Source: Cytophagales bacterium
GTDB lineage: Bacteria; Bacteroidota; Bacteroidia; Cytophagales; Thermoflexibacteraceae
DNA: 64,000 nucleotides
Reading direction: 5' to 3'
NCBI GenBank assembly: GCA_004294445.1
Contig: REAZ01000017.1
Location: 124,001-188,000, forward strand
Position 1 is the first letter of the stretch. Every line of letters starts with the position of its first letter. The notes beneath the pieces were generated by a model. That model saw nothing but the letters and a program-made list of their open reading frames with translations. It was not told the origin of the DNA and did no database searches. Positions 1 to 64,000 of this stretch are shown in pieces. The translations under genes and the position numbers were made by a program.

Positions 1-2208
1 TATTTCTTTGAGTTTGTATGCCTCCGAAACGGTTGCCGCATTTTCAATTACAAAGTGTTTGGTCAAAGAAACCGACTTGGCAATAATATTTTCAATTAAT
101 GAAGTATTTCTGGCGAATTTTTGTGTCCAATCTGTATCCCCTTTTCTGATGACAAAATCGTTCTGATAATCTATAATTGTCTGAAAATCAGTTTCTTTTA
201 ATTTATAATAAATACTTGTTCCGTTTTTATTCTCCGATTTATTGGCAATTAAAATGATTGGGTACACATTTATTTTGCGGTCGTAAGAAACGAAAACCGA
301 AACCGATGAATAATCATAAATTGCTTGTATTGAATAATTTGAAAGAAAGTTTTTCAGATAGTCGCCATAAGGCAAAGAAAGAAATTTATTGGGGATAATC
401 ATTCCGAAAACACCATTTTTTTTGAGTAATTTTATTCCCTTTTCAACAAACACACAATACAAATCCCAATTTCCTTTTGCACAAGTGTATGCCTGCGAGC
501 AGTAGTTCCTCTCTTCCTTATGTGTTTTTACCATTTCCTCCGAATCAATATAAGGCGGATTCCCAATAACTACGTCAAAACCTCCCTTATCAATGATTTC
601 TTTATATTCATTTTTCCAATCAAATGATTTTATTTTCTTTTCGGTTTGTAATGAAAACTCAATCTCACTTCCGTAAAACTCTGGACTAACAATGCTATTC
701 CCCGATTTTATATTGTTATCAATTGTGGGTAACACCCTTTCGTTAAAAAGTTGTAGGGAGGTGTTTATTGATGTTTCGGTTTCTCCTTCCAATGCCTTGA
801 GCAATAAACTTAACTTTGTTACTTCAACTGCCTGATTATCAATATCTACACCGTAAATATTATTTAACAAAATTCTTTTCTTTTCTTTACTCGTTAGTTG
901 ATTATCGGCGGTTAATGGATTTTCTTTAATTTTTTTACTCAATTTATTTTTATTGTAATAAAATAAATGGTATTCGAGCAAATACTGATAAGCACCCAAT
1001 AAAAACGAACCGCTACCGCAGGCGGGGTCAAGTATTTTTATATTGCTGATTTCTTCAGGAGTTTTATTTTCAATCAATTTGCCTACAGTGTTTTGCACAA
1101 TATAATTGACGATGTAATCAGGGGTATAAAAAACGCCACCCGACTTGCGGACTTCGGGTTTTTCCTCGATAACTGCATGGTGTGCAGGGGTCAAACGAAT
1201 TACTTTGCCCAAAAACTGTTCGTAGGCATAGCCCAATATCTCGACGGGCATGACCGCAAAATTGTATCCCGTTTCGTATAGTTCAGTGATAATGTTTTTA
1301 ATGACTTTATTATCAATGTCAATATGCTCAGTAATTTTATCTTTTTTGAAATCGAATATACCAGAGTTATATTTTCGGTCTGCGGTTTGGAAATAGGCAA
1401 ACAAATTTTGATAAATGTTTCCTTTTGATTTAGATAGTTGTAATAAATATCCTTCGCGTTCAATTTTTCGGTCTTCGCAAATGCGTAAAAAAACAATTCT
1501 ATCAATGGTCTGCTGAACAGCAAAATTTATTTCATCTTCGTCTAATTGCTTGCTTCTCAAAGCGATGGTTGTCGCCAAATATTCACGCCAACTATCCAAT
1601 GAATGTAGAAATTCTTTATCTACAGGTTCGGAAGTTTTAAAGTCAATTTTGCTCTTAGCAAATTTCTCAATGCTCTGGTTTACTACGTTTTCGAAAGCAA
1701 AAATTTCCCAAATAAAATCAAACTCTTTTATATAGTCCGTAAAGTAAATGTATTTCAATCGTTTACTTACAGCATTATCATTTTTGCGAATTTTTTTTGT
1801 GCAATCGTATATCGCAAATTCCTCAAAATCAAAAACAACTGAAATATTTAGTTTTGCATTCCATCCATAATTTCGCACTTGTAATGCGGGTTCTGGATTA
1901 TCTTTAATTGAAACGGAAGGCTTTTTTGCTTCAACGAAAAATTTTCGCTTCCCATTGATATTGAATGAATAATCTGATGCTTTTGTTTGTCCGTTAATTC
2001 TGATTTTATCCTCGTGGCGAACATCTCGATAGGTTTCTAATTGTTGTTTTTCGTTATCAATATCCCAACCTAATGCGGCAAAAAATGGGTCAATAAAATC
2101 TCGGCGGGTTTGTGTTTCGTTATAATTGGTTGATTTATAGTAATCTATTTGCAAACTGAATTTATCAATCAATTGTTTAACTCGTTCTTTGGCTTGTTCT
2201 TTATTCAT
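1..2208 (-). CDS. Type IIG (Eco57I-like) restriction-modification enzyme, C-terminus beyond window
   Basis: The frame is open from an ATG at 2208 to the left window edge (736 codons), so the protein is truncated by the window. Seen: an N-terminal PD-(D/E)XK-like nuclease region (D79, then FFVEAKK with E93 and K95), a helical linker, methyltransferase motif I DPACGSGSF at residues 394-402, motif IV NPPY at 550-553, and the start of a TaqI-like C-terminal half. This order (nuclease, N6-adenine methylase, specificity domain in one chain) is that of type IIG/BREX-like single-chain enzymes. It would methylate host DNA and cut unmodified phage DNA. No in-frame stop was found on reading all 736 codons. 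The recognition domain is mostly outside the window, so the target cannot be guessed. A promoter lies just upstream. Confidence 0.9.
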   Translation of the reverse strand, partial: MNKEQAKERVKQLIDKFSLQIDYYKSTNYNETQTRRDFIDPFFAALGWDIDNEKQQLETYRDVRHEDKIRINGQTKASDYSFNINGKRKFFVEAKKPSVSIKDNPEPALQVRNYGWNAKLNISVVFDFEEFAIYDCTKKIRKNDNAVSKRLKYIYFTDYIKEFDFIWEIFAFENVVNQSIEKFAKSKIDFKTSEPVDKEFLHSLDSWREYLATTIALRSKQLDEDEINFAVQQTIDRIVFLRICEDRKIEREGYLLQLSKSKGNIYQNLFAYFQTADRKYNSGIFDFKKDKITEHIDIDNKVIKNIITELYETGYNFAVMPVEILGYAYEQFLGKVIRLTPAHHAVIEEKPEVRKSGGVFYTPDYIVNYIVQNTVGKLIENKTPEEISNIKILDPACGSGSFLLGAYQYLLEYHLFYYNKNKLSKKIKENPLTADNQLTSKEKKRILLNNIYGVDIDNQAVEVTKLSLLLKALEGETETSINTSLQLFNERVLPTIDNNIKSGNSIVSPEFYGSEIEFSLQTEKKIKSFDWKNEYKEIIDKGGFDVVIGNPPYIDSEEMVKTHKEERNYCSQAYTCAKGNWDLYCVFVEKGIKLLKKNGVFGMIIPNKFLSLPYGDYLKNFLSNYSIQAIYDYSSVSVFVSYDRKINVYPIILIANKSENKNGTSIYYKLKETDFQTIIDYQNDFVIRKGDTDWTQKFARNTSLIENIIAKSVSLTKHFVIENAATVSEAYKLKEI

Positions 2209-2226
2209 TTTTTTTGATTTTTTTTG

Positions 2227-2255
2227 CAAATTTAGATTATTTGTTCGGTTGTCAA
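2227..2255 (-). promoter_or_regulatory. Bacteroidota-type promoter of the type IIG gene
   Basis: On the minus strand TTG (2255-2253) is followed after 18 bases by TAAATTTG (2234-2227), a perfect TAnnTTTG -7 box. The start codon at 2208 would then have a leader of only about a dozen bases. Confidence 0.55.
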
Positions 2256-2606
2256 GCGTCATTACAACACCCATAAAAATGCAATCTTTGCGCTTTTCTC
2301 TCCTTTAAAACCCAAAAATAAGATTTTTTGTTAAAAAAATGAAATCATTGGTGATTTAAAAAAATGTCTGAAAAACAACAAAAAATGTCCGAAATCAGAC
2401 GTGCTGAGGGAAGAGTTTAACCTTTGTTACTCTGTTGGCATAGCGCAAGGTGTGCTACGCTATCTCCTGCAACGGGTTACATTTTCCCAAAGATAAGAGC
2501 CATTATACGCTGTTTACAAAATCGCAGCTTTGCAATTAATAGAGAATCAAGTATGATTTTGGCATAGTTTTTTTAATTTGTATATAAAAAACAAAAAACT
2601 GATTTT
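2256..2606. other. Intergenic region between divergent genes
   Basis: No gene seen. It holds an imperfect direct repeat (aaaaaatgtctgaaaa near 2361 and aaaaaatgtccgaaat near 2384) and a short inverted repeat ATAGCG (2440-2445)/CGCTAT (2458-2463) in a locally GC-richer patch. A weak promoter for the MORN protein may be TTTG at 2529-2532 with TGATTTTG at 2554-2561 (7 of 8 to the -7 consensus). Confidence 0.4.
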
Positions 2607-4073
2607 ATGAGAACCTTAATTTTATCGTGTAGGCTGTTTTTTCTCTTGCTTACCATCACTACGGCAGCGAAAGCCCAAGACAAAGTAAAAGTTACTACGC
2701 ATTTCGACAGCGTGGATACTGCTATCAAAGAGGAGTATTATGTGCTGGCAGACAACAAAGACGTGATAGACGGCGACTACAAAAGCTATTACAAGAGCGG
2801 CAAGCTAAAGGCAAAGGGAAAATTCGATAGAGGGAATATGGTAGGAAAATACTTAAAATATTATGAAAGTGGGGCTTTAGAAGCTGACGGCACTTTCATC
2901 AATGGCAAGCGGCAGGGCAAATTTACAGAATACTATGAGAACAATGGCAAGAAAAAAATAGAATACAACTACCTTGACGATAAAAAAGAAGGCGAAGTGC
3001 TGGCTTTTGACTTTGCAGGGAACATCATACAAAAAGGTACTTATGGCAACGATGCCTTGCAAGATTCATTTTTCACCTACTTCGAAGCAGGCAAAATCAA
3101 AACGATTGCCATTTTCAAAAATGACGAACTCGATGGGGTAGTCAAAGATTTTTACCCAAACGGCAACGTAAAAAAAGCAATTACCTACGTAAAACACGTT
3201 CAGCATGGCAAAGAAATTAATTATTACGAAAATGGAAAGCCGCAAATAGAAGTAAACTATGTAAACGGGGAACTGTCTGCGGACTCTATCCGTAGTTTTT
3301 TTGACAACGGGCAGTTAGAAATGGAAGTCCTCAAAGACAATAATCGCTTTAGTAACTTCAAAAAATTTAGCAAGAACGGAAAAATTGCTTCGGAAGGTAA
3401 GGTCATGATGAAAAATAAAAACGGTTTTCTGAGTTATTCAAATACTTCGCAAGCCTTAGCATTCTTGGGGGCGGTGCTGCATGGCGAAATAAAAACCTAC
3501 TACGAAAGCGGCTCGCTCAAAGCCGAACTAAACTATTCGCAAGGTAAAAAAAGTGGAAAAAATATTTCCTATTTTGAAAGTGGGCAAACAAAGGAAATCA
3601 TTAACTATAGCAATGAGGAGAAAAACAGAGAAATTGAAAAATTTTATCCTAACGGAGAGATAGAAAGCAAAATAGAATATAAAAATGATATTCCTGTGGG
3701 GACTTGGCAGTTTTTTTATGCCAATAAACAACTCAAATACAAGGAAACATACACAGATGGCAAAGTAGATGGTGCAAAAATTACCTACCACGAAAACGGA
3801 AACATTTTGTCAGAAGAAATTTTTATCAAAGGGAAAGTTAATGGAATCAGTAAAACTTATTACCTTTCGGGAAAAGTAAAAACGGAAATACCGTACATCA
3901 GAGGCAACATCAATGGCATCGTCAAAAATTTCTATGAAAACGGCAAGCTCCAAAGTACAGGCAGGCAGCTAAACGGAACAAAAGTGGGCAAGTGGAACTA
4001 CTATTCCGACAAGGGCAAATTGGAAAAATCGGAAACTTGGAAAAAAGGAGAGATAGTAGATGTAAAAAATTAG
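2607..4073 (+). CDS. Secreted MORN_2 (YwqK-like) repeat protein
   Basis: 488 residues. A signal peptide is visible (hydrophobic 7-17, cleavage near AKAQ-D). The rest is a run of about 15 to 18 repeats of 22-24 residues of the form GxxxxYYxNGKLxxExxYxxGxxxG, the MORN_2/toxin-antitoxin YwqK repeat, which folds into beta-hairpins. In Bacteroidota such proteins are common secreted or periplasmic proteins of unknown role. The 'antitoxin' label in databases rests on a few members and is not supported here, since no toxin gene is adjacent. A shorter paralogue lies at 44693-45337. It stands alone, 41 bases ahead of the aldehyde dehydrogenase, so some co-transcription is possible. Confidence 0.85.
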   Translation: MRTLILSCRLFFLLLTITTAAKAQDKVKVTTHFDSVDTAIKEEYYVLADNKDVIDGDYKSYYKSGKLKAKGKFDRGNMVGKYLKYYESGALEADGTFINGKRQGKFTEYYENNGKKKIEYNYLDDKKEGEVLAFDFAGNIIQKGTYGNDALQDSFFTYFEAGKIKTIAIFKNDELDGVVKDFYPNGNVKKAITYVKHVQHGKEINYYENGKPQIEVNYVNGELSADSIRSFFDNGQLEMEVLKDNNRFSNFKKFSKNGKIASEGKVMMKNKNGFLSYSNTSQALAFLGAVLHGEIKTYYESGSLKAELNYSQGKKSGKNISYFESGQTKEIINYSNEEKNREIEKFYPNGEIESKIEYKNDIPVGTWQFFYANKQLKYKETYTDGKVDGAKITYHENGNILSEEIFIKGKVNGISKTYYLSGKVKTEIPYIRGNINGIVKNFYENGKLQSTGRQLNGTKVGKWNYYSDKGKLEKSETWKKGEIVDVKN

Positions 4074-4114
4074 CAAATAACCAAAAAAAAATTGGCTATT
4101 GAAATAACGTAAAT

Positions 4115-5590
4115 ATGAAAGACGCAACATACACAGAAATAGACGAAGCACTAAAAAACGCACAAGAGGCTTTCCTTGCCTATAGACATACAAGCGGAAA
4201 GCAAAAAGCAAATTTGTTGCGTACTATAGCGGCTGAAATTGAAAATTTGGGGAGTGAACTCATCACAATAGCCATGGAGGAGTCGCACCTGCCCGAAGCA
4301 CGATTGCTCGGAGAGAGGGGCAGAACTACGGGACAGCTAAAGCTTTTTGCCGATTTGCTGGAAGAAGGTTCGTGGGTGGAAGCAAGCATCGATACCGCCA
4401 TTCCTGATAGGCAGCCCTTACCCAAGCCCGACCTAAGAAAAATGCTTTTCCCTTTGGGCAATATTGTGGTTTTTGGGGCAAGCAATTTCCCCTTAGCATT
4501 TTCTACGGCAGGGGGCGATACCGCATCTGCTTTGGCTGCGGGTTGCACAGTAGTTGTAAAAGCACACCCCGCACACCCCGAAACCTCTGGTTTGGTAGCA
4601 AAAGCCATCGCTACAGCTTTGGAGAAATGTGGCTTACCGCAGCATATTTTCACACATCTTTACGGCAAGCACATCGAAGTTGGTAAAAATTTGGTGATGC
4701 ACCCCCTCACTAATGCCGTAGCTTTTACAGGCTCTTATATTGGGGGTAAAGCCCTTTTCGACTTGGCAAGCCAACGCAAAGTGCCTATTCCCGTATTTGC
4801 AGAAATGGGAAGCATTAACCCCGTTTTGCTCCTGCCTGATGCCCTGAAAAGCAGAGCAGAAAGCATCGCACAGCAGTTAGCAAACTCAATCACCGCAAGC
4901 GCGGGGCAGTTTTGTACCAAAGCAGGCATACTCATTGGCATAGAAAGTAATGAATTGACAGATTTTATACAGCATTTATCAAGTTTTATTTCCCAAATAA
5001 AGCCCGCTACCATGCTATATGACGGCATAGCAAATAATTACGATTATCAAAGAAAGATTGCATTGGTGCAAACAGGAGTAAACTTAGAGGCACAATCTGC
5101 TACGGAAGCACAAAAAGATGAAGCAATGCCAACTATAGCATCAGTGATGGCTCAAGATTTTCTCAAGAATCCAACCTTGCACGAAGAAGTTTTTGGTGCT
5201 TACGCCCTTATCATCAAGTGCAAGCATAAAGACGAAATGCAACAAATAATCCAATCCTTAGAAGGGCAACTTACCGCAACTATCATTGCAGAAAAAGAAG
5301 AGTTGCTCAAGCATAAGGATTTGGTCGATGATTTGAAAAATAATGTAGGGAGAATTATCATTAACGGTGTGCCTACAGGCGTAGAAGTTTGCCACAGTAT
5401 GCAGCATGGCGGCACTTTCCCCGCTACTACCGATGCCCATTTTACCTCCGTAGGTACAGGGGCTATCAAGCGATTTGTAAGACCTATTTGCCTGCAAAAT
5501 TTTCCAGATGAACTACTGCCAAGCGAACTTCAGGCGAGTAATCCTCTGAATATTTGGCGATTGACCAATGGTAAATGGGGGAAAGATTAA
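4115..5590 (+). CDS. Aldehyde dehydrogenase, likely alpha-ketoglutaric semialdehyde dehydrogenase
   Basis: 491 residues, full length for the ALDH superfamily. Visible: the oxyanion Asn in GASNFPLAFS (N124), the general base Glu in FAEMGS (E230) and the nucleophile Cys in SAGQFCTKAG (C267). The GQFCTK context is typical of the ketoglutaric-semialdehyde branch, which oxidises 2,5-dioxopentanoate to 2-oxoglutarate as the last step of hydroxyproline or pentose/sugar-acid breakdown. The gene for a proline-racemase-family epimerase follows after 39 bases, which favours the hydroxyproline route. Substrate assignment is by motif and context. Confidence 0.85.
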   Translation: MKDATYTEIDEALKNAQEAFLAYRHTSGKQKANLLRTIAAEIENLGSELITIAMEESHLPEARLLGERGRTTGQLKLFADLLEEGSWVEASIDTAIPDRQPLPKPDLRKMLFPLGNIVVFGASNFPLAFSTAGGDTASALAAGCTVVVKAHPAHPETSGLVAKAIATALEKCGLPQHIFTHLYGKHIEVGKNLVMHPLTNAVAFTGSYIGGKALFDLASQRKVPIPVFAEMGSINPVLLLPDALKSRAESIAQQLANSITASAGQFCTKAGILIGIESNELTDFIQHLSSFISQIKPATMLYDGIANNYDYQRKIALVQTGVNLEAQSATEAQKDEAMPTIASVMAQDFLKNPTLHEEVFGAYALIIKCKHKDEMQQIIQSLEGQLTATIIAEKEELLKHKDLVDDLKNNVGRIIINGVPTGVEVCHSMQHGGTFPATTDAHFTSVGTGAIKRFVRPICLQNFPDELLPSELQASNPLNIWRLTNGKWGKD

Positions 5591-5629
5591 AATTATTTCT
5601 AACGCAAAAAACTGATTATACGAAATAAA

Positions 5630-6631
5630 ATGGCTTCAAAAACCTTTTTTTGTATTGATGCACACACCTGCGGAAATCCCGTCAGAGTGGTGGCAGGCGG
5701 TACACCTATCTTGTACGGTGCAAATATGAGTGAAAAACGCCAGCATTTTCTCAAGGAATATGACTGGATTCGCAAAGGACTCATGTTTGAACCAAGAGGA
5801 CATGACATGATGTCTGGGAGTATGCTTTACCCTCCTTCAAACCCTAAAAATGATATTGGTATTTTGTTTATCGAAACAAGCGGTTGCCTTCCTATGTGTG
5901 GGCATGGCACTATCGGAACGGTAACTGTGATGATAGAACAGGGTTTGGTAGTCCCCAAAAAGCAGGGCGAACTGATGATAGAAGTACCCGCAGGAGAGCT
6001 AAAAGTAAGCTATAAGCAAGAAGGCAAAAAAGTTACTTCCGTAAAAATTACCAATATTGCATCTTACTTGGCGGCAGAAAATATCGAGGCTGAATGTCCT
6101 GACTTGGGCAAACTAAAAATGGACGTAGCCTACGGGGGCAATTTTTATGCAATAGTAGATGTCCAAGAAAATTTTGCAGGTTTGCAGCACTTCAAAGCAG
6201 ACCAACTCATTGGTTGGAGCAGAGAATTGCGAAAAAACATCAATGCACACTACCAATTTGTTCATCCTGAAAATGATACTATCAGAGGATTGAGCCACAT
6301 TCTTTGGACGGGGCAACCGATAGACCCCACTTCTACAGCTCGAAATGCCGTTTTCTATGGAGATAAAGCCATTGACCGCTCCCCATGCGGCACAGGCACA
6401 TCAGCACGCTTGGCACAGTGGTACGCCAAAGGAAAACTAAAAATTGACGAAGCATTTGTACATGAAAGTATTATTGGTTCAAAATTTATTGGACGAGTAG
6501 AAGCGGAAACTACTTTAGCAGGAAAACCCGCCATTATTCCGAGCATCGAGGGCTGGGCAATGACCACTGGTTACAATACCATTATCATAGATGATGACGA
6601 CCCCTATTGTCATGGTTTTCAAGTAATTTAA
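5630..6631 (+). CDS. Proline racemase family protein, likely 4-hydroxyproline 2-epimerase
   Basis: 333 residues. Both catalytic cysteines are present: C90 in PMCGHGTIG and C253 in DRSPCGTGTSA. With two thiols it should be a racemase/epimerase rather than the Cys/Thr dehydratase subtype. It would convert trans-4-hydroxy-L-proline to cis-4-hydroxy-D-proline. The upstream aldehyde dehydrogenase fits the end of the same pathway. The intermediate enzymes (D-hydroxyproline oxidase, hydroxyproline-2-carboxylate deaminase) are not in the window. Proline racemase itself cannot be excluded by reading alone. Confidence 0.85.
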   Translation: MASKTFFCIDAHTCGNPVRVVAGGTPILYGANMSEKRQHFLKEYDWIRKGLMFEPRGHDMMSGSMLYPPSNPKNDIGILFIETSGCLPMCGHGTIGTVTVMIEQGLVVPKKQGELMIEVPAGELKVSYKQEGKKVTSVKITNIASYLAAENIEAECPDLGKLKMDVAYGGNFYAIVDVQENFAGLQHFKADQLIGWSRELRKNINAHYQFVHPENDTIRGLSHILWTGQPIDPTSTARNAVFYGDKAIDRSPCGTGTSARLAQWYAKGKLKIDEAFVHESIIGSKFIGRVEAETTLAGKPAIIPSIEGWAMTTGYNTIIIDDDDPYCHGFQVI

Positions 6632-6662
6632 TTTACACAAACAATTTGAAAGTTTTAAATAA

Positions 6663-7586
6663 ATGACAAAAATTCTCATCACAGGCGGAGCGGGCTTTAT
6701 TGGAAGTTCTTTGGCAGACAAACTCATTCAAAACCCCGATAATTATGTAGTGTTGGTAGATAACCTACTTACAGGGGATATACAAAAACTACCTCATAAA
6801 AAATATACTAACTGGCGTTTCATCAAGTGCGATGCCAATGATTATAGAGATATTTCTCCCGTAATGACCTCATTTTCTTTTGATTATGTTTTTCATTATG
6901 CAGCTGTCGTTGGTGTAAAACGCACCTTAGACAATCCCGTCATGGTATTGCAAGACATCGATGGGTTCAAAAACGTCTTGGATTTATCCAAAAATACGGG
7001 AGTAAAGCGTGTGTTTTTTTCCTCCTCTTCCGAAGTGTATGGCGAACCAGTAGAACTTCCTCAAAATGAGCATACTACACCACTCAACTCCCGCCTTCCT
7101 TATGCCGTAGTCAAGAATGTAGGGGAAAGTTTCTGCCGTTCCTACCAAGCCGAGTTTGGGTTAGATTTCACACTATTGCGTTTTTTTAATACGTATGGGG
7201 AAAAGCAAAGCACTGATTTTGTGATGTCTAAGTTTATAAAATCTGCTTTGGCAAATAAGGATATTACTATTTATGGAGATGGCTCGCAAACTCGAACTTT
7301 CTGCTACATAGACGATAACATAGATGCTACTATCTATGCCCTTGAAAATGAATTATTTATAAATGATGTAGTCAATATAGGCAATGACAAACTGATGACT
7401 ATTTTGGAATTGGCAGAGGTCATTATCAAAATAACCAACTCAAAATCAAACATAGTACATTTGCCACCATTACCAGAGGGCGACATGACGCGCCGACAGC
7501 CTGATATTAGCAAGATGAAACAGTTGCTCCAAAGAGATTTGACTCCTTTGGAAGTAGGGATTCGCAAGGTTCTTACTTATTTTTGA
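6663..7586 (+). CDS. NAD-dependent epimerase/dehydratase (nucleotide-sugar epimerase-like)
   Basis: 307 residues, extended short-chain dehydrogenase fold. N-terminal dinucleotide motif ITGGAGFIGS (residues 5-14), the SSSSEVYG segment and the catalytic YAVVK motif (Y then K four residues on) are visible. It probably acts on UDP- or dTDP-sugars for surface polysaccharide. It lies 31 bases after the hydroxyproline epimerase gene but has no obvious link to it. It ends 2 bases before the convergent clpX stop. Exact sugar unknown. Confidence 0.85.
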   Translation: MTKILITGGAGFIGSSLADKLIQNPDNYVVLVDNLLTGDIQKLPHKKYTNWRFIKCDANDYRDISPVMTSFSFDYVFHYAAVVGVKRTLDNPVMVLQDIDGFKNVLDLSKNTGVKRVFFSSSSEVYGEPVELPQNEHTTPLNSRLPYAVVKNVGESFCRSYQAEFGLDFTLLRFFNTYGEKQSTDFVMSKFIKSALANKDITIYGDGSQTRTFCYIDDNIDATIYALENELFINDVVNIGNDKLMTILELAEVIIKITNSKSNIVHLPPLPEGDMTRRQPDISKMKQLLQRDLTPLEVGIRKVLTYF

Positions 7587-7588
7587 GA

Positions 7589-8839
7589 TTAGGCAGCCCT
7601 CAAATGATTGATAATCAATCTTTCTTGGGTAAACTGTCGTTCTATATATGGTTTATCCAAGATAAATTCTTTGACTTCGGGGCGCGAAGGCATTTCGTAC
7701 ATAGCATCTGTCATAATAGATTCGCAAATAGAACGCAAGCCTCTTGCCCCTACCTTCAGTTCCATAGCTCTATCTACTATCATTTCTAAAGCATCGTCTG
7801 TAACTTGTAATTTGATTTTTTCCATCTCAAACAATTTTTTATACTGCTTGATGATGGCGTTTTTTGGCTCGGTCAAGATAGATTTGAGCGCTTTTCTATC
7901 TAAAGGGTCTAAACTGCAAAGCACTGGTAATCTACCTATTAACTCTGGAATAAGCCCATAAGACTTAAGGTCTTGCGGAGTGATATGCTGAAAAAGATTC
8001 TCTTTTATCATTTCGGCACTCTGCCCTATAGCGTGCTGCTGCCCTACGAAACCAAGCGGGCGAGTATTAAGTCGGGAAGCTATTTTGCGTTCTAATCCCT
8101 CGAAAGCACCGCCACAAATGAATAAAATATTTTCTGTATTGATGGAAATTAGGCGTTGGTCGGGATGCTTGCGACCTCCCTGAGGTGGCACATTTACGAT
8201 AGTACCCTCCAAAAGTTTGAGTAACGCCTGCTGTACCCCTTCGCCACTTACATCTCTGGTAATGGAAGGGTTTTCAGATTTTCGAGCTATTTTATCAATT
8301 TCATCTATATACACGATGCCCCTTTCAGCCAATTCTACATCAAAATCTGCCGCCTGCAACAGTCGGGAAAGCACCGTTTCCACATCTTCGCCTACGTAGC
8401 CCGCTTCTGTGAGTACAGTTGCATCTGCTATGCAAAAAGGAACTTGCAGAATCTTAGCCATCGTTTTGGCAATCAGTGTTTTACCTGTACCTGTTTCCCC
8501 CGCCAAAATAATATTAGATTTTTCAATACTTATCTCCTCGTCTTCTTTTGCTTTCTGCATGAGCCGCTTATAGTGATTATAAACTGCTACTGAAATTACT
8601 CTTTTTGCCTTATCCTGCCCAATGATGTATTGGTCTAAGTACCGCTTCATTTCAGTAGGTTTTATCAAACTAAAATTGGGTTTAGTATGCTTTTTTGGTT
8701 GGTTTTCCTGAAGGAGAATTTCGTGTGCCTGCACAATGCAGCCATCGCAAATATGTGCATCAGTACCAGAAACCATCAAGTTCACACTCGACTTACCTGC
8801 ACCACAAAACGAACAAGTAATAGTATTTGATTTTAACAT
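7589..8839 (-). CDS. clpX: ATP-dependent Clp protease ATP-binding subunit ClpX
   Basis: 416 residues, full length. N-terminal zinc-binding domain with C9, C12, C31 and C34; Walker A GETGTGKT at 114-121; Walker B IVYIDE at 175-180; LGF in place of the usual IGF ClpP-docking loop. ClpX unfolds tagged proteins and feeds them into ClpP. clpP lies upstream on the same strand, but a strong hairpin terminator stands between them, so clpX probably has its own promoter in the 110-base gap. The order clpP-clpX is normal. Confidence 0.98.
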
Positions 8840-8882
8840 GAGAATATTAAAAAATTTGCTAAAAATTAACCACTAAGTTAGT

Positions 8883-8929
8883 AAAAAATAGACACAAAAG
8901 GTATCATCTTCGAGAAAGATGATACCTTT
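8883..8929 (-). terminator. Rho-independent terminator after clpP
   Basis: A perfect 14-bp stem (8897-8910 with 8916-8929) around a 5-base loop. On the minus strand it is followed within 8 bases by a run of six T (8888-8883). It would uncouple clpP from clpX transcription. Confidence 0.8.
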
Positions 8930-8950
8930 GTTATTATTTTATCAATATTT

Positions 8951-9652
8951 CTATCTTGGCTGTCTTTCCAGCACTTCGTCAATCAGCCCATATTCCTTTG
9001 CCTCTTGTGCTATCAACCAATAATCGCGGTCAGAATCCTGCCAAACTTGGTCATAATCCTTTCCTGAATGTTTGGCAATAATGTCATACAATTCTTTTTT
9101 TACCTTAGTAATTTCTTTATAAGAGATTTCGACATCAGAAGCCTGCCCCTGCGCCCCGCCGAGCGGCTGATGAATCATAATACGTGAGTGAGGCAAAGCA
9201 GCACGCTTTCCTGCCTGACCCGCACAAAGCAACACAGCACCCATGGAAGCGGCTAAGCCTGTGCATATAGTAGCTACATCAGGGCGTACATACTGCATAC
9301 AATCATAAATGCCCAAACCTGCATAGACAGACCCGCCAGGGCTATTCAGGTACATAATTACGTCTTGTTTGGCATCTACAGATTCCAAAAATAACAACTG
9401 TGCCACTACAATATTAGCCACATAATCATCTATTGGTACACCCAAGAAAATAATTCTATCCATCATTAGGCGAGAGAAAACGTCCATCGCAACAGCGTTC
9501 ATGCGGCGTTCTTCTATAATGTTTGGTGTGAGATTTTCAATTGTATGTATGCTGGAAATACTTTGGATATGGTTCACATATTTATCATACGTTGAGCCGT
9601 TGATTCCCTGACCTTTGACTGCAAATTTGCGAAATTCTTCTGAATAATTCAT
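8951..9652 (-). CDS. clpP: ATP-dependent Clp protease proteolytic subunit ClpP
   Basis: 233 residues from the ATG at 9652. An in-frame ATG 33 bases further upstream would add 11 residues not typical of the family. The catalytic triad is visible: S136 in GLAASMGA, H161 in IMIHQP, D210 in SDRDYW. It forms the tetradecameric serine protease chamber served by ClpX. The N-terminal extension of about 30 residues before the conserved core is longer than in E. coli and may be a propeptide. Trigger factor, often the upstream neighbour, is not here. Confidence 0.97.
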   Translation of the reverse strand: MNYSEEFRKFAVKGQGINGSTYDKYVNHIQSISSIHTIENLTPNIIEERRMNAVAMDVFSRLMMDRIIFLGVPIDDYVANIVVAQLLFLESVDAKQDVIMYLNSPGGSVYAGLGIYDCMQYVRPDVATICTGLAASMGAVLLCAGQAGKRAALPHSRIMIHQPLGGAQGQASDVEISYKEITKVKKELYDIIAKHSGKDYDQVWQDSDRDYWLIAQEAKEYGLIDEVLERQPR

Positions 9653-9864
9653 ATATGATATTTTTTTGAGTTGGCAATATAGCAATGTTCTATTTCAAAT
9701 TCAACGCATATCTAAAATTAATCCAAAAAACAGAATATGCCAATATGTCAGCAAGAAAAAAATCCTCTCTCTTTGTTTCCTTCTTTTTTTTATCCTTGTG
9801 CAAAGAAATAAAACACAAAATTTTATGCAGTGTAAGGATTTTTAAAATTGTTTCTTTAAGCGAA

Positions 9865-9891
9865 TTTGACCAAATTTATTCACTAAATTTG
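9865..9891 (+). promoter_or_regulatory. Putative corA promoter
   Basis: TTTG at 9865-9868 and a perfect -7 box TAAATTTG at 9884-9891. The spacing of 15 is shorter than usual. It lies about 70 bases before the corA start. The rest of 9653-9961 shows nothing convincing. Confidence 0.4.
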
Positions 9892-9961
9892 AGGCGATAT
9901 TCTTGCCGCATAGCTGCATTGGAATATCCAAAACAAAAAAATTTGCAAAAAATAAAGCATT

Positions 9962-11053
9962 ATGAAAACTTCCGTAAAAAAGGAATCTAAATCTACTAAA
10001 GTACAATCTTCAAAAGTGATAGGGAAAGTACACGGCGAATTGGTCTATGTAGGTAGAAGAGAATACCAACCAGCTGTTTTTCAACTAATTACGTATAATG
10101 AAGAAAGCAGTGAATCATTTAAAACAGGCAATATTCAGGAACTAAGTGAGCATATAGCAGAAGATAAAATTAACTGGATAGACATGGACGGGTTAAGCGA
10201 TTTGGTAAGTATAGAAAAACTTGCCAAGCAATTCAATTTCCATACGATGATAGCGGAGAATATCATAAATACGGAGCATTTGCCCAAAGTGGAAGATTTT
10301 GGGAAGTATTTGTTTTTTACACTTAAAATGCTGAAAGTCAATTCTAAAACACAACAAATAGAGCAAGAACATCTGAGTTTTGTATTAGGTAATAACCTAC
10401 TTTTTACCTTCCAAGAGGGCATGGAGGGTGATGTTTTTGGAAGTATTAGAGAGCGTATTTTTGCCAATAAAGGGCGCGTGCGCAAGCTACGTGCCGACTA
10501 TCTGTTTTACCTACTTTTAGATGCGGTAATTGATAATTATTACTTAGTGCTGGAAAGCATTAGGGAAAAAGTAGAACTTATCGAAGATGATATTATCGCC
10601 AATCCTTCCAAAAACATGATGAATAGCATATTGGCATTAAAAAAGCAGTTGGCACTCATTCGCAAGCTCGTATTCCCACTTAACGAAGAATTGGACAAAC
10701 TCATTAAAGAGCATACAGAGTATATTCACACTTCTAATCTCGCCTATATCCATGATGCACACGACCATGTAAAAAATCTTACAAGTACATTTGAGGCATT
10801 CCGCGAGATGCTTGGTGGCTTAATGGACTTGTATATGTCGAACCTAAGCCATACTATGAACGGTGTAATGAAAACATTAACAGTTCTTTCTGCTGTTTTT
10901 ATCCCACTTACTTTCGTGGCAGGTATCTACGGAATGAACTTTGAAAATATGCCCGAACTCAAATGGCAGTGGGGCTATTTTGGACTGTGGGCAATTATGA
11001 TTGCTATTACGATTACAATGATTGCCTTTTTTAGAGTAAAAAAATGGTTTTAA
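9962..11053 (+). CDS. corA: CorA-family magnesium/cobalt transporter
   Basis: 363 residues. Soluble alpha/beta N-terminal funnel domain, then a long helix (about 190-300) and two C-terminal membrane segments (about 300-322 and 335-357). The signature GMN filter motif is seen in AGIYGMNFENMPE, with the acidic MPE loop. It forms a pentameric divalent-cation channel of the inner membrane. The downstream nuclease gene starts 1 base after the stop, so the two are likely co-transcribed. Confidence 0.95.
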   Translation: MKTSVKKESKSTKVQSSKVIGKVHGELVYVGRREYQPAVFQLITYNEESSESFKTGNIQELSEHIAEDKINWIDMDGLSDLVSIEKLAKQFNFHTMIAENIINTEHLPKVEDFGKYLFFTLKMLKVNSKTQQIEQEHLSFVLGNNLLFTFQEGMEGDVFGSIRERIFANKGRVRKLRADYLFYLLLDAVIDNYYLVLESIREKVELIEDDIIANPSKNMMNSILALKKQLALIRKLVFPLNEELDKLIKEHTEYIHTSNLAYIHDAHDHVKNLTSTFEAFREMLGGLMDLYMSNLSHTMNGVMKTLTVLSAVFIPLTFVAGIYGMNFENMPELKWQWGYFGLWAIMIAITITMIAFFRVKKWF

Positions 11054-11054
11054 T

Positions 11055-12755
11055 ATGCCAACTGAAAAGCAAATTACAAAACCCGATACCATCATATTGC
11101 CACCCAAATATTATTTGGCAAATTTTCGCTATATGCTTGATTTTGTGCAAGAAAAGTCGGTTCATTTGCTCCAAGCACGAGAATATAAATTCATCACTCT
11201 TTTCAACTGTCTTTCCGAAGATGCACAATGTCTGTTTGTCAGGTTCGTAAACCGTAGAAAGGCTTTTTTCAAAACAAGTCAATTAGCTTACCCCGAAATA
11301 GCTCAAATGCCAGAAGTTTTGAAAGAACTTACTGAAAAACAATTTATTACGCCACTTGCTTCGCAACATCACGAGCGAGTGCTGTACTTATTAGAAATTT
11401 TTACAAAAAACGAACTTGTAGAAATTATTAGACAGACAGGTACAAAGCCCGACAAGCAAGGGAAAAAATCTACGCTCACCCTTTGGATTCTCGAACATAT
11501 TCCTTTTGATGTTTTAGTAGAAATTATTTCCACTAAAAGTCTGATTATCAAGCAAGAATTTGAAGAAGAAGTAGAGTTTCTGATGTTTCTATTTTTTGGA
11601 AATTTAGGCATGGATATGACTCGCTTTGTCATCAGAGATTTAGGGCATGTGCAGTATGAGGAATTTGACGAAAAAAAGCTAACTGCCTACTTCAAAACAC
11701 GCAAAGAAGCAGAGGACAAACTAAAAATGGAAAAAGCCCGCTTGCATTTTGGCTTTTTATCTGTGCTTTATTCAGGCATTGAACTTTACGATTGGTTTAT
11801 CTCCCAACTCCCTGATTGGCAGCACCTAAGCGAGGCAGCACAGCGAATTTTTGATAGACTTTGCCTCGAATTAGGTAAGATATTAGAAAAAAATAAAGCA
11901 GAGCAGGAAGCACTAAAAATCTATCAATACACAGCCAAATCGCCTTCGATAGAGCGACAAATACGGCTTTTGCACAAATTGGGCTATGTGCAGGAGGCTT
12001 TGATACTTTGCAAAAAGTTAGAAATGAATCCATTAAACCCCGAAGAAAAACTTTTTGCGATTGATTTTAGAAAAAAATTGGAGAGGTTAAGTTCTGAAAA
12101 AGCAACGCCAAAAACTACTACCCGATGGCTAAACGAAGCGGAAAGTATCGACATAGACGCTTCATTCCTGCACAATGTAGAGATTGGCACATTAGAATAC
12201 TTTAAAAAGCAAGAATTTGACGGCATTTTTACAGAAAATTATTTGTGGAATGCCCTATTTGGCGTAATTTTTTGGGATATTATTTTTGATGAAAATCAAG
12301 ATGCTATCCATCACCCTTTTCAGCTTGCCCCTTCAGACTTGCGGAGGGACAATTTTTGGGAAAAACGCCAACACCAACTTTTGGAAAGAACAAGTATCTT
12401 GGACGATAAAGAACGTTTTTATGCCCACCTTCAGCATATTATTTCTACCAAAAAAGGCAAGGCAAATCCCTTTGTTTTTTGGCATGAAGACCTGCTTTTT
12501 CATCTGAGCAAATGCTACGAACTCCTTGATTCCGACCAGCTCGGCATCGTGATGCTCGAAATGGCGAAAAATATCAAAGAATATTCTAAAGGCTTTCCAG
12601 ATTTGCTAGTTTGGAAAGAAGAAACCTACTGCTTCATAGAGGTAAAATCACCTAACGACCACCTCTCCGCCCACCAAGTTTTTTGGCTTTCGTTTTTCAA
12701 AAACGTGGGCATTCAGGCAAAAGTAGTACGGGTAAATTTTAAAGTAAAAGATTAG
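11055..12755 (+). CDS. VRR-NUC domain nuclease, FAN1-like
   Basis: 566 residues. The C-terminus carries the VRR-NUC form of the PD-(D/E)XK fold: GFPDLLVW near 511-518, then FIEVKSP near 525-531, followed by H and Q on the next helix. The N-terminal part (YMLDFVQEKSVHLL and a helix-turn-helix-like stretch) resembles the FAN1 SAP/HTH region, and a helical TPR-like middle follows. FAN1 proteins are structure-specific 5' flap nucleases in interstrand-crosslink repair; bacterial homologues are known. The gene starts 1 base after corA, an odd but probably chance operon partner. Confidence 0.85.
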   Translation: MPTEKQITKPDTIILPPKYYLANFRYMLDFVQEKSVHLLQAREYKFITLFNCLSEDAQCLFVRFVNRRKAFFKTSQLAYPEIAQMPEVLKELTEKQFITPLASQHHERVLYLLEIFTKNELVEIIRQTGTKPDKQGKKSTLTLWILEHIPFDVLVEIISTKSLIIKQEFEEEVEFLMFLFFGNLGMDMTRFVIRDLGHVQYEEFDEKKLTAYFKTRKEAEDKLKMEKARLHFGFLSVLYSGIELYDWFISQLPDWQHLSEAAQRIFDRLCLELGKILEKNKAEQEALKIYQYTAKSPSIERQIRLLHKLGYVQEALILCKKLEMNPLNPEEKLFAIDFRKKLERLSSEKATPKTTTRWLNEAESIDIDASFLHNVEIGTLEYFKKQEFDGIFTENYLWNALFGVIFWDIIFDENQDAIHHPFQLAPSDLRRDNFWEKRQHQLLERTSILDDKERFYAHLQHIISTKKGKANPFVFWHEDLLFHLSKCYELLDSDQLGIVMLEMAKNIKEYSKGFPDLLVWKEETYCFIEVKSPNDHLSAHQVFWLSFFKNVGIQAKVVRVNFKVKD

Positions 12756-12789
12756 TTCATTTTTATACTCACCATTACATTCCTAACTT

Positions 12790-13026
12790 ATGCTTACAAT
12801 TTTATTAGATATGTTTTTTAACGAAGGATTAGCCGTCCTTTTTTGGTTTCTCTTTCTTGCCATTGCTATCTCATTATTGGTTACGCTGCTATTTTTTATA
12901 TTGGCAAAGCTATTCAGAAAGAAAGAATTAGCACGAAAAATATTTACCGTTCTGTGGAAGATTGGGGGTGTGATTAGCCTTATTATTTTACTTACTTCTG
13001 CTTTTAGTTGGTTGTACTTTTTGTAA
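12790..13026 (+). CDS. Small membrane protein of unknown function
   Basis: 78 residues, dominated by two or three hydrophobic segments (about 8-24, 26-42 and 56-77) separated by a basic stretch RKKELARK. I do not recognise a family. It lies 34 bases after the FAN1-like gene in the same direction. Composition and the clean start suggest a real gene. Confidence 0.55.
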   Translation: MLTILLDMFFNEGLAVLFWFLFLAIAISLLVTLLFFILAKLFRKKELARKIFTVLWKIGGVISLIILLTSAFSWLYFL

Positions 13027-13123
13027 AATCATTTGGCAAACATAAATTCAGAGAAATTAGAATGATTCTAAACAATTTATACCTTTTATAGTTACATTAT
13101 TGGGTTTCAATAAATATTCGTTC

Positions 13124-13173
13124 CTGCACCGTCTGACCGAAGGTCTGTACGGTGCAGACCTTCGGTCAGACCG
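13124..13173. repeat. Intergenic palindromic repeat
   Basis: GTCTGACCGAAGGTCTG (13131-13147) is the exact reverse complement of 13155-13171, a 17-bp stem around a 7-base loop. An alternative hairpin pairs CTGCACCGT (13124-13132) with ACGGTGCAG (13149-13157), so two structures exclude each other. It is clearly GC-richer than its surroundings. Similar words (GGTCTG, ACGGT, CAGACCGTA) recur inside the macroglobulin gene at 51670-51726. It looks like a REP/MITE-like dispersed element and has no T-run. Confidence 0.7.
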
Positions 13174-13235
13174 TATGTTTTTCAAATAACGGTTTATTCT
13201 TGAATGTCAATAATATTAACTAACCAACAAAACGC

Positions 13236-15434
13236 ATGACTTCGACTTGTTTTAGATTAATAGCAAAACGTTTAGCTGAATTAAGCAATCACGCACATCT
13301 GAACTTTGGCTTTGGTTTAGAATTTCAGAATATAATTGATTTTAAGGAAGATACAGAAGATTTTAGCAATGCTCTGACAGAAATTTGTCAGCGTATTGAC
13401 CTTGCTATGCTCCGAAATGAAATTCCTGATAATAAGCTATTTAAGCTATTAGAAGCGAGCGGAGTCCCCGTTTTTACTTTTGTACAAGAAGGAAATGTAG
13501 TTTTGCCTACTATTTTTTACCAAACGGAAAGCGGCGAATGGTTTGGCTATCTTTACCGAGATAGTAAGGAGGAGAAGATTATCGACATAATGCCCTACCT
13601 CCAAAAGTTGTATGTAAAAGATAAGAAAAAAAATGACATTGTTTATTTTACTCCCTTCCCACTTACGCCTTTAGTTTCCGAAAAAGAACCCGATAAAATA
13701 GGCAATACTCCCTCACCCGTAGAGCGGCTTTTCCGATTGCTTGCTTTAGAGAAAAGGGATATTATGTACGTTTATTTCTACGCATTTATTATTGCACTTA
13801 TCAGTCTGACACTACCTTTGGGTATTCAGACTATGATGGAATTAGTAGCAGGAGGCGTAATTTTTAACTCTATCGTGCTACTTATTGCCTTTATTATCAT
13901 AGGTATTCTGGCGGCAGGAGCCTTACAAATATTACAATATACCTTAGTGGAGGTGATAGAAAGGCGTATCTTTGTGAAAGCAGCCATGGAATTTGGCTAC
14001 CGTATTCCAAGGGTACGTACGGAAGCCCTCTCAAACTACTACGCACCAGAGCTGATGAATCGTTTTTTTGATGTACTTACTTTGCAAAAGGGCTTGCCTA
14101 AGTTCTTAATAGACCTTGCTGGTTCGGTACTACAAATTCTTTTTGGTTTAGTTTTACTTTCTTTTTACCACCCTTTTTTCGTATTTTTTGGCTTATCAGT
14201 CATTATTGCCTTAGTGATGATTGTCTATTTTACAGGTCCGAGCGGGCTTAGGGCGAGCATCATCGAGTCTAAATATAAATACAAAGTAGCTCATTGGTTA
14301 GAAGAATTAGCACGCACCTTAGAGGCTTTCAAAATGGCGGGACACACTTCACTTCCTCTGTCAAAAATGGAGTATTTGGTGAATAATTACCTGTACTATA
14401 GGAAGAAGCATTTTAAAGTATTGATGATTCAGTTCAGCAACATTATTGGCTTTAAAACTGTGGTAACAGGCGGCTTGCTTATCATCGGCAGTTTGTTAGT
14501 CATAGATAGGCAAATTACATTAGGACAATTTGTGGCTTCCGAAATCATCATTATCTTGATACTGAATGCTATAGAAAAACTCATTTCGAGCCTTAGTACC
14601 ATTTTTGATATGCTCACCGCCGTAGATAAAATAGGCTATGTAACTGATTTCCCCTTAGAGCGAAAAAGCGGTATTTTTTTCCCAAAAGAAATGCAAGGGG
14701 GCATAAGCCTAAAAATAAGGAATCTGAAATATAAGCACACTAACTCATCGGAATACACCCTCAAAGGCATAGACTTAGACATTCAGGCAGGTGAACATAT
14801 ATGTATTGCAGGTTTTAATCAGGCGGGCAAGAACACTTTTGCCAATGTAATTGGGGGCTTATTAGAATCTTATGAAGGCTCTATAGCAATAAACAACATA
14901 TCGATGCGAGAGATTAGCTTGTCGAGCCTTCGAGACGTGGTTGCCTATAATTTTTCTACAAATGACATTTTTGAAGGCTCCGTACTTGACAATATTCAGA
15001 TGGGAAGAAGTAATATTTCCTATCAAGATGTGGTTTGGGCAGTAGATAACATGGGCTTGGCAGACATTGTCCATGCGCTCCCTGACGGACTACAAACCGA
15101 ACTTATTGCGGGGGCGAAGAACTTCTCCAGCAGTGTCCTTACCAAACTCACTATTGCAAGATGTATTGCCGAAAGACCTAAATTATTGATTTTAAATGAT
15201 TTCTTACACTTTTTAGAGAAAGAGGAGCGTTTGCGTGTGCTACATTTCTTAATGGACAAGAAAAATCCTTGGACGCTTTTGTGCGTATCAAACGACCCTA
15301 CATTACTTACTACTTGCGATAAAATAGTGATGATGAAAGATGGATTAGTCATAGGAAATGGTACTTATGAAGAATTACTACCTAATCCAGATTTCCAAAA
15401 AATTCTAATTAACCCAAAAGATTTAAAAAATTAA
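13236..15434 (+). CDS. ABC exporter-like protein with degenerate ATPase motifs
   Basis: 732 residues: a soluble N-terminal domain (1-170) in the place of a C39-like domain but without a clear Cys/His pair, an exporter-type membrane domain (about 175-450) and a nucleotide-binding-like domain (about 485-732). The NBD motifs are all altered: Walker A reads GFNQAGKNT (residues 526-534; Asn after Lys), the LSGGQ signature is replaced by NFSSSVL, Walker B ends ILND instead of ILDE, and the switch His is missing (VSNDP). It may be a pseudo-ATPase that pairs with an active partner, or have another role. No HlyD or TolC partner gene is adjacent. Confidence 0.8.
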   Translation: MTSTCFRLIAKRLAELSNHAHLNFGFGLEFQNIIDFKEDTEDFSNALTEICQRIDLAMLRNEIPDNKLFKLLEASGVPVFTFVQEGNVVLPTIFYQTESGEWFGYLYRDSKEEKIIDIMPYLQKLYVKDKKKNDIVYFTPFPLTPLVSEKEPDKIGNTPSPVERLFRLLALEKRDIMYVYFYAFIIALISLTLPLGIQTMMELVAGGVIFNSIVLLIAFIIIGILAAGALQILQYTLVEVIERRIFVKAAMEFGYRIPRVRTEALSNYYAPELMNRFFDVLTLQKGLPKFLIDLAGSVLQILFGLVLLSFYHPFFVFFGLSVIIALVMIVYFTGPSGLRASIIESKYKYKVAHWLEELARTLEAFKMAGHTSLPLSKMEYLVNNYLYYRKKHFKVLMIQFSNIIGFKTVVTGGLLIIGSLLVIDRQITLGQFVASEIIIILILNAIEKLISSLSTIFDMLTAVDKIGYVTDFPLERKSGIFFPKEMQGGISLKIRNLKYKHTNSSEYTLKGIDLDIQAGEHICIAGFNQAGKNTFANVIGGLLESYEGSIAINNISMREISLSSLRDVVAYNFSTNDIFEGSVLDNIQMGRSNISYQDVVWAVDNMGLADIVHALPDGLQTELIAGAKNFSSSVLTKLTIARCIAERPKLLILNDFLHFLEKEERLRVLHFLMDKKNPWTLLCVSNDPTLLTTCDKIVMMKDGLVIGNGTYEELLPNPDFQKILINPKDLKN

Positions 15435-15443
15435 GGTGTTTTT

Positions 15444-15875
15444 TTATTCTTTGCTAAAATCTATTTCGTCTATCAGGTAGCTACCATCATACTGTTTTAG
15501 CTTCATAAATACGCGAAAAGTACCAGCAGCTTTGCCCGCATTGTCTTTGTATGTGTATTTTCCTATGGCGTATTTAAGCCCTTCTTTTGATGTTCCTTGG
15601 TGAACATAGATGAAATCTTGTGGAGGATTATCTTTGAAAAAACCTTTAAGTACATACTCGGCTTGAGTCTTACTGTAGTTATTATTCGCACCGTCAGCTT
15701 CATCATCAGTAATTTTCAGCTCCACCATATTGTGAAAAAACTTACTCAAATCTTTTGAGCTACCTAATTTTAGGGCAACTTTTGCACTACCAATAACCTC
15801 CTCTTGGGCATGAGCAATTTCAGTAATAATTGCTAAAAATAGAAATAAAGACGTAATTTTCAAGTAATATTTCAT
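15444..15875 (-). CDS. DUF4783-like secreted protein
   Basis: 143 residues with a signal peptide (hydrophobic 6-20, cleavage near AHAQ-E). The body is an NTF2-like alpha/beta domain with FLKxF(F)xxNPPxDFxxxHQGxSxxGxxYxIG, matching the Bacteroidota family DUF4783, whose function is unknown. It converges on the ABC gene with a 9-base gap, and precedes no obvious partner; purN lies upstream on the same strand, 85 bases away. Confidence 0.8.
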   Translation of the reverse strand: MKYYLKITSLFLFLAIITEIAHAQEEVIGSAKVALKLGSSKDLSKFFHNMVELKITDDEADGANNNYSKTQAEYVLKGFFKDNPPQDFIYVHQGTSKEGLKYAIGKYTYKDNAGKAAGTFRVFMKLKQYDGSYLIDEIDFSKE

Positions 15876-15960
15876 AATTCAAAGGGTAATTTGATAAAGT
15901 GTATATTGCTAAAATAATGCCAAGTGTTAAAATATGATTTTTCAAATTTAAAATTAACTT

Positions 15961-16524
15961 TTACCAATTTTTTACTAACTTTTCTACGATTTCAGGCAGA
16001 TATAAATGCTCTAATTGGTGAATTTTTTGGGCTAAACTTTCAGGTGTATCTTCTTGGGTAACCTTACATTTTGCTTGGAAAATGACCTGCCCATCATCAT
16101 ATTTTTCGTTTACGTAGTGTATCGTAATGCCGCTTTCTTGTTCTTTCGCCTCAATAACCGCCTCATGCACCCTGCTTCCAAACATTCCTTTGCCCCCATA
16201 CTTGGGCAACAAGGCAGGATGCAGGTTAATAATTTTATTTGGATATAGCTTAATTAGATTTTCGGGAATGAGCCACAAAAAACCTGCAAGCACCACAAAA
16301 TCAGTCTTTTGCTCTTTTAAAAAATCCAATACATTCTCCGTTTCGTAAAAATCTTTTCTGCCAAAAGTATAGGTTTCTATTTTCAATTTCTGTGCCTTTT
16401 CCAACACAGGTACATCTTTTTTATTGGAAAGCACCACAAATTGGTATTGAGATTTATCTTTGAAATGTTCTATAATTTTAACGGCATTGCTTCCATTTCC
16501 AGATGCAAAAATTGCAATTTTCAT
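15961..16524 (-). CDS. purN: Phosphoribosylglycinamide formyltransferase
   Basis: 187 residues, usual length for the GAR transformylase. Visible: N-terminal FASGNGSN nucleotide loop (residues 6-13), the catalytic N100 and H102 in IINLHPALLP, and D144 in KYDDGQ. It moves a formyl group from 10-formyl-tetrahydrofolate to GAR in purine synthesis. It starts 6 bases after the polX-like stop, so the two probably share a transcript. Confidence 0.97.
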   Translation of the reverse strand: MKIAIFASGNGSNAVKIIEHFKDKSQYQFVVLSNKKDVPVLEKAQKLKIETYTFGRKDFYETENVLDFLKEQKTDFVVLAGFLWLIPENLIKLYPNKIINLHPALLPKYGGKGMFGSRVHEAVIEAKEQESGITIHYVNEKYDDGQVIFQAKCKVTQEDTPESLAQKIHQLEHLYLPEIVEKLVKNW

Positions 16525-16530
16525 AGCTTA

Positions 16531-18219
16531 TCAGATTTTATTAAAAAAAACTTCTATTTCTTGTAAACTCATGGTATTGAGAATATTGGCTTTTGTAGCA
16601 CCACCTTTTCGAGCCATAAGCACGCCATAGTACATCTCTTGGATGCCTGCTATTTCGTGGGCATCAGGATTGATACTGAGCATCGCTCCCTTCTCGATAG
16701 CATAGTGAATCCAACGCCAATCCAAGTCAAGCCGCCAAGGATTTGCATTAATTTCAATCACAACATTATTAGCTACACAAGCATCTATAATTTTCGGAAA
16801 ATCAAGTGGATAGCCCTCACGCCTAAGTAATAAACGCCCTGTCGGATGTCCTAAAATAGTAGTATAGGGATTTTCTATGGCTTTGAGTAGGCGAACGGTT
16901 GCCTTTTCTGAGTCCATTCTTAGATTAGAATGAACGGAAGCAACCACAAAATCAAAGGTTTTCAATATTTCGTCAGGGTAATCGAGCCTGCCATCATTCA
17001 AAATGTCTGATTCTATCCCTTTTAGTATCTTAAACGGGGCTAACTGCTTGTTCAGCTTGTCTATTTCGGTATGCTGTTGCAAAACTCTTTCCTCTGTAAG
17101 TCCGTTGGCATAGAAGGCTGTTTGGGAATGGTCGCATATTCCAAAATATTCCAATTTCATCTCTATACAAGTGTTTGCCATTTGCAACAGTGTATTTTTG
17201 CCATCACTGTAAGTAGAATGATTGTGAAGGCAGCCACGCAAGTCATTCATTTCTATTAGTTTAGGCTCTTCGGTAAAATCAAACTCAAATGAGCCTTCTC
17301 TAATTTCTGGCACCAAATAAGGCAGATTTGCTGCTTGATAGATTTCTCTTTCCGACTGAAACTTTTGAGTTTTGAGAAGCTGTAGTAAGTTTTTTTCTGA
17401 ATAGTTTTTTGTGAGGTGGTTTTTTGCAGATGAGTTTACAAACACTTGATTTACAAAGTTTTGCTTTTCAGTAAGTTTTATTTCTACTCTCAAAGAGGGC
17501 ATATTGTCTTCATTTTTCCAAAAGCCACGCCAAGCAAAAGGGCTACTCATTTTGGGATTGGGAATGAGCTTTTGATACCCATTCAAAAATTGGAAAACGG
17601 AATCAAAATTTTTAGCAGCTACTACCAACTGTAATTCGTCTATCACCTCCATGCGCCTACGAAACTGCCCTGTCAGGCTGACATTTTCGATGGTATCTAT
17701 TTGCTTTAATTCATTCTCTAAAACAAGCGCAATAGCTTCTGTATCAGCATAGTGCATTTTATCAGCATTGGCAGTACGAAAAGAAATTTCCTTGATGATT
17801 GCCTCTTGAGTTTTTTCGCCAAAGCCTTTAATTTGAGCTACTTTCCCCGCATTGCAAGCCTCTAATAGCTCGTGTATGCTTTCTATTTTGAGTTCGTCCC
17901 AAAGTGTCTTTACCTTTTTGCCTCCCAAGCCCTTTACAGACAACATCTCCAGCACACCTTTTGGAGTCTTATCCAATAATTGTTGTAAATCTGCAAAAGT
18001 TCCTTGCTGGACAATTTCGATAATTTTGCTCGCCATTCCATCAGAAATCCCTAAGCTAATGAGTTCATTTTTAGACTTTTCTGCTAAGTTTACTTCAGAT
18101 TTATCTATCTGATAAACCGCACTGCTATAAGATTTTGCCTTGAATGGATTTTCGCCATGCAAATCCATGAGAGAGGCAGTAAGTTTGAAAATATCGGAAA
18201 TATTATCGTTTGTAAGCAT
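16531..18219 (-). CDS. PolX-like protein: pseudo-polymerase plus PHP phosphoesterase
   Basis: 562 residues. N-terminal helix-hairpin-helix repeats (about 50-145; KGLGGKKV and KGFGEKTQ), a family X polymerase-like palm (about 150-300), and a C-terminal PHP domain with LHNHSTYSDG (about 331-340) and later His/Asp metal ligands (CDHSQ, SVHSNLR, GHPTGR, NPDAHE). In active PolX the palm has a GDxD pair after RR; here the equivalent stretch is RRRMEVIDELQLVV (residues 187-200), so one Asp is Glu and the other Gln. The PHP nuclease site looks intact. Likely a base-excision-repair exonuclease/phosphoesterase without polymerase activity. Confidence 0.85.
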   Translation of the reverse strand: MLTNDNISDIFKLTASLMDLHGENPFKAKSYSSAVYQIDKSEVNLAEKSKNELISLGISDGMASKIIEIVQQGTFADLQQLLDKTPKGVLEMLSVKGLGGKKVKTLWDELKIESIHELLEACNAGKVAQIKGFGEKTQEAIIKEISFRTANADKMHYADTEAIALVLENELKQIDTIENVSLTGQFRRRMEVIDELQLVVAAKNFDSVFQFLNGYQKLIPNPKMSSPFAWRGFWKNEDNMPSLRVEIKLTEKQNFVNQVFVNSSAKNHLTKNYSEKNLLQLLKTQKFQSEREIYQAANLPYLVPEIREGSFEFDFTEEPKLIEMNDLRGCLHNHSTYSDGKNTLLQMANTCIEMKLEYFGICDHSQTAFYANGLTEERVLQQHTEIDKLNKQLAPFKILKGIESDILNDGRLDYPDEILKTFDFVVASVHSNLRMDSEKATVRLLKAIENPYTTILGHPTGRLLLRREGYPLDFPKIIDACVANNVVIEINANPWRLDLDWRWIHYAIEKGAMLSINPDAHEIAGIQEMYYGVLMARKGGATKANILNTMSLQEIEVFFNKI

Positions 18220-18229
18220 TTACTACATT

Positions 18230-18259
18230 GTTGATGTAAGTTTTATCATTTTATTTTTG
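18230..18259 (+). promoter_or_regulatory. Promoter of the PP2C phosphatase gene
   Basis: TTG at 18231-18233, 18 bases, then a perfect -7 box TATTTTTG at 18252-18259. The coding start chosen is at 18353. Confidence 0.55.
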
Positions 18260-18352
18260 TAAATATATAGGAATTTTAAATATAATCATATAAGTTTGTG
18301 TAGTTCAGTACACTACTTCCTGCATTTTTCTCATTCTATTAATTTGCGGTAT

Positions 18353-20509
18353 ATGAAATATATTTTAAATATCTTATTTATTTTTCTTACAAATCAGATA
18401 ATGGCAGATTTTTTAAAGCCTGTAATTATCAGAAATAATACAGAGGACTTTAGCTTATTACCATTTGTAGAAGTTTTACCTAATCCTCAAGAAAATCTTA
18501 CCTTTGAAGAGGCTTCTTCGCAAGAATACCATGCCAAATTTATGCCTTATAACAAGCAAATCGGGCTTTTTCCTGATAAAAATGTGGCTTGGGTACGTTT
18601 TACGCTTACCAATGACAGCAAAGCTGATGATTGGCTGTTGGATTTTGGTTCGAATTACGATTCTATGACATTGTACAGCATTGATAATGAGCAAAAAGTG
18701 ACGGTATATACCCAAAGTTCTCAAACAGCTACTACCCAAATAGTAAAGTATTATGGTATTGCTAATTATTTGCCATTAGATATTCATCAAAAAGCAACAA
18801 ATACATATTACCTAAGACTACAGCTCTATAAAAATATTGTGCTACAAAACAAGGGAACCTTCAAAGGATCGCATAACATCATTGTTCAGCCAGAAAATAT
18901 CGTAAAAAACGATTTTGAACAACGTAAATACTTGGGTAGTGCTTATACAGCTATTTATCTGATAATGACCTTTTATATTTTTGTACTGTTTATATACTTT
19001 AGGGATAAAAGTTACTTGTATTTCTCCTTAATGCTATTTTCGACCGCATTGATGAGTCTTTTCCCTTTAGACACTTTTTGTGCTTTTTTTGGACTAAATA
19101 AGGTACAAGAAAGTTATCTTTATTTTTTCTCCTTCCTTCTACCATGTTTTTTTTTACTCCTTTTTGCTCGTTCTTATTTATTATTGTCGCATTATACGCC
19201 TATTTGGGATAGGATAATTATAGGATTGCTTGCACTTGTTACGCTTTATTGGCTACTCGCCCTATTTAATGTATGGGTAATAATATTAGGTTTATCTATT
19301 ATAGTATGTGCTATTTTTGTCGTGCTGTTTGCTGGTATAGTTGTGGTAACTAAAGGCTATAAACCTGCAAGATATTTTTTAATGGCAAATATTTTTTATT
19401 TATTAGGTTGGACACTTACTATATTAACAGCCTTTAATATTATTGGATCCAGATCTCTTGCGATCAATGGTCGTTCTATTGGTGGCATTTTCCAGATACT
19501 TTTATTTGCTGTGGGCTTGCTTTACCGCCTCGAAGAAATGCGCAAAGAAATAGAAACAGGAAAAGAAGAAAGGCAGAAAATGATAGAAACGCAAAACGAA
19601 CGATTGGAAAAAGAGGTAACAGCACGCACAAGTGAACTACAAGCAAGTGAAGAAGAACTTCGCCAGAACATGGAAGAATTAGAAACTAATCAGGAAGTCA
19701 TTAAAAATCAAAGAGATAGATTAGAAAAAGCCTTTGAAGAATTGGAAGGTAAAAACTTGCGCATTACAGACAGTATTCGCTATGCAAAGCGCATACAAGG
19801 TGCTGTATTGCCACATGAAGACGTACTAAAAAATAATTTTGAAGAACATTTGCTTATTTTTCGCCCAAAAGATGTGGTTTCTGGTGATTTTTATTGGTAT
19901 GATGAAGTAGCAGAAAGAAAATTTTTGGCGGTGGTAGATTGTACGGGGCATGGTGTACCCGGTGCCTTTATGAGCATGATTGGAAATACATTATTAGATG
20001 AAATTATTAATACAAAACATATTTTTGAGCCGCATTTGATTTTAGACCAACTGCATAAAAGTATCATTGCAGCATTGGGAAGCGAAGGTGGACATTTGCA
20101 AGACGGAATGGACGTTGCGCTGTGCTGCATACAAGCACAAGAAAATAATAAATTCTTAGTAAAATATAGTGGCGCAAAAAGACCTATTTTCTACTTCTCG
20201 AATGGCGAACTAAAAGAGGCGGCGGGAACTAAAAAGTCTATTGGACAAACCAATGCCGCCGCCTATTTTGAACTGCACACTTTTTTGATGAATAAGGGAG
20301 ATATTATTTATTTGACTACTGACGGAGTTACAGATATTATCAATTCCAAAAGACAAAGACTTGGTAGTAAGCACTTTAAAGAAATGCTTGTTCAAAATGC
20401 TTATTTACCACTTGCCATTCAAAAAGAAGCATTTTTACAAGAGTTGGACTCTTTCCAAGAAAATACCGAGCAGAGAGATGATATTCTATTTTTGGCAGTA
20501 AAACTATAA
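18353..20509 (+). CDS. 7TMR-DISM sensor with SpoIIE-type PP2C serine/threonine phosphatase
   Basis: 718 residues from the ATG at 18353. This start gives a signal peptide (MKYILNILFIFLTNQIMA); an ATG 57 bases upstream would hide it. Order: extracytoplasmic 7TMR-DISMED2-like jelly roll (about 20-180), seven membrane segments (about 195-385), a coiled coil (about 395-480) containing SEEELRQNMEELETNQE, then the SpoIIE/PP2C domain (about 480-718) with VVSGDFYW, VVDCTGHGVPGAFMS, and DGMDVALC metal-site motifs. It probably senses an external ligand and dephosphorylates a protein, for example an anti-sigma antagonist. No partner switching genes are adjacent. It converges on the sugar dehydrogenase gene with a 2-base gap. 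Confidence 0.9.
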   Translation: MKYILNILFIFLTNQIMADFLKPVIIRNNTEDFSLLPFVEVLPNPQENLTFEEASSQEYHAKFMPYNKQIGLFPDKNVAWVRFTLTNDSKADDWLLDFGSNYDSMTLYSIDNEQKVTVYTQSSQTATTQIVKYYGIANYLPLDIHQKATNTYYLRLQLYKNIVLQNKGTFKGSHNIIVQPENIVKNDFEQRKYLGSAYTAIYLIMTFYIFVLFIYFRDKSYLYFSLMLFSTALMSLFPLDTFCAFFGLNKVQESYLYFFSFLLPCFFLLLFARSYLLLSHYTPIWDRIIIGLLALVTLYWLLALFNVWVIILGLSIIVCAIFVVLFAGIVVVTKGYKPARYFLMANIFYLLGWTLTILTAFNIIGSRSLAINGRSIGGIFQILLFAVGLLYRLEEMRKEIETGKEERQKMIETQNERLEKEVTARTSELQASEEELRQNMEELETNQEVIKNQRDRLEKAFEELEGKNLRITDSIRYAKRIQGAVLPHEDVLKNNFEEHLLIFRPKDVVSGDFYWYDEVAERKFLAVVDCTGHGVPGAFMSMIGNTLLDEIINTKHIFEPHLILDQLHKSIIAALGSEGGHLQDGMDVALCCIQAQENNKFLVKYSGAKRPIFYFSNGELKEAAGTKKSIGQTNAAAYFELHTFLMNKGDIIYLTTDGVTDIINSKRQRLGSKHFKEMLVQNAYLPLAIQKEAFLQELDSFQENTEQRDDILFLAVKL

Positions 20510-20511
20510 GT

Positions 20512-21759
20512 TTATAATCTCGCAGTTACTAACTCCTTGTCTAAAAATGATTTAATATCATATACAATAGTCTGTTCATGCTTTAGCGGCAGCAAATCTA
20601 TCCCTTTGAACTCCTTGTGGGCAACTGCTAAAACAATGGCACTATACTGTTTATCAGGGTTTTGTATCAAATTTATGCCGTATTCGTGCTTTACTTCCTC
20701 CGCACCTGCCCATGGGTCATACACCTCTACGTTTGCCCCAAAATCTTGGAGTTCGGAAATGACATCTATTACTTTAGAATTGCGAATATCGGGGCAGTTT
20801 TCCTTGAAAGTAATGCCAAGCACCAAAATTGGGGCAGTTTTGATGTTCATTCCTTGTTGAATCATCAGTTTTATGACTTTGCCTGCAATAAAAATACCCA
20901 TATCATCATTAATCCTTCGCCCTGCCAAAATCACTTGGGGGTGATAGCCCAAACTTTCCGCCTTATGTGTGAGATAATACGGGTCGACTCCTATGCAATG
21001 CCCGCCAACAAGCCCTGGGCTAAAAGGTAGAAAGTTCCATTTGGTACGTGCCGCCTCCAATACTTGTCCTGTGTCTAAGCCCATACGGTCAAAAATCAGC
21101 GCCAATTCATTTACAAAAGCGATATTAATATCACGTTGGGCGTTTTCAATTACTTTTGCAGCTTCTGCCACCTTGATAGATGGGGCAAGATGCGTGCCTG
21201 CGGTGATGATAGATCCGTATAACTCATTGATTTTCTGTGCTATTTCGGGCGTGCTTCCGCTTACCACTTTCTTAATTTTGGGTAAGTTGTGTTGCTTATC
21301 CCCAGGGTTAATGCGTTCGGGAGAATAGCCGCAGAAAAAGTCTTGGTTAAATTTTAGTCCGCTATGTTTTTCCAAAATTGGCACGCAGTCTTCTTCCGTA
21401 CAACCCGGATAAACAGTAGATTCATAGACCACTATGTCATTCTTTTTCAATACTTTGCCTACTGTTTCGCTTGCCCTGAGCAGAGGCGTAAGGTCGGGCT
21501 TTTTCGCCTTATCTACAGGGGTAGGCACAGTAACAATGAATACCGTAGCCGATTTCAAATCTTCGGCTTCATGGCTGAAAGACAAGTATTTAGAGAGAGA
21601 AAGCTCTTCAGAAGTAACTTCCAAGGTATGGTCGTTGCCTTTTCTGAGTTCTGCTATCCTATCTTTGTTGATGTCAAAACCTATGACCTCATGCTTTTTT
21701 CCAAATTCAACGGCTAAGGGCAAGCCTACATAGCCGAGTCCGATAATTGCTATTTTCAT
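20512..21759 (-). CDS. Nucleotide-sugar dehydrogenase (UDP-GlcNAc/GalNAc or UDP-glucose 6-dehydrogenase type)
   Basis: 415 residues. N-terminal Rossmann motif IGLGYVGLP (residues 6-14), VTVPTP, the ESTVYPGCTE loop, and the catalytic Cys in GGHCIGVDP (C255). The overall pattern is of the VipA/TviB/WbpO group, which oxidises UDP-N-acetylhexosamine to the uronic acid in two NAD-dependent steps. It makes sugars for capsule or exopolysaccharide. Its start overlaps the rfbB stop by 4 bases (ATGA), so the two are translationally coupled. Confidence 0.9.
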   Translation of the reverse strand: MKIAIIGLGYVGLPLAVEFGKKHEVIGFDINKDRIAELRKGNDHTLEVTSEELSLSKYLSFSHEAEDLKSATVFIVTVPTPVDKAKKPDLTPLLRASETVGKVLKKNDIVVYESTVYPGCTEEDCVPILEKHSGLKFNQDFFCGYSPERINPGDKQHNLPKIKKVVSGSTPEIAQKINELYGSIITAGTHLAPSIKVAEAAKVIENAQRDINIAFVNELALIFDRMGLDTGQVLEAARTKWNFLPFSPGLVGGHCIGVDPYYLTHKAESLGYHPQVILAGRRINDDMGIFIAGKVIKLMIQQGMNIKTAPILVLGITFKENCPDIRNSKVIDVISELQDFGANVEVYDPWAGAEEVKHEYGINLIQNPDKQYSAIVLAVAHKEFKGIDLLPLKHEQTIVYDIKSFLDKELVTARL

Positions 21760-22769
21760 ATATTATATTTTTCCAAATACCATTCCACAGTTTTTAAAAT
21801 TCCTGATTCAAAATTTTCTTCTGCCTTCCAGCCAAGTTCCGTTTCTATCTTTGTGGCATCTATGGCATAGCGAAGGTCATGCCCTGCCCTATCTTTTACG
21901 AAGGTGATAAAAGATTTATAAGATTGATTATTAAGCGGTTTTTTGCTGTCCAAAATTTCACATATCGTATTGACTATGTAGAGGTTATTGCGTTCATTTC
22001 GCCCGCCAATGTTGTAGGTTTCCCCTACCCTACCCGCGTGGTAAACTAAGTCTATTCCCTTGCAATGGTCAAGAACATAGAGCCAGTCTCTCACGTTTTT
22101 GCCATCTCCGTAGATAGGAATCGGTTGCTTTCTAAGTGCTTTGCGAATGATGACGGGAATGAGTTTTTCATCATGCTGTTTTGCTCCGTAATTATTTGAA
22201 CAGTTGGTAGTTAGCACATTCATACCGTAAGTATGATGATAGCTTCTCACTATCATATCGCTTGATGCTTTTGAGGCACTGTAGGGGCTATTTGGGCTAT
22301 AAGGCGTTGATTCTGTGAATAATCCTGTTTCGCCAAGCGTGCCATATACCTCATCAGTAGAAATATGGTGAAAGCGACATTCTTCGTAGCCTCTCTTGTG
22401 CTGAAAGGGAGCATCTATCCAATGCTTTCGAGCCACGTCCAGCAGCGTAAAAGTACCATAAATATTAGTTTGTATGAAAGAATCGGGGCGGGAAATAGAG
22501 TTATCAACATGAGATTCTGCCGCAAAATGGATAACCCCTCGAATGTCGTGTTTCTGAAAAATATTTTCAATTAGTTTTCTATCGCAAATATCACCTTGCA
22601 CAAATTCATAGTTTGCCTTAGCCCCTATTTCTTTGAGGTTTTCCAAATTTCCAGCATAGGTGAGCAAATCCAAATTAATAATTTGATTATCAGGATATTT
22701 CTCGATAAAATATGGCACAAAATTACTTCCAATAAAGCCTGCACCCCCTGTGATAAGTATTGATTTCAT
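21756..22769 (-). CDS. rfbB: dTDP-glucose 4,6-dehydratase
   Basis: 337 residues. ITGGAGFIGSNFV at the N-terminus, the HFAAESHVDNSI segment, the STDEVYG Thr-Asp-Glu triplet and the catalytic YSASK motif, all in the family positions. It makes dTDP-4-keto-6-deoxyglucose for deoxysugars. The next gene is the nucleotide-sugar dehydrogenase, overlapping by 4 bases. rfbA, rfbC and rfbD are not in the window. Confidence 0.93.
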   Translation of the reverse strand: MKSILITGGAGFIGSNFVPYFIEKYPDNQIINLDLLTYAGNLENLKEIGAKANYEFVQGDICDRKLIENIFQKHDIRGVIHFAAESHVDNSISRPDSFIQTNIYGTFTLLDVARKHWIDAPFQHKRGYEECRFHHISTDEVYGTLGETGLFTESTPYSPNSPYSASKASSDMIVRSYHHTYGMNVLTTNCSNNYGAKQHDEKLIPVIIRKALRKQPIPIYGDGKNVRDWLYVLDHCKGIDLVYHAGRVGETYNIGGRNERNNLYIVNTICEILDSKKPLNNQSYKSFITFVKDRAGHDLRYAIDATKIETELGWKAEENFESGILKTVEWYLEKYNI

Positions 22770-22864
22770 ATAAAAAAATAGTTATGAGTTTTTAGTTATG
22801 AGTTAGAAATTTGTTCCCGCTGTTCAAACGGTGTGCTACTGTTAAAAATTAATAGCTTGTCATT

Positions 22865-24388
22865 TTAATTTATCTTATTACTTAAATCTTTTAAAATGTC
22901 CTCTACGTATTCCCTTGAATTAGAGAGTCTTGGCACTTTGTTTTGCCCGCCCAGCTTGCCTCGTTTTCGCATCCATTCATAGAAAGTTCCCTGCGAAGTA
23001 GCATGAACAGTAGGCATTACTAAGGCAATATCCATGTAGCGTTTTGCGTCATAATCCGAATTGACCTGACGCAAGGTCGAATCCAATGTATGTACGAAAT
23101 TTTCTAAGCTATCGGGCTGCTTCCTGAACTCAATAATCCACTCATGCCCTCCCTTATTGCCTAATTCCAAAAAAATAGGAGCAGCAGTGTAGTCATTCAC
23201 CATAGCATTCGTAGCTTGGCAGGCTTTTTCTATCGCTGCATCTGCATTTTCTACCACGACTTCCTCCCCGAAAGCATTGATAAAGTGCTTGGTGCGCCCT
23301 GTAATCTTGATGCGATACGGAGAAAGAGAAGTAAAACGCACAGTATCACCAATTTTGTACCGCCAAAGTCCTGCATTTGTCGAGATGACAATGGCGTAAT
23401 TTTTCCCTATTTCTACTTCGTGTAGTTCCAGCGTTTTAGGGTACTCACTATCAAACTCTTCCATTGGGATAAACTCATAATAAACGCCGTAGTCTAGCAT
23501 GAGCAACAATTCATCTGAATTTTTATTGTCTTGGATACCAAAAAAACCCTCTGAAGCATTATATATTTCCATATAATTCATTGTTTCCAAAGGGATTAGA
23601 TTTTTAAAAAGAGTTTTGTACGGAGCAAAAGATACTGCCCCATGAAAAAACACTTCTAAGTTTTCCCACACTTCGCCAATGTGCTTTTTGCCTGTTATTT
23701 CTAAAATGCGTTGAATAATTACAATAGTCCATGTAGGTACGCCCGAAATCACCGTAACATTTTCTTTGATAGTTGTTTGGGCTATTTTTTCAATTTTTTC
23801 TTCCCATTTGTCCATCAGGGCTATGTCCAAACTTGGGGTACGCAAAAATTCAGCCCAAATTGGCAAGTTTTTCATCAGTAAAGCAGAAATATCGCCATAA
23901 TAGGAATTTGGATTCAGATGATTTTGCTGAAAACTGCCGCCAATACCCAAATTTTTACCCTGAAAGATTTTGGTATCGGGATAATTATTTACGTACAAGC
24001 AAAGCAAATCTTTCCCACATTTGTAATGACATTCTTCTAATGCTTCTTCAGATACGGGAATAAATTTGCTTCGAGCATTGGTAGTACCCGAAGACTTGGA
24101 AAAACGTGAGATTTCAGAAGCCCAAAGTAAGTTTTGCTCTCCCCGCATCATGCGTTCTATGTACGGAAAAAGTTGTTCATAAGTAATGACAGGTACATTT
24201 TGCTTAAATTGCGTTCTATTACTGATGTCTTTGTAGCCATATTTCCTTCCCCATTCAGTATTTTTTGCATGGTTGATTAGGTATCTGAACAACTCCTCTT
24301 GTACATCATGCGGACTTAGCATGAAACGTTCTATTTGGCTAAATCTACGTTTCATTAGCCAAGTCATTAGTGCGTTTAACCACTCCAT
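22865..24388 (-). CDS. GH3 family acyl-adenylating protein
   Basis: 507 residues. The ATP/AMP-binding signature SKSSGTTNARSKFIPVS (about residues 92-108) and the later YNASEGFFG and YRIKITGRTKHFINAFGEE segments are those of the GH3 branch of the ANL superfamily. Plant GH3 enzymes join amino acids to jasmonate or auxin; the substrates of the common Bacteroidota homologues are not known. It stands alone, with 95 bases to rfbB downstream. A perfect minus-strand -7 box (TAATTTTG, 24445-24438) lies 50 bases upstream of its start. Confidence 0.88.
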   Translation of the reverse strand: MEWLNALMTWLMKRRFSQIERFMLSPHDVQEELFRYLINHAKNTEWGRKYGYKDISNRTQFKQNVPVITYEQLFPYIERMMRGEQNLLWASEISRFSKSSGTTNARSKFIPVSEEALEECHYKCGKDLLCLYVNNYPDTKIFQGKNLGIGGSFQQNHLNPNSYYGDISALLMKNLPIWAEFLRTPSLDIALMDKWEEKIEKIAQTTIKENVTVISGVPTWTIVIIQRILEITGKKHIGEVWENLEVFFHGAVSFAPYKTLFKNLIPLETMNYMEIYNASEGFFGIQDNKNSDELLLMLDYGVYYEFIPMEEFDSEYPKTLELHEVEIGKNYAIVISTNAGLWRYKIGDTVRFTSLSPYRIKITGRTKHFINAFGEEVVVENADAAIEKACQATNAMVNDYTAAPIFLELGNKGGHEWIIEFRKQPDSLENFVHTLDSTLRQVNSDYDAKRYMDIALVMPTVHATSQGTFYEWMRKRGKLGGQNKVPRLSNSREYVEDILKDLSNKIN

Positions 24389-24551
24389 TTTACTAAGATT
24401 ATAAATTTAACTATGCCGTTTATTGGTAATTCAATTTCAAAATTATACAAAAAATTACAACTTTGAACTTTTAAATATCAAACTTTATAGGATAGTGCCA
24501 TTAGGATAAACAGATTGGGCATACTTGGCATTTAAAGTTAGCATATTTTTG

Positions 24552-24559
24552 TATCTTTG
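24552..24559 (+). promoter_or_regulatory. -7 promoter element of the metallo-beta-lactamase gene
   Basis: Perfect TATCTTTG. The upstream element is less clear (CTTG at 24524-24527, 24 bases away, or TTTA at 24531-24534, 17 bases away). The coding start is at 24608. Confidence 0.5.
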
Positions 24560-24607
24560 CCCCCATGATAGATTTATAGGAAGCGAATATAAAAAAGCAT
24601 TTAATCC

Positions 24608-25369
24608 ATGAAAGTAATTATCTTAGGCACAGGGACTTCGCAGGGTGTACCCGTTATTGCTTGTGAGTGTAAAATTTGTAAGTCATTGGATTTCAGAGAT
24701 AAAAGGCTAAGAGTTTCTGTTTATATCCAAGTTGGGCATCAGCACCTTGTCATAGATACGGGTCCCGATTTTCGCCAGCAAATGCTCCGAGCGAACATTC
24801 ATCAGTTGGATGCCGTCCTATTTACCCACGAGCATAAAGACCACATTGCAGGGCTTGATGATGTGCGTGCCTTCAATTTTAAGTATAGCAAAGATATGCC
24901 CGTATATGCCCGAAAACAAGTAGCCGAGAAAATTCAAAAAGAATATGACTATATCTTTGCCGAGTCCAAATACCCCGGTATTCCAAGAGTAGATTTGCAG
25001 CTTATTGAAAATCAAATATTTAAGATAGAAAATCTCTCTATTACGCCCATCGAGGTCATGCACCATAAATTACCCGTTTTTGGCTTTCGTATCGGAGATT
25101 TTACCTATATTACCGATGCAAAAACCATTGCAGAAAGCGAAATAGAAAAAATGAAAGGCACTAAAACACTTGTTATCAATGCTTTGAGGAAAGAAGAGCA
25201 TATCTCCCATTTTAATTTAGCTGAGGCATTGGCAATGATAGAAAGAGTGAAACCACAAAAAGCCTACCTAACGCACCTAAGCCACAATATGGGGCTGCAC
25301 AAGGATGTTTCCAAAGAACTCCCCCCAAATGTTGCCTTAGCATACGACGGGCTTGAGTTATACCTATAA
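24608..25369 (+). CDS. MBL-fold metallo-hydrolase, PhnP-like
   Basis: 253 residues. An N-terminal Cys cluster CECKIC (19-24), IDTGPDFRQQ (49-58) and the metal motif THEHKDH (73-79; H74, H76, D78, H79), then later His ligands (MHHKLP, HLSHNMGLH). The architecture is that of the PhnP phosphodiesterase group. Substrate unknown; the common Bacteroidota version is a core housekeeping gene. The downstream His-rich gene follows after 53 bases. Confidence 0.88.
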   Translation: MKVIILGTGTSQGVPVIACECKICKSLDFRDKRLRVSVYIQVGHQHLVIDTGPDFRQQMLRANIHQLDAVLFTHEHKDHIAGLDDVRAFNFKYSKDMPVYARKQVAEKIQKEYDYIFAESKYPGIPRVDLQLIENQIFKIENLSITPIEVMHHKLPVFGFRIGDFTYITDAKTIAESEIEKMKGTKTLVINALRKEEHISHFNLAEALAMIERVKPQKAYLTHLSHNMGLHKDVSKELPPNVALAYDGLELYL

Positions 25370-25422
25370 GTCTAACTAAAAAAAGATACAAAGCTCTTCA
25401 TTGAGGCATAAAAAGACAAAAA

Positions 25423-25893
25423 ATGATGGAAGTAAGCTATACAGAAGACCTAATTTTAAAATTAGTGGAACAGTTTAGAACAAAAAAACTATCGAAAGAA
25501 GATTGGACTCATCATGCTCACCTAATAGTTGCGGTTTGGCACATTAAAAATTATGATTTCTTTGAAGCCGTGTGCCGTCTGAAATCAGGCATAATCCTCT
25601 TGAATGATTTTCATCAGACTGAAAATACGAGTAAAAGTGGCTATCATGAAACCATCACTATTTTTTGGGCAAACGCCATAAAGTTGTATATTTCTATGTT
25701 TAGAGAGTTGCCGTTGGAGCAACTTGTGAACAATTTTTTAACATCTAATTTGTCTAATAAAGACATCTTATTCAAATTCTATGATAGAGCTAATCTAATG
25801 ACCGCAAATTTGAGAACAATCTATGAAGCACCCATGCTTAAGGAACTTAATGAGCTTGCAGTTAGGGACATACTCACAGAGAACCCTCACTAA
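25423..25893 (+). CDS. Conserved His-rich protein of unknown function
   Basis: 156 residues, soluble, probably all helical. Conserved-looking motifs DWTHHAHLIVAVWH (residues 27-40) and SGYHETIT (72-79) place several His and one Glu as possible metal ligands. I do not recognise a named family. It follows the MBL gene in the same direction and is separated from hmgA by a promoter, so it is not part of the tyrosine operon. Confidence 0.65.
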   Translation: MMEVSYTEDLILKLVEQFRTKKLSKEDWTHHAHLIVAVWHIKNYDFFEAVCRLKSGIILLNDFHQTENTSKSGYHETITIFWANAIKLYISMFRELPLEQLVNNFLTSNLSNKDILFKFYDRANLMTANLRTIYEAPMLKELNELAVRDILTENPH

Positions 25894-25950
25894 GTAAATT
25901 TTGACTTATGGACAAAAAGGCAAGGCTTTGAAATAATATTTTAACAAAAC

Positions 25951-25966
25951 TATTGATATATCAATA
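25951..25966. promoter_or_regulatory. 16-bp palindromic operator candidate upstream of hmgA
   Basis: TATTGATATATCAATA is a perfect palindrome and covers the -33 region (ATTG) of the hmgA promoter. Its size and form fit a dimeric MarR/TetR-type repressor site. No regulator gene is adjacent. Confidence 0.5.
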
Positions 25967-25985
25967 CGCTATTTTATTACCTTTG
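25952..25985 (+). promoter_or_regulatory. Promoter of hmgA-fahA
   Basis: ATTG at 25952-25955, 22 bases, and a perfect -7 box TACCTTTG at 25978-25985. The leader to the hmgA start is about 125 bases. Confidence 0.55.
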
Positions 25986-26115
25986 TTTTGTGGGAAAATT
26001 GATATAAGATTGCAGAAAAAGTGTTTGAAGGCAAGACTTCCATTGCCCGAATTATCAATCTTTTATCAAAAGAAATGACATTTGAAAATGAATAAATTAA
26101 TAAATAAAAATTACC

Positions 26116-27273
26116 ATGCCAATCTATCATAAATTAGGTAAAATTCCGCAAAAACGGCATACTCAGTTTCGCAAAGCAGATGGAGGTCTTTACTACGAAC
26201 AGTTATTTGGCACTATCGGTTTTGATGGTATGTCATCGCTTTTATACCAAGTCCATCGCCCAACAATGGTGAAAGAAATTTTATCAGAAACCAATGTAGC
26301 TCCCAAAATTGCGATTGAAAAAGGCATAAAAGCCCGCTTATTAAAAGGATTTGAAGTAAAACCTGAAAACGATTTTCTTGAAAGTCGTATCCCGCTTTTG
26401 GTCAATGCTGATATTCATATTGGTTTGGCAGCACCACAAAAATCGCTTCGCAACTATTTTTATAAAAACGTGGATGCTGATGAAATGCTTTTTATTCATC
26501 AAGGTTCAGGTACATTACGAACCCAATTAGGCAATATTCCCTTTGAATATGGCGACTATTTAATCATTCCGAGGGGCATGATTTATCAAATAGATTTTGA
26601 CACGGCACAAAATCGCATTTTGTATGCTGAAAGTTTTCACCCGATATATACGCCCAAAAGATACCGAAATTATTTTGGACAACTCTTAGAACATTCGCCT
26701 TTTTGTGAGCGTGATTTGAAGCTGCCACAAGACCTTGAAACATATAATGAAAAAGGAGATTTCATTATGAAAATCAAAAAACAAGGTGTTTTATATGAAA
26801 TACTGTACCCTACGCACCCTTTTGATGTGGTTGGGTGGGACGGTTATAATTTCCCCTACGGTTTTTCAATTCACAATTTTGAACCCATCACAGGGCGTGT
26901 GCATCAGCCGCCACCCGTTCATCAAACTTTTGAAACAAAGGCGTTTGTTATCTGTTCGTTTGTGCCACGCCTGTACGATTATCACCCCCTCAGTATTCCT
27001 GCCCCCTACAACCATTCAAACATCGATAGCGATGAAATGATATATTATGTGGACGGTGATTTTATGAGCCGTAATAATATTGAGAAAGGGCATATTACAT
27101 TGCACCCAAGCGGTATTCCGCACGGACCTGCCCCAGGTGCGTATGAGAGAAGTATTGGGAAAATAAAAACAGAGGAATTGGCAGTAATGATTGATACTTT
27201 CCGACCTTTGCAAGTAACAGAAGAGGCTCTGAAAATTGATGATGGGAAATATTATCAATCATGGTTGGAGTAG
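26116..27273 (+). CDS. hmgA: Homogentisate 1,2-dioxygenase
   Basis: 385 residues, the shorter Bacteroidota form of the cupin dioxygenase. The N-terminus YHKLGKIPQKRHTQFRK and the iron-binding C-terminal cupin (HPSGIPHGPAPGAYE, with His and Glu ligands) are recognisable. It opens the ring of homogentisate to maleylacetoacetate in tyrosine/phenylalanine breakdown. fahA follows after 12 bases in one operon. Maleylacetoacetate isomerase and 4-hydroxyphenylpyruvate dioxygenase are not in the window. Confidence 0.93.
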   Translation: MPIYHKLGKIPQKRHTQFRKADGGLYYEQLFGTIGFDGMSSLLYQVHRPTMVKEILSETNVAPKIAIEKGIKARLLKGFEVKPENDFLESRIPLLVNADIHIGLAAPQKSLRNYFYKNVDADEMLFIHQGSGTLRTQLGNIPFEYGDYLIIPRGMIYQIDFDTAQNRILYAESFHPIYTPKRYRNYFGQLLEHSPFCERDLKLPQDLETYNEKGDFIMKIKKQGVLYEILYPTHPFDVVGWDGYNFPYGFSIHNFEPITGRVHQPPPVHQTFETKAFVICSFVPRLYDYHPLSIPAPYNHSNIDSDEMIYYVDGDFMSRNNIEKGHITLHPSGIPHGPAPGAYERSIGKIKTEELAVMIDTFRPLQVTEEALKIDDGKYYQSWLE

Positions 27274-27285
27274 TTTTAAAAAACA

Positions 27286-28503
27286 ATGAATAAAATGAAT
27301 TTTACAATCGACAATATTCCTTTTGGCATTTTTTCCGTAAAAAATGGTAGAAAACGCCTTGCAACCATCATCAATGACCAAGTGGTAGATTTATATGCTT
27401 TGGCAGATTTGGGCTATTTCGATGATTTAAAAATTAAAAAATCAGTTTTTAAAAATGATTTTTTAAATAATTTTATCAGTTTAGGGAAAGATAAAACTAA
27501 GGCAGTACGAAAGCGTTTGCAGGAAATACTTGCCGACCCAACGCCTAAGATTACGCACCCCGCTCAACCCATCACTCATCATTTAAATGATGTCCAATTA
27601 CATTTGCCAATAAAAATAGGTGATTATACTGACTTCTATTCTTCCGAACAGCACGCTACCAATGTGGGCAAGATGTTCAGACCAGACGGGGATGCCTTAT
27701 TACCCAACTGGAAACACTTGCCAGTAGCCTATCACGGGCGAGCAAGTTCAATATTTGTATCGGGCGAAAATTTTCATCGCCCCAAGGGGCAAGTCAATGC
27801 CAGCGATACTACTTTGCCTGTTTTTTCACCCACAAAACGATTGGACATTGAGTTAGAAATGGCTACAATTATTGGAAAAAACAATCTTATCGGACACTCG
27901 ATTGATGTCAATGCAGCCGAAGATTATGTTTTTGGGTTTACTTTATTCAACGATTGGTCAGCAAGAGATATTCAGCGTTGGGAATATGTGCCATTGGGTC
28001 CATTTTTGGCAAAAAATTTCTTTTCTTCTATGTCGCCATGGGTGGTAACGCTTGAAGCACTTGAACCGTTTAGGGCTGCTGCGGAAACACAAAAACCAGA
28101 AGTTTTGGCGTATTTAAAAGAAGAAAAACGACACCATTTCGACATTCAATTAGAAGTTATTTTAAAGACTCAGCACACTGAGGGGATAATTATTTCTCAG
28201 TCTAATTTCAAAAATATGTACTGGACGGTTGCCCAACAAATAGCCCATCATACAGTAAATGGTTGTAATTTGAATGTTGGAGATGTGATGGGGTCAGGTA
28301 CAATTTCAGGAAAAACGCCAGATAGTTTTGGTTCTTTGTTAGAACTAACTTGGGGTGGGAAAAATCCAATTACTTTACCCGATGGCTCGACACGAACATT
28401 TTTGGAAGATGGAGATACTATTATCATCAAAGGTTTTGCTGAAAAAGATGGCATTCGGGTTGATTTTGGCGAGGTAAAAACGACAATTTTACCAATAAAG
28501 TAG
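27286..28503 (+). CDS. fahA: Fumarylacetoacetase
   Basis: 405 residues. N-terminal SH3-like part, then the metal/active-site core: GDYTDFYSSEQHATNVGKMF (Asp and the catalytic His), LPVAYHGRASSI, DIELEMATIIG and FNDWSARDIQ. It splits fumarylacetoacetate to fumarate and acetoacetate, the last step after hmgA. The ATG at 27286 is used; a second Met two codons on is equally possible. Confidence 0.95.
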   Translation: MNKMNFTIDNIPFGIFSVKNGRKRLATIINDQVVDLYALADLGYFDDLKIKKSVFKNDFLNNFISLGKDKTKAVRKRLQEILADPTPKITHPAQPITHHLNDVQLHLPIKIGDYTDFYSSEQHATNVGKMFRPDGDALLPNWKHLPVAYHGRASSIFVSGENFHRPKGQVNASDTTLPVFSPTKRLDIELEMATIIGKNNLIGHSIDVNAAEDYVFGFTLFNDWSARDIQRWEYVPLGPFLAKNFFSSMSPWVVTLEALEPFRAAAETQKPEVLAYLKEEKRHHFDIQLEVILKTQHTEGIIISQSNFKNMYWTVAQQIAHHTVNGCNLNVGDVMGSGTISGKTPDSFGSLLELTWGGKNPITLPDGSTRTFLEDGDTIIIKGFAEKDGIRVDFGEVKTTILPIK

Positions 28504-28594
28504 TGAGCGAGTTTAGGTTAATTATTTTGAAAAACTTGAGTCGTTAGCAGTTATTATTTATGTTTTTCATCAAAAATCAATTTTTTCTTTTAAT

Positions 28595-28629
28595 TTTACA
28601 AACACATACCCTCTTATTGTGTACTTTTG
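28595..28629 (+). promoter_or_regulatory. Putative promoter of the Cache/GAF sensor gene
   Basis: A perfect -7 box TACTTTTG at 28622-28629, with TTTA at 28595-28598 as a poor -33 element (23-base spacing). Confidence 0.4.
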
Positions 28630-28658
28630 AGGCATTCGATTAAAGTTGTTCCAAATCA

Positions 28659-30671
28659 ATGAAAGCATTTAAGGATTTAAGTCTTGGTATTAAGTTTTCG
28701 GTCATTATAGGTATTTCGTTGAGCATTGTATTTGCGATACTCATCACTGCCATTTATTACCAGCAAAAATCAAAACTTGTCAATGAAAATGACGAGCGTT
28801 TTTTTAGTCATTTGGCTGATTTTGAGCGTATTGTAGATGAGCAACGCAAAGCAAACGAAGACAAAGCAAGCATAGCCCTTATGCTTGCCGAGCAATCTAT
28901 AGCAGCAAAAGGAGGCATCGTAGAGAAAGATTCTTTGGTTGCTATGCCCCTAAAAGTAGGCAAGGAAATGGCAATGATAAAGACATGGAGCATTGGTAAT
29001 CAGTTGGTACAAGCAGATTCACCATTTGTAGATAATTTTTATCAGCAAACGGGAGCGATGCTCGGTATCGTACAAAAAACTTCCGTGGGCTATGTATCCC
29101 TAATAGCCTCTGATGTGAAAAATAACAACAAAATGAATAGAGTAGGCGTGCCAATGGTTCACAAGCCGTTAGTAGATGCGCTCAATGCAAACAGTTACTT
29201 TTTAGGCACTACAGTTGGCGCAGCCTCCAGAAAAATTTATAGCCTTGCCAGCAAGAATATTACTACTTCTAAGACAGGTAGTAATGCTTATATTTTTACT
29301 GCTTATTTGCTTGATAATGAATATTTTACAAAAAAAAATATTGCTGAAAAAAAATATTTAGATTCTGGATTTCCATACATCATGACCAAAAGTGGCATCA
29401 TACTCTTTCACCCCAATCCTAAACTGATAGGTTCAGATTTATCGAAAATAAATACTAAAATATATCAGGAGATGGTGGACAAAACGGAAGTAAATAACAA
29501 GATTTCTTATACAGACCAAGCCGATAGAGTAGCGAAGTATCAATATTTTGTCTATTACGCCCCTTATGATGTGTTTTTGAGCATTGTTATTCCTAAAGCA
29601 GAGTTAATTGACAACCCTTTAGCCTCTATCAGAAATTTTTTAATTATCGGGGCAGTGATTGCTATCGTGCTTTGCAACCTCTTTATTGGATTTTTTGCCG
29701 ATAAGATGAGTACACAACCTATCAAGCAAATTTTAGATAAGCTCAATAAATTGGCACAAGGCAAGCAACTAAGCATAGAGGAAACTACGCAAAAAGATGA
29801 ATACGGACAGATATTTGGGGCAACTAACCAACTCATAGAGCGACTCAATAATGCTTCGAATTTTGCCAAAGAGGTAGGTAAAGGGCGTTTTGATACACAT
29901 TATGTAGCCCTCAATAAGGAAGATGACTTAGGGAATGCTCTTTTGGAAATGAGAAATGACCTAAAAGAAGCAAGTGAAAAAGAGGCAGAGCAAAGGTGGA
30001 TAAGCGAAGGAGTTACCAAATTTAATGAAATAATCAGACTCCACACCAATCAGATTAATGAACTCACTTACCAAGTATTGGCAGAACTAATCAAGTATGT
30101 AGGGGCTAATCAAGGTGCTATTTTTCTGATAGATACTGATGGAAGCAATATACCTTGCTTAGAGCTTAGTGCCAGCTATGCTTACAAACGCAGGAAATAT
30201 GCAAAAAAACAGGTCTATCTCGGAGAGGGTTTGATAGGACAAACATGGCAGGAGGGCGAAGAAATTTACCTTAAAAAAGTGCCAGAGTCTTATGCTAAAA
30301 TAGGCTCAGGCTTGGGTGAAGCCCCTCCAAATAGTCTTTTTATTGTTCCTCTAAAGTTTAATGAAGAAATTCAAGGTGTGTTGGAGATAGCATCTTTTTA
30401 CCAATTCTCTCTTACTCAAAAAGAGTTTATTCTGAAAATTATGGAGTCGCTTGCTGCTGCCGTTTCCGTAGCCAAATTCAACGAAAGCACTAAAAAGTTA
30501 CTGCAAGAATCACAATACATGATGGAAAACTTACGAAGCCAAGAAGAAGAAATGCGTCAGAATTATGAGGAACTACAAGCAACACAAGAGGAGTTATTCC
30601 GAAGAGAGCAAGAAGCAAAAGTGGAGAAAGAAGAATTGGCATCAAAAATTAGGACATTAGAACAAAAATAA
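28659..30671 (+). CDS. Membrane sensor: Cache, HAMP, GAF and terminal coiled coil, no output domain
   Basis: 670 residues. TM1 (about 13-33), a large Cache-like periplasmic sensor (about 35-322), TM2 (about 324-346), one or two HAMP segments (about 347-445), a GAF domain (about 455-605) and a terminal coiled coil (about 610-670) with EEEMRQNYEELQATQEE. There is no histidine kinase, cyclase, chemotaxis signalling tip or phosphatase after the coil. From RWISEGVTKFNEIIR onward it is clearly paralogous to the protein at 36973-38481. It may signal by binding a partner through the coil. Confidence 0.85.
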   Translation: MKAFKDLSLGIKFSVIIGISLSIVFAILITAIYYQQKSKLVNENDERFFSHLADFERIVDEQRKANEDKASIALMLAEQSIAAKGGIVEKDSLVAMPLKVGKEMAMIKTWSIGNQLVQADSPFVDNFYQQTGAMLGIVQKTSVGYVSLIASDVKNNNKMNRVGVPMVHKPLVDALNANSYFLGTTVGAASRKIYSLASKNITTSKTGSNAYIFTAYLLDNEYFTKKNIAEKKYLDSGFPYIMTKSGIILFHPNPKLIGSDLSKINTKIYQEMVDKTEVNNKISYTDQADRVAKYQYFVYYAPYDVFLSIVIPKAELIDNPLASIRNFLIIGAVIAIVLCNLFIGFFADKMSTQPIKQILDKLNKLAQGKQLSIEETTQKDEYGQIFGATNQLIERLNNASNFAKEVGKGRFDTHYVALNKEDDLGNALLEMRNDLKEASEKEAEQRWISEGVTKFNEIIRLHTNQINELTYQVLAELIKYVGANQGAIFLIDTDGSNIPCLELSASYAYKRRKYAKKQVYLGEGLIGQTWQEGEEIYLKKVPESYAKIGSGLGEAPPNSLFIVPLKFNEEIQGVLEIASFYQFSLTQKEFILKIMESLAAAVSVAKFNESTKKLLQESQYMMENLRSQEEEMRQNYEELQATQEELFRREQEAKVEKEELASKIRTLEQK

Positions 30672-30702
30672 ATTTATTCGCAAAATTTGATAGGAATTAA
30701 CT

Positions 30703-30846
30703 ATGCAACAAAAACCCGCTCCCAATGAAGATAACGAAGGTTTGCCACCCATCTTCAAAACTTGGAATCAATTATATGTCGTATTAGTCATATATCTGAT
30801 TGCTATTATTTTTTCATTCTATTGGTTCACCCTGTCATTCAAATAG
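30703..30846 (+). CDS. 47-residue membrane protein next to a sodium/solute symporter
   Basis: ATG at 30703, stop at 30844-30846. A short soluble N-terminus (about 18 residues, acidic and Pro-rich), the motif TWNQLYVV, and one strong membrane segment ending FYWFTLSF. Small proteins of this pattern (W-QLY, then one TM segment, then FY-FT) commonly precede SSS-type symporters in Bacteroidota, from memory of such loci. It lies 31 bases after the sensor gene and 73 before the symporter. A role as small symporter subunit is inference. Confidence 0.65.
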   Translation: MQQKPAPNEDNEGLPPIFKTWNQLYVVLVIYLIAIIFSFYWFTLSFK

Positions 30847-30919
30847 CAACCTAATTTGACTAAAGCCCATATTATTTAAAAAAATTAGAATTTTAATAAC
30901 CGCTTCAAACCCTTAATCT

Positions 30920-32626
30920 ATGCAACTTTTAGATTGGATTGTCCTTATTGGTACCATTGTTTTTATTACAGTTTACGGAATTTGGAAAAGCAGAAAAGAA
31001 AAGCATGATGTGGAAAGTTACCTTGTTTCCAAAAAAATGAATTGGTGGACTATTGGCTTATCTATAGCAGCAACGCAAGCGAGTGCCATTACTTTCTTAA
31101 GCACCCCCGGTCAGGGGTTTTCTGATGGAATGAGGTTTGTGCAGTTCTATTTTGGCTTACCTTTAGCAGTGATTGTGCTTTCTGTTACCTTCGTTCCTAT
31201 TTTTCAGAAACTTAAAGTATATACGGCGTATGAATTTTTAGAAGGTCGTTTCGACCTCAAAACAAGATCTTTGTGTACCTTCCTTTTTCTGATTCAGCGT
31301 GGCTTGGCGGCAGGGCTTACTATCTATGCACCGTCGCTCATTTTATCCATTGTTTTCGGCTGGGATATTTTTTGGACTAACTTTTCCATGGGCATGATTG
31401 TGCTTCTTTACACATTTTTGGGAGGCACTACAGCAGTAAGTGAAACGCAGAAACAACAAATGTTTGTCATTTTCTTAGGCATGGTCGTAGCAGGTGTAAT
31501 GCTCGTGCAGATGCTCCCCGATGCAGTCAGTTTTGGAAAAGCGGTCAGCTTGGCAGGAAAAATGAACAAGCTCAACGTGATAGATTTCTCGTTTGATTGG
31601 AACAACAGATACAATATCTGGTCGGGACTCATTGGCGGATTCTTTGTTTCGATGGCATATTTTGGCACAGACCAATCACAAGTACAGCGTTATTTGGGCG
31701 GAAAAAATATTGGAGAGAGTCGTTTAGGTCTGATTTTCAATGGTTTCATCAAAATCCCAATGCAGTTTCTTATTCTCCTACTTGGTACATTGGTCTTTGT
31801 TTTTTATCAGTTTAATGCCCCTCCTATTTTCTTTAATCAGGTCGAAGTAAGCAAGATTTATCAGACGGCAGATAGCACCAAATTTAGGCAGTTAGAAAAC
31901 GACTACCAATCTGTTTTTTCTCAGAAAACAATGACCGCAGGCGAATTAGCTACTGCCTTAGATACGGAAAATGAAACTTTGATTACACAAAAGCAAGAAG
32001 CCTTCCAAAAGGCAGACCAGCAAGCACAAACCATCAGAAAAGAAGCAATTGACCTCATTCACCAAAATAATGAAAGAGAAGGAAAGCAAAAAGCATCCGA
32101 TACGAATTACATATTCCTTACTTTCGTCATCAACTATCTTCCCGAAGGCGTGATAGGTTTACTTATTGCAGTTATTTTCTGTGCTTCTATGTCCTCTACA
32201 GCCTCCGAACTCAATGCCCTTGCTTCTACATTTATCATAGATGTCTATCAGCGAACCATCAAAAAAGATGGAACAGGCAAGCACTACCTAAACGCATCTA
32301 AGATAGCTACTGTAGCTTGGGGTTTGTACGCTATTCTTTTTGCCGAGTTTGCCAACGCCCTCAGTGGTAACCTGATAGAAGCTGTCAATATCTTAGGCTC
32401 TTTGTTTTACGGGACTATCTTAGGTATATTTTTGGTTGCTTTTTACCTCAAATTTGTCAAAGGAAATGCTGTTTTTATTGCCGCAATTTTGGCAGAATTA
32501 GTAGTGATTTGGTGCTGGCAAAATACAGGTATTTCTTTCCTTTGGTACAATCTTATTGGCTGCGGCTTGGTAGTAGGTATTTCTTCGATATTGAGTTTGA
32601 AGAATATAGGCGTGAAGGTGCAGTAA
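30920..32626 (+). CDS. Sodium:solute symporter (SSS family)
   Basis: 568 residues with about 13 membrane segments. LSIAATQASAITFLSTPGQG (residues 50-69) is the family TM1-2 Na+-site region, and SSTASELNALASTFIIDVY (about 430) the TM8-like one. A hydrophilic helical insertion of about 95 residues (about 310-405) sits between membrane segments and is longer than in PutP/SGLT types. Substrate unknown. The 47-residue protein just upstream may belong with it. Confidence 0.9.
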   Translation: MQLLDWIVLIGTIVFITVYGIWKSRKEKHDVESYLVSKKMNWWTIGLSIAATQASAITFLSTPGQGFSDGMRFVQFYFGLPLAVIVLSVTFVPIFQKLKVYTAYEFLEGRFDLKTRSLCTFLFLIQRGLAAGLTIYAPSLILSIVFGWDIFWTNFSMGMIVLLYTFLGGTTAVSETQKQQMFVIFLGMVVAGVMLVQMLPDAVSFGKAVSLAGKMNKLNVIDFSFDWNNRYNIWSGLIGGFFVSMAYFGTDQSQVQRYLGGKNIGESRLGLIFNGFIKIPMQFLILLLGTLVFVFYQFNAPPIFFNQVEVSKIYQTADSTKFRQLENDYQSVFSQKTMTAGELATALDTENETLITQKQEAFQKADQQAQTIRKEAIDLIHQNNEREGKQKASDTNYIFLTFVINYLPEGVIGLLIAVIFCASMSSTASELNALASTFIIDVYQRTIKKDGTGKHYLNASKIATVAWGLYAILFAEFANALSGNLIEAVNILGSLFYGTILGIFLVAFYLKFVKGNAVFIAAILAELVVIWCWQNTGISFLWYNLIGCGLVVGISSILSLKNIGVKVQ

Positions 32627-33076
32627 TTTGTACATTCACCTATAGAAAATATTTATAAACAATAAACCGCTTGTCCAACTATTCATGTTCGTTTCGCCAT
32701 TTGTAATAAGTCGCAGGCGATATTGGGTACTCTGCACTTTTATTCCATACAAAACCATTTTGGCACGCTTTTGAAAGAATATGTATAGGGTTATTCCTAT
32801 TTTTCAGTAAAAAAATTGAATTTTTTTACTGAAAAATTCTTATTTTCTTAAACTATTTGTTTAACTTTCATGCCATATATAGCTGAAATTAAGTCAGATA
32901 TACTTTATTTTAACGTTGTTGGTTAATTTATCATTGAGTTATTTATTTAATAATCAATCACTTATTTTGATAATAATTGGTTTCTATTTGAGAAAAAACA
33001 GTGTAATTAGGTTATCAAATGAATAATTAATAGACATTTGCATCATTAACTCGAAAAAGAAAATACAAAAAATATT
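32627..33076 (+). other. Intergenic region, 450 bases
   Basis: No gene seen. It holds the hairpin at 32799-32837 and otherwise very AT-rich sequence leading to the LysM gene. I could not pick a convincing promoter. Confidence 0.4.
32799..32837 (+). terminator. Hairpin, probable terminator after the symporter gene
   Basis: A perfect 17-bp inverted repeat (ATTTTTCAGTAAAAAAA at 32799-32815 with 32821-32837) around TTGAA. Its arms are A/T runs, so the T-tract lies inside the stem. It is 170 bases after the stop, so the assignment is tentative. Confidence 0.5.
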
Positions 33077-36000
33077 ATGAATAGATACATAGCTTTTATC
33101 GCTTTATTATTGTGGACGAGCATTAGCTTTCCGTCCAAGGCTCACCGCTTTAGCTTTGATGTGCCTACTGAAATGCAGTTTGCCGATATGCGTATCCTTT
33201 TTGATGCGGAGGCACGAGAGATTATTCAAGGTAGGGTAGATAATTTTGTAAAAGCAGGTTATTACAATAACTGCATACTTCGTGCAAAAATGTATTTCCC
33301 TCTCATAGAGCAGGCACTGACTCGCCAGCATACGCCTACAGACTTGAAGTACTTGAGTTTGCTATCGAGCTATGTAATACCTTCTTCGCAAGCCCCTGAC
33401 GGGAGCGTAGGTCTTTGGCTGATGACTGATAGCTTGGCAAGACAATTAGGGCTTACCGTTAATAATGAGGTAGATGAAAGAATGCACGTTATCTTATCGA
33501 GTGAGAGCATGGCAAAACACCTTGCTGAAAAAAATTATATATTGCGCAATTGGATTTATACTATGATGAGTTATCGCATGGAAATAGTAGATGTAATGAA
33601 TGAGTTTGATAGGTCGCTCATAGGGGCAAATCAGCTACTTATCACGAGCAAAACGCATAACTCTATCCTGAACCTACTTGCGTATGTGATTGCCTACAAA
33701 GAGAAAATAGATGCACCGCCGCCTCATAAATTAGATTTACTCGTCTATAATAATGCTCAAGGAAAATCTTTGAAAGAGATTGCGAGTTTTACCAAACTTC
33801 CTTACGAGCAGGTGAAAAATTTTAATAAATGGTTAATCATAGACAAAGTACCTGCTTATAAACATTTTTCTGTGCTATTGCCAGTACCCAAGCCTCGTAA
33901 AAATGAGGTAAATTTGCTCATACAGTCAAGCGAAAAACTGTCTCAAAGTACAGCATTTGATACTACCAAATACCCACTTATTACCAATAAAACAGATAGA
34001 CGTTACCGTGATAAAAGCTATATTTTTGTGAGTGCAAACGGCTTAAACGCCATGATAGCAGGGGAAGGCGACAGAACAGCAGATATGGCAGATGCAGCAG
34101 ATTTAGACCTCGATAAGTTCAGAGAGTTTAATGACATGAGCAAGTATGACGACGTAAAACAAGGGCAAGTATATTATCTACAGAAAAAAAATAAGAAAAC
34201 AGAAGTAAAGGAGCATATATTGGAGGCGGGAGAAAGTTTTTGGGACGTAAGTCAGCGTTATGGTGTGCGTATCTCTGCACTTATTATTAACAATAGGCTT
34301 TCAGAAAAAGATACTGCCAAAGTAGGTAGGGTAGTTTGGCTCAAAGAAAAACGCCCTGAAAATGTACCTGTTGAATACAGACAGGTAGCCCAAAACTCTA
34401 TTTTTACACAGCCAGATAGCGAAATAAGCGGAACTCCTACTGCTAATACGAATACAAAAAAAGTAGATGATATTTCGCCAAAAAACAATACCCCTACCAA
34501 CGATACAAGCAAGGATAACGATTCTATCTATGTAGTAAAAGCAAATGAAACTATCATAGATGTGTACCGCAAGACAAATGTTCCTTTTGATGAACTGGTC
34601 AAAATCAATGATTTGAAAACGCCAAACGTTTATGAAGGGCAGCAGATTAGGCTAAAACCTTATACCAATGTAAAAGTTGGTGTGGTAGCAAACGCAGACC
34701 CTAACTTTGTGCCGCCAACTGTAGATGAGGTAGCTAATCCTGCCATGACGGTTACTACGGCAGACGATAGTTTAGGAAAAGTACAAGAAAATTTGGAAGA
34801 ACACATTGTAAAAAAAGGTGAAACACTTTCGGCAATTGCTGGCAAATATAAAATAAGCGTGCCTGACTTGAAAAAATGGAATGGACTGAATGAAAAAGCA
34901 GACATCAAAGTCGGGCAAAAACTAAGACTCAAAGCACCTACGCTAAGTGCAAAAACAGATGATTTGCCAAAGACAGATACTACTGATGTTATGCATACCG
35001 TCATCGCCAAAGAATCTCTGTGGGGTATTGCCAAAAAATATGGCGTAACTCAGGAGGATATTACCAAAATAAATCAATTAGATGAAAAAGGCGGTATCAA
35101 GATTGGGCAAAAATTAACTATCAAACGCAGAACTGCACCAAAAAGTCAGATGGGAAGCGAAACACAAACCAGTGATAAGCAGACGCAAACAGTAGGGCAA
35201 ACCCCAACAGGAACAGATGGGCAGGGAGGCACGCAAACTACTACACAAATAGATAATCAAAAAATAATATCGGAAATTGGGACAAATGATTTGGTAAAAA
35301 TATCAATGGCTTATGTGGTCAATCCTCCTTCTTCGGGAGATGACATCATAGAGATAAATCCTGCCGTAGATCATTTTGCTAACATACGCAGACGTTATTA
35401 CTTAGACCATGATGATTTGGCAAAATGGAATGGAATAGCCCTCCAAGATGTCATAGAAGGCTCAATTCCGAGTGATAGAAGAACGCTCGTTGTAACTCAA
35501 AAAGGCTATAATATGTCTTTGCAAAGCGGTAACGTCATCTACCCTAAACAAGTGGAAAGCGTTACACCTACGAACAACCAACAATCACCTAATAACAATC
35601 AACAACCAATTAACAATAACCAGCAACCAGCTAATAACAACCAGCAACAGCCACCTCAAATGGGTAACAATACAGCAAATAACGCAGGCAGCGGTGAAAC
35701 AAAGAAAATTCCTGTCAATGCTTTTTTTGATAATTTCTTTACTATCAAAGAGAAGTACGCGCTGACAGACGAAGATATTGCTCGCCTTAATCCTTCTATT
35801 AACATGGAAGCAATAAAAAGCGGTTCTATTCCTCCAGAAGTAACAGAATTGGTAGTAGCAGGTAACGGCGGCAGCTCTGCTCAAGACCCAATAGACAATA
35901 CAGGCACAGGTACACAAAATAGTTATGTAGAACCAACTACAACTACAGGCACAACCTCTGACCAACACATCATTCATAAAGTTGCTTACGGTGATAATCT

Positions 36001-36892
36001 GTATAAGATTTCCAAGAAATATGATGTGCATACAGATAGCATTCATAAATGGAATAATATACCTGACCATGGAGAAATAGATAAGGGACACGAGCTAATA
36101 GTAGGCAAGAAAAGCGGAGTCAGTAACCCTGCTGCTTCAAGTGTTACAACTCCGAACACGACCACACAAGCAACTACGCCTGTGGCAAACAACGATATTC
36201 CTCCTTTCCATATCTTGAAAAAGGGAGAAACGATGTACGGCTTATCCAAAACATACAACGTACCTCTGAAAGATTTGATAGAATATAATCCTAAAATTTT
36301 TAAGGATAACATGATTCGCAATGGCGATACAGTGCATCTGAAAAGACCAGAAAGCAAAGGCACTATTTCCAAAGCCTCCCTTTCTTCTGACGAGGGCTAT
36401 TACACAGTACAAGACGGTGATGACATGTACAAGATATGCGAAAAATTCAAAATAAAACCTTCTGATTTGAAAATTTGGAATAAACTTGCCCCTGGAGTAG
36501 GCGTTACTAAGCCAATAACAATAGGCACTAAGCTGGTTGTGGACGCAGATTTGGCTGACAAATTAAAAAATAAGTCGGGAATACCTACTTCCAACTTTTA
36601 TGATGAGCCTATTTATCATTTTGTCCAAAAAGGAGAAACGCTGTCCTCGATAGCCAAAAAGTACAATACAGATGCAGACGAACTCAAGGCAACTAACAAT
36701 AAGCAAGATGGAAATTTGCATGAAGGGGAAAAACTTTTGGTTGGGAAAATTTACTATCACGTAGTAGAAAAGGGAGAAACACTGACAGCCATTGCTCAAA
36801 AGTACAAGATTTCTAATGAGAAACTTAAAGCACTCAATAATAAAAAAGATGATGTACTCAAGAATGGTGAAAAGCTAATCGTAGGGAAATAG
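33077..36892 (+). CDS. Large secreted LysM-repeat protein with degenerate transglycosylase domain
   Basis: 1271 residues. Signal peptide (about 1-22), then a lytic-transglycosylase-like domain (about 35-200) where the catalytic Glu is replaced: LKYLSLLSSYV has S97 where the intact enzyme of this window has E110. After it come nine clear LysM modules (GETLSAIAxKYxIS...LKxxNxL...GQKL) and two or three divergent ones, joined by Thr/Asn/Gln/Pro-rich linkers, including a tandem NNNQQP stretch (about 833-870). It probably binds peptidoglycan without cutting it and could tether or organise the wall. Ends with a strong terminator. Confidence 0.88.
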   Translation: MNRYIAFIALLLWTSISFPSKAHRFSFDVPTEMQFADMRILFDAEAREIIQGRVDNFVKAGYYNNCILRAKMYFPLIEQALTRQHTPTDLKYLSLLSSYVIPSSQAPDGSVGLWLMTDSLARQLGLTVNNEVDERMHVILSSESMAKHLAEKNYILRNWIYTMMSYRMEIVDVMNEFDRSLIGANQLLITSKTHNSILNLLAYVIAYKEKIDAPPPHKLDLLVYNNAQGKSLKEIASFTKLPYEQVKNFNKWLIIDKVPAYKHFSVLLPVPKPRKNEVNLLIQSSEKLSQSTAFDTTKYPLITNKTDRRYRDKSYIFVSANGLNAMIAGEGDRTADMADAADLDLDKFREFNDMSKYDDVKQGQVYYLQKKNKKTEVKEHILEAGESFWDVSQRYGVRISALIINNRLSEKDTAKVGRVVWLKEKRPENVPVEYRQVAQNSIFTQPDSEISGTPTANTNTKKVDDISPKNNTPTNDTSKDNDSIYVVKANETIIDVYRKTNVPFDELVKINDLKTPNVYEGQQIRLKPYTNVKVGVVANADPNFVPPTVDEVANPAMTVTTADDSLGKVQENLEEHIVKKGETLSAIAGKYKISVPDLKKWNGLNEKADIKVGQKLRLKAPTLSAKTDDLPKTDTTDVMHTVIAKESLWGIAKKYGVTQEDITKINQLDEKGGIKIGQKLTIKRRTAPKSQMGSETQTSDKQTQTVGQTPTGTDGQGGTQTTTQIDNQKIISEIGTNDLVKISMAYVVNPPSSGDDIIEINPAVDHFANIRRRYYLDHDDLAKWNGIALQDVIEGSIPSDRRTLVVTQKGYNMSLQSGNVIYPKQVESVTPTNNQQSPNNNQQPINNNQQPANNNQQQPPQMGNNTANNAGSGETKKIPVNAFFDNFFTIKEKYALTDEDIARLNPSINMEAIKSGSIPPEVTELVVAGNGGSSAQDPIDNTGTGTQNSYVEPTTTTGTTSDQHIIHKVAYGDNLYKISKKYDVHTDSIHKWNNIPDHGEIDKGHELIVGKKSGVSNPAASSVTTPNTTTQATTPVANNDIPPFHILKKGETMYGLSKTYNVPLKDLIEYNPKIFKDNMIRNGDTVHLKRPESKGTISKASLSSDEGYYTVQDGDDMYKICEKFKIKPSDLKIWNKLAPGVGVTKPITIGTKLVVDADLADKLKNKSGIPTSNFYDEPIYHFVQKGETLSSIAKKYNTDADELKATNNKQDGNLHEGEKLLVGKIYYHVVEKGETLTAIAQKYKISNEKLKALNNKKDDVLKNGEKLIVGK
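35574..35664 (+). repeat. Short tandem repeats coding an Asn/Gln/Pro linker
   Basis: Degenerate units built on AACAACCAGCAACCA encode the NNNQQP linker inside the LysM protein. The unit number may vary between strains. Confidence 0.6.
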
Positions 36893-36930
36893 CACAGCGA
36901 TAGGCACTAAAATATAACCAAAATATATAG

Positions 36931-36987
36931 ACCAATTAGAATTTAAACGAGAGATAGTATCTTGTATAAATTCTAATTGGTTTTTTT
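36931..36987 (+). terminator. Terminator of the LysM gene
   Basis: A perfect 15-bp stem (36931-36945 with 36967-36981) around a 21-base loop, followed by T36982-36987. It overlaps the last codons of the convergent GAF gene. No T-run follows it on the minus strand. Confidence 0.75.
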
Positions 36988-38481
36988 CTCTAATGTTTGA
37001 ATCTTAGCAAGATAGGCTGCTTCTTTTTCTGCAAACTGTTGTATCAATTCTTCTTTTTGTTGCTTATTCTCCTGTTCTTTACTTTGCATTTTTATCACCA
37101 ACTTCTTCAATACTTCTTCGTTATTCTTCATTTTTATATTGGTTAACTCCATCTCAGTTTGCCTCCTTTGCATTTCTTCTTGAGTAGCATTTAATTCTTC
37201 CAAGTTCTGACGCATTTCCTCCTCTTGAGCGCGCATTTGCTCAGATTGATGTTGAGTTTCCCTGAGTAATTCCTGTGTTTTTTCATTATTCTGAGAGGTG
37301 AGAATAGCAGATGCAACAATCTCGCCCACACGCCTAACAAACTCAATGTGATAGGGTTGGAAGGTGTTAAAAGAGGCAAGTTCTATAATTCCGCATATAT
37401 TTTCATTGTATTTAAGAGGTACGATTAAAATACAGCGAGGCAATGCCTTGCCCAAGCCAGAAGTGATTTGTATGTATTGCGGAGGAATTTCTGTGAGCAT
37501 CATTGGCTCTTTGTCTTGGTATGCTTGCCCCATCAAACCCTCACTTACATAAATTCGCTTGTCTATGTACTTAGACCTTTCGTAGGCATAGCAAGCAGCC
37601 ATTTCCAAGAATGGTTCTTCTTCTCCTTCTTCTTCTTTCAGAATAAAAAAACCTCCCTGATTTGCCGATACATATTTGACCATCTCAGCAATAATTTCAT
37701 CATAGAGTTTCTGAACTTGCTGGCTGTCTTTTCTAATAATTTCGTTGAACTTCGCAATGCCATCAGCTCTCCACTGCCTAATCTTATCCTCTTCTTTTGA
37801 TTTTTCTATCTCTTTGATATAATTACTTAGTTTATCCTCATTCTTATGTAGCAAATATTGCTGCTGCTGCATTTCCAAAACCAAAGCAGCGTTCCTTATA
37901 TTAGTTGCTGTATTATTTTTTTGTAGCATAAATAAGCATAAAGTATTGACACTAATAAAGGAAGCAAGAGCTAAAAATTCAAAGAGAGAGCTTCTTAAAA
38001 TAGAAGCTTCAATATATGTATCTATCAAATCATTGAAGAAATATGGCAATGCTATCATAGAAATATATATAGCAAAGGATAAAAATAATTTTTTCTTTTC
38101 TTGCAAGTCATACAATATCCAAGGAAGTAATAAAGCAGACAACTGAATGATAATAAGGTTACTAATTACCTCTTGGTCTGGCTCTACGGCAATCGTATGA
38201 ATAATAGCAAGTACAATAGCAGGGATAACAGACATGAAAAAGCGTGCAGTTTGCGACATCCCAAACCTATTGAGCAGCAGAGGAGTAATATATAGGACAA
38301 AGGAAATAAGAGCAATATAGCACAAATCTATTCTATGGACACTGAGAGATATGCCCGCAAATAAAAGGGCATAAAGCGAAAAATAAAAAGAAAACTGATT
38401 AGTAAGCTTTATCTTACTCTTCAAGTATTCATTATAGTCTGATTTTATGCCTAATTCAAATATATTTTTTAGTTTTATCAT
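36973..38481 (-). CDS. Membrane GAF/coiled-coil protein without output domain
   Basis: 502 residues. Six hydrophobic segments in about 28-195 (MASE-like integral sensor), a linking coil (about 195-235), a GAF domain (about 240-400) and a long terminal coiled coil (about 400-502) with EEEMRQNLEELNATQEE. No catalytic domain follows. The GAF and coil match the protein at 28659-30671 over their whole length (KFNEIIR, VKYV-ANQG, SGLG-A-P, IVPLK-NE), while the membrane inputs differ. So the two share one output module on different inputs. Confidence 0.85.
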   Translation of the reverse strand: MIKLKNIFELGIKSDYNEYLKSKIKLTNQFSFYFSLYALLFAGISLSVHRIDLCYIALISFVLYITPLLLNRFGMSQTARFFMSVIPAIVLAIIHTIAVEPDQEVISNLIIIQLSALLLPWILYDLQEKKKLFLSFAIYISMIALPYFFNDLIDTYIEASILRSSLFEFLALASFISVNTLCLFMLQKNNTATNIRNAALVLEMQQQQYLLHKNEDKLSNYIKEIEKSKEEDKIRQWRADGIAKFNEIIRKDSQQVQKLYDEIIAEMVKYVSANQGGFFILKEEEGEEEPFLEMAACYAYERSKYIDKRIYVSEGLMGQAYQDKEPMMLTEIPPQYIQITSGLGKALPRCILIVPLKYNENICGIIELASFNTFQPYHIEFVRRVGEIVASAILTSQNNEKTQELLRETQHQSEQMRAQEEEMRQNLEELNATQEEMQRRQTEMELTNIKMKNNEEVLKKLVIKMQSKEQENKQQKEELIQQFAEKEAAYLAKIQTLEKKTN

Positions 38482-38650
38482 CTGATAAATATCAATTTTT
38501 TACTTTTTCTTTTGGGGCGAGAGAGGTAATGTACAAATATATTTTCAATTTTTGATTTATCAAAGATATATATAAAAACTCTTTTTTTATAAAATCTTGG
38601 ATATTATTGGAATATATTTAGTGTCTTTGTTTGCCTTTCGTTTTTTCAGA

Positions 38651-38682
38651 TTGGCAAACTTTTCAAAAGTTTACTAATTTTG
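38651..38682 (+). promoter_or_regulatory. lpxK promoter
   Basis: TTG at 38651-38653, 21 bases, and a perfect -7 box TAATTTTG at 38675-38682. The ATG is at 38696, so the transcript would be nearly leaderless. Confidence 0.55.
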
Positions 38683-38695
38683 AAAATAAAAACAA

Positions 38696-39781
38696 ATGCA
38701 CAAGTTCTTATACCTCAAATTTCTACTTTTCCCTTTTGCCTTAGCCTATAGTTTGGTGATGCAAATTAGGAGTTTTTTATATGCACGCTCCTTTCTCAAA
38801 CGTGAAAAATTTACTCCTTTTATAATTTCTGTCGGCAATTTGTCAGTAGGTGGTACAGGAAAAACCCCTCATGTAGAATACTTAATAAAGCTGTTTCTTT
38901 CTTCTTCTAAACGAGTGGCTATGCTAAGTAGGGGGTATGGAAGGCAAACACGAGGAGTAATAATCGCTGATAAAAGTGTGTTATCCAAGACTATAGGAGA
39001 TGAGCCTATGCAGATTTATGCAAAATTTGGCAGTAAAATTACGCTGGCTGTAGGCGAAAAAAGGGCATTGGCTATTCCTGCTATGCTCAAAGATAATCCT
39101 CAGATAGAGGTCATTGTATTGGACGATGCCTTTCAGCATCAGGCGGTAAACAGAAATATAAATATACTACTTACAGAATACTACCGTCCCTTTTATTGCG
39201 ATTTTGTAGTGCCTATAGGCAGATTGAGGGAGGGCAAGAGAGGAGCAAAACGAGCTGATATAGTGATTGTTACGAAATGTCCTGACTTTTTGGCGATAAG
39301 TGAGAAGGAAACTGCTATCAAAAAAATTAAATACTATGCAGGCAAAGAAGTGCCTATTTTCTTTACTAAGTTTCGCTATGCCGAGCCAGAACCACTTCTT
39401 TTTTTAGAGAAAAGTAGTATCATCAAGCCCTTATCCGAGCAAAGTGCTATCGTATTACTCACAGGGATAGCTAACCCCTCCCCCATGGTAAACTACCTGA
39501 AAGGGAAATATCATATTGAAAAACATTTTGATTTTGCAGACCACTTCGAATATAGTGAAAATGCACTAAAACAATTACTTAAAAAAATAAAGGCATTGAA
39601 TCTGCCCGAAGATTATGCCATCATAACAACCGAAAAAGACAGCGTAAAACTGCAAGAATTTGGAAATTTATTAGCGGGAATCCCTATTTTCTACTTACCC
39701 GTAGAAGTTGTTTTTTTAGAAAATGAAGAAAAATTTATTCATTTGATAACAAAAAACCTTACAGATTTCAAAAATCTATAA
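38696..39781 (+). CDS. lpxK: Tetraacyldisaccharide 4'-kinase
   Basis: 361 residues. N-terminal membrane-associated helix, P-loop VGGTGKTP (51-58), SRGYGR and GDEPMQ motifs, and LDDAFQH. It phosphorylates the 4' position of the lipid A precursor at the inner membrane, so the organism makes lipid A. It converges on atpG with a 32-base gap, and its last codons contain the atpG terminator. Confidence 0.95.
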   Translation: MHKFLYLKFLLFPFALAYSLVMQIRSFLYARSFLKREKFTPFIISVGNLSVGGTGKTPHVEYLIKLFLSSSKRVAMLSRGYGRQTRGVIIADKSVLSKTIGDEPMQIYAKFGSKITLAVGEKRALAIPAMLKDNPQIEVIVLDDAFQHQAVNRNINILLTEYYRPFYCDFVVPIGRLREGKRGAKRADIVIVTKCPDFLAISEKETAIKKIKYYAGKEVPIFFTKFRYAEPEPLLFLEKSSIIKPLSEQSAIVLLTGIANPSPMVNYLKGKYHIEKHFDFADHFEYSENALKQLLKKIKALNLPEDYAIITTEKDSVKLQEFGNLLAGIPIFYLPVEVVFLENEEKFIHLITKNLTDFKNL

Positions 39782-39784
39782 GGT
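39751..39784 (-). terminator. Terminator of atpG
   Basis: CCTTA (39757-39761) pairs with TAAGG (39779-39783) and AGATTT (39763-39768) with AAATCT (39772-39777), with one mismatch. On the minus strand six T follow (39756-39751). It lies inside the lpxK 3' end. Confidence 0.65.
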
Positions 39785-39813
39785 CTAAAAAGAAAATTTT
39801 AAAACTCGGCTAA

Positions 39814-40707
39814 TTAGTTTGCTAAAGCCTCTGCACCACCAACAATCTCCAAAATTTCTTTCGTAATTGCTGCTTGTCTTGTGCGGTTATAGGTCAGTTT
39901 CAATTCTTTCAAAAGTTCGCCTGCGTTGTCTGTTGCTTTGTCCATTGCGGTCATTCTTGCACCATGCTCAGAGGCGTTAGATTCCAAAAGAGAGCGATAG
40001 AGCTGCACTTTTAATGTTTTTGGTATCAGCTCACTAATAATTTCTTCCTTAGAAGGCTCGTAAACATAGTCTGACTTTGTATTGCCTGTGCCTTTTTGCT
40101 TTTCTGCATCTTTTGAGAAAGAGATAGGCAACATCTTTTCTTGACGGACTAATTGTGTAGCCACGTTTTTAAATTCGTTATAGACAATTACTATTTCGTC
40201 AAACTTATTAGCTACAAATCCTTCCATAGCAAATTCTGCGGCGAGTTTGGCATTGTCAAAATTGAGTTTGCCAAACAACTCCGTATAGTCTTCTATCATA
40301 TTATAGTTACGCCTTTTGAAGAAATCTCTTCCTTTTCTGCCTATAGCAAGAATAGTAAGATTGCCTTTGCGCTGATGTGCCGCATATTTTTCTGCAATGA
40401 GTGCTACCGTAGATTTGATTACGTTAGCATTGAAGCCTCCGCAAAGTCCTCTGTCTGAGGTAATTACCACAATCATTACGCTATTAATAGGTCTTTCCTG
40501 AGCAAAAACACCAAGATTACCACCTTCGGAGGTAGCTAATACATTAGATAAAATTTGGCTCAAACGCTTTGAATAAGGTCGCATTTGAATGCTTTTATCT
40601 TGTGCTTTTCGCAATTTGGCTGCTGCTACCATCTTCATAGCTTTTGTAATCTGCTGTGTAGATTTGACAGAGTTAATTCTATTTCTTACTTCCTTTAAAC
40701 TTGCCAT
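39814..40707 (-). CDS. atpG: ATP synthase F1 gamma subunit
   Basis: 297 residues. Conserved N-terminal helix (LKEVRNRINSVKSTQQITKAM), the SDRGLCGGFN motif (about 87-96) and the C-terminal helix ending (ARMTAMDKATDNA, RTRQAAITKEILEIVGGAEAL). It is the rotating shaft of F1. It stands apart from any other atp gene: the upstream neighbour on the same strand is an efflux adaptor. Gene splitting of the atp operon is usual in Bacteroidota, but atpA often precedes atpG. Confidence 0.97.
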   Translation of the reverse strand: MASLKEVRNRINSVKSTQQITKAMKMVAAAKLRKAQDKSIQMRPYSKRLSQILSNVLATSEGGNLGVFAQERPINSVMIVVITSDRGLCGGFNANVIKSTVALIAEKYAAHQRKGNLTILAIGRKGRDFFKRRNYNMIEDYTELFGKLNFDNAKLAAEFAMEGFVANKFDEIVIVYNEFKNVATQLVRQEKMLPISFSKDAEKQKGTGNTKSDYVYEPSKEEIISELIPKTLKVQLYRSLLESNASEHGARMTAMDKATDNAGELLKELKLTYNRTRQAAITKEILEIVGGAEALAN

Positions 40708-40833
40708 TATTGAAGTAGGTTTTTAAATATCTTGTATATGAATGAGTTACAAATAATCTTTATAAAGCAAACGCAATATTAATGAATTATTTGGAGAAAA
40801 AAACAGATGCTTGCAAAAAAATATCAATAAAAC

Positions 40834-41922
40834 TTATTCTACGACCCCTATTTTTACACTTGCGCCTGTCCGAATTTGCAAAATGCCCGAGGTAATGACC
40901 GAGTCTCCCAAGTGCAAACCCTCTGTTATTTGTATTTTTGATTCGGTGCGTGTCCCCGTATTTACGTTTGTGCTTTCTGCCTTGCCATTTCTGACCACAA
41001 ACACTTTCATCTGATTTAGTTCGGGAATCAAGGCTCCCGAAGGGATAAGATTAGCTTTTTCTATCCTTTGGAGTACGATATTGATGTTGGCAAAAGCACC
41101 AGGGAGAGTAGTGTTATCGGTATTGTTGGAAACAGCCCTTACTTGGATAGTGCGCGTAGAAGCATCTATCTTAGGCTCTACAGCATAGACTATACCCTCG
41201 TGCATTTGCTGATTGCCCGCTACTGTAAAATTAATCTTTGTCCCCTTGCCAATGATGCCTGTGTATTTCTCAGGAACGGCAAAATTTATTTTTACGATAC
41301 TAATATCTATCAAATCTGCTACTTTGGCGGCGGGATTTACGTAGCTGCCCTCGCTCACGTATCGCAAACCGATACGTCCGCTAAATGGAGCTACTAATTT
41401 TGTTTGGTCTATCCTTGATTTAATCGCATCTATTTGGGCTATTTGTCTATTCAAATCTGCATTAAGTAGCTCAAACTCCTCATCGCTAATACCATCTCTC
41501 TCTCTGAGTTTTTCGTTTCTTGCTTTTTTCTTTTCCAAAAACTCCTTCTGAATAACGGCTTGGCGGAGTTGGGCTTGTAGCTCAGAATCGTTAAGTGTGA
41601 GCAATAGTTGACCTTTACTTACATTTGTTCCCTCTTCAAAGAATATTTTTGTAATTTTACCTGCCGTTTCACAGGCTAAAGACACTTCCTCGTTTGAAGC
41701 TATCGAACCTACAGCCGTAATTCTGTCTTCTAAGGCTTCTTCTTTGACTATATAGACATTGACGAGTTGCGGCGGTGTATTTTTTTTGCTGTTATCTCCT
41801 TCTTTTGCTTGGCTTGTATCTGCTGCTGCTTTGGTAGAAAGCCACCCTGACTGATAAACAAAACCTCCGATAAGGACTAAACCAATGACAATAATGGAAA
41901 TAATGCGTATATTTTTTTTCAT
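40834..41922 (-). CDS. RND efflux periplasmic adaptor (membrane fusion protein)
   Basis: 362 residues. N-terminal membrane anchor (about 6-26), a biotinyl-lipoyl-like half (ACETAGKITKIFFEEGTNVSKGQ), an alpha-helical hairpin (about 110-165), the second lipoyl half (KLVAPFSGRIGLRYVSEGSYV) and beta-barrel/membrane-proximal domains. Such adaptors link an inner-membrane RND pump to TolC. The pump gene is not next to it: atpG follows downstream. A perfect minus-strand -7 box (TACCTTTG, 42005-41998) lies about 76 bases upstream. Confidence 0.9.
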   Translation of the reverse strand: MKKNIRIISIIVIGLVLIGGFVYQSGWLSTKAAADTSQAKEGDNSKKNTPPQLVNVYIVKEEALEDRITAVGSIASNEEVSLACETAGKITKIFFEEGTNVSKGQLLLTLNDSELQAQLRQAVIQKEFLEKKKARNEKLRERDGISDEEFELLNADLNRQIAQIDAIKSRIDQTKLVAPFSGRIGLRYVSEGSYVNPAAKVADLIDISIVKINFAVPEKYTGIIGKGTKINFTVAGNQQMHEGIVYAVEPKIDASTRTIQVRAVSNNTDNTTLPGAFANINIVLQRIEKANLIPSGALIPELNQMKVFVVRNGKAESTNVNTGTRTESKIQITEGLHLGDSVITSGILQIRTGASVKIGVVE

Positions 41923-42159
41923 ATCTGTATTTTAAAATTTCAAAAAAACATAAAGAATGTTACACGGACATTTGGTCGATATGGCTCTAAAGCAGGGCAA
42001 AGGTAGTTTTTTATCTTTGATTTTTGTCTTTTATTAGTCAATTAAATTTCACTAAAATAAAAGGCACAGTTTTTCTTTACTTTGATACTTCGGCAAAATT
42101 TTTCGCATTACTTTTATATAGAACAAAGCAAATAAACAGAGCAATAAGGAATGTAGGCG

Positions 42160-42201
42160 AAAAAAAAAAGAGATTGTCTTTTTAGGCAACCTCTTTTTTT
42201 A
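42160..42201 (-). terminator. Terminator of tRNA-Asn
   Basis: On the minus strand GAGGTTGCC pairs with GACAATCTC (one mismatch, one wobble) around TAAAAA, flanked by an A-run before and about ten T after the stem (42170-42161). Confidence 0.65.
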
Positions 42202-42205
42202 TTTG

Positions 42206-42279
42206 CTCCCTCTCTAGGGCTTGAACCTAGGACCCCATGATTAACAGTCATGTGCTCTAACCAGCTGAGCTAAGAAGGA
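42206..42279 (-). tRNA. tRNA-Asn (anticodon GTT)
   Basis: 74 bases on the minus strand. The seven-base acceptor stem (TCCTTCT with AGAGGGA, one G-T pair), D arm GCTC/GAGC, anticodon arm CATGA/TCATG around CTGTTAA (anticodon GTT), T arm CTAGG/CCTAG around TTCAAGC, discriminator G. CCA is not encoded. Confidence 0.95.
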
Positions 42280-42295
42280 TTATAATTTGGTGGTG

Positions 42296-42326
42296 CAAAG
42301 GTAATAGGTTTCTAAATTCTATGCAA
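42296..42326 (-). promoter_or_regulatory. Promoter of tRNA-Asn
   Basis: On the minus strand TTG (42326-42324), 20 bases, and a perfect -7 box TACCTTTG (42303-42296), 16 bases before the tRNA 5' end. Confidence 0.7.
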
Positions 42327-42345
42327 GCACTTTGCATTTTTTTTT

Positions 42346-43245
42346 TTAATTTTTATTCGGAATTTCGAACCAGTATCCTTTCCCTTGCGGTACAATGAGG
42401 TTATACTCATCACTGTCTAACCAAGGATTACAAATTTTTAGTGTTTTATAGGTTATTCCTAACTGCTTTGCAAAGGTCGGCAAATCAGTTACAGTACTGT
42501 CTATCCATACTCTTTTAGTGGCAGTTGGTTTCCATCGTTGCTCATCAGTAATCTGAAAGCCGTGTTGGGTGGGGTTTTCCATAATGATTTTGAGCGATAA
42601 GATTCGGAGTACGTATCTATAGGTTTCTCTGTTGAGGTATAGCTCGTAATAAGAATCTACTTTCTGAGAGGTCAATGCCTTTTGCAAGCCGTTCATGCCT
42701 CTGTTGTAGGAGGCAGCCGCAAGCGTCCAATTATTACCGTATTTCTGATAGGCGGTCTTGAGGTACTTGCAAGCAGCATAAGTAGAGGCTATAGGGTCTT
42801 TGCGTTGGTCGACAAAGCCATTTACTTCCAACCCAAACTCTTTGCCTGTTCCTGCCAAAAATTGCCAAAAACCCAATGCCTTCGCCGAAGAAAGTGCGTA
42901 TTCATCTAATTCACTTTCTGCAACTGCCAAGTAAAAAAAATCTTCGGGAACACCTTGTTCTTTCAATATTGCTTGGATTTTTGCTTTCCACTTGCCTTCC
43001 CTCTTTAGAATGAGGAGGGTAGAAGAGTGTTTATAGCAGTTGTTAATTAGCTCGCGTTCGAGGCGTTCTCTGATGTCTGCATCATCAAGAGGCACTTTTT
43101 CTCCTGCAAAACTAACGGAGTCGGGCAGCGAAGGAATCACAATTTTTTGAAATTCCTGAGTATTATTAATGCTATCGCTTTTTGAGCTATCCGCAAAAGT
43201 GGCTATTTGTAAGAAGATGGTAATAATAAAATGAATAAAGTGCAT
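42346..43245 (-). CDS. Lytic transglycosylase (MltD/SLT type)
   Basis: 299 residues. Signal peptide (about 1-19), an SLT domain (about 65-235) with the catalytic Glu in FFYLAVAESELDEYALS (E110), the GFWQFLAGTGKEFGL segment, and AAASYNRGMNGL; then a single LysM-like tail (about 255-297). It cuts peptidoglycan glycan strands to 1,6-anhydro products. The active site is complete, unlike that of the large LysM protein at 33077. The aldehyde dehydrogenase gene lies 34 bases upstream on the same strand. Confidence 0.9.
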   Translation of the reverse strand: MHFIHFIITIFLQIATFADSSKSDSINNTQEFQKIVIPSLPDSVSFAGEKVPLDDADIRERLERELINNCYKHSSTLLILKREGKWKAKIQAILKEQGVPEDFFYLAVAESELDEYALSSAKALGFWQFLAGTGKEFGLEVNGFVDQRKDPIASTYAACKYLKTAYQKYGNNWTLAAASYNRGMNGLQKALTSQKVDSYYELYLNRETYRYVLRILSLKIIMENPTQHGFQITDEQRWKPTATKRVWIDSTVTDLPTFAKQLGITYKTLKICNPWLDSDEYNLIVPQGKGYWFEIPNKN

Positions 43246-43279
43246 AGCAAAAATGAGTTTTAATGATTAATAATAAATA

Positions 43280-44635
43280 TTAGCCTATATATACTGACTT
43301 TATATTTGTAAATTCTCTGATTCCTTGGGCATAAAGTTCTCTGCCGTACCCCGATTTTTTTGTTCCGCCAAAGGGTATTCTTGGGTCTGATTTTGCCATA
43401 GTATTAATAAATACCGCCCCCACCTCTAATTGTTTACTTAGTTGCTCTGCCTTGCTGATATTTTTGGTGAATATAGTTGCCGATAAGCCAAACTCTGTCT
43501 GATTTGCAAGCATAACTGCTTCTTTTTCAGAATTAAAAGTAGTAATAGCCATGACAGGCCCAAAAGTTTCTTCTTCGAAAATGGGCATATCTGCTGTTAC
43601 CTCCGTGAGGATAGTCGGCATATAAAAACAGTCATTATGCTCTCCGCCCATCACCAATTTTGCTCCCTTTTTCAATGATTTTGTTACCTGCTCTTGCAGT
43701 TTTTTGGCAAGGTCTAAACGAGCCATAGGTCCTACATCTGTTCTTTCGTCAAGTGGGTCGCCCATTACTAATTTAGCCATATTTTGCCTTGCAAGGTCTA
43801 TAAATCTGTCTGCAACACTTTCGTCAATCAGAAAGCGTTTTGCTGCAATGCAACTTTGCCCTGCATTGACCATCCGCGATTGTACGGCTACTTTTGCTGC
43901 CTCCGTGATGTCTGCGTCAGCCAATACAATAAAAGCATCACTTCCGCCAAGCTCTAAAACTGTTTTTTTGATGTTTGCTCCTGCCGCAGAAGCTACTGCC
44001 ATGCCTGCTTTTTCACTTCCTGTGAGTGCTACTCCTTGTATGAATGGGCTACCTATTATTTGTCTTATCTGCTCATTATCAGCAATAATAGTTTGGAAAG
44101 TACCACGCGGAAAGCCTGCGGTAATGAATATGTACTCTATTACTAAGCCCGTTCTTATGGTATTTGCAGCAGGCTTCAGCACCACTGTATTCCCCGCCAT
44201 AATAACGGGCGCAGCAAATCTGAAAACTTGCCAAAAAGGAAAATTCCAAGGCATAACTCCCAAAATAGTACCCATTGGCTCGTAGGTAATAAGGCTCTTG
44301 CTTGCATCTGTTTTTACTTCTTCGTCTGCCAAAAATTTATCAGCGTGTTGTGCATAATAGTCGCATACCCAAGCACATTTCATAATTTCTGCCTTTGCTT
44401 CCTTGATAGGTTTGCCCATTTCCTTGGATACAGTATCGGCAAAAGCTGCCTGACGAGTACGCAAAATGTCGGAAAGTTTGAAAAAAATCTCTGCTCTTTC
44501 GTTGTATGTTTTTGATTTCCAAGTGATAAAAGCCTGCGATGAAATATATAGCATATCAGCTATTTTTTCATCAGAGAAAGTCTCAAAGTCTTCTATTTGT
44601 CTATTGTTGTACGGATTAATCGTTTTAAATTTCAT
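43280..44635 (-). CDS. NAD(P)-dependent succinate-semialdehyde dehydrogenase (Sad/GabD-like)
   Basis: 451 residues. ALDH motifs: MPWNFPFWQ (N131), LELGGSDAF (E228), NAGQSCIAAKRF (nucleophile C262), and the C-terminal FGGTKKSGYGREL. At about 450 residues and with GQSCIAAKRF it falls in the Sad/YneI-like group. It would oxidise succinate semialdehyde to succinate. No GABA aminotransferase is adjacent. Confidence 0.88.
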   Translation of the reverse strand: MKFKTINPYNNRQIEDFETFSDEKIADMLYISSQAFITWKSKTYNERAEIFFKLSDILRTRQAAFADTVSKEMGKPIKEAKAEIMKCAWVCDYYAQHADKFLADEEVKTDASKSLITYEPMGTILGVMPWNFPFWQVFRFAAPVIMAGNTVVLKPAANTIRTGLVIEYIFITAGFPRGTFQTIIADNEQIRQIIGSPFIQGVALTGSEKAGMAVASAAGANIKKTVLELGGSDAFIVLADADITEAAKVAVQSRMVNAGQSCIAAKRFLIDESVADRFIDLARQNMAKLVMGDPLDERTDVGPMARLDLAKKLQEQVTKSLKKGAKLVMGGEHNDCFYMPTILTEVTADMPIFEEETFGPVMAITTFNSEKEAVMLANQTEFGLSATIFTKNISKAEQLSKQLEVGAVFINTMAKSDPRIPFGGTKKSGYGRELYAQGIREFTNIKSVYIG

Positions 44636-44692
44636 TGATTTTTTTGATAGCTCGTTGATTAATTCAATATTTTGTACCTATTTCCTCTGTAA

Positions 44693-45337
44693 TTATTTTT
44701 CTTTGGAATAATTGTATTTTTTCTTTTTCCCTTTCTTGGAAAACTTAAACCACTCCCCTGTTTTTTCTCCTGCCGTAAATTTGCCCTCAAACTCTATTTT
44801 CCCATTGTCATCAAAAAACTGCCACAAGCCCTCTTCTTTGTTGTTTTTATAGCTACCTTTCTGAATCAGTGTGCCATTTTCATTGTATATTTCCCATTCG
44901 CCATTCGGTACGCCTTGGTAATAAGCTCCTTTTTGCTTGAGGGTGCCATTTTCGTTGTAATGAGTCCAGACACCTTCGTACATACCATTGCGAAAAACTC
45001 CCATTTTCTTTATTTGACCGTTGGGGTAATAGTGGAAGGTAGAATCTTCCTGAATACCATTCGTCCAATTTTCTGTGCGTTCCAATACGCCGCTATTGTC
45101 ATAATATTTGCAGAGTCCGTCTAATTGGTCGTTGGTAAAACGCTGAAAAGCAGCAATATTTCCGTTCGGGTGATAGTAATACCAATAGTTTTGCTTCTGA
45201 CCACTAAGTCTATCCCCTTCTGCCTTGAGCTTGCCATCTTTGTAGAACTCTTGCTCTTTTCTGGTTTCTTGGCTTTTTGCCAAAAACGGGAATGACAACA
45301 AATAAATGAATAATGTAACGATTTGAAAGTTTTTCAT
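44693..45337 (-). CDS. Secreted MORN_2 repeat protein (short)
   Basis: 214 residues. Signal peptide (hydrophobic 5-18, cleavage near AKSQ-E) and about seven repeats of 22-24 residues (YYPNGQIKKMGVFRNGMYEG). It is of the same family as 2607-4073 but less than half as long. Ends in a Lys-rich tail KKGKKKKYNYSKEK. It lies 57 bases upstream of the aldehyde dehydrogenase start. Function unknown. Confidence 0.85.
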   Translation of the reverse strand: MKNFQIVTLFIYLLSFPFLAKSQETRKEQEFYKDGKLKAEGDRLSGQKQNYWYYYHPNGNIAAFQRFTNDQLDGLCKYYDNSGVLERTENWTNGIQEDSTFHYYPNGQIKKMGVFRNGMYEGVWTHYNENGTLKQKGAYYQGVPNGEWEIYNENGTLIQKGSYKNNKEEGLWQFFDDNGKIEFEGKFTAGEKTGEWFKFSKKGKKKKYNYSKEK

Positions 45338-45428
45338 ATTTTTTTATCTAAAGTAAACAAACTAACGTCCTACTCTCACAAAAGTAAAAATAATATCGCT
45401 GAAATAAAAGTAAAAAGGCAAGGTTTAC

Positions 45429-45436
45429 TAATTTTG
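45429..45436 (+). promoter_or_regulatory. -7 promoter element of dapD
   Basis: Perfect TAATTTTG, 36 bases before the GTG start. No clear -33 element is seen. Confidence 0.4.
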
Positions 45437-45471
45437 CTCTTTATAGAATTTTCAAAACTAACATTTTTTTT

Positions 45472-46284
45472 GTGGAACTACAATCAATCATAGAGCGTGC
45501 GTGGGCTGACCGAAGCCTACTCAAAGACGCACAAACCATCGAGGCAATCAATGCGGTGATAGAAGAATTGGATAAGGGCAGACTCAGAGTCGCCCAACCT
45601 ACCGAAGCAGGTTGGAGCGTGAACGAATGGATAAAAAAAGCCGTTATTCTTTATTTTCCCATTCGGGAAATGCAAGTGGCAGAAGTAGGCATTTTCGAAT
45701 TTCATGACAAAATGAAACTAAAATCGGGGTATAAAGAACTTGGCGTGCGAGTAGTACCGCCTGCGGTGGCGCGTTATGGCGCTTTCATCAGTAAGGGCGT
45801 AATTCTGATGCCCTCTTATACCAATATTGGGGCTTACATAGATTCAGGGACAATGGTGGATACTTGGGCTACCGTAGGGAGTTGCGCCCAAATAGGCAAA
45901 GATGTACACCTAAGCGGCGGTGTAGGCATTGGCGGCGTACTTGAGCCTGTGCAGGCTGCTCCCGTCATCATCGAAGATGGGGCATTTATTGGCTCTCGCT
46001 GCATCGTAGTAGAAGGGGCAAGAGTGGGCAAACAAGCCGTTTTGGGGGCTAACGTAGTCATTACAGGCGGTTCAAAAGTTATAGATGTAACGGGAGATAA
46101 ACCCATCGAATACAAGGGATATGTGCCAGAACGCTCAGTAGTAATTCCTGGGAGCTATCTAAAAAAATTCGGTGCAGGCGATTACAATGTGAGCTGCGCC
46201 CTCATCATTGGCAAGCGAAAGGAAAGCACAGACCTGAAAACTTCGCTTAATGATGCACTTAGGGAAAACGAGGTAAGCGTATAA
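45472..46284 (+). CDS. dapD: Tetrahydrodipicolinate N-succinyltransferase
   Basis: 270 residues, starting with GTG. The GTG is supported because the family N-terminus (LQSIIERAW) begins immediately and the next ATG is about 65 codons in. A left-handed beta-helix of hexapeptide repeats runs through the middle (IGAYIDSGTMVDTWATVGSC, GGVGIGGVLEP, IEDGAFIGSRCIVVEGARVG). It uses succinyl-CoA in the lysine/diaminopimelate pathway. Stands alone. Confidence 0.96.
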   Translation: MELQSIIERAWADRSLLKDAQTIEAINAVIEELDKGRLRVAQPTEAGWSVNEWIKKAVILYFPIREMQVAEVGIFEFHDKMKLKSGYKELGVRVVPPAVARYGAFISKGVILMPSYTNIGAYIDSGTMVDTWATVGSCAQIGKDVHLSGGVGIGGVLEPVQAAPVIIEDGAFIGSRCIVVEGARVGKQAVLGANVVITGGSKVIDVTGDKPIEYKGYVPERSVVIPGSYLKKFGAGDYNVSCALIIGKRKESTDLKTSLNDALRENEVSV

Positions 46285-46766
46285 ACAAGCAAAGAAAAGT
46301 AGGGAAGATTTTACCTGTTTTTAGGCAAATCTTTCCTACATCTGAAAAGCTATAAATCTGTAGTTTGGTAAAAAATTAGGCAAGCAAAGCAGACAACTTC
46401 TGATATTATTGCATTTCCAATATTAACAAATTGTTAAGTTTGTGTTCTTCTCAAAGTGGTGTTATTTTAACATAAATACCAATACTAAAATAATTAATAT
46501 ACTAATAATCAGTATTTTAAAAAAATATTATTATTAAATTTATTCAATAATTAACGCAAAAACTAAAGTGGTATGCGAAGGTAACAGAAATGTATTTTTA
46601 TTGTATTTAATTTATAAAAAATTGTATTTTTCTAATAAATCTATTTTAACGAATGTTAAATAACCACTTAAATATCTGATAATCAAATTTTTAACTAATA
46701 CTTGACAAACGCTTTTTCACACATTAATTTTGCAGCATTATTTTAAATAAAAGTGATAAATAAAAT
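46285..46766. other. Intergenic region, 482 bases
   Basis: A 13-bp hairpin after dapD (GTAGGGAAGATTT at 46299-46311 with 46327-46339, one G-T pair) lacks a T-run but may end the dapD transcript. Nearly pure A/T sequence follows from 46430 to 46680, then the lysozyme promoter. No coding sequence seen. Confidence 0.5.
46702..46732 (+). promoter_or_regulatory. Promoter of the lysozyme gene
   Basis: TTG at 46702-46704, 20 bases, and a perfect -7 box TAATTTTG at 46725-46732, 35 bases before the ATG. Confidence 0.65.
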
Positions 46767-47432
46767 ATGCGGAAATTAATATTTACAAGTATTCTATCGC
46801 TTTTTTCATCAGTAAGATTGGGGAGTAGCACTCCCGTAATAGATAAGTTGCCCCTTGTAGTTACAACAGAAAATAAGACTAATTTAGACGCGCAACTCTC
46901 TTTGAAAAAAGTGAAGCATAAAACCAAGCCAAGCATAACAGCCGAGCAAAGTTTTAGGCAAGAAGATGAAAATTTGCAAAACTCCCTAATAGCCGACAAG
47001 CTAATGATTACATGGGATAGCGTTGCAAATATGGTGAAAAGGCGTGAAAGTTTGCAGTTAAAACCTTACAGATGTCCCGGAGGCTACCTTAGCATCGGAT
47101 ATGGGCATTTGATTCGGAAAGGCGAAGAAATGCTTCGAAATGGTATTACAGAAGCACAAGCAGATTCTCTATTGTATAATGACATGAAAGCGAATAGAGA
47201 TTGGGTGGAAAATGACCTACATCTTTCTGGGAACAAACTCAAAGCATTTACTCATTTCTGTTATGCTTTTGGTATCACAAAATTGAAGAAAAGTGAGCTT
47301 TACAGCAGGATTAAGGCGAACGAACCTATTGAAGACCAAATCCTTAAATGGGTTAATATCAAGGGAAGACCAAACTCAAGCCTGCTTAGGCAGCGTAAGT
47401 TGGAGCTTGCTTGGTACAACAGCGAACAATAA
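46767..47432 (+). CDS. GH24 (phage T4/lambda-R21-type) lysozyme
   Basis: 221 residues. An N-terminal hydrophobic stretch that could be a signal peptide or signal-arrest anchor (1-22), a charged linker (25-80), then the muramidase domain. The active-site motif reads RRESLQLKPYRCPGGYLSIG: E94, C103 and S109 occupy the E-D/C-T triad positions, the Cys as in P1-type endolysins and the Thr changed to Ser. It cuts the glycan of peptidoglycan. No phage genes surround it and it has its own promoter, so it is probably domesticated. Confidence 0.85.
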   Translation: MRKLIFTSILSLFSSVRLGSSTPVIDKLPLVVTTENKTNLDAQLSLKKVKHKTKPSITAEQSFRQEDENLQNSLIADKLMITWDSVANMVKRRESLQLKPYRCPGGYLSIGYGHLIRKGEEMLRNGITEAQADSLLYNDMKANRDWVENDLHLSGNKLKAFTHFCYAFGITKLKKSELYSRIKANEPIEDQILKWVNIKGRPNSSLLRQRKLELAWYNSEQ

Positions 47433-47437
47433 CACAT

Positions 47438-47491
47438 AAAACATAGATTGCATATTTTCCGAAAGATGCAATCTATGTTTTAATTTTTTCC
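47438..47491. terminator. Bidirectional terminator
   Basis: A perfect 16-bp stem (47438-47453 with 47466-47481) around 12 bases, with T-runs on both sides, between the convergent lysozyme and GNAT genes. Confidence 0.8.
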
Positions 47492-47982
47492 TAAAACTTG
47501 CCAAATTGCCAAGTTTGCAATTTTTCGGGATAAACGACACAGTTTATCCACTCAGGCTCAAGGACTGCACCGCATTTTTTGTAAAAATTGATAGCAGGCG
47601 TATTCCAATCAAGCACTTGCCAAATGACCAAGCCCATTTCCGTTTCTATGGCTCTTTTAATGACATTGTCCAAAAGTTTTTTACCCAAGCCAAACTGCCG
47701 ATAAGGTTCGCTAATGATGAGGTCTTCTAACCATAGGCATTTGCCTCGCCAAGTAGAATAACGTACATAAGTGAGTGCCATGCCCACTATTTCAGGCTTT
47801 TCGGCTACGGTTTCTGCCACAAAAAACTCGAAAACAGGGTTTTCGCCAAAGCCATCTGCCAGCATTTTTTCGGGCGTGTTGCTTACGTTATGCTCCCCTT
47901 TTTCATAAATTGCCAATTCCATGACCAAGCGAAAAGCATCTTGAAGGTCTTTTGGCTCTCCTTTGCGAATGATATATTCCAT
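47491..47982 (-). CDS. GNAT N-acetyltransferase (polyamine/thialysine type)
   Basis: 163 residues. IRKGEPKDLQ at the start, the LWLEDLIISEPYRQFGLGKKLLD acetyl-CoA loop (Q/R-x-x-G-x-G/L) and WQVLDWNTPAINFYKKCGA. The whole pattern is that of the spermidine/spermine or thialysine N-acetyltransferase subgroup. The true substrate is unknown. Confidence 0.88.
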   Translation of the reverse strand: MEYIIRKGEPKDLQDAFRLVMELAIYEKGEHNVSNTPEKMLADGFGENPVFEFFVAETVAEKPEIVGMALTYVRYSTWRGKCLWLEDLIISEPYRQFGLGKKLLDNVIKRAIETEMGLVIWQVLDWNTPAINFYKKCGAVLEPEWINCVVYPEKLQTWQFGKF

Positions 47983-48108
47983 TATTTATATTTTGACTGA
48001 TGGTAAAATTATAGGGAAACAAAAATATTTGTGCTACAGATACTTCACTTTGAACTACTTAACGCATAATTTAAAAGCAAAAAAAGTAACTCATAACTAA
48101 AAACTCAC

Positions 48109-49305
48109 CTATTTTCCGAGCCTTTCCAACATCGCATCTATAAAAGCCTTAAGTTGCTCATCTTGGTTTTTCTCGGCAGCTATTTTAGCATTTTTCTTTG
48201 CTTCTTCTTTGTTGCCCAATTTTTCCCATACTACCGCATAACCTACGTAAGAAAGTGCATCTTGATTAATAGTAAGTAGTTTTTCTACCCAAGTTTTAGC
48301 CTTTTCCACTTCTACAGCTTCGGTCGAATTTTCTGCAATAGTCATTGCTTTTTCAAATAACTCCTGAAAATTATCGGAGTTATATTTGTCTATCCATTTG
48401 GTAGCAACTGCGTAATAATCAGACCATTGCTGCGTAGCTTTGAAGTAATGCAAGTCAAGTTCTGTTTCATAATACTCTCTCGGTTTGCTTGCGTCCATCA
48501 TACTGATAGCAGCATAATAGATATTTTTGGCATCAGTCAGAGATTTAGCATTTTTTGTTTGTACGGCATCATTGAGTTTTTCGTTCACCAACCCAAGTAG
48601 GTAGCGTTGAAAATCTTCACCATACTTCTCAAAAAACACTTTCTGATTTGCTATCATGTATTTATATTCCCTTGATTCTGTGGTTTTTACAAATTGCTTT
48701 ATCAGTTTCCAAGCAAGTTCTTTGCTCAAATCTGCATCGGGCAATTGGGCAAGATATTTCTTGGCAAGCGGCTCTGCCTCTTCGTATTTTTGGGCTTGAA
48801 CAAGTAGGTTCAAATACTTGGTCATTAGCTCATTATTATTCGGATTTTTGTCATATTGTGCTTTGAGGGCAGGCAATTCATCTAAGGCTTTCATGTTCCC
48901 CAATACACCCTCTCCAAATTTCTTGAAACCTTTGGCATCCAAAGCACCAATATTTTTGGTAATGAGTTGTCCCTGAGGGCTGTAGTAAAACAAAGAAGGG
49001 TAAGCATCAATCTTTGCAGACGCTACTAATTCTTGTTCTTCTTTTTCGGCATCTACTTTATAGGCAAGAAAATTTGCATTGTAATAATCAGCCACTTCAG
49101 GATTGGTGAAAACGTCTTTAGTCATAAACTTGCACGGACCGCACCAGACCGCATAAAAATCCACAAAAACGGGCTTATTCTCTTTTTGGGCTTTTGCAAG
49201 CACTTCCTTCCAAGTTCCTTTTTCAAAGGTCATTTGGGCATAAAGAGTTGAAAATAAAAAAGAGAATACTAAAAAAGAAAATGATTTTTTAAGAAAATAA
49301 GTCAT
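48109..49305 (-). CDS. Periplasmic thioredoxin-fold protein with TPR-like C-terminus
   Basis: 398 residues. Signal peptide (about 1-23), a thioredoxin domain (about 25-140) with WCGPCK, and a helical TPR-like region (about 145-398). It is likely a periplasmic thiol-disulfide protein; the redox partner is unknown. The CxxC with an aromatic Trp before it suggests a reductant such as thioredoxin rather than an oxidase. Confidence 0.85.
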   Translation of the reverse strand: MTYFLKKSFSFLVFSFLFSTLYAQMTFEKGTWKEVLAKAQKENKPVFVDFYAVWCGPCKFMTKDVFTNPEVADYYNANFLAYKVDAEKEEQELVASAKIDAYPSLFYYSPQGQLITKNIGALDAKGFKKFGEGVLGNMKALDELPALKAQYDKNPNNNELMTKYLNLLVQAQKYEEAEPLAKKYLAQLPDADLSKELAWKLIKQFVKTTESREYKYMIANQKVFFEKYGEDFQRYLLGLVNEKLNDAVQTKNAKSLTDAKNIYYAAISMMDASKPREYYETELDLHYFKATQQWSDYYAVATKWIDKYNSDNFQELFEKAMTIAENSTEAVEVEKAKTWVEKLLTINQDALSYVGYAVVWEKLGNKEEAKKNAKIAAEKNQDEQLKAFIDAMLERLGK

Positions 49306-49625
49306 ATTAAAAATTGAGTTAGTGATGACGTGTTCTATTTACAAATTTCGTTCAAAATAATATTATTTATCATAAATTATCATTTTTTTTGAAAATAATA
49401 AAGAATAAATTGGTAATTTTTTCCCACTTAACTATCCTCAGAAAAATAATGCTCGAAATAATTAGTATTACTTTGTGGAATTTGCGTTATTAATACATCA
49501 TTACTTTAAAAAGTTTAAAATGGTTTAATTTTGTTTGAAATTGCTTTTTTAAATGTATCAAAAATATTGTATTTAACTGTTTAACAATCAACAACTAACA
49601 ATAAAACAACAAACATTTTAAAAAT
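49306..49625. other. Intergenic region between divergent genes
   Basis: AT-rich, no gene seen. A perfect plus-strand -7 box TAATTTTG at 49526-49533 is the best promoter candidate for the macroglobulin gene; TTTA at 49505-49508 is its only -33 candidate. Confidence 0.4.
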
Positions 49626-52600
49626 ATGTCAAAACTAACACTCTCTCTTACGATTGCGTTCTGCTTTATTTTTTTAGCAAGCATTTTCGCTACTTCGGAA
49701 ACTCTTCCAAAGTTTGAAGCTTTGGAAAAGTTGGCGCAATTTCTTCAACTCAAAATCTCAGACCAAGAATCTGAAACCAACAACCAACAACTAAAAAGTA
49801 TGAAATTTTTTGAAGGAAAAAACTATAAAAGTGATTGGAAAAAGGTCGACTCTTTGGAAAGCAAAGGACTGACCGAATCGGCACTGAAAATCGTAGATGA
49901 AATCTATGCAAAAGCACAAAAAGAAAACAATGCTGAGCAGTTCATCAAGGCAATAGTCTATCAGGCAAAGTATATTTCTTTCAGAGAAGAAGATGCAAGC
50001 GTGAAGATTTTGAATAAGTTAGACAGTGAGGCTGCGATTGCTACTTTTCCCGTAAAACCCGTATTACACAGCGTTTTAGCGGGTTTGTATTGGCAGTATT
50101 ACGAAGATAATCGATGGCGTTTTTATGACCGCAGCAACACGATTCAGTTCGAGAAAAAGGACATTGCTACTTGGTCTATCAATGATATAGTGAATGAAAC
50201 AGTAAAGCAATATCATCTTTCTTTGCAGGAAACTGAAAAGCTAAAAGCCACAAAAATAGATATTTACCACGAAATTTTAGGAGCAAATAGAGATAGTACT
50301 GCTGCAAGTTTTGCCAAAGGTAAAAATCGCAACTTAAGACCTACACTTTACGACTTTTTGGCACACAGAGCCGTTGATTTTTTTAGCAATTCGGAGCCAG
50401 AAATTACCCGCCCCGCCTACAAATTTGAGTTGGACAAGGCAGAATACTTTGGTTCGGCAAAAAACTTTGCTGCTTTAAAGATAGAAACAAAAGATACTTT
50501 GGCAATGAAGTTTCATACAGTTGTACTTTTGCAAGATTTGATAAAATTTCATGCAGACGGAAATAAAGATGCTTTGGCTGATGCCGATTTGAAACGCATT
50601 AATTTTGTGTATGACTACTCGGTTCATTCCCAAAAAGAAGAACTGTATTTGAAGGCTTTGCAAGATTTCCAAACTATCTATGAAGGCTCCCCGATTGCGG
50701 CTGATGCAGCTTATTTGGTTGCAAAACTCTATCAAGAGCAGGGAGAAAAATATAGTTTTTCCAAGAATAACGAAACGTATCGCTGGAAATTGAAAGAAGC
50801 TATAGAACTGGCGGAAAAGGCAATAAAAAAATATCCGAATACACAAGGAGCATACAACTACCTGAGTATCATAGAGGCTGTAAAGACTAAATCCTTGACA
50901 ATGAACGTAGAAAAAGTAAGCCCTTCGCAAAAAGCACAAAGAGCTTTAGTAACCTACCGAAATGTAGAAAAAATGTATTTTAAAGTCGTAGCGACTGATT
51001 ATGAGGAACTAAGCACAATGGCAGGCTACTACTACAACTACGAAGAAAGAGAAAAACTCATCAGCAAAATCTTTGAACGCAAGGGAGTGAAGTCTTGGAA
51101 TGTAAAACTGCCTACTGATGATGGCGACTTTCAGGCACACGCTACTGAAATGCTTGTTCCCGAAATGCCACACGGTTATTATTTTCTTTTAGCTTCTGAT
51201 AATGAGGGTTTTAAATATAAGAAAAATACCTTAGTTTGGTCGCATTTTATTGTTTCTGACCTTAGCTTGATGGGTAGGGCTTGGACTGAAAAGGGAGAGC
51301 AAGAATTTTACATACTTAATAGAACTTCGGGGAAGGGCGTACAAAAAGTGCAGGCACAGGCATTCTATAGAGAATATAACTACAATTCTCGTAAATATGA
51401 GTACAAAAAAGGAAACATTTATACCTCTGACAAAGATGGCTATTTGAAAATTCAGCATGATAGCAAGGGCAAACGTGGGAATGAAAATTTTAACCTACAA
51501 CTTACAAATGGCACAGACAAACTGCATACGGACGAAAGTTTTTATGTATATCAACCCTATCAGAGAGAGCCAGATTCGTACTACAAGACGTTTTTCTTCA
51601 CAGACAGAGGCATTTACAGACCTTCGCAGACCATTTATTTCAAAGGAATTTTGTTGAATTTTAAAAATAGGTCTGACGGTACGTCTGACCCGTCTGATAA
51701 GGATAAGAAAGACGGTACAGACCGTAGTTTAAAGCCTGAAATCATTAAAAATCAGACCTTAAAAGTTTATTTGTATGACGTAAATGGGCAAAAAAGTAGC
51801 GAATTAGAAGTAAAAACAAATGAATACGGAAGTTTTAGCGGTTCGTTTGTTGCCCCCGTAGGTGCGCTCAATGGCGAAATGACTTTGAGGTTAGATAGCG
51901 GTTACGGTGGCTATCATGCTATTTCGGTAGAGGAGTACAAGCGACCGAAGTTTGAGGTAAGTTTTGAGCCTGTGAAAGGTAGCTACAAATTGGGCGAAAA
52001 AGTGAAAATAGAAGGCAAGGCAAAGGCGTATTCGGGGGCAAACATCGACAATGCCGAAGTAAAATACCGCATTGTTCGCAAGGCAAAACTGCCGTACTAT
52101 TGGTGGTGGTGGTATCCCGATTTCCAAGTTTCACCCGAAATGGAAATTACGAATGGCAGTACAACAACAGATAAAGATGGTGTGTTTACAGTTGATTTTG
52201 AGGCAATTCCAGATTTGAGTTTGCCAAAAAGTTCGAAGCCTACCTTCACTTACGAAGTTTTTGCAGACGTAACCGACCTCAATGGAGAAACACATTCAGG
52301 TTCGCAGGGCGTAAGCATTGGCTATACGGCTTTGGAAATAGAAAGCAATATTCCTGATGTGGTGGAGTTGGATAAAATGAAAAGTTTTGAGATAAATTCT
52401 ACCAATTTGAGTGGGGAGTTTGAGCCAGCGCAAGGAACTTACACTTTGCACGCACTAAAGACACCACAAAAGGTCTTTAGAAAACGCCTTTGGACAAAGC
52501 CCGATAAGTTTTTGCTTTCTAAAACGGATTTTTATAAGGCTTTCCCTAATGATGAATATGAAAATGAAAGTAATATTTATACTTGGGCAAAAGGCGAAAA

Positions 52601-55600
52601 AGTAGCAGACAAAGCTTTTGACACAGGGAAAGATAAAAAATTGGCTTTCAATGAGTTAAAAGCTGGTGTATATGTGCTGGAAATGACTGCCAAAGACAAA
52701 TATGGCGAAGAAGTAAAGGGTTTAAAATACTTTACAGTCTATTCACTAAAGGCAAAAACACCTGTTTACAATTTGACAGATTGGATAAAGCCACTGAAAA
52801 ATAGGTACGAAGTAGGCGAAACAGCCCAAATTTGTGTGGGAACTGCTTATCAAAATGTGCCTATTTTATACGAAATAGAAATAGATGGAAATGTCATCAA
52901 AAAAGATTGGTTGAGTTTCAATAATGAGCAGCAAATACTTGAAATTCCTGTAACCGAAGCAATGAAAGGCAATTTTGGCGTGCATCTGACCTTTATTCAA
53001 AACAATAGGGTGCATAAAGCCGACCAGACTATTGCTGTTCCACACACAGATAAAGAGTTGGAAATTAGTTTTGAAACATTTAGAAATAAACTTTTTCCTG
53101 GGGCAAATGAGGAATGGAAAATAAAAATCAAGGGCAAAAAAGGTGATAAAGTAGCTGCCGAAATGGTCGCTACACTTTATGATGCCTCGCTTGACGTTTT
53201 CAGGGCAAACAGTTTCAATTTTGATATTTTGTCCTACAACCAGACCGTTAGGTATTGGAATAGCTATGGTTTTGGCTCAAAAGGCTCAGATATTTCTGCT
53301 CTTTGGAATACCAACCAATACTCAATACAGCAGAGGGAGTATGACAACTTGTACCTTTTTGGCTTGGAGCAAGGCAGGTATGCTTTGCGAAGTGCAGCAT
53401 TGGTAGGAGGAGTGGAAATGATGGAAAGTGCAGCAAGGTTTGATAGTGCTGCTGAAGACGATGCAGGAATGTCGGCAGAGGAAGCACCTTCACCAAAGAA
53501 AAGCAGGGCAAAGAAGAATGGAAGAGCAGAAGATATAGATGTGGATTTGAATGTTGAGGTAAATCAAAGCGTTACTGTTGTTGCACCAACTGTTGTTCCA
53601 AAAAAAGCAATGGAGGAGCAAGAGGAAGAAAAACCCAAAGAAGAACCCAAACTTGACCAAGTAAAAGCACGTACCAATTTCAATGAAACCGCTTTCTTCA
53701 TGCCTCATTTGGAAACAGATGCGGAGGGAAATGTGATTGTCAAGTTCTCCATTCCCGAAAGTTTGACTCGCTGGAAAATGATGGGTTTTGCACACACAAA
53801 GGACTTGAAATACGGTTTTACGCAAAATGAATTGGTTACGCAAAAAGACTTGATGGTTGTGCCAAATGCGCCTCGCTTTTTTAGGGAAAATGACGAAATG
53901 ACTTTTGCCTCTAAAATCACCAATATTTCTGATAAAGATTTGACAGGGAAGGCGAAAGTGCTATTTTTTGATGCGATTAGTATGAAAGATGTAAGTGCAG
54001 AACTTATTTTACCTCCCCCTACCCCCTCCAAAGGGGGGCAAACAACTAATCTCCCCCTCACTGAGGGGGCGGGGGGAGGTCTTGCGTTCACCGTTCCCAA
54101 AGGACAAAGCACAGTTGTCAAGTGGAATGTGCGTATTCCTGATGCTAAATATCAAGCAATTACATACAGAGTAGTTGCCCAAGCGGGAGAGTTTACTGAC
54201 GGTGAGGAAATGAGTGTACCTGTTTTGACTAATAGAATGATGATAACGGAAACCTTGCCTTTACCTGTGCGTGGCGGTCAAACGAAAAACTACGAACTCA
54301 CAAAGTTGGTAAAGAACAAGTCCACGACTCTGAAAAACCACAAATTGACGTTGGAGTTTACATCTAATCCTGCGTGGTATGCGTTACAGGCTCTACCGTA
54401 TTTGATGGAATATCCTTATGAGTGTGCCGAGCAGACATTTAGTCGTTTTTACGCCAATAGTATTGCAAGCCATGTCGCTAATTCGCACCCAAAAATCAAA
54501 AATGTGTTTGATACATGGGCAAGTGCCAATCCAAATTCAGCAGGAGGTGCAGAGGGAAGTTCTGCCTTTTTATCCAATTTGGAGAAAAACCAAGAGTTAA
54601 AATATTTGATGTTGCAGGAAACGCCTTGGGTAGTCAATGCACAAAACGAACAGGCTCGCAAAAAACAAATTGGTGTTTTATTTGACCTCAACCGTATGTC
54701 AAGTGAGTTAGGGCGTACCTTGACGAAGTTAGAGCAGATGCAAACGCCAAACGGAGGTTTCCCTTGGTTTGATGGAATGCCTGATTCTCGTTGGATTACA
54801 CAGCATATAGTAGCGGGTATGGGGCATTTGGACAAGCTCGGCGTGAAAACTATGCGACCAAACGCCACAGCTTCCGCACCCACAAAAATTGACTATGGCA
54901 TTGATTCTGAACGCACTTGGCGCATGATAGAAAAAGCGACTTTGTATTTGGACGAACGAATGAAAGAAGATTATGACAATTTGGTGGACTATTGCAAGCG
55001 CAATAAACTCAAATTGGAGGAGCAAAAAGTTGGTTATGAGGACATTCACTACCTTTATACTCGTTCTTTTTTCAAAGACATTGCGCTGGCAGGGAAAAAC
55101 AAAGTTGCTTACGATTATTTCTTAGGGCAGACAAAAAAATATTGGTTAGGAAATGGACTGTATATGGAAGGAATGTTAGCCCTCGTACATTACAGAAATG
55201 GGAACGAAGCAACTGCCAAAGACATTGTTAAATCATTGAAAGAGAGAAGTTTGAACAGTGATGAAATGGGAATGTATTGGAAAAACATGATGAAAGGTGG
55301 CTATTGGTGGTATGAAGCCCCTATAGAAACCCAAGCTCTTATGATTGAGGTATTTAGCGAAGTGGCAAAAGATGAAAAAGCTGTAGATGACCTCAAAGTT
55401 TGGCTACTAAAACAAAAGCAAACTCAAGATTGGGAAACTACCAAAGCAACTTCTGAAGCCTGCTATGCCCTTCTTTTACAAGGAGATAACTGGTTGCTAA
55501 GTGATGAGTTGGTAGAAGTTACGCTTGGAAATACGAAGGTAAACCCAAAAGATATGGAAGATGTAAAAATCGAAGCTGGCACAGGTTACTTCAAAACTTC

Positions 55601-56189
55601 TTGGAACAAGGAAGCAATCACGCCAGAAATGGGCAAAGTTACCGTTTATTTGCCCCCCCCTGCCCCCCCGAAAGGTGGGGAGAAAAAAACAAGTGGTGGT
55701 GTAGCTTGGGGCGGACTCTATTGGCAGTATTTTGAGCAGTTGGACAAAATTACGCCTGCGGAAACGCCTTTGAAACTAAAAAAACAGCTTTTTGTGCAGG
55801 AAAATAGCCCTACAGGTCTGGTAAGTCGCCCAATTTTGGAAAACACACCACTCAAAGTGGGCGATTTGGTGAAAGTTCGCATAGAGCTAAAAGTCGACCG
55901 AGCCATGGAATACGTACACATGAAAGACATGAGGGCGGCAGGTTTTGAGCCTACCAACGTGATTTCACGCTACAAATACCAAGACGGACTCAGCTACTAC
56001 GAAACGACCAAAGATGCGGCTACTAACTTCTTTTTCGGCTACTTAGGGCAAGGCACTTACGTTTTTGAGTACGATTTGCGGGTGAGTCATGCAGGAGATT
56101 TCTCCAATGGCGTTACCACTATCCAATGTATGTACGCCCCAGAGTTTAGCAGCCATTCAGAAGGCGTGAGGGTAAGGGTGAAGGAATAA
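49626..56189 (+). CDS. Alpha-2-macroglobulin family protein with thioester motif
   Basis: 2187 residues. Signal peptide (about 1-23), a helical/TPR-like N-terminal third, macroglobulin-type beta domains, a charged low-complexity bait-like region (about 1278-1350, rich in E, K, P), then the alpha-2-macroglobulin core (FNETAFFMPHLETDAEGNV) and the thioester motif PYECAEQTF (C1600 to Q1603), and C-terminal receptor-binding-like domains. It would trap proteases in the periplasm or at the surface. Three GC-rich palindromic repeats are translated within it (about residues 682-701, 1462-1485 and 2009-2020). Its last 19 codons are duplicated downstream of the rloAB genes. Confidence 0.9.
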   Translation: MSKLTLSLTIAFCFIFLASIFATSETLPKFEALEKLAQFLQLKISDQESETNNQQLKSMKFFEGKNYKSDWKKVDSLESKGLTESALKIVDEIYAKAQKENNAEQFIKAIVYQAKYISFREEDASVKILNKLDSEAAIATFPVKPVLHSVLAGLYWQYYEDNRWRFYDRSNTIQFEKKDIATWSINDIVNETVKQYHLSLQETEKLKATKIDIYHEILGANRDSTAASFAKGKNRNLRPTLYDFLAHRAVDFFSNSEPEITRPAYKFELDKAEYFGSAKNFAALKIETKDTLAMKFHTVVLLQDLIKFHADGNKDALADADLKRINFVYDYSVHSQKEELYLKALQDFQTIYEGSPIAADAAYLVAKLYQEQGEKYSFSKNNETYRWKLKEAIELAEKAIKKYPNTQGAYNYLSIIEAVKTKSLTMNVEKVSPSQKAQRALVTYRNVEKMYFKVVATDYEELSTMAGYYYNYEEREKLISKIFERKGVKSWNVKLPTDDGDFQAHATEMLVPEMPHGYYFLLASDNEGFKYKKNTLVWSHFIVSDLSLMGRAWTEKGEQEFYILNRTSGKGVQKVQAQAFYREYNYNSRKYEYKKGNIYTSDKDGYLKIQHDSKGKRGNENFNLQLTNGTDKLHTDESFYVYQPYQREPDSYYKTFFFTDRGIYRPSQTIYFKGILLNFKNRSDGTSDPSDKDKKDGTDRSLKPEIIKNQTLKVYLYDVNGQKSSELEVKTNEYGSFSGSFVAPVGALNGEMTLRLDSGYGGYHAISVEEYKRPKFEVSFEPVKGSYKLGEKVKIEGKAKAYSGANIDNAEVKYRIVRKAKLPYYWWWWYPDFQVSPEMEITNGSTTTDKDGVFTVDFEAIPDLSLPKSSKPTFTYEVFADVTDLNGETHSGSQGVSIGYTALEIESNIPDVVELDKMKSFEINSTNLSGEFEPAQGTYTLHALKTPQKVFRKRLWTKPDKFLLSKTDFYKAFPNDEYENESNIYTWAKGEKVADKAFDTGKDKKLAFNELKAGVYVLEMTAKDKYGEEVKGLKYFTVYSLKAKTPVYNLTDWIKPLKNRYEVGETAQICVGTAYQNVPILYEIEIDGNVIKKDWLSFNNEQQILEIPVTEAMKGNFGVHLTFIQNNRVHKADQTIAVPHTDKELEISFETFRNKLFPGANEEWKIKIKGKKGDKVAAEMVATLYDASLDVFRANSFNFDILSYNQTVRYWNSYGFGSKGSDISALWNTNQYSIQQREYDNLYLFGLEQGRYALRSAALVGGVEMMESAARFDSAAEDDAGMSAEEAPSPKKSRAKKNGRAEDIDVDLNVEVNQSVTVVAPTVVPKKAMEEQEEEKPKEEPKLDQVKARTNFNETAFFMPHLETDAEGNVIVKFSIPESLTRWKMMGFAHTKDLKYGFTQNELVTQKDLMVVPNAPRFFRENDEMTFASKITNISDKDLTGKAKVLFFDAISMKDVSAELILPPPTPSKGGQTTNLPLTEGAGGGLAFTVPKGQSTVVKWNVRIPDAKYQAITYRVVAQAGEFTDGEEMSVPVLTNRMMITETLPLPVRGGQTKNYELTKLVKNKSTTLKNHKLTLEFTSNPAWYALQALPYLMEYPYECAEQTFSRFYANSIASHVANSHPKIKNVFDTWASANPNSAGGAEGSSAFLSNLEKNQELKYLMLQETPWVVNAQNEQARKKQIGVLFDLNRMSSELGRTLTKLEQMQTPNGGFPWFDGMPDSRWITQHIVAGMGHLDKLGVKTMRPNATASAPTKIDYGIDSERTWRMIEKATLYLDERMKEDYDNLVDYCKRNKLKLEEQKVGYEDIHYLYTRSFFKDIALAGKNKVAYDYFLGQTKKYWLGNGLYMEGMLALVHYRNGNEATAKDIVKSLKERSLNSDEMGMYWKNMMKGGYWWYEAPIETQALMIEVFSEVAKDEKAVDDLKVWLLKQKQTQDWETTKATSEACYALLLQGDNWLLSDELVEVTLGNTKVNPKDMEDVKIEAGTGYFKTSWNKEAITPEMGKVTVYLPPPAPPKGGEKKTSGGVAWGGLYWQYFEQLDKITPAETPLKLKKQLFVQENSPTGLVSRPILENTPLKVGDLVKVRIELKVDRAMEYVHMKDMRAAGFEPTNVISRYKYQDGLSYYETTKDAATNFFFGYLGQGTYVFEYDLRVSHAGDFSNGVTTIQCMYAPEFSSHSEGVRVRVKE
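51670..51726 (+). repeat. Palindromic repeat inside the macroglobulin gene (1)
   Basis: GGTCTG at 51670-51675 pairs with CAGACC at 51718-51723, and ACGGT (51712-51716) with ACCGT (51721-51725). It contains tandem GTCTGAC words and is translated as a Ser/Asp/Gly/Lys-rich insert. It shares words with the palindrome at 13124-13173. Confidence 0.55.
54011..54080 (+). repeat. Palindromic repeat inside the macroglobulin gene (2)
   Basis: A 70-base GC-rich unit. ACCTCCCCC (54011-54019) pairs with GGGGGAGGT (54072-54080); inside, CCCCC (54022-54026)/GGGGG and CCCCCTCA (54053-54060)/TGAGGGGG (54062-54069) form two more hairpins, a cloverleaf-like plan. Translated as a Pro/Gly/Thr-rich loop between beta strands. 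Confidence 0.75.
55652..55681 (+). repeat. Palindromic repeat inside the macroglobulin gene (3)
   Basis: Two C-runs, then CCCCCCCGAAAGGTGGGG. It is a shorter relative of the 54011 unit, translated as PPPAPPKGGE. Confidence 0.6.
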
Positions 56190-56242
56190 AGATTTGATGA
56201 AACGTCGCCAATGGTCAAAGACCTTGGCAATCGTTTCTATTT
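56128..56242 (+). repeat. Direct repeat R1 (macroglobulin gene tail, left of rloAB)
   Basis: 115 bases: the last 19 sense codons and stop of the macroglobulin gene plus 53 bases after it. It is 111/115 identical to R2 at 59038-59152. Inside lies an imperfect hairpin (GAAACG 56199-56204 with CGTTTC 56232-56237; GCCAA 56207-56211 with TTGGC 56224-56228; GGTC with GACC). The match starts and stops sharply. Confidence 0.9.
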
Positions 56243-56247
56243 AGTTG

Positions 56248-56289
56248 AAAGTTGCCATCTTTCTTTTTGGGGAAGGTGGCAACTTTTTT
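56248..56289 (+). terminator. Terminator after the macroglobulin gene
   Basis: AAAGTTGCCA (56248-56257) pairs with TGGCAACTTT (56277-56286), and the inner bases continue the stem with wobble pairs. A T-run follows. Confidence 0.7.
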
Positions 56290-56333
56290 ACTTAATAATC
56301 TATCTTTTATTCTTTTTTTCTGGTTTTAATTAT

Positions 56334-56360
56334 TAAATTTGCATACAATACGTAAATTTG
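56334..56360 (+). promoter_or_regulatory. Tandem -7 elements upstream of rloA
   Basis: Two perfect TAAATTTG boxes at 56334-56341 and 56353-56360. Neither has a clear -33 element. The rloA start is at 56380. Confidence 0.4.
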
Positions 56361-56379
56361 TTTATTAAAGCCGATTTTT

Positions 56380-57696
56380 ATGCTTTTAGAATTCTCTATT
56401 ACTAATTTCAAATCATTGAAAGAAAAACAAATACTTTCTTTGTTACCTTCCAATAGAATAAAGGAAAGAATAAACTTGCCTTTTCAAAATTTAATAAATT
56501 ATGCTCAAATAGAAGTATTAAAAACAGTCTGTTTGTACGGTAAGAATAACTCAGGCAAAACAAATACCTTAAAATCATTATTTGCCCTCAAATGGTTAGT
56601 TGTCAATTCTAATAAATTCAATGCAGGTGATGAAATTAAAGCAAATGAGTTTTTTTTATTTGATACACAAATGCAAAAACAAGCTACTACGTTTGAAATA
56701 GACCTAATTGCAGCTAATCAAATACGCTATCAGTATAAAGTCAAATTTACAAAATTCGAAATTTTAGAAGAAAAATTAGCTTTTTTACCACCACAGAAAC
56801 GCCGTTTTGTGAATTTGTTTCAACGAGAGATAAATAAACCAATTAATTATAGCGAGGAATTTGCAGGCAAAAAGAAACATATAGAAAATGATTTGAATAA
56901 AAATCAACTTTTTTTGTCAAAAGTAGCTAATAATAACCCTAACGAACATTTGGAAAATGTTTATGCATTTTTTAGCAAAAAAATTAAAGATGTTAATTTT
57001 GGCAGCAATTACGAAGAGAAGCTATTCACCCAAAATACAACAAGAGTTATGGCAGAAAATTCTTATGTAAGTAAAAATATAGAAAATTTACTCATTGCAG
57101 CAGATACAGGAATTATAGGATTAGAGATTGCAGAAAATAATCCTGATAACTTCCATTTTCCTGATGGAATTTCAGAAGAAGTCAAAAATAAAATTATTAC
57201 AGACCTCAAACATAGTATTAAAATCAGGCATAGAATGTTTGATGGGGAAAATGAAATCGGAGCTAAAAATGTACCAATTGAAATAGAGTCGACTGGTACA
57301 CAAAAAATATTTACGTTGGGTGCTATTTTACATGAGGCTTTTGCAAATGGCGAAATTGTTTTAATTGATGAATTAGACAAAAGTTTACACCCTTATTTAT
57401 CTCAAATGCTCATTAAATTATTTTATGACGAAACTCTTAATAAAAACAATGCTCAATTAATTTTTACTACCCATGATGCTACTTTGATAGATGAAAGTGC
57501 CTTTGCCAAAGACCAAATTTACATTGTAGATAAGGATTATTATGGGAAAACAGAATTAAGTGCCTTTTCTGATTTTACAGGTTTACGCAAAGATATTCCT
57601 TTGCAAAAATGGTATCTATCAGGTAGATTGGGTGGTGTGCCTATTGTTAATCAAAATGTTCATTTCCAATTTGAAGAAGCAAATGGCGAAGAGTAA
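56380..57696 (+). CDS. ABC/AAA-type ATPase of a two-gene RloA-RloB defence cassette
   Basis: 438 residues. Starts with the SMC/RecF-like FSITNFKSL; Walker A GKNNSGKT at 54-61 (numbering LYGKNNSGKTN); coiled, charged middle; a signature-like STGTQKIFTL (about 307-316); Walker B IVLIDELDKSLHP with D330 and E331; and the switch His in FTTHDATLI. It is of the AAA_15/AAA_21 (RloA, AriA, AbiLi-like) type, in which the ATPase controls a partner nuclease. The partner gene overlaps its end by 14 bases. AT content and setting between repeats suggest acquisition. Confidence 0.85.
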   Translation: MLLEFSITNFKSLKEKQILSLLPSNRIKERINLPFQNLINYAQIEVLKTVCLYGKNNSGKTNTLKSLFALKWLVVNSNKFNAGDEIKANEFFLFDTQMQKQATTFEIDLIAANQIRYQYKVKFTKFEILEEKLAFLPPQKRRFVNLFQREINKPINYSEEFAGKKKHIENDLNKNQLFLSKVANNNPNEHLENVYAFFSKKIKDVNFGSNYEEKLFTQNTTRVMAENSYVSKNIENLLIAADTGIIGLEIAENNPDNFHFPDGISEEVKNKIITDLKHSIKIRHRMFDGENEIGAKNVPIEIESTGTQKIFTLGAILHEAFANGEIVLIDELDKSLHPYLSQMLIKLFYDETLNKNNAQLIFTTHDATLIDESAFAKDQIYIVDKDYYGKTELSAFSDFTGLRKDIPLQKWYLSGRLGGVPIVNQNVHFQFEEANGEE

Positions 57697-59038
57697 AAGG
57701 AAAGACAAACATAAAAGTGTTCTTAATACTATCCCTACACAGCAAGGAAGAATAGCAACTAATCCTACCGTTGAAACAATATATCTACGAGAAGGTAAAG
57801 AAAAATTCATTGCTAAGAAAATACTCATTCTTTGTGAAGGAGAAACAGAGGAGAATTACTTTGAAGGCTTAATAAGCACATATAAGTTCAAAAGTCAGGA
57901 ATTTGTGCCTACTGTTGTTTGCCCACCCACACAATCCACAAAAAATCAGCCTATCAATTTGCTTTGTACAGTTTATGAGTTGCTAAAAAAGACAAAGCAG
58001 AAATTTAAAAATGAAGAATTTGAAACTTATTACAGCGAAATAGAAGAAAGACAAAGGCAACAAAACCCAAATAGACAAGAAGTTTTTTTGTATGATAGCC
58101 AAACTATTAACAATATTCGAAGTCAAATAAGCAATGGAATAAAGCCCATTTTTGATGAAATTTGGCTTGTTTTTGATGATGATGATAGAACAGCAAACTC
58201 CACAAATCTCAATCAAATTTTTCATTTTGCTCAATTAGGGATAAAAATAGCCTTCTCCAATCGCCAATGGGAGAATTGGATACTATTGCATTTTGAAAAA
58301 ACGCTACATACTACAAATCATTCTGATTGTCATTTATATTGCTTAATGACTTGTCATTTAGAAGCTGACCCAAATCTCAACTGTATCATTGGTTATTTAC
58401 AAGGTAGAAACTATCACCCAAGTTATAGAAAAGGGCATTGGAAATATACAACAAGAAAGCAGCAAACAAATGAATATTGTTTTGAAGGGCTTTTTGAAAT
58501 AGACTTTATTAGAAATTCTACTCATAAAATGGCTGATGAAGTAATCGTTTATGACAAAATTCAGAATGCTGTTGAAAATGCTCAATGGCTAAAGGCAGAG
58601 AAAAGAGAATATCATGCGATAAATTCAACTAATCCTTATACTGATGTAGATAGATTGATAAGTAGGTTGATTGGGAATGAAAAGAACTACATTTGGGGAA
58701 CATCTTCTAATATTACTTTTGAATACCTTAGCTTATCGAACCTCTCTTTTGATAGAAGAACTTCTAAGCTACTGATTACCATAGAAAATAACCATGAATC
58801 TCAATATCATCTTGTAAATGAAAATACACTTTATGAGTTTTGCTTAATTGGTATTTTACCTAATTTTAAAAGGGAAAAATACCATGCAATACGTATCAAT
58901 GCCAATAGAGCATTATCAAGTAGCAGAGAAAGTTTTGAGATTGATTTTGAGCCAATTAATCCAAATATTATGACTCTATGTTTTATGTATCAATATCATC
59001 AAATAAATCCTAATATCTTACTTGTTACTGATTTGTAG
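57683..59038 (+). CDS. RloB family TOPRIM-like protein with C-terminal extension
   Basis: 451 residues from the ATG at 57683, which overlaps the rloA stop by 14 bases; an earlier in-frame ATG at 57560 would overlap rloA by 137 bases and is rejected. TOPRIM-like motifs: LCEGETEENYF (E52, E54), WLVFDDDDRT (D165-D168) and SNRQWENWILLHFE (192-205). The RloB-like part ends near 330 with NPYTDVDRLISRLIG. About 120 further residues of beta-rich, unrecognised sequence follow, where many RloB proteins stop. It is likely a nuclease or toxin held by the ATPase. The stop codon TAG lies on the junction with repeat R2. Confidence 0.8.
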   Translation: MAKSKRKDKHKSVLNTIPTQQGRIATNPTVETIYLREGKEKFIAKKILILCEGETEENYFEGLISTYKFKSQEFVPTVVCPPTQSTKNQPINLLCTVYELLKKTKQKFKNEEFETYYSEIEERQRQQNPNRQEVFLYDSQTINNIRSQISNGIKPIFDEIWLVFDDDDRTANSTNLNQIFHFAQLGIKIAFSNRQWENWILLHFEKTLHTTNHSDCHLYCLMTCHLEADPNLNCIIGYLQGRNYHPSYRKGHWKYTTRKQQTNEYCFEGLFEIDFIRNSTHKMADEVIVYDKIQNAVENAQWLKAEKREYHAINSTNPYTDVDRLISRLIGNEKNYIWGTSSNITFEYLSLSNLSFDRRTSKLLITIENNHESQYHLVNENTLYEFCLIGILPNFKREKYHAIRINANRALSSSRESFEIDFEPINPNIMTLCFMYQYHQINPNILLVTDL

Positions 59039-59152
59039 TATGTACGCTCCAGAGTTTAGCAGCCATTCGGAAGGGGTGAGGGTAAGGGTGAAGGAATAAA
59101 GATTTGATGAAACGTTGCCAATGGTCAAAGACCTTGGCAATCGTTTCTATTT
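59038..59152 (+). repeat. Direct repeat R2 (second macroglobulin gene tail, right of rloAB)
   Basis: 111/115 identical to R1 at a constant offset of 2910 bases. It still encodes the same 19 final residues (MYAPEFSSHSEGVRVRVKE) and stop. The differences from R1 fall at 59048, 59069, 59075 and 59116; the three coding ones are third-position and silent. It starts at the last base of the rloB stop codon. Confidence 0.9.
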
Positions 59153-59154
59153 TT

Positions 59155-59188
59155 AGCAGAAAACGCTACAAGGGTTTTCTGCTTTTTT
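59155..59188 (+). terminator. Terminator after R2
   Basis: AGCAGAAAAC (59155-59164) pairs perfectly with GTTTTCTGCT (59174-59183), followed by T59184-59188. It would end the rloAB transcript and has no sequence likeness to the terminator after R1. Confidence 0.75.
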
Positions 59189-59217
59189 GTATTTTTATTT
59201 TCCTAAATCTTTTCTAT

Positions 59218-60456
59218 ATGCAAAAATATATTATATTACTGATATTAAGCATTTTAAATGCGTCTTATGGCTTTTCTCAAAACAAAAAAGTTGTCAAAGA
59301 TAGCACCTTCCAAACGCTTCATTTGACAAATCAAGATTATAAAGACTTTGTAGTAGATAGAGAAAAAAAAAATATTTGGGCAATTACACAAAATAATGAA
59401 TTGGTCGTCATCAATTTGAATACACTGGCATTAGACACACAAATCGAGAAATTGGCAAATGTAGCTTGTATTAGTCAAAGTAAAAAAGATAGCCAAATAC
59501 TTATAGGTACACTTGATAAGCAAATCAAAAAGTATAATCGCCTCAAACAAGAATGGGAAATAGTAGCAACAGAACAACATACTATTCAACAAGCTTTTGA
59601 AACTACAAATGGTGAGATTTTCTATCTTTTTGATGAGGGGATTAGAAAAGTGGGAGATAGTACACTTTATCAATTTGATTGTGAGGATTTTTTTTCAGTG
59701 ATGAGACAAATAAGTTGTATGGATAATAGGCAAAGTCTTATTAAATACTTAAAGCGCAATATATCAGTAAATTATATTGATGATAAAAATAGGATTTGGC
59801 TGGGTTATGATTTTGGAGAATGGGGAGGTGATATGTTATTATTTGATACTAAAAAGAAAGATTTCTGCCAATTAGATACAAGTAAGTCTTTGTATTTAGT
59901 AATGAATCCAGTAAGACAAATATTTGATAATCAAATAGATATACTTTTTATTATCAATTCAATTAGTCATATGGGAATGACCAATAGCAATATTTTTTTC
60001 ATAGACAGTCTTGATAAAATTACCTCTATTACCTATGATGGTGAGTTTGAGGTGTTTATTGATAGCATTGACATTAATTTTGATAAATTAGGCAAGAGGA
60101 AACAAAAACATCTGACTGATTCTTTAATGAATGTAACAAGACGGAAAAGGAAGGAAGATGTAAACGAGAATGAATACATGGGAGCAGGAGCATACAATCC
60201 TACTGATAGCAGCCTTTACTTTTATTCACATCATGGATTTTTTAAAGGGTATTTAAAAGATGATTTGACAAAGCTCAAAAATTGGCAATTAATTATCAAT
60301 CCTGCATTAAAGTGGGATTGGGGAATGCCTCATGCTGTTGGTTCGCCAATGAATGTTTATAAAATGGAAATGATTGGAAATGAAAGCTTTGTATTTGGCT
60401 CTACCAAGAATGGCATAGGTTATTTTGATGGAAAGAAGTTAATAATGGTTAGATAA
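59218..60456 (+). CDS. Secreted protein of unknown function, propeller-like
   Basis: 412 residues from the ATG at 59218, chosen because it begins a signal peptide (hydrophobic 4-17, near GFSQ-N). An ATG 114 bases upstream lies inside R2. Repeated short stretches (KNIWAITQNNELVVIN, DSQILIGTLDKQIKKY, NRIWLGYDFG) look like blades of a beta-propeller similar to the sensor part of hybrid two-component regulators. No TM or catalytic domain follows. I do not recognise a family. It lies between R2 and an IS remnant. Confidence 0.65.
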   Translation: MQKYIILLILSILNASYGFSQNKKVVKDSTFQTLHLTNQDYKDFVVDREKKNIWAITQNNELVVINLNTLALDTQIEKLANVACISQSKKDSQILIGTLDKQIKKYNRLKQEWEIVATEQHTIQQAFETTNGEIFYLFDEGIRKVGDSTLYQFDCEDFFSVMRQISCMDNRQSLIKYLKRNISVNYIDDKNRIWLGYDFGEWGGDMLLFDTKKKDFCQLDTSKSLYLVMNPVRQIFDNQIDILFIINSISHMGMTNSNIFFIDSLDKITSITYDGEFEVFIDSIDINFDKLGKRKQKHLTDSLMNVTRRKRKEDVNENEYMGAGAYNPTDSSLYFYSHHGFFKGYLKDDLTKLKNWQLIINPALKWDWGMPHAVGSPMNVYKMEMIGNESFVFGSTKNGIGYFDGKKLIMVR

Positions 60457-60470
60457 TTATCATTGCATAA

Positions 60471-60623
60471 AACATTTCGCAGTCATTCGGAAAGGTGGGT
60501 AGTTTTAGTCTAAAGGTATTTAAAACCATTTCAGAAGTACAGCAAGATTTGGATAAGTGGTGGAATAGTTACAATTTTGAAAGACCCCACTCTGCTACGG
60601 GCATAATAGCGCTGTCTTCGTAA
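60471..60623 (+). pseudogene. C-terminal scrap of a transposase integrase core
   Basis: The frame is open from a stop at 60468 to TAA at 60621 with no start. It reads EVQQDLDKWWNSYNFERPHS, the end of the rve integrase core of IS481/IS3-type transposases. Only about 30 recognisable residues remain. Confidence 0.7.
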
Positions 60624-60822
60624 AGATAATAGCCCACACAACCTACGAATACTCATCTTCTCAAAACGCAAGCCCAACCCACTCATTAAGGCAGTTTGAC
60701 GTTTTCCTTTTCAAGGGCACAGAGACGTTTTTTGTATCCTTTTCGCCTTCCAAGACGATAGCACGTTTTCTGCTTTCGCTAAATTTGCTCTTTTTCATCT
60801 TCGTAAAAAATTTAGTGTTACA
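60596..60822 (-). mobile_element. Decayed IS3-type element (orfA and orfB starts)
   Basis: On the minus strand an ATG at 60798 begins MKKSKFSESRKRAIVLEGE, a typical IS3 orfA start. The frame then shifts into GYKKRLCALEKENVKLP, the orfA end, so the middle is deleted. From 60656, MSIRRLCGLLSLRRQRYYAR is an orfB start. The end at 60822 reads TGTAACACTAAATTTTT on the minus strand, a plausible terminal repeat. It abuts the plus-strand scrap, so two elements or pieces are joined. Confidence 0.65.
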
Positions 60823-61102
60823 AGTTAAATATATTTTTCTAAATTTCTACTTCTCAATAGGGCTGATAGGAAGGGGTAGGACAAAAACATAAAAAAATGT
60901 TGCTTTTCTGTGGTTTTGTAAGCATGATAAAAGGAGCATTTTTATGCTAAAATTGTCCAAACTTTGGGGTACATTATTCTCTTGCTATCTGCCAATCAAA
61001 AATAGGCGTAGAAATTAGGAGGATGTACGCTCCTATTACTACATTTGTGCTTTTATGAAACTCTTATCAACCGCAGTAGCACACTGTACTGACTTTTGGC
61101 TA

Positions 61103-61570
61103 ATGAAATTAATATTATTATTCCTGATTTGTTTACTTTGCTTTTCCCCTTCTGTGTTTGCCCAAATAGACAGTAATTCGGCGTGGCTAAACAAGGGGCT
61201 ACTTTTTGACTTACCTGCTGACTGCGAAGTAATTGCAGATGACAGTTCCTATTATGAGGCTCGGAAGAATGGCTTTTCTATTCAAATTTTTTCTTTCCAA
61301 AATGCTGATTTTAACGCACAAACACAAGCCGAAGCCACGCAAAAAGCTGCCAAAAAGATAAGATACGACAAAATGGAAAAAGCAGTATTTTTCCACTTGC
61401 CTACCTTCAAGGGTTGTGCTATCATCGGAACTAAGAATGCTGTAAAAGTGCAAGTAATTAGCTTTCTGAACCAAAAAGGCTCATTACATTTTACTGCACT
61501 TATCGTTTATGCCCCAGAGATGGAAGCCGAAGTAACAGCAACAGTGCAGTCGTTTTGGCGAAGGTCGTGA
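61103..61570 (+). CDS. Small secreted protein of unknown function
   Basis: 155 residues from the ATG at 61103, which begins a signal peptide (hydrophobic 3-19, FAQ-I). An ATG 48 bases upstream would follow the -7 box at 61040 by only a few bases. The mature part looks like one alpha/beta domain (GLLFDLPADCEVIADDSSYYEARKNG at its start, cited in part by pattern LPADCEV). No family recognised. It ends 13 bases before the convergent aminotransferase stop. Confidence 0.65.
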   Translation: MKLILLFLICLLCFSPSVFAQIDSNSAWLNKGLLFDLPADCEVIADDSSYYEARKNGFSIQIFSFQNADFNAQTQAEATQKAAKKIRYDKMEKAVFFHLPTFKGCAIIGTKNAVKVQVISFLNQKGSLHFTALIVYAPEMEAEVTATVQSFWRRS

Positions 61571-61583
61571 GCCAACACACTGC

Positions 61584-62882
61584 TCAAATTTCCTTTGCAA
61601 TATGCTGAATCGTATCTACTAATCTGTCCAAATCTTTCAAAGTAGTATAAACGTGAGGTGTTACACGCACACCGTTTATGTTTTCCCAAGCAATGCTCGT
61701 AGTATGGATTCTTGCTTTTTTAAACAAAGCCGCAGAAAGTTCCGCTATAGTCATTCCTTTGAGGGCAAAAGTAGCAATAGCTCCAGAAAATTCGGGTTTT
61801 AGCGAGGTTTGGGTACTAAAACCTTTGATATTTAGGGCTTTTTCTACCCAATAATTTTTCAAGTAGTGCAGGCGTTTCTGCTTTCGCAACGTGCCAATGG
61901 CATTATGGAAATTTACGGCATAGCCTGTTGCCATTTCGGTAGGGAAAGAGCGAGTGCCAAGCACCTCGAACTTACGAATATCAGTGCTTTGCGGTGCATC
62001 TGAGGCAAACATAGTCCAAATTTCGCTAATACGTTCTTTCTTGATATACATCATGCCCGTCCCAAAGGGAGCAGAAAGCCATTTATGCAAACTTGTCCCA
62101 AAAAAATCACCACCTAAGTCAGGAATTTTGAAATCGAAATGAGCAAAAGAATGCGCCCCGTCTATGAGTACGTAAATATCTTTATTTTTCCGTTTCACCA
62201 TCTGACTGATTTGCTTTGCAGGAAGGAGCTGCCCGCTCCAGTTGATGAGATGCGTAATCATGACCACTTTCGTTTTGTCAGTGATTTGCTCCTCATATTT
62301 TTTTACCAAATAGTCATTGTCTTCGGAGGGAAGTTCCAGATTAATCCATTTGAGTACGATTCCCTCACGCTTTTCTCTCTGTCGCCACGCATGAATCATG
62401 TTTGGGTAATCCTGTTTGGTGAGGACTACCTCATCTCCTTTTTGTAGGTTCAGCCCAAAAATCACCGTTTCCAATGCCTCTGTTGCATTGCGGTTTATCG
62501 CAATTTCATCGGCAGAAACGCCCGCCAAATCAGCCAACTTCAACCGCAAACCTTCCCTGCCCTCGTCGAGGGTGCGCCACATATAATAACTTGGGGCTTC
62601 ATTGCTAAGGCGGTTGTAGCGGTCTAAGGCATCCTGCACTACTATAGGCTGTGGACTCACGCCTCCGTTATTTAGATTAATGATGTTGGGCGATACCGAA
62701 TAGGCTTGCTGCACCCAAGTCCAATAGTCTTCGTTATCTGTAACATCTTCACTAAGAAGTAGTTGTGGAATATGAATATTGCTATCTAAGGTTTTTCCTA
62801 CTGCCTCGAAGGAGGGAACAAGCGCAAAGATACCTGCCGTACTGCCTACAGCTTTGATGAAATTTCTGCGTGAGTTTGCCAT
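61584..62882 (-). CDS. Class V aminotransferase-fold PLP enzyme with Tat signal
   Basis: 432 residues. A twin-arginine signal (SRRNFIKAVGSTAGIFAL, residues 3-20), then the PLP fold: RNATEALETVIFG, IDGAHSFAHFDF and the PLP-binding Lys in FFGTSLHKWLSAPFG. It resembles isopenicillin-N-epimerase-like or cysteine-desulfurase-like enzymes. Tat export implies it folds with its cofactor before reaching the periplasm. Substrate unknown. Confidence 0.88.
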   Translation of the reverse strand: MANSRRNFIKAVGSTAGIFALVPSFEAVGKTLDSNIHIPQLLLSEDVTDNEDYWTWVQQAYSVSPNIINLNNGGVSPQPIVVQDALDRYNRLSNEAPSYYMWRTLDEGREGLRLKLADLAGVSADEIAINRNATEALETVIFGLNLQKGDEVVLTKQDYPNMIHAWRQREKREGIVLKWINLELPSEDNDYLVKKYEEQITDKTKVVMITHLINWSGQLLPAKQISQMVKRKNKDIYVLIDGAHSFAHFDFKIPDLGGDFFGTSLHKWLSAPFGTGMMYIKKERISEIWTMFASDAPQSTDIRKFEVLGTRSFPTEMATGYAVNFHNAIGTLRKQKRLHYLKNYWVEKALNIKGFSTQTSLKPEFSGAIATFALKGMTIAELSAALFKKARIHTTSIAWENINGVRVTPHVYTTLKDLDRLVDTIQHIAKEI

Positions 62883-62942
62883 AAAATTTTATTTTTTTTT
62901 GATAATAAAGATACAAAACTTTATTTTTTGGGGAGCAAAAAT

Positions 62943-63506
62943 TTAGGCATTTAGCAAGTCTTTGTCTAATAAATTATAGGTAATAGAGCCTGTTTCAGTT
63001 ACATCTATTTCAAAAATTTCTTTTTTTCTTAAGTCTTCTAACCTGCGTTTTGCCTCGTCAATAGAGATATTTAGTTTGAGGCAAAGTGCTGTGGGTGTGA
63101 TTTTTCCCTTGGTTTGAATAGCTGCGGAAATGATGTCGGCATCGGTGATGCTTTTGCTTTTTTTGCCCTCTATTGCCTCATAGTTTTTGTTTGCATCTTT
63201 GAGGATATACCTATACTTTGTGCCTGTCCAGTCGCTCCAGTCCCATTTTTGGTGAATAATACCTGCCATGAGCAAACTATTGATTTTGGATTGTGCCTCA
63301 TCTAAACTCAAATCCGTTTTTTCGCAAAGCAAGACTGCACTAATTTCTCCATTATTTTGCCGCGCTATCTCTATCACCTCTTTGTCTGATATTTTATTTG
63401 AGATTCGCTTTACTTTTTCTGTATATCCTTTGGAAGCAAAGAAAACAACACTACCAATACCCACAAGGGCTATTAATATTGCCATTCCTATCATAAGTGT
63501 CGCCAT
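62943..63506 (-). CDS. Membrane-anchored protein with tandem winged-helix-like domains
   Basis: 187 residues from the ATG at 63506, which places one membrane segment (about 3-26) at the N-terminus; an upstream ATG at 63614 would add 36 basic/aromatic residues. After the anchor come two similar helical units (ISDKEVIEIARQNNGEISAVLLCEKTDLSLDEA and ITDADIISAAIQTKGKITPTALCLKLNISIDEA, each here given only to show the repeat start), like winged helices. It could be an anchored regulator; no DNA-binding is shown. Confidence 0.65.
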   Translation of the reverse strand: MATLMIGMAILIALVGIGSVVFFASKGYTEKVKRISNKISDKEVIEIARQNNGEISAVLLCEKTDLSLDEAQSKINSLLMAGIIHQKWDWSDWTGTKYRYILKDANKNYEAIEGKKSKSITDADIISAAIQTKGKITPTALCLKLNISIDEAKRRLEDLRKKEIFEIDVTETGSITYNLLDKDLLNA

Positions 63507-63639
63507 AATTACAAAATAAATGAATTGAAGTTGAAAGTAAAGGTAGCGAAAATTTCGTATATAAGATTTGAAATCTATATTTTTGTGGCAAAATTTTCTG
63601 TTTTTATCGCTCATAAAAATTTACTTTATACACAAAAAC

Positions 63640-64000
63640 ATGGCAAAAGGAGTTATTTCGCAATTTATAGAAAAGAACTATCTACACTTTAACGCTGCTG
63701 CTTTGGTAGATGCCGCAAAGGGTTATGAGGCTCATTTAGCAAAAGGTGGCAAAATGTTTATGACTTTGGCTGGGGCAATGAGTACCGCCGAGCTGGGCAT
63801 CTCTTTGGCAGAACTTATCCGCCAAGACAAAGTTCACGCTATTTGCTGCACAGGGGCAAACTTAGAAGAAGACGTTTTTAATTTGGTAGCCCATGATTTC
63901 TACAAACGTATTCCGCGCTACAGAGATTTGACTCCCGATGATGAGTGGGATTTGTTGGAAAATGGATTTAATAGGGTTACAGATACCTGTATCCCCGAAG
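63640..64000 (+). CDS. Deoxyhypusine synthase family protein, 5' part
   Basis: 120 codons to the window edge. KMFMTLAGAMSTAELG and HAICCTGANLEEDVFNLVAH are the NAD-binding segments of the deoxyhypusine synthase fold. Bacteria lack hypusine, and bacterial members are usually homospermidine-synthase-like or unknown. It diverges from the membrane-anchored protein with 133 bases between starts. Confidence 0.88.
   Translation, partial: MAKGVISQFIEKNYLHFNAAALVDAAKGYEAHLAKGGKMFMTLAGAMSTAELGISLAELIRQDKVHAICCTGANLEEDVFNLVAHDFYKRIPRYRDLTPDDEWDLLENGFNRVTDTCIPE

Follow-up and report, generated by a model that had tools for sequence, protein, structure and literature searches.

An ABC-type exporter family with a worn ATPase domain in Bacteroidota and its putative role in HlyD-TolC tripartite export

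Comparison with described transporters

Type I secretion systems of the HlyB-HlyD-TolC type and the PCAT exporters resemble the protein studied here, encoded in a 64,000-nucleotide stretch of the genome of a Cytophagales bacterium (the whole stretch analysed, referred to below as the window), in the exporter fold (Foldseek matches to PCAT1 and to HlyB, 8dck, TMq 0.73), in the HlyD and TolC neighbours found in the window family, and in an N-terminal domain weakly like C39 peptidases. However, the ATPase motifs of the window family are degenerate or the nucleotide-binding domain (NBD) is absent, the window gene stands alone, and its product matches no Pfam family other than PF00005 and PF00664, C39 included. 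The NCBIfam scores of the window protein were far under the curated cut-offs, with 157.1 against 693.1 for TIGR03375 and 124.9 against 725.55 for TIGR01846 (both type I secretion ABC models), and 185.2 against 853.3 for TIGR03796 (NHLM ABC1). Heterodimeric exporters, such as TM287/288, TmrAB, TAP, or BmrCD, share the fold and the presence of Asp for the catalytic Glu in one subunit. In these exporters one working site is kept with an intact partner, whereas in the window family the signature, Walker B, and switch His are all lost.

Transport by exporter-derived membrane domains that lack an NBD has also been described. According to PMC13316013, SbmA/BacA (SLiPT) is a natural NBD-less peptide transporter made of the membrane domain of an ABC exporter, from which it is thought to derive by NBD loss; it is proton-driven, and acidic residues of the membrane domain are proposed as proton carriers. 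However, the relatives of the window protein belong to a different family (in Pfam-A, the NBD-less members L036 and L176 match only PF00664 at E<=0.01), have HlyD and TolC partners, and include surviving intermediates with a dead NBD, whereas SbmA is an importer. As for the SLiPT trait of a missing NBD with lost coupling helices, the NBD is absent in one clade of the family, where alone coupling helix 2 is relaxed, and is degenerate in the window protein. The membrane domains of LmrA and MsbA (LmrA-MD, MsbA-MD) carry out ion-coupled, specifically proton-coupled, transport with the NBD removed, for which LmrA needs E314 of TM6 (PMC2704374, PMC6155054, and PMC4979069). These are laboratory truncations, unlike the NBD loss among the window relatives, which is natural and fixed in a clade. 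A search of open-licence papers found no description of a degenerate or NBD-less family of this kind. The “HlyBD2-OMP2” pump of Blastomonas, mentioned in PMC9505733, may be a Sphingomonadales member of it; PMC11989028 concerns other pumps, and PMC8277102 served as a background source.

The window gene and its ATPase motifs

The gene starts with ATG and encodes 732 aa, with no internal stop in the open reading frame at 13236-15434 (+). Motifs were placed by alignment with an intact exporter, and the name of the coupling helix was assigned by alignment to exporters. The features are as follows:

13236..15434, + strand, ABC-exporter-like gene with degenerate ATPase motifs
13236..13703, + strand, fast-evolving N-terminal domain, residues 1-156 (64% and 47% identity to two same-genus copies)
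13707..14675, + strand, type IV exporter transmembrane domain, residues 158-480 (best-conserved region)
14265..14315, + strand, coupling-helix-2 region ESKYKYKVAHWLEELAR, residues 344-360
14541..14543, + strand, Glu436 in TM6, candidate ion-coupling carboxylate
14703..15410, + strand, degenerate NBD, residues 490-725
14811..14837, + strand, Walker A remnant GFNQAGKNT
14955..14957, + strand, Q-loop position, Gln replaced by Ser574
15120..15137, + strand, signature remnant NFSSSV (canonical LSGGQ)
15180..15200, + strand, Walker B remnant KLLILND (canonically ending in DE), with Asn654-Asp655
15291..15293, + strand, switch position, Asn686 (canonical His)

Comparison with L002, an intact exporter of the same genome (GESGSGKST / Q / LSGGQ / DE / H), bore out the residues named in the first-pass annotation, namely Asn for Ser/Thr in Walker A, NFSSSV in the signature, ND in Walker B, and no switch His. 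The accompanying claim that all ATPase motifs are lost holds for the Q-loop, signature, Walker B, and switch, so that four of the five motifs needed for the function of a type IV ABC exporter are replaced. It goes too far for Walker A, which is partly altered: its fourth Gly is changed to Gln and its Ser/Thr to Asn533, whereas G526, G531, K532, and T534 are still present. The nearest relatives (81% and 71% identity) carry the same changes, and the paralogues of the window genome are intact where patterns matched, so the motif loss is neither chance nor a sequencing artefact. The pattern search detected both Walker motifs in each of the seven exporter-like paralogues, Walker B of L005 having DD in place of DE, and the signature in five.

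The window protein is recognised by Pfam as ABC_tran (57.5 bits, cut-off 25) and ABC_membrane (32.4 bits, cut-off 28), and its AlphaFold2 model has a confident exporter fold (pLDDT 86.3, pTM 0.77) whose closest structures are PCAT1, HlyB, TM287/288, and MsbA, with a VIA-align Z of about 30 over residues 157-729, as expected of the six-helix membrane domain and C-terminal NBD of a type IV ABC exporter. The model of the N-terminal domain (pLDDT 86.0, pTM 0.81) bears a weak resemblance to C39/papain-like peptidase domains, with a best Foldseek E of 3e-3 and an E of 1.1e-2 for the PCAT1 peptidase domain; since no match reached E<=0.001, its assignment as a C39-like domain was dropped. Conservation is concentrated in the membrane domain: when 60 NBD-bearing members were aligned (A1), 59 columns were invariant, of which 54 lie at residues 191-465 and five in the NBD. 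The dN/dS ratio was measurable in three NBD pairs, the other four being saturated, and amounted to 0.024 (L011/L012), 0.093 (L018/L019), and 0.046 (window/L009, with synonymous sites near saturation). By this measure, the dead NBD is under purifying selection, in agreement with the earlier description of the gene as full length, undisturbed, and kept.

The window gene is flanked by a 78-aa open reading frame upstream and a convergent DUF4783 gene downstream. A terminator-like hairpin of 19 pairs with a T-rich tail occurs shortly 5' of the gene, at 13131-13171, although the region is not enriched in such sites relative to shuffled sequences. Just upstream, 11055-12755 (+) encodes 566 aa with FAN1_HTH and VRR_NUC domains, a candidate bacterial FAN1-like nuclease. 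Elsewhere in the window, the 737-aa product of 18296-20509 (+) is a SiaA-like 7TMR-DISM protein (191 bits, under the cut-off of 700) that carries a SpoIIE-type phosphatase domain, and 49626-56189 (+) is an open reading frame of 2187 aa.

Motif loss, partner genes and NBD removal in the family

Relatives were chosen by similarity to the query and loci were taken from the best matches, which introduces a sampling bias; 148 genomes drawn evenly across the phylum were also searched, and a flavobacterial member used as query matched 39 of them at E<=1e-50. Of 39 relative genomes, 30 have a match at E<=1e-40, a count that includes the genome of the window, and the scan of genome contigs confirmed 126 stretches, the best 80 of which were used. 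After removal of duplicates and short fragments, 195 membrane-domain sequences remained. Nine of them are labelled here as act (Walker B DE and switch His present), 131 as pseudo (NBD present, not both of these features), and 55 as NBD-less, the pseudo label being defined in this analysis. The motif columns of the pseudo rows, with four to five rows gapped at a given motif, contain the signature GG in 0/131, Walker B DE in 2/131, the second signature Gly in 4/131, and the switch His in 7/131, so that an initial statement that this His is missing in every relative was dropped; DE, His, and second Gly are missing together in 120/131. The Walker A lysine (Lys532) is found in 123/131, GK[ST] in 97/131, and the catalytic position is acidic in 112/131. 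The nine act rows, from Bacteroidota classes other than that of the window, have the Walker A Lys, DE, and His in 9/9 and the second Gly in 8/9, with the Q-loop Gln in 0/9. Three NBD-bearing members, L037, L057, and L171, have a Walker A that aligns without its lysine, which suggests that P-loop loss in Bacteroidota may have happened more than once.

The first-pass annotation had proposed that orthologues with intact motifs would make this a decaying single case. The outcome was mixed: motif loss turned out to be common to orthologues across Bacteroidia, although Walker A, DE, and His are retained in nine distant orthologues from other classes; loss shared so broadly, with near-intact orthologues at a distance, points to an old, inherited state. 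Judged from these alignments, the window gene is a member of a widespread bacterial ABC-type exporter family with a worn ATPase domain, not one decaying copy. Intact motifs were taken as ancestral because regain is unlikely, and not from tree rooting, as the branch of the outgroup L002 is very long and leaves the root unsettled.

The family is regularly accompanied by genes for an adaptor and a channel. Among 110 members of cluster 0, the next gene on the same strand is HlyD-like in 91, the second gene is TolC-like in 68, and the preceding gene is TetR-like in 52; example neighbours matched HlyD_3, OEP (one TolC-like gene), and TetR_N in Pfam. By profile, HlyD comes next at 195 of 214 loci, comprising 137 of 156 NBD-bearing and all 58 NBD-less loci. 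The frequent TetR neighbour hints at a substrate that is small or toxic; in the window's genus no TetR homologue was found (0/3 genomes), and a shared TetR regulator for the window gene was rejected on this ground. The HlyD-TolC gene arrangement thus holds for the family, whereas the window's own HlyD and TolC genes are unlinked to it: each was found as a single match with a full-length frame, on contigs C8 and C11, the HlyD being 64% identical to that of L011. Two observations count against a tripartite exporter. HlyD is non-adjacent at 19 of the 156 NBD-bearing loci, the window and some cut contigs included, and genome G004 of the same family (89% complete) matched HlyD and TolC with no match to the window protein. 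As the window genome is 62% complete, the absence of other genes there says little. In L112 (Flavobacterium covae), the HlyD-type gene is one frame of 824 aa, whereas HlyD and TolC are two frames in relatives; this is either a fusion or a sequencing artefact.

At 58 of the 214 loci (55 distinct sequences), the membrane domain occurs without an NBD. These reading frames stop 1-10 aa past the transmembrane-domain profile, and they overlap the HlyD frame, counted from its first Met, by a median of 8 nt; no NBD remnant was found at the 58 loci in any frame at E<=0.01, and L036 had no match among PDB sequences at E<=1. Two “other NBD” matches next to relatives in L179 and L185 looked UvrA-type on reading of their sequences, rather than from a family search, and were dropped. 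The loci are spread over families f23 (31), f10 (15), f12 (9), and f17 (3, all one genome region), a spread from which several independent NBD deletions were expected. However, the trees place the NBD-less sequences in one clade (support 100/100) beside pseudo members of the window's order, and a single deletion with later transfer fits better. For the order of G116, a hand count over 250 genomes gave 73 that carry frames of 333-380 aa, 41 that carry frames of 535-589 aa, and none that carry both. Of the positions conserved among pseudo rows, NBD-less rows have lost 5/5 within 351-367 versus 14/71 elsewhere (Fisher p=6e-4, kinship ignored). Such relaxation of coupling-helix-2 positions is as expected if no NBD docks there, in trans included; in the NBD-bearing pseudo rows, W354 of this helix is present in 131/131.

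The family also extends to Sphingomonadales. A plasmid search with an NBD-less query returned 22 records, 15 of them Sphingomonadales by organism name. Three regions (Novosphingobium pNL2, Croceicoccus, and Sphingobium) have the gene order ABC-like, HlyD-type, TolC, the HlyD-type gene of one being annotated as a biotin/lipoyl-binding protein. Their exporter-like members have lost the P-loop lysine and kept Glu436 and Trp354, with ABC_tran under the cut-off or unlisted. As they group with the act rows (support 100/100), the ATPase loss in this order was probably independent.

Energy coupling and alternative explanations

The sequence comparisons provide good support for ATPase loss. The preferred reading, at slightly better than even odds, is that the window protein acts as the inner-membrane subunit in a tripartite exporter with HlyD and TolC, has given up ATP hydrolysis, and is probably driven by ions. 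Its ancestor would be a type I secretion/PCAT-like ABC exporter, and the complex would consist of the window-type protein with a HlyD-type adaptor and a TolC-type channel. We infer a homodimer, predicted to have no competent ATP site, that couples an ion gradient through the membrane domain to the export of a small molecule or peptide into the HlyD-TolC conduit. The dead NBD may remain docked on the membrane domain in a structural or regulatory role, and other lineages have dropped it wholly and retained the rest. Ion-driven export is favoured by the proton coupling of SbmA and of the MsbA and LmrA membrane domains, by the predicted lack of a competent ATP site, and by the invariance of Glu436, which has a frequency of 1.00 in all three groups (act, 9 rows; pseudo, 131; NBD-less, 55), and whose equivalent is missing in all seven same-genome paralogues. 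This TM6 residue is the first candidate for a coupling carboxylate; its presence in nine relatives with DE and His indicates that it did not arise to replace ATP. E314 lies 74 residues before the Walker A Lys388 of LmrA and E436 lies 96 before K532, so the two positions probably differ; D458 of the window protein lies 74 residues before K532.

An unlikely alternative is an ATP-gated transporter or very slow ATPase, in which the NBDs bind ATP via the P-loop remnant and binding or slow hydrolysis gates an ion-driven or passive conduit. The frequent retention of the Walker A Lys and of the catalytic-position acid leaves room for such activity, and GK[ST], the purifying selection on the NBD, and the invariant W354 are in line with it. 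However, the second signature Gly is missing in 127/131 rows, gaps included, three Sphingomonadales members lack the P-loop Lys, and the 58 loci that lack an NBD retain HlyD. With the energy module lost, the protein might also not be an active pump and instead serve as a passive conduit, a HlyD-TolC assembly platform, or a sensor, an improbable role given that the exporter fold and the charges of the membrane domain, Glu436 included, are conserved and that the operon layout is of the tripartite exporter type. Outright decay into a pseudogene would account for the degenerate motifs and is hardly credible for a full-length frame with relatives in many families and an NBD dN/dS that stays under 0.1 in each of the three comparisons where it was measurable.

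Two further possibilities place the working ATPase on another gene. The protein was initially suggested to be the non-hydrolysing half of a heterodimer, whose intact ABC partner would be encoded elsewhere; such heterodimers, with one site degenerate, are common (PMC7756269), and the window genome has exporter-like paralogues, seven of which were examined. This suggestion did not hold up well. With the signature, Walker B, and His all gone, both composite sites would be defective, and the co-occurring intact half that it predicts was not consistently found in the flanks (<=6 kb) of the best 80 of the 126 loci, where other ABC matches amounted to four, one of them a C39-type exporter cut by the locus end. 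Such a half, if any, might be unlinked. The existence of an NBD-less clade and the lack of overlap between the 73 NBD-less and 41 NBD-bearing genomes also count against a classical heterodimer half, which we regard as quite improbable. Borrowing of a stand-alone NBD in trans by the membrane domain has a precedent in YddA-type transporters, whose transmembrane domain and NBD are on separate genes (PMC13316013). It seems very improbable, however, as no other NBD was found at the 58 NBD-less loci (most flanks about 1.5 kb) and the coupling-helix-2 contact positions are relaxed in that clade.

The earlier proposal that the protein may serve a new purpose is probably right. More tentatively, at somewhat less than an even chance, the family may form a separate class of ion-driven tripartite exporters that arose as ABC exporters first lost ATPase function step by step and later discarded the domain, with near-intact, dead-NBD, and NBD-less stages persisting in Bacteroidota and an apparently separate loss in Sphingomonadales that includes the P-loop lysine. 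If true, this would be a second natural case, after SbmA, in which an ABC exporter became a secondary transporter, and would place such a pump in a HlyD-TolC conduit; in the literature covered, earlier support for ATP-free, ion-driven ABC exporters comes from the engineered LmrA-MD and MsbA-MD and from SbmA. As naturally occurring members with differing degrees of ATPase loss coexist with one type of adaptor and channel, it can be tested directly what energises transport, what a dead NBD does, and how small the membrane part of a tripartite exporter can be. Some genes named “ABC transporter ATP-binding protein” are thus probably not ATPases.
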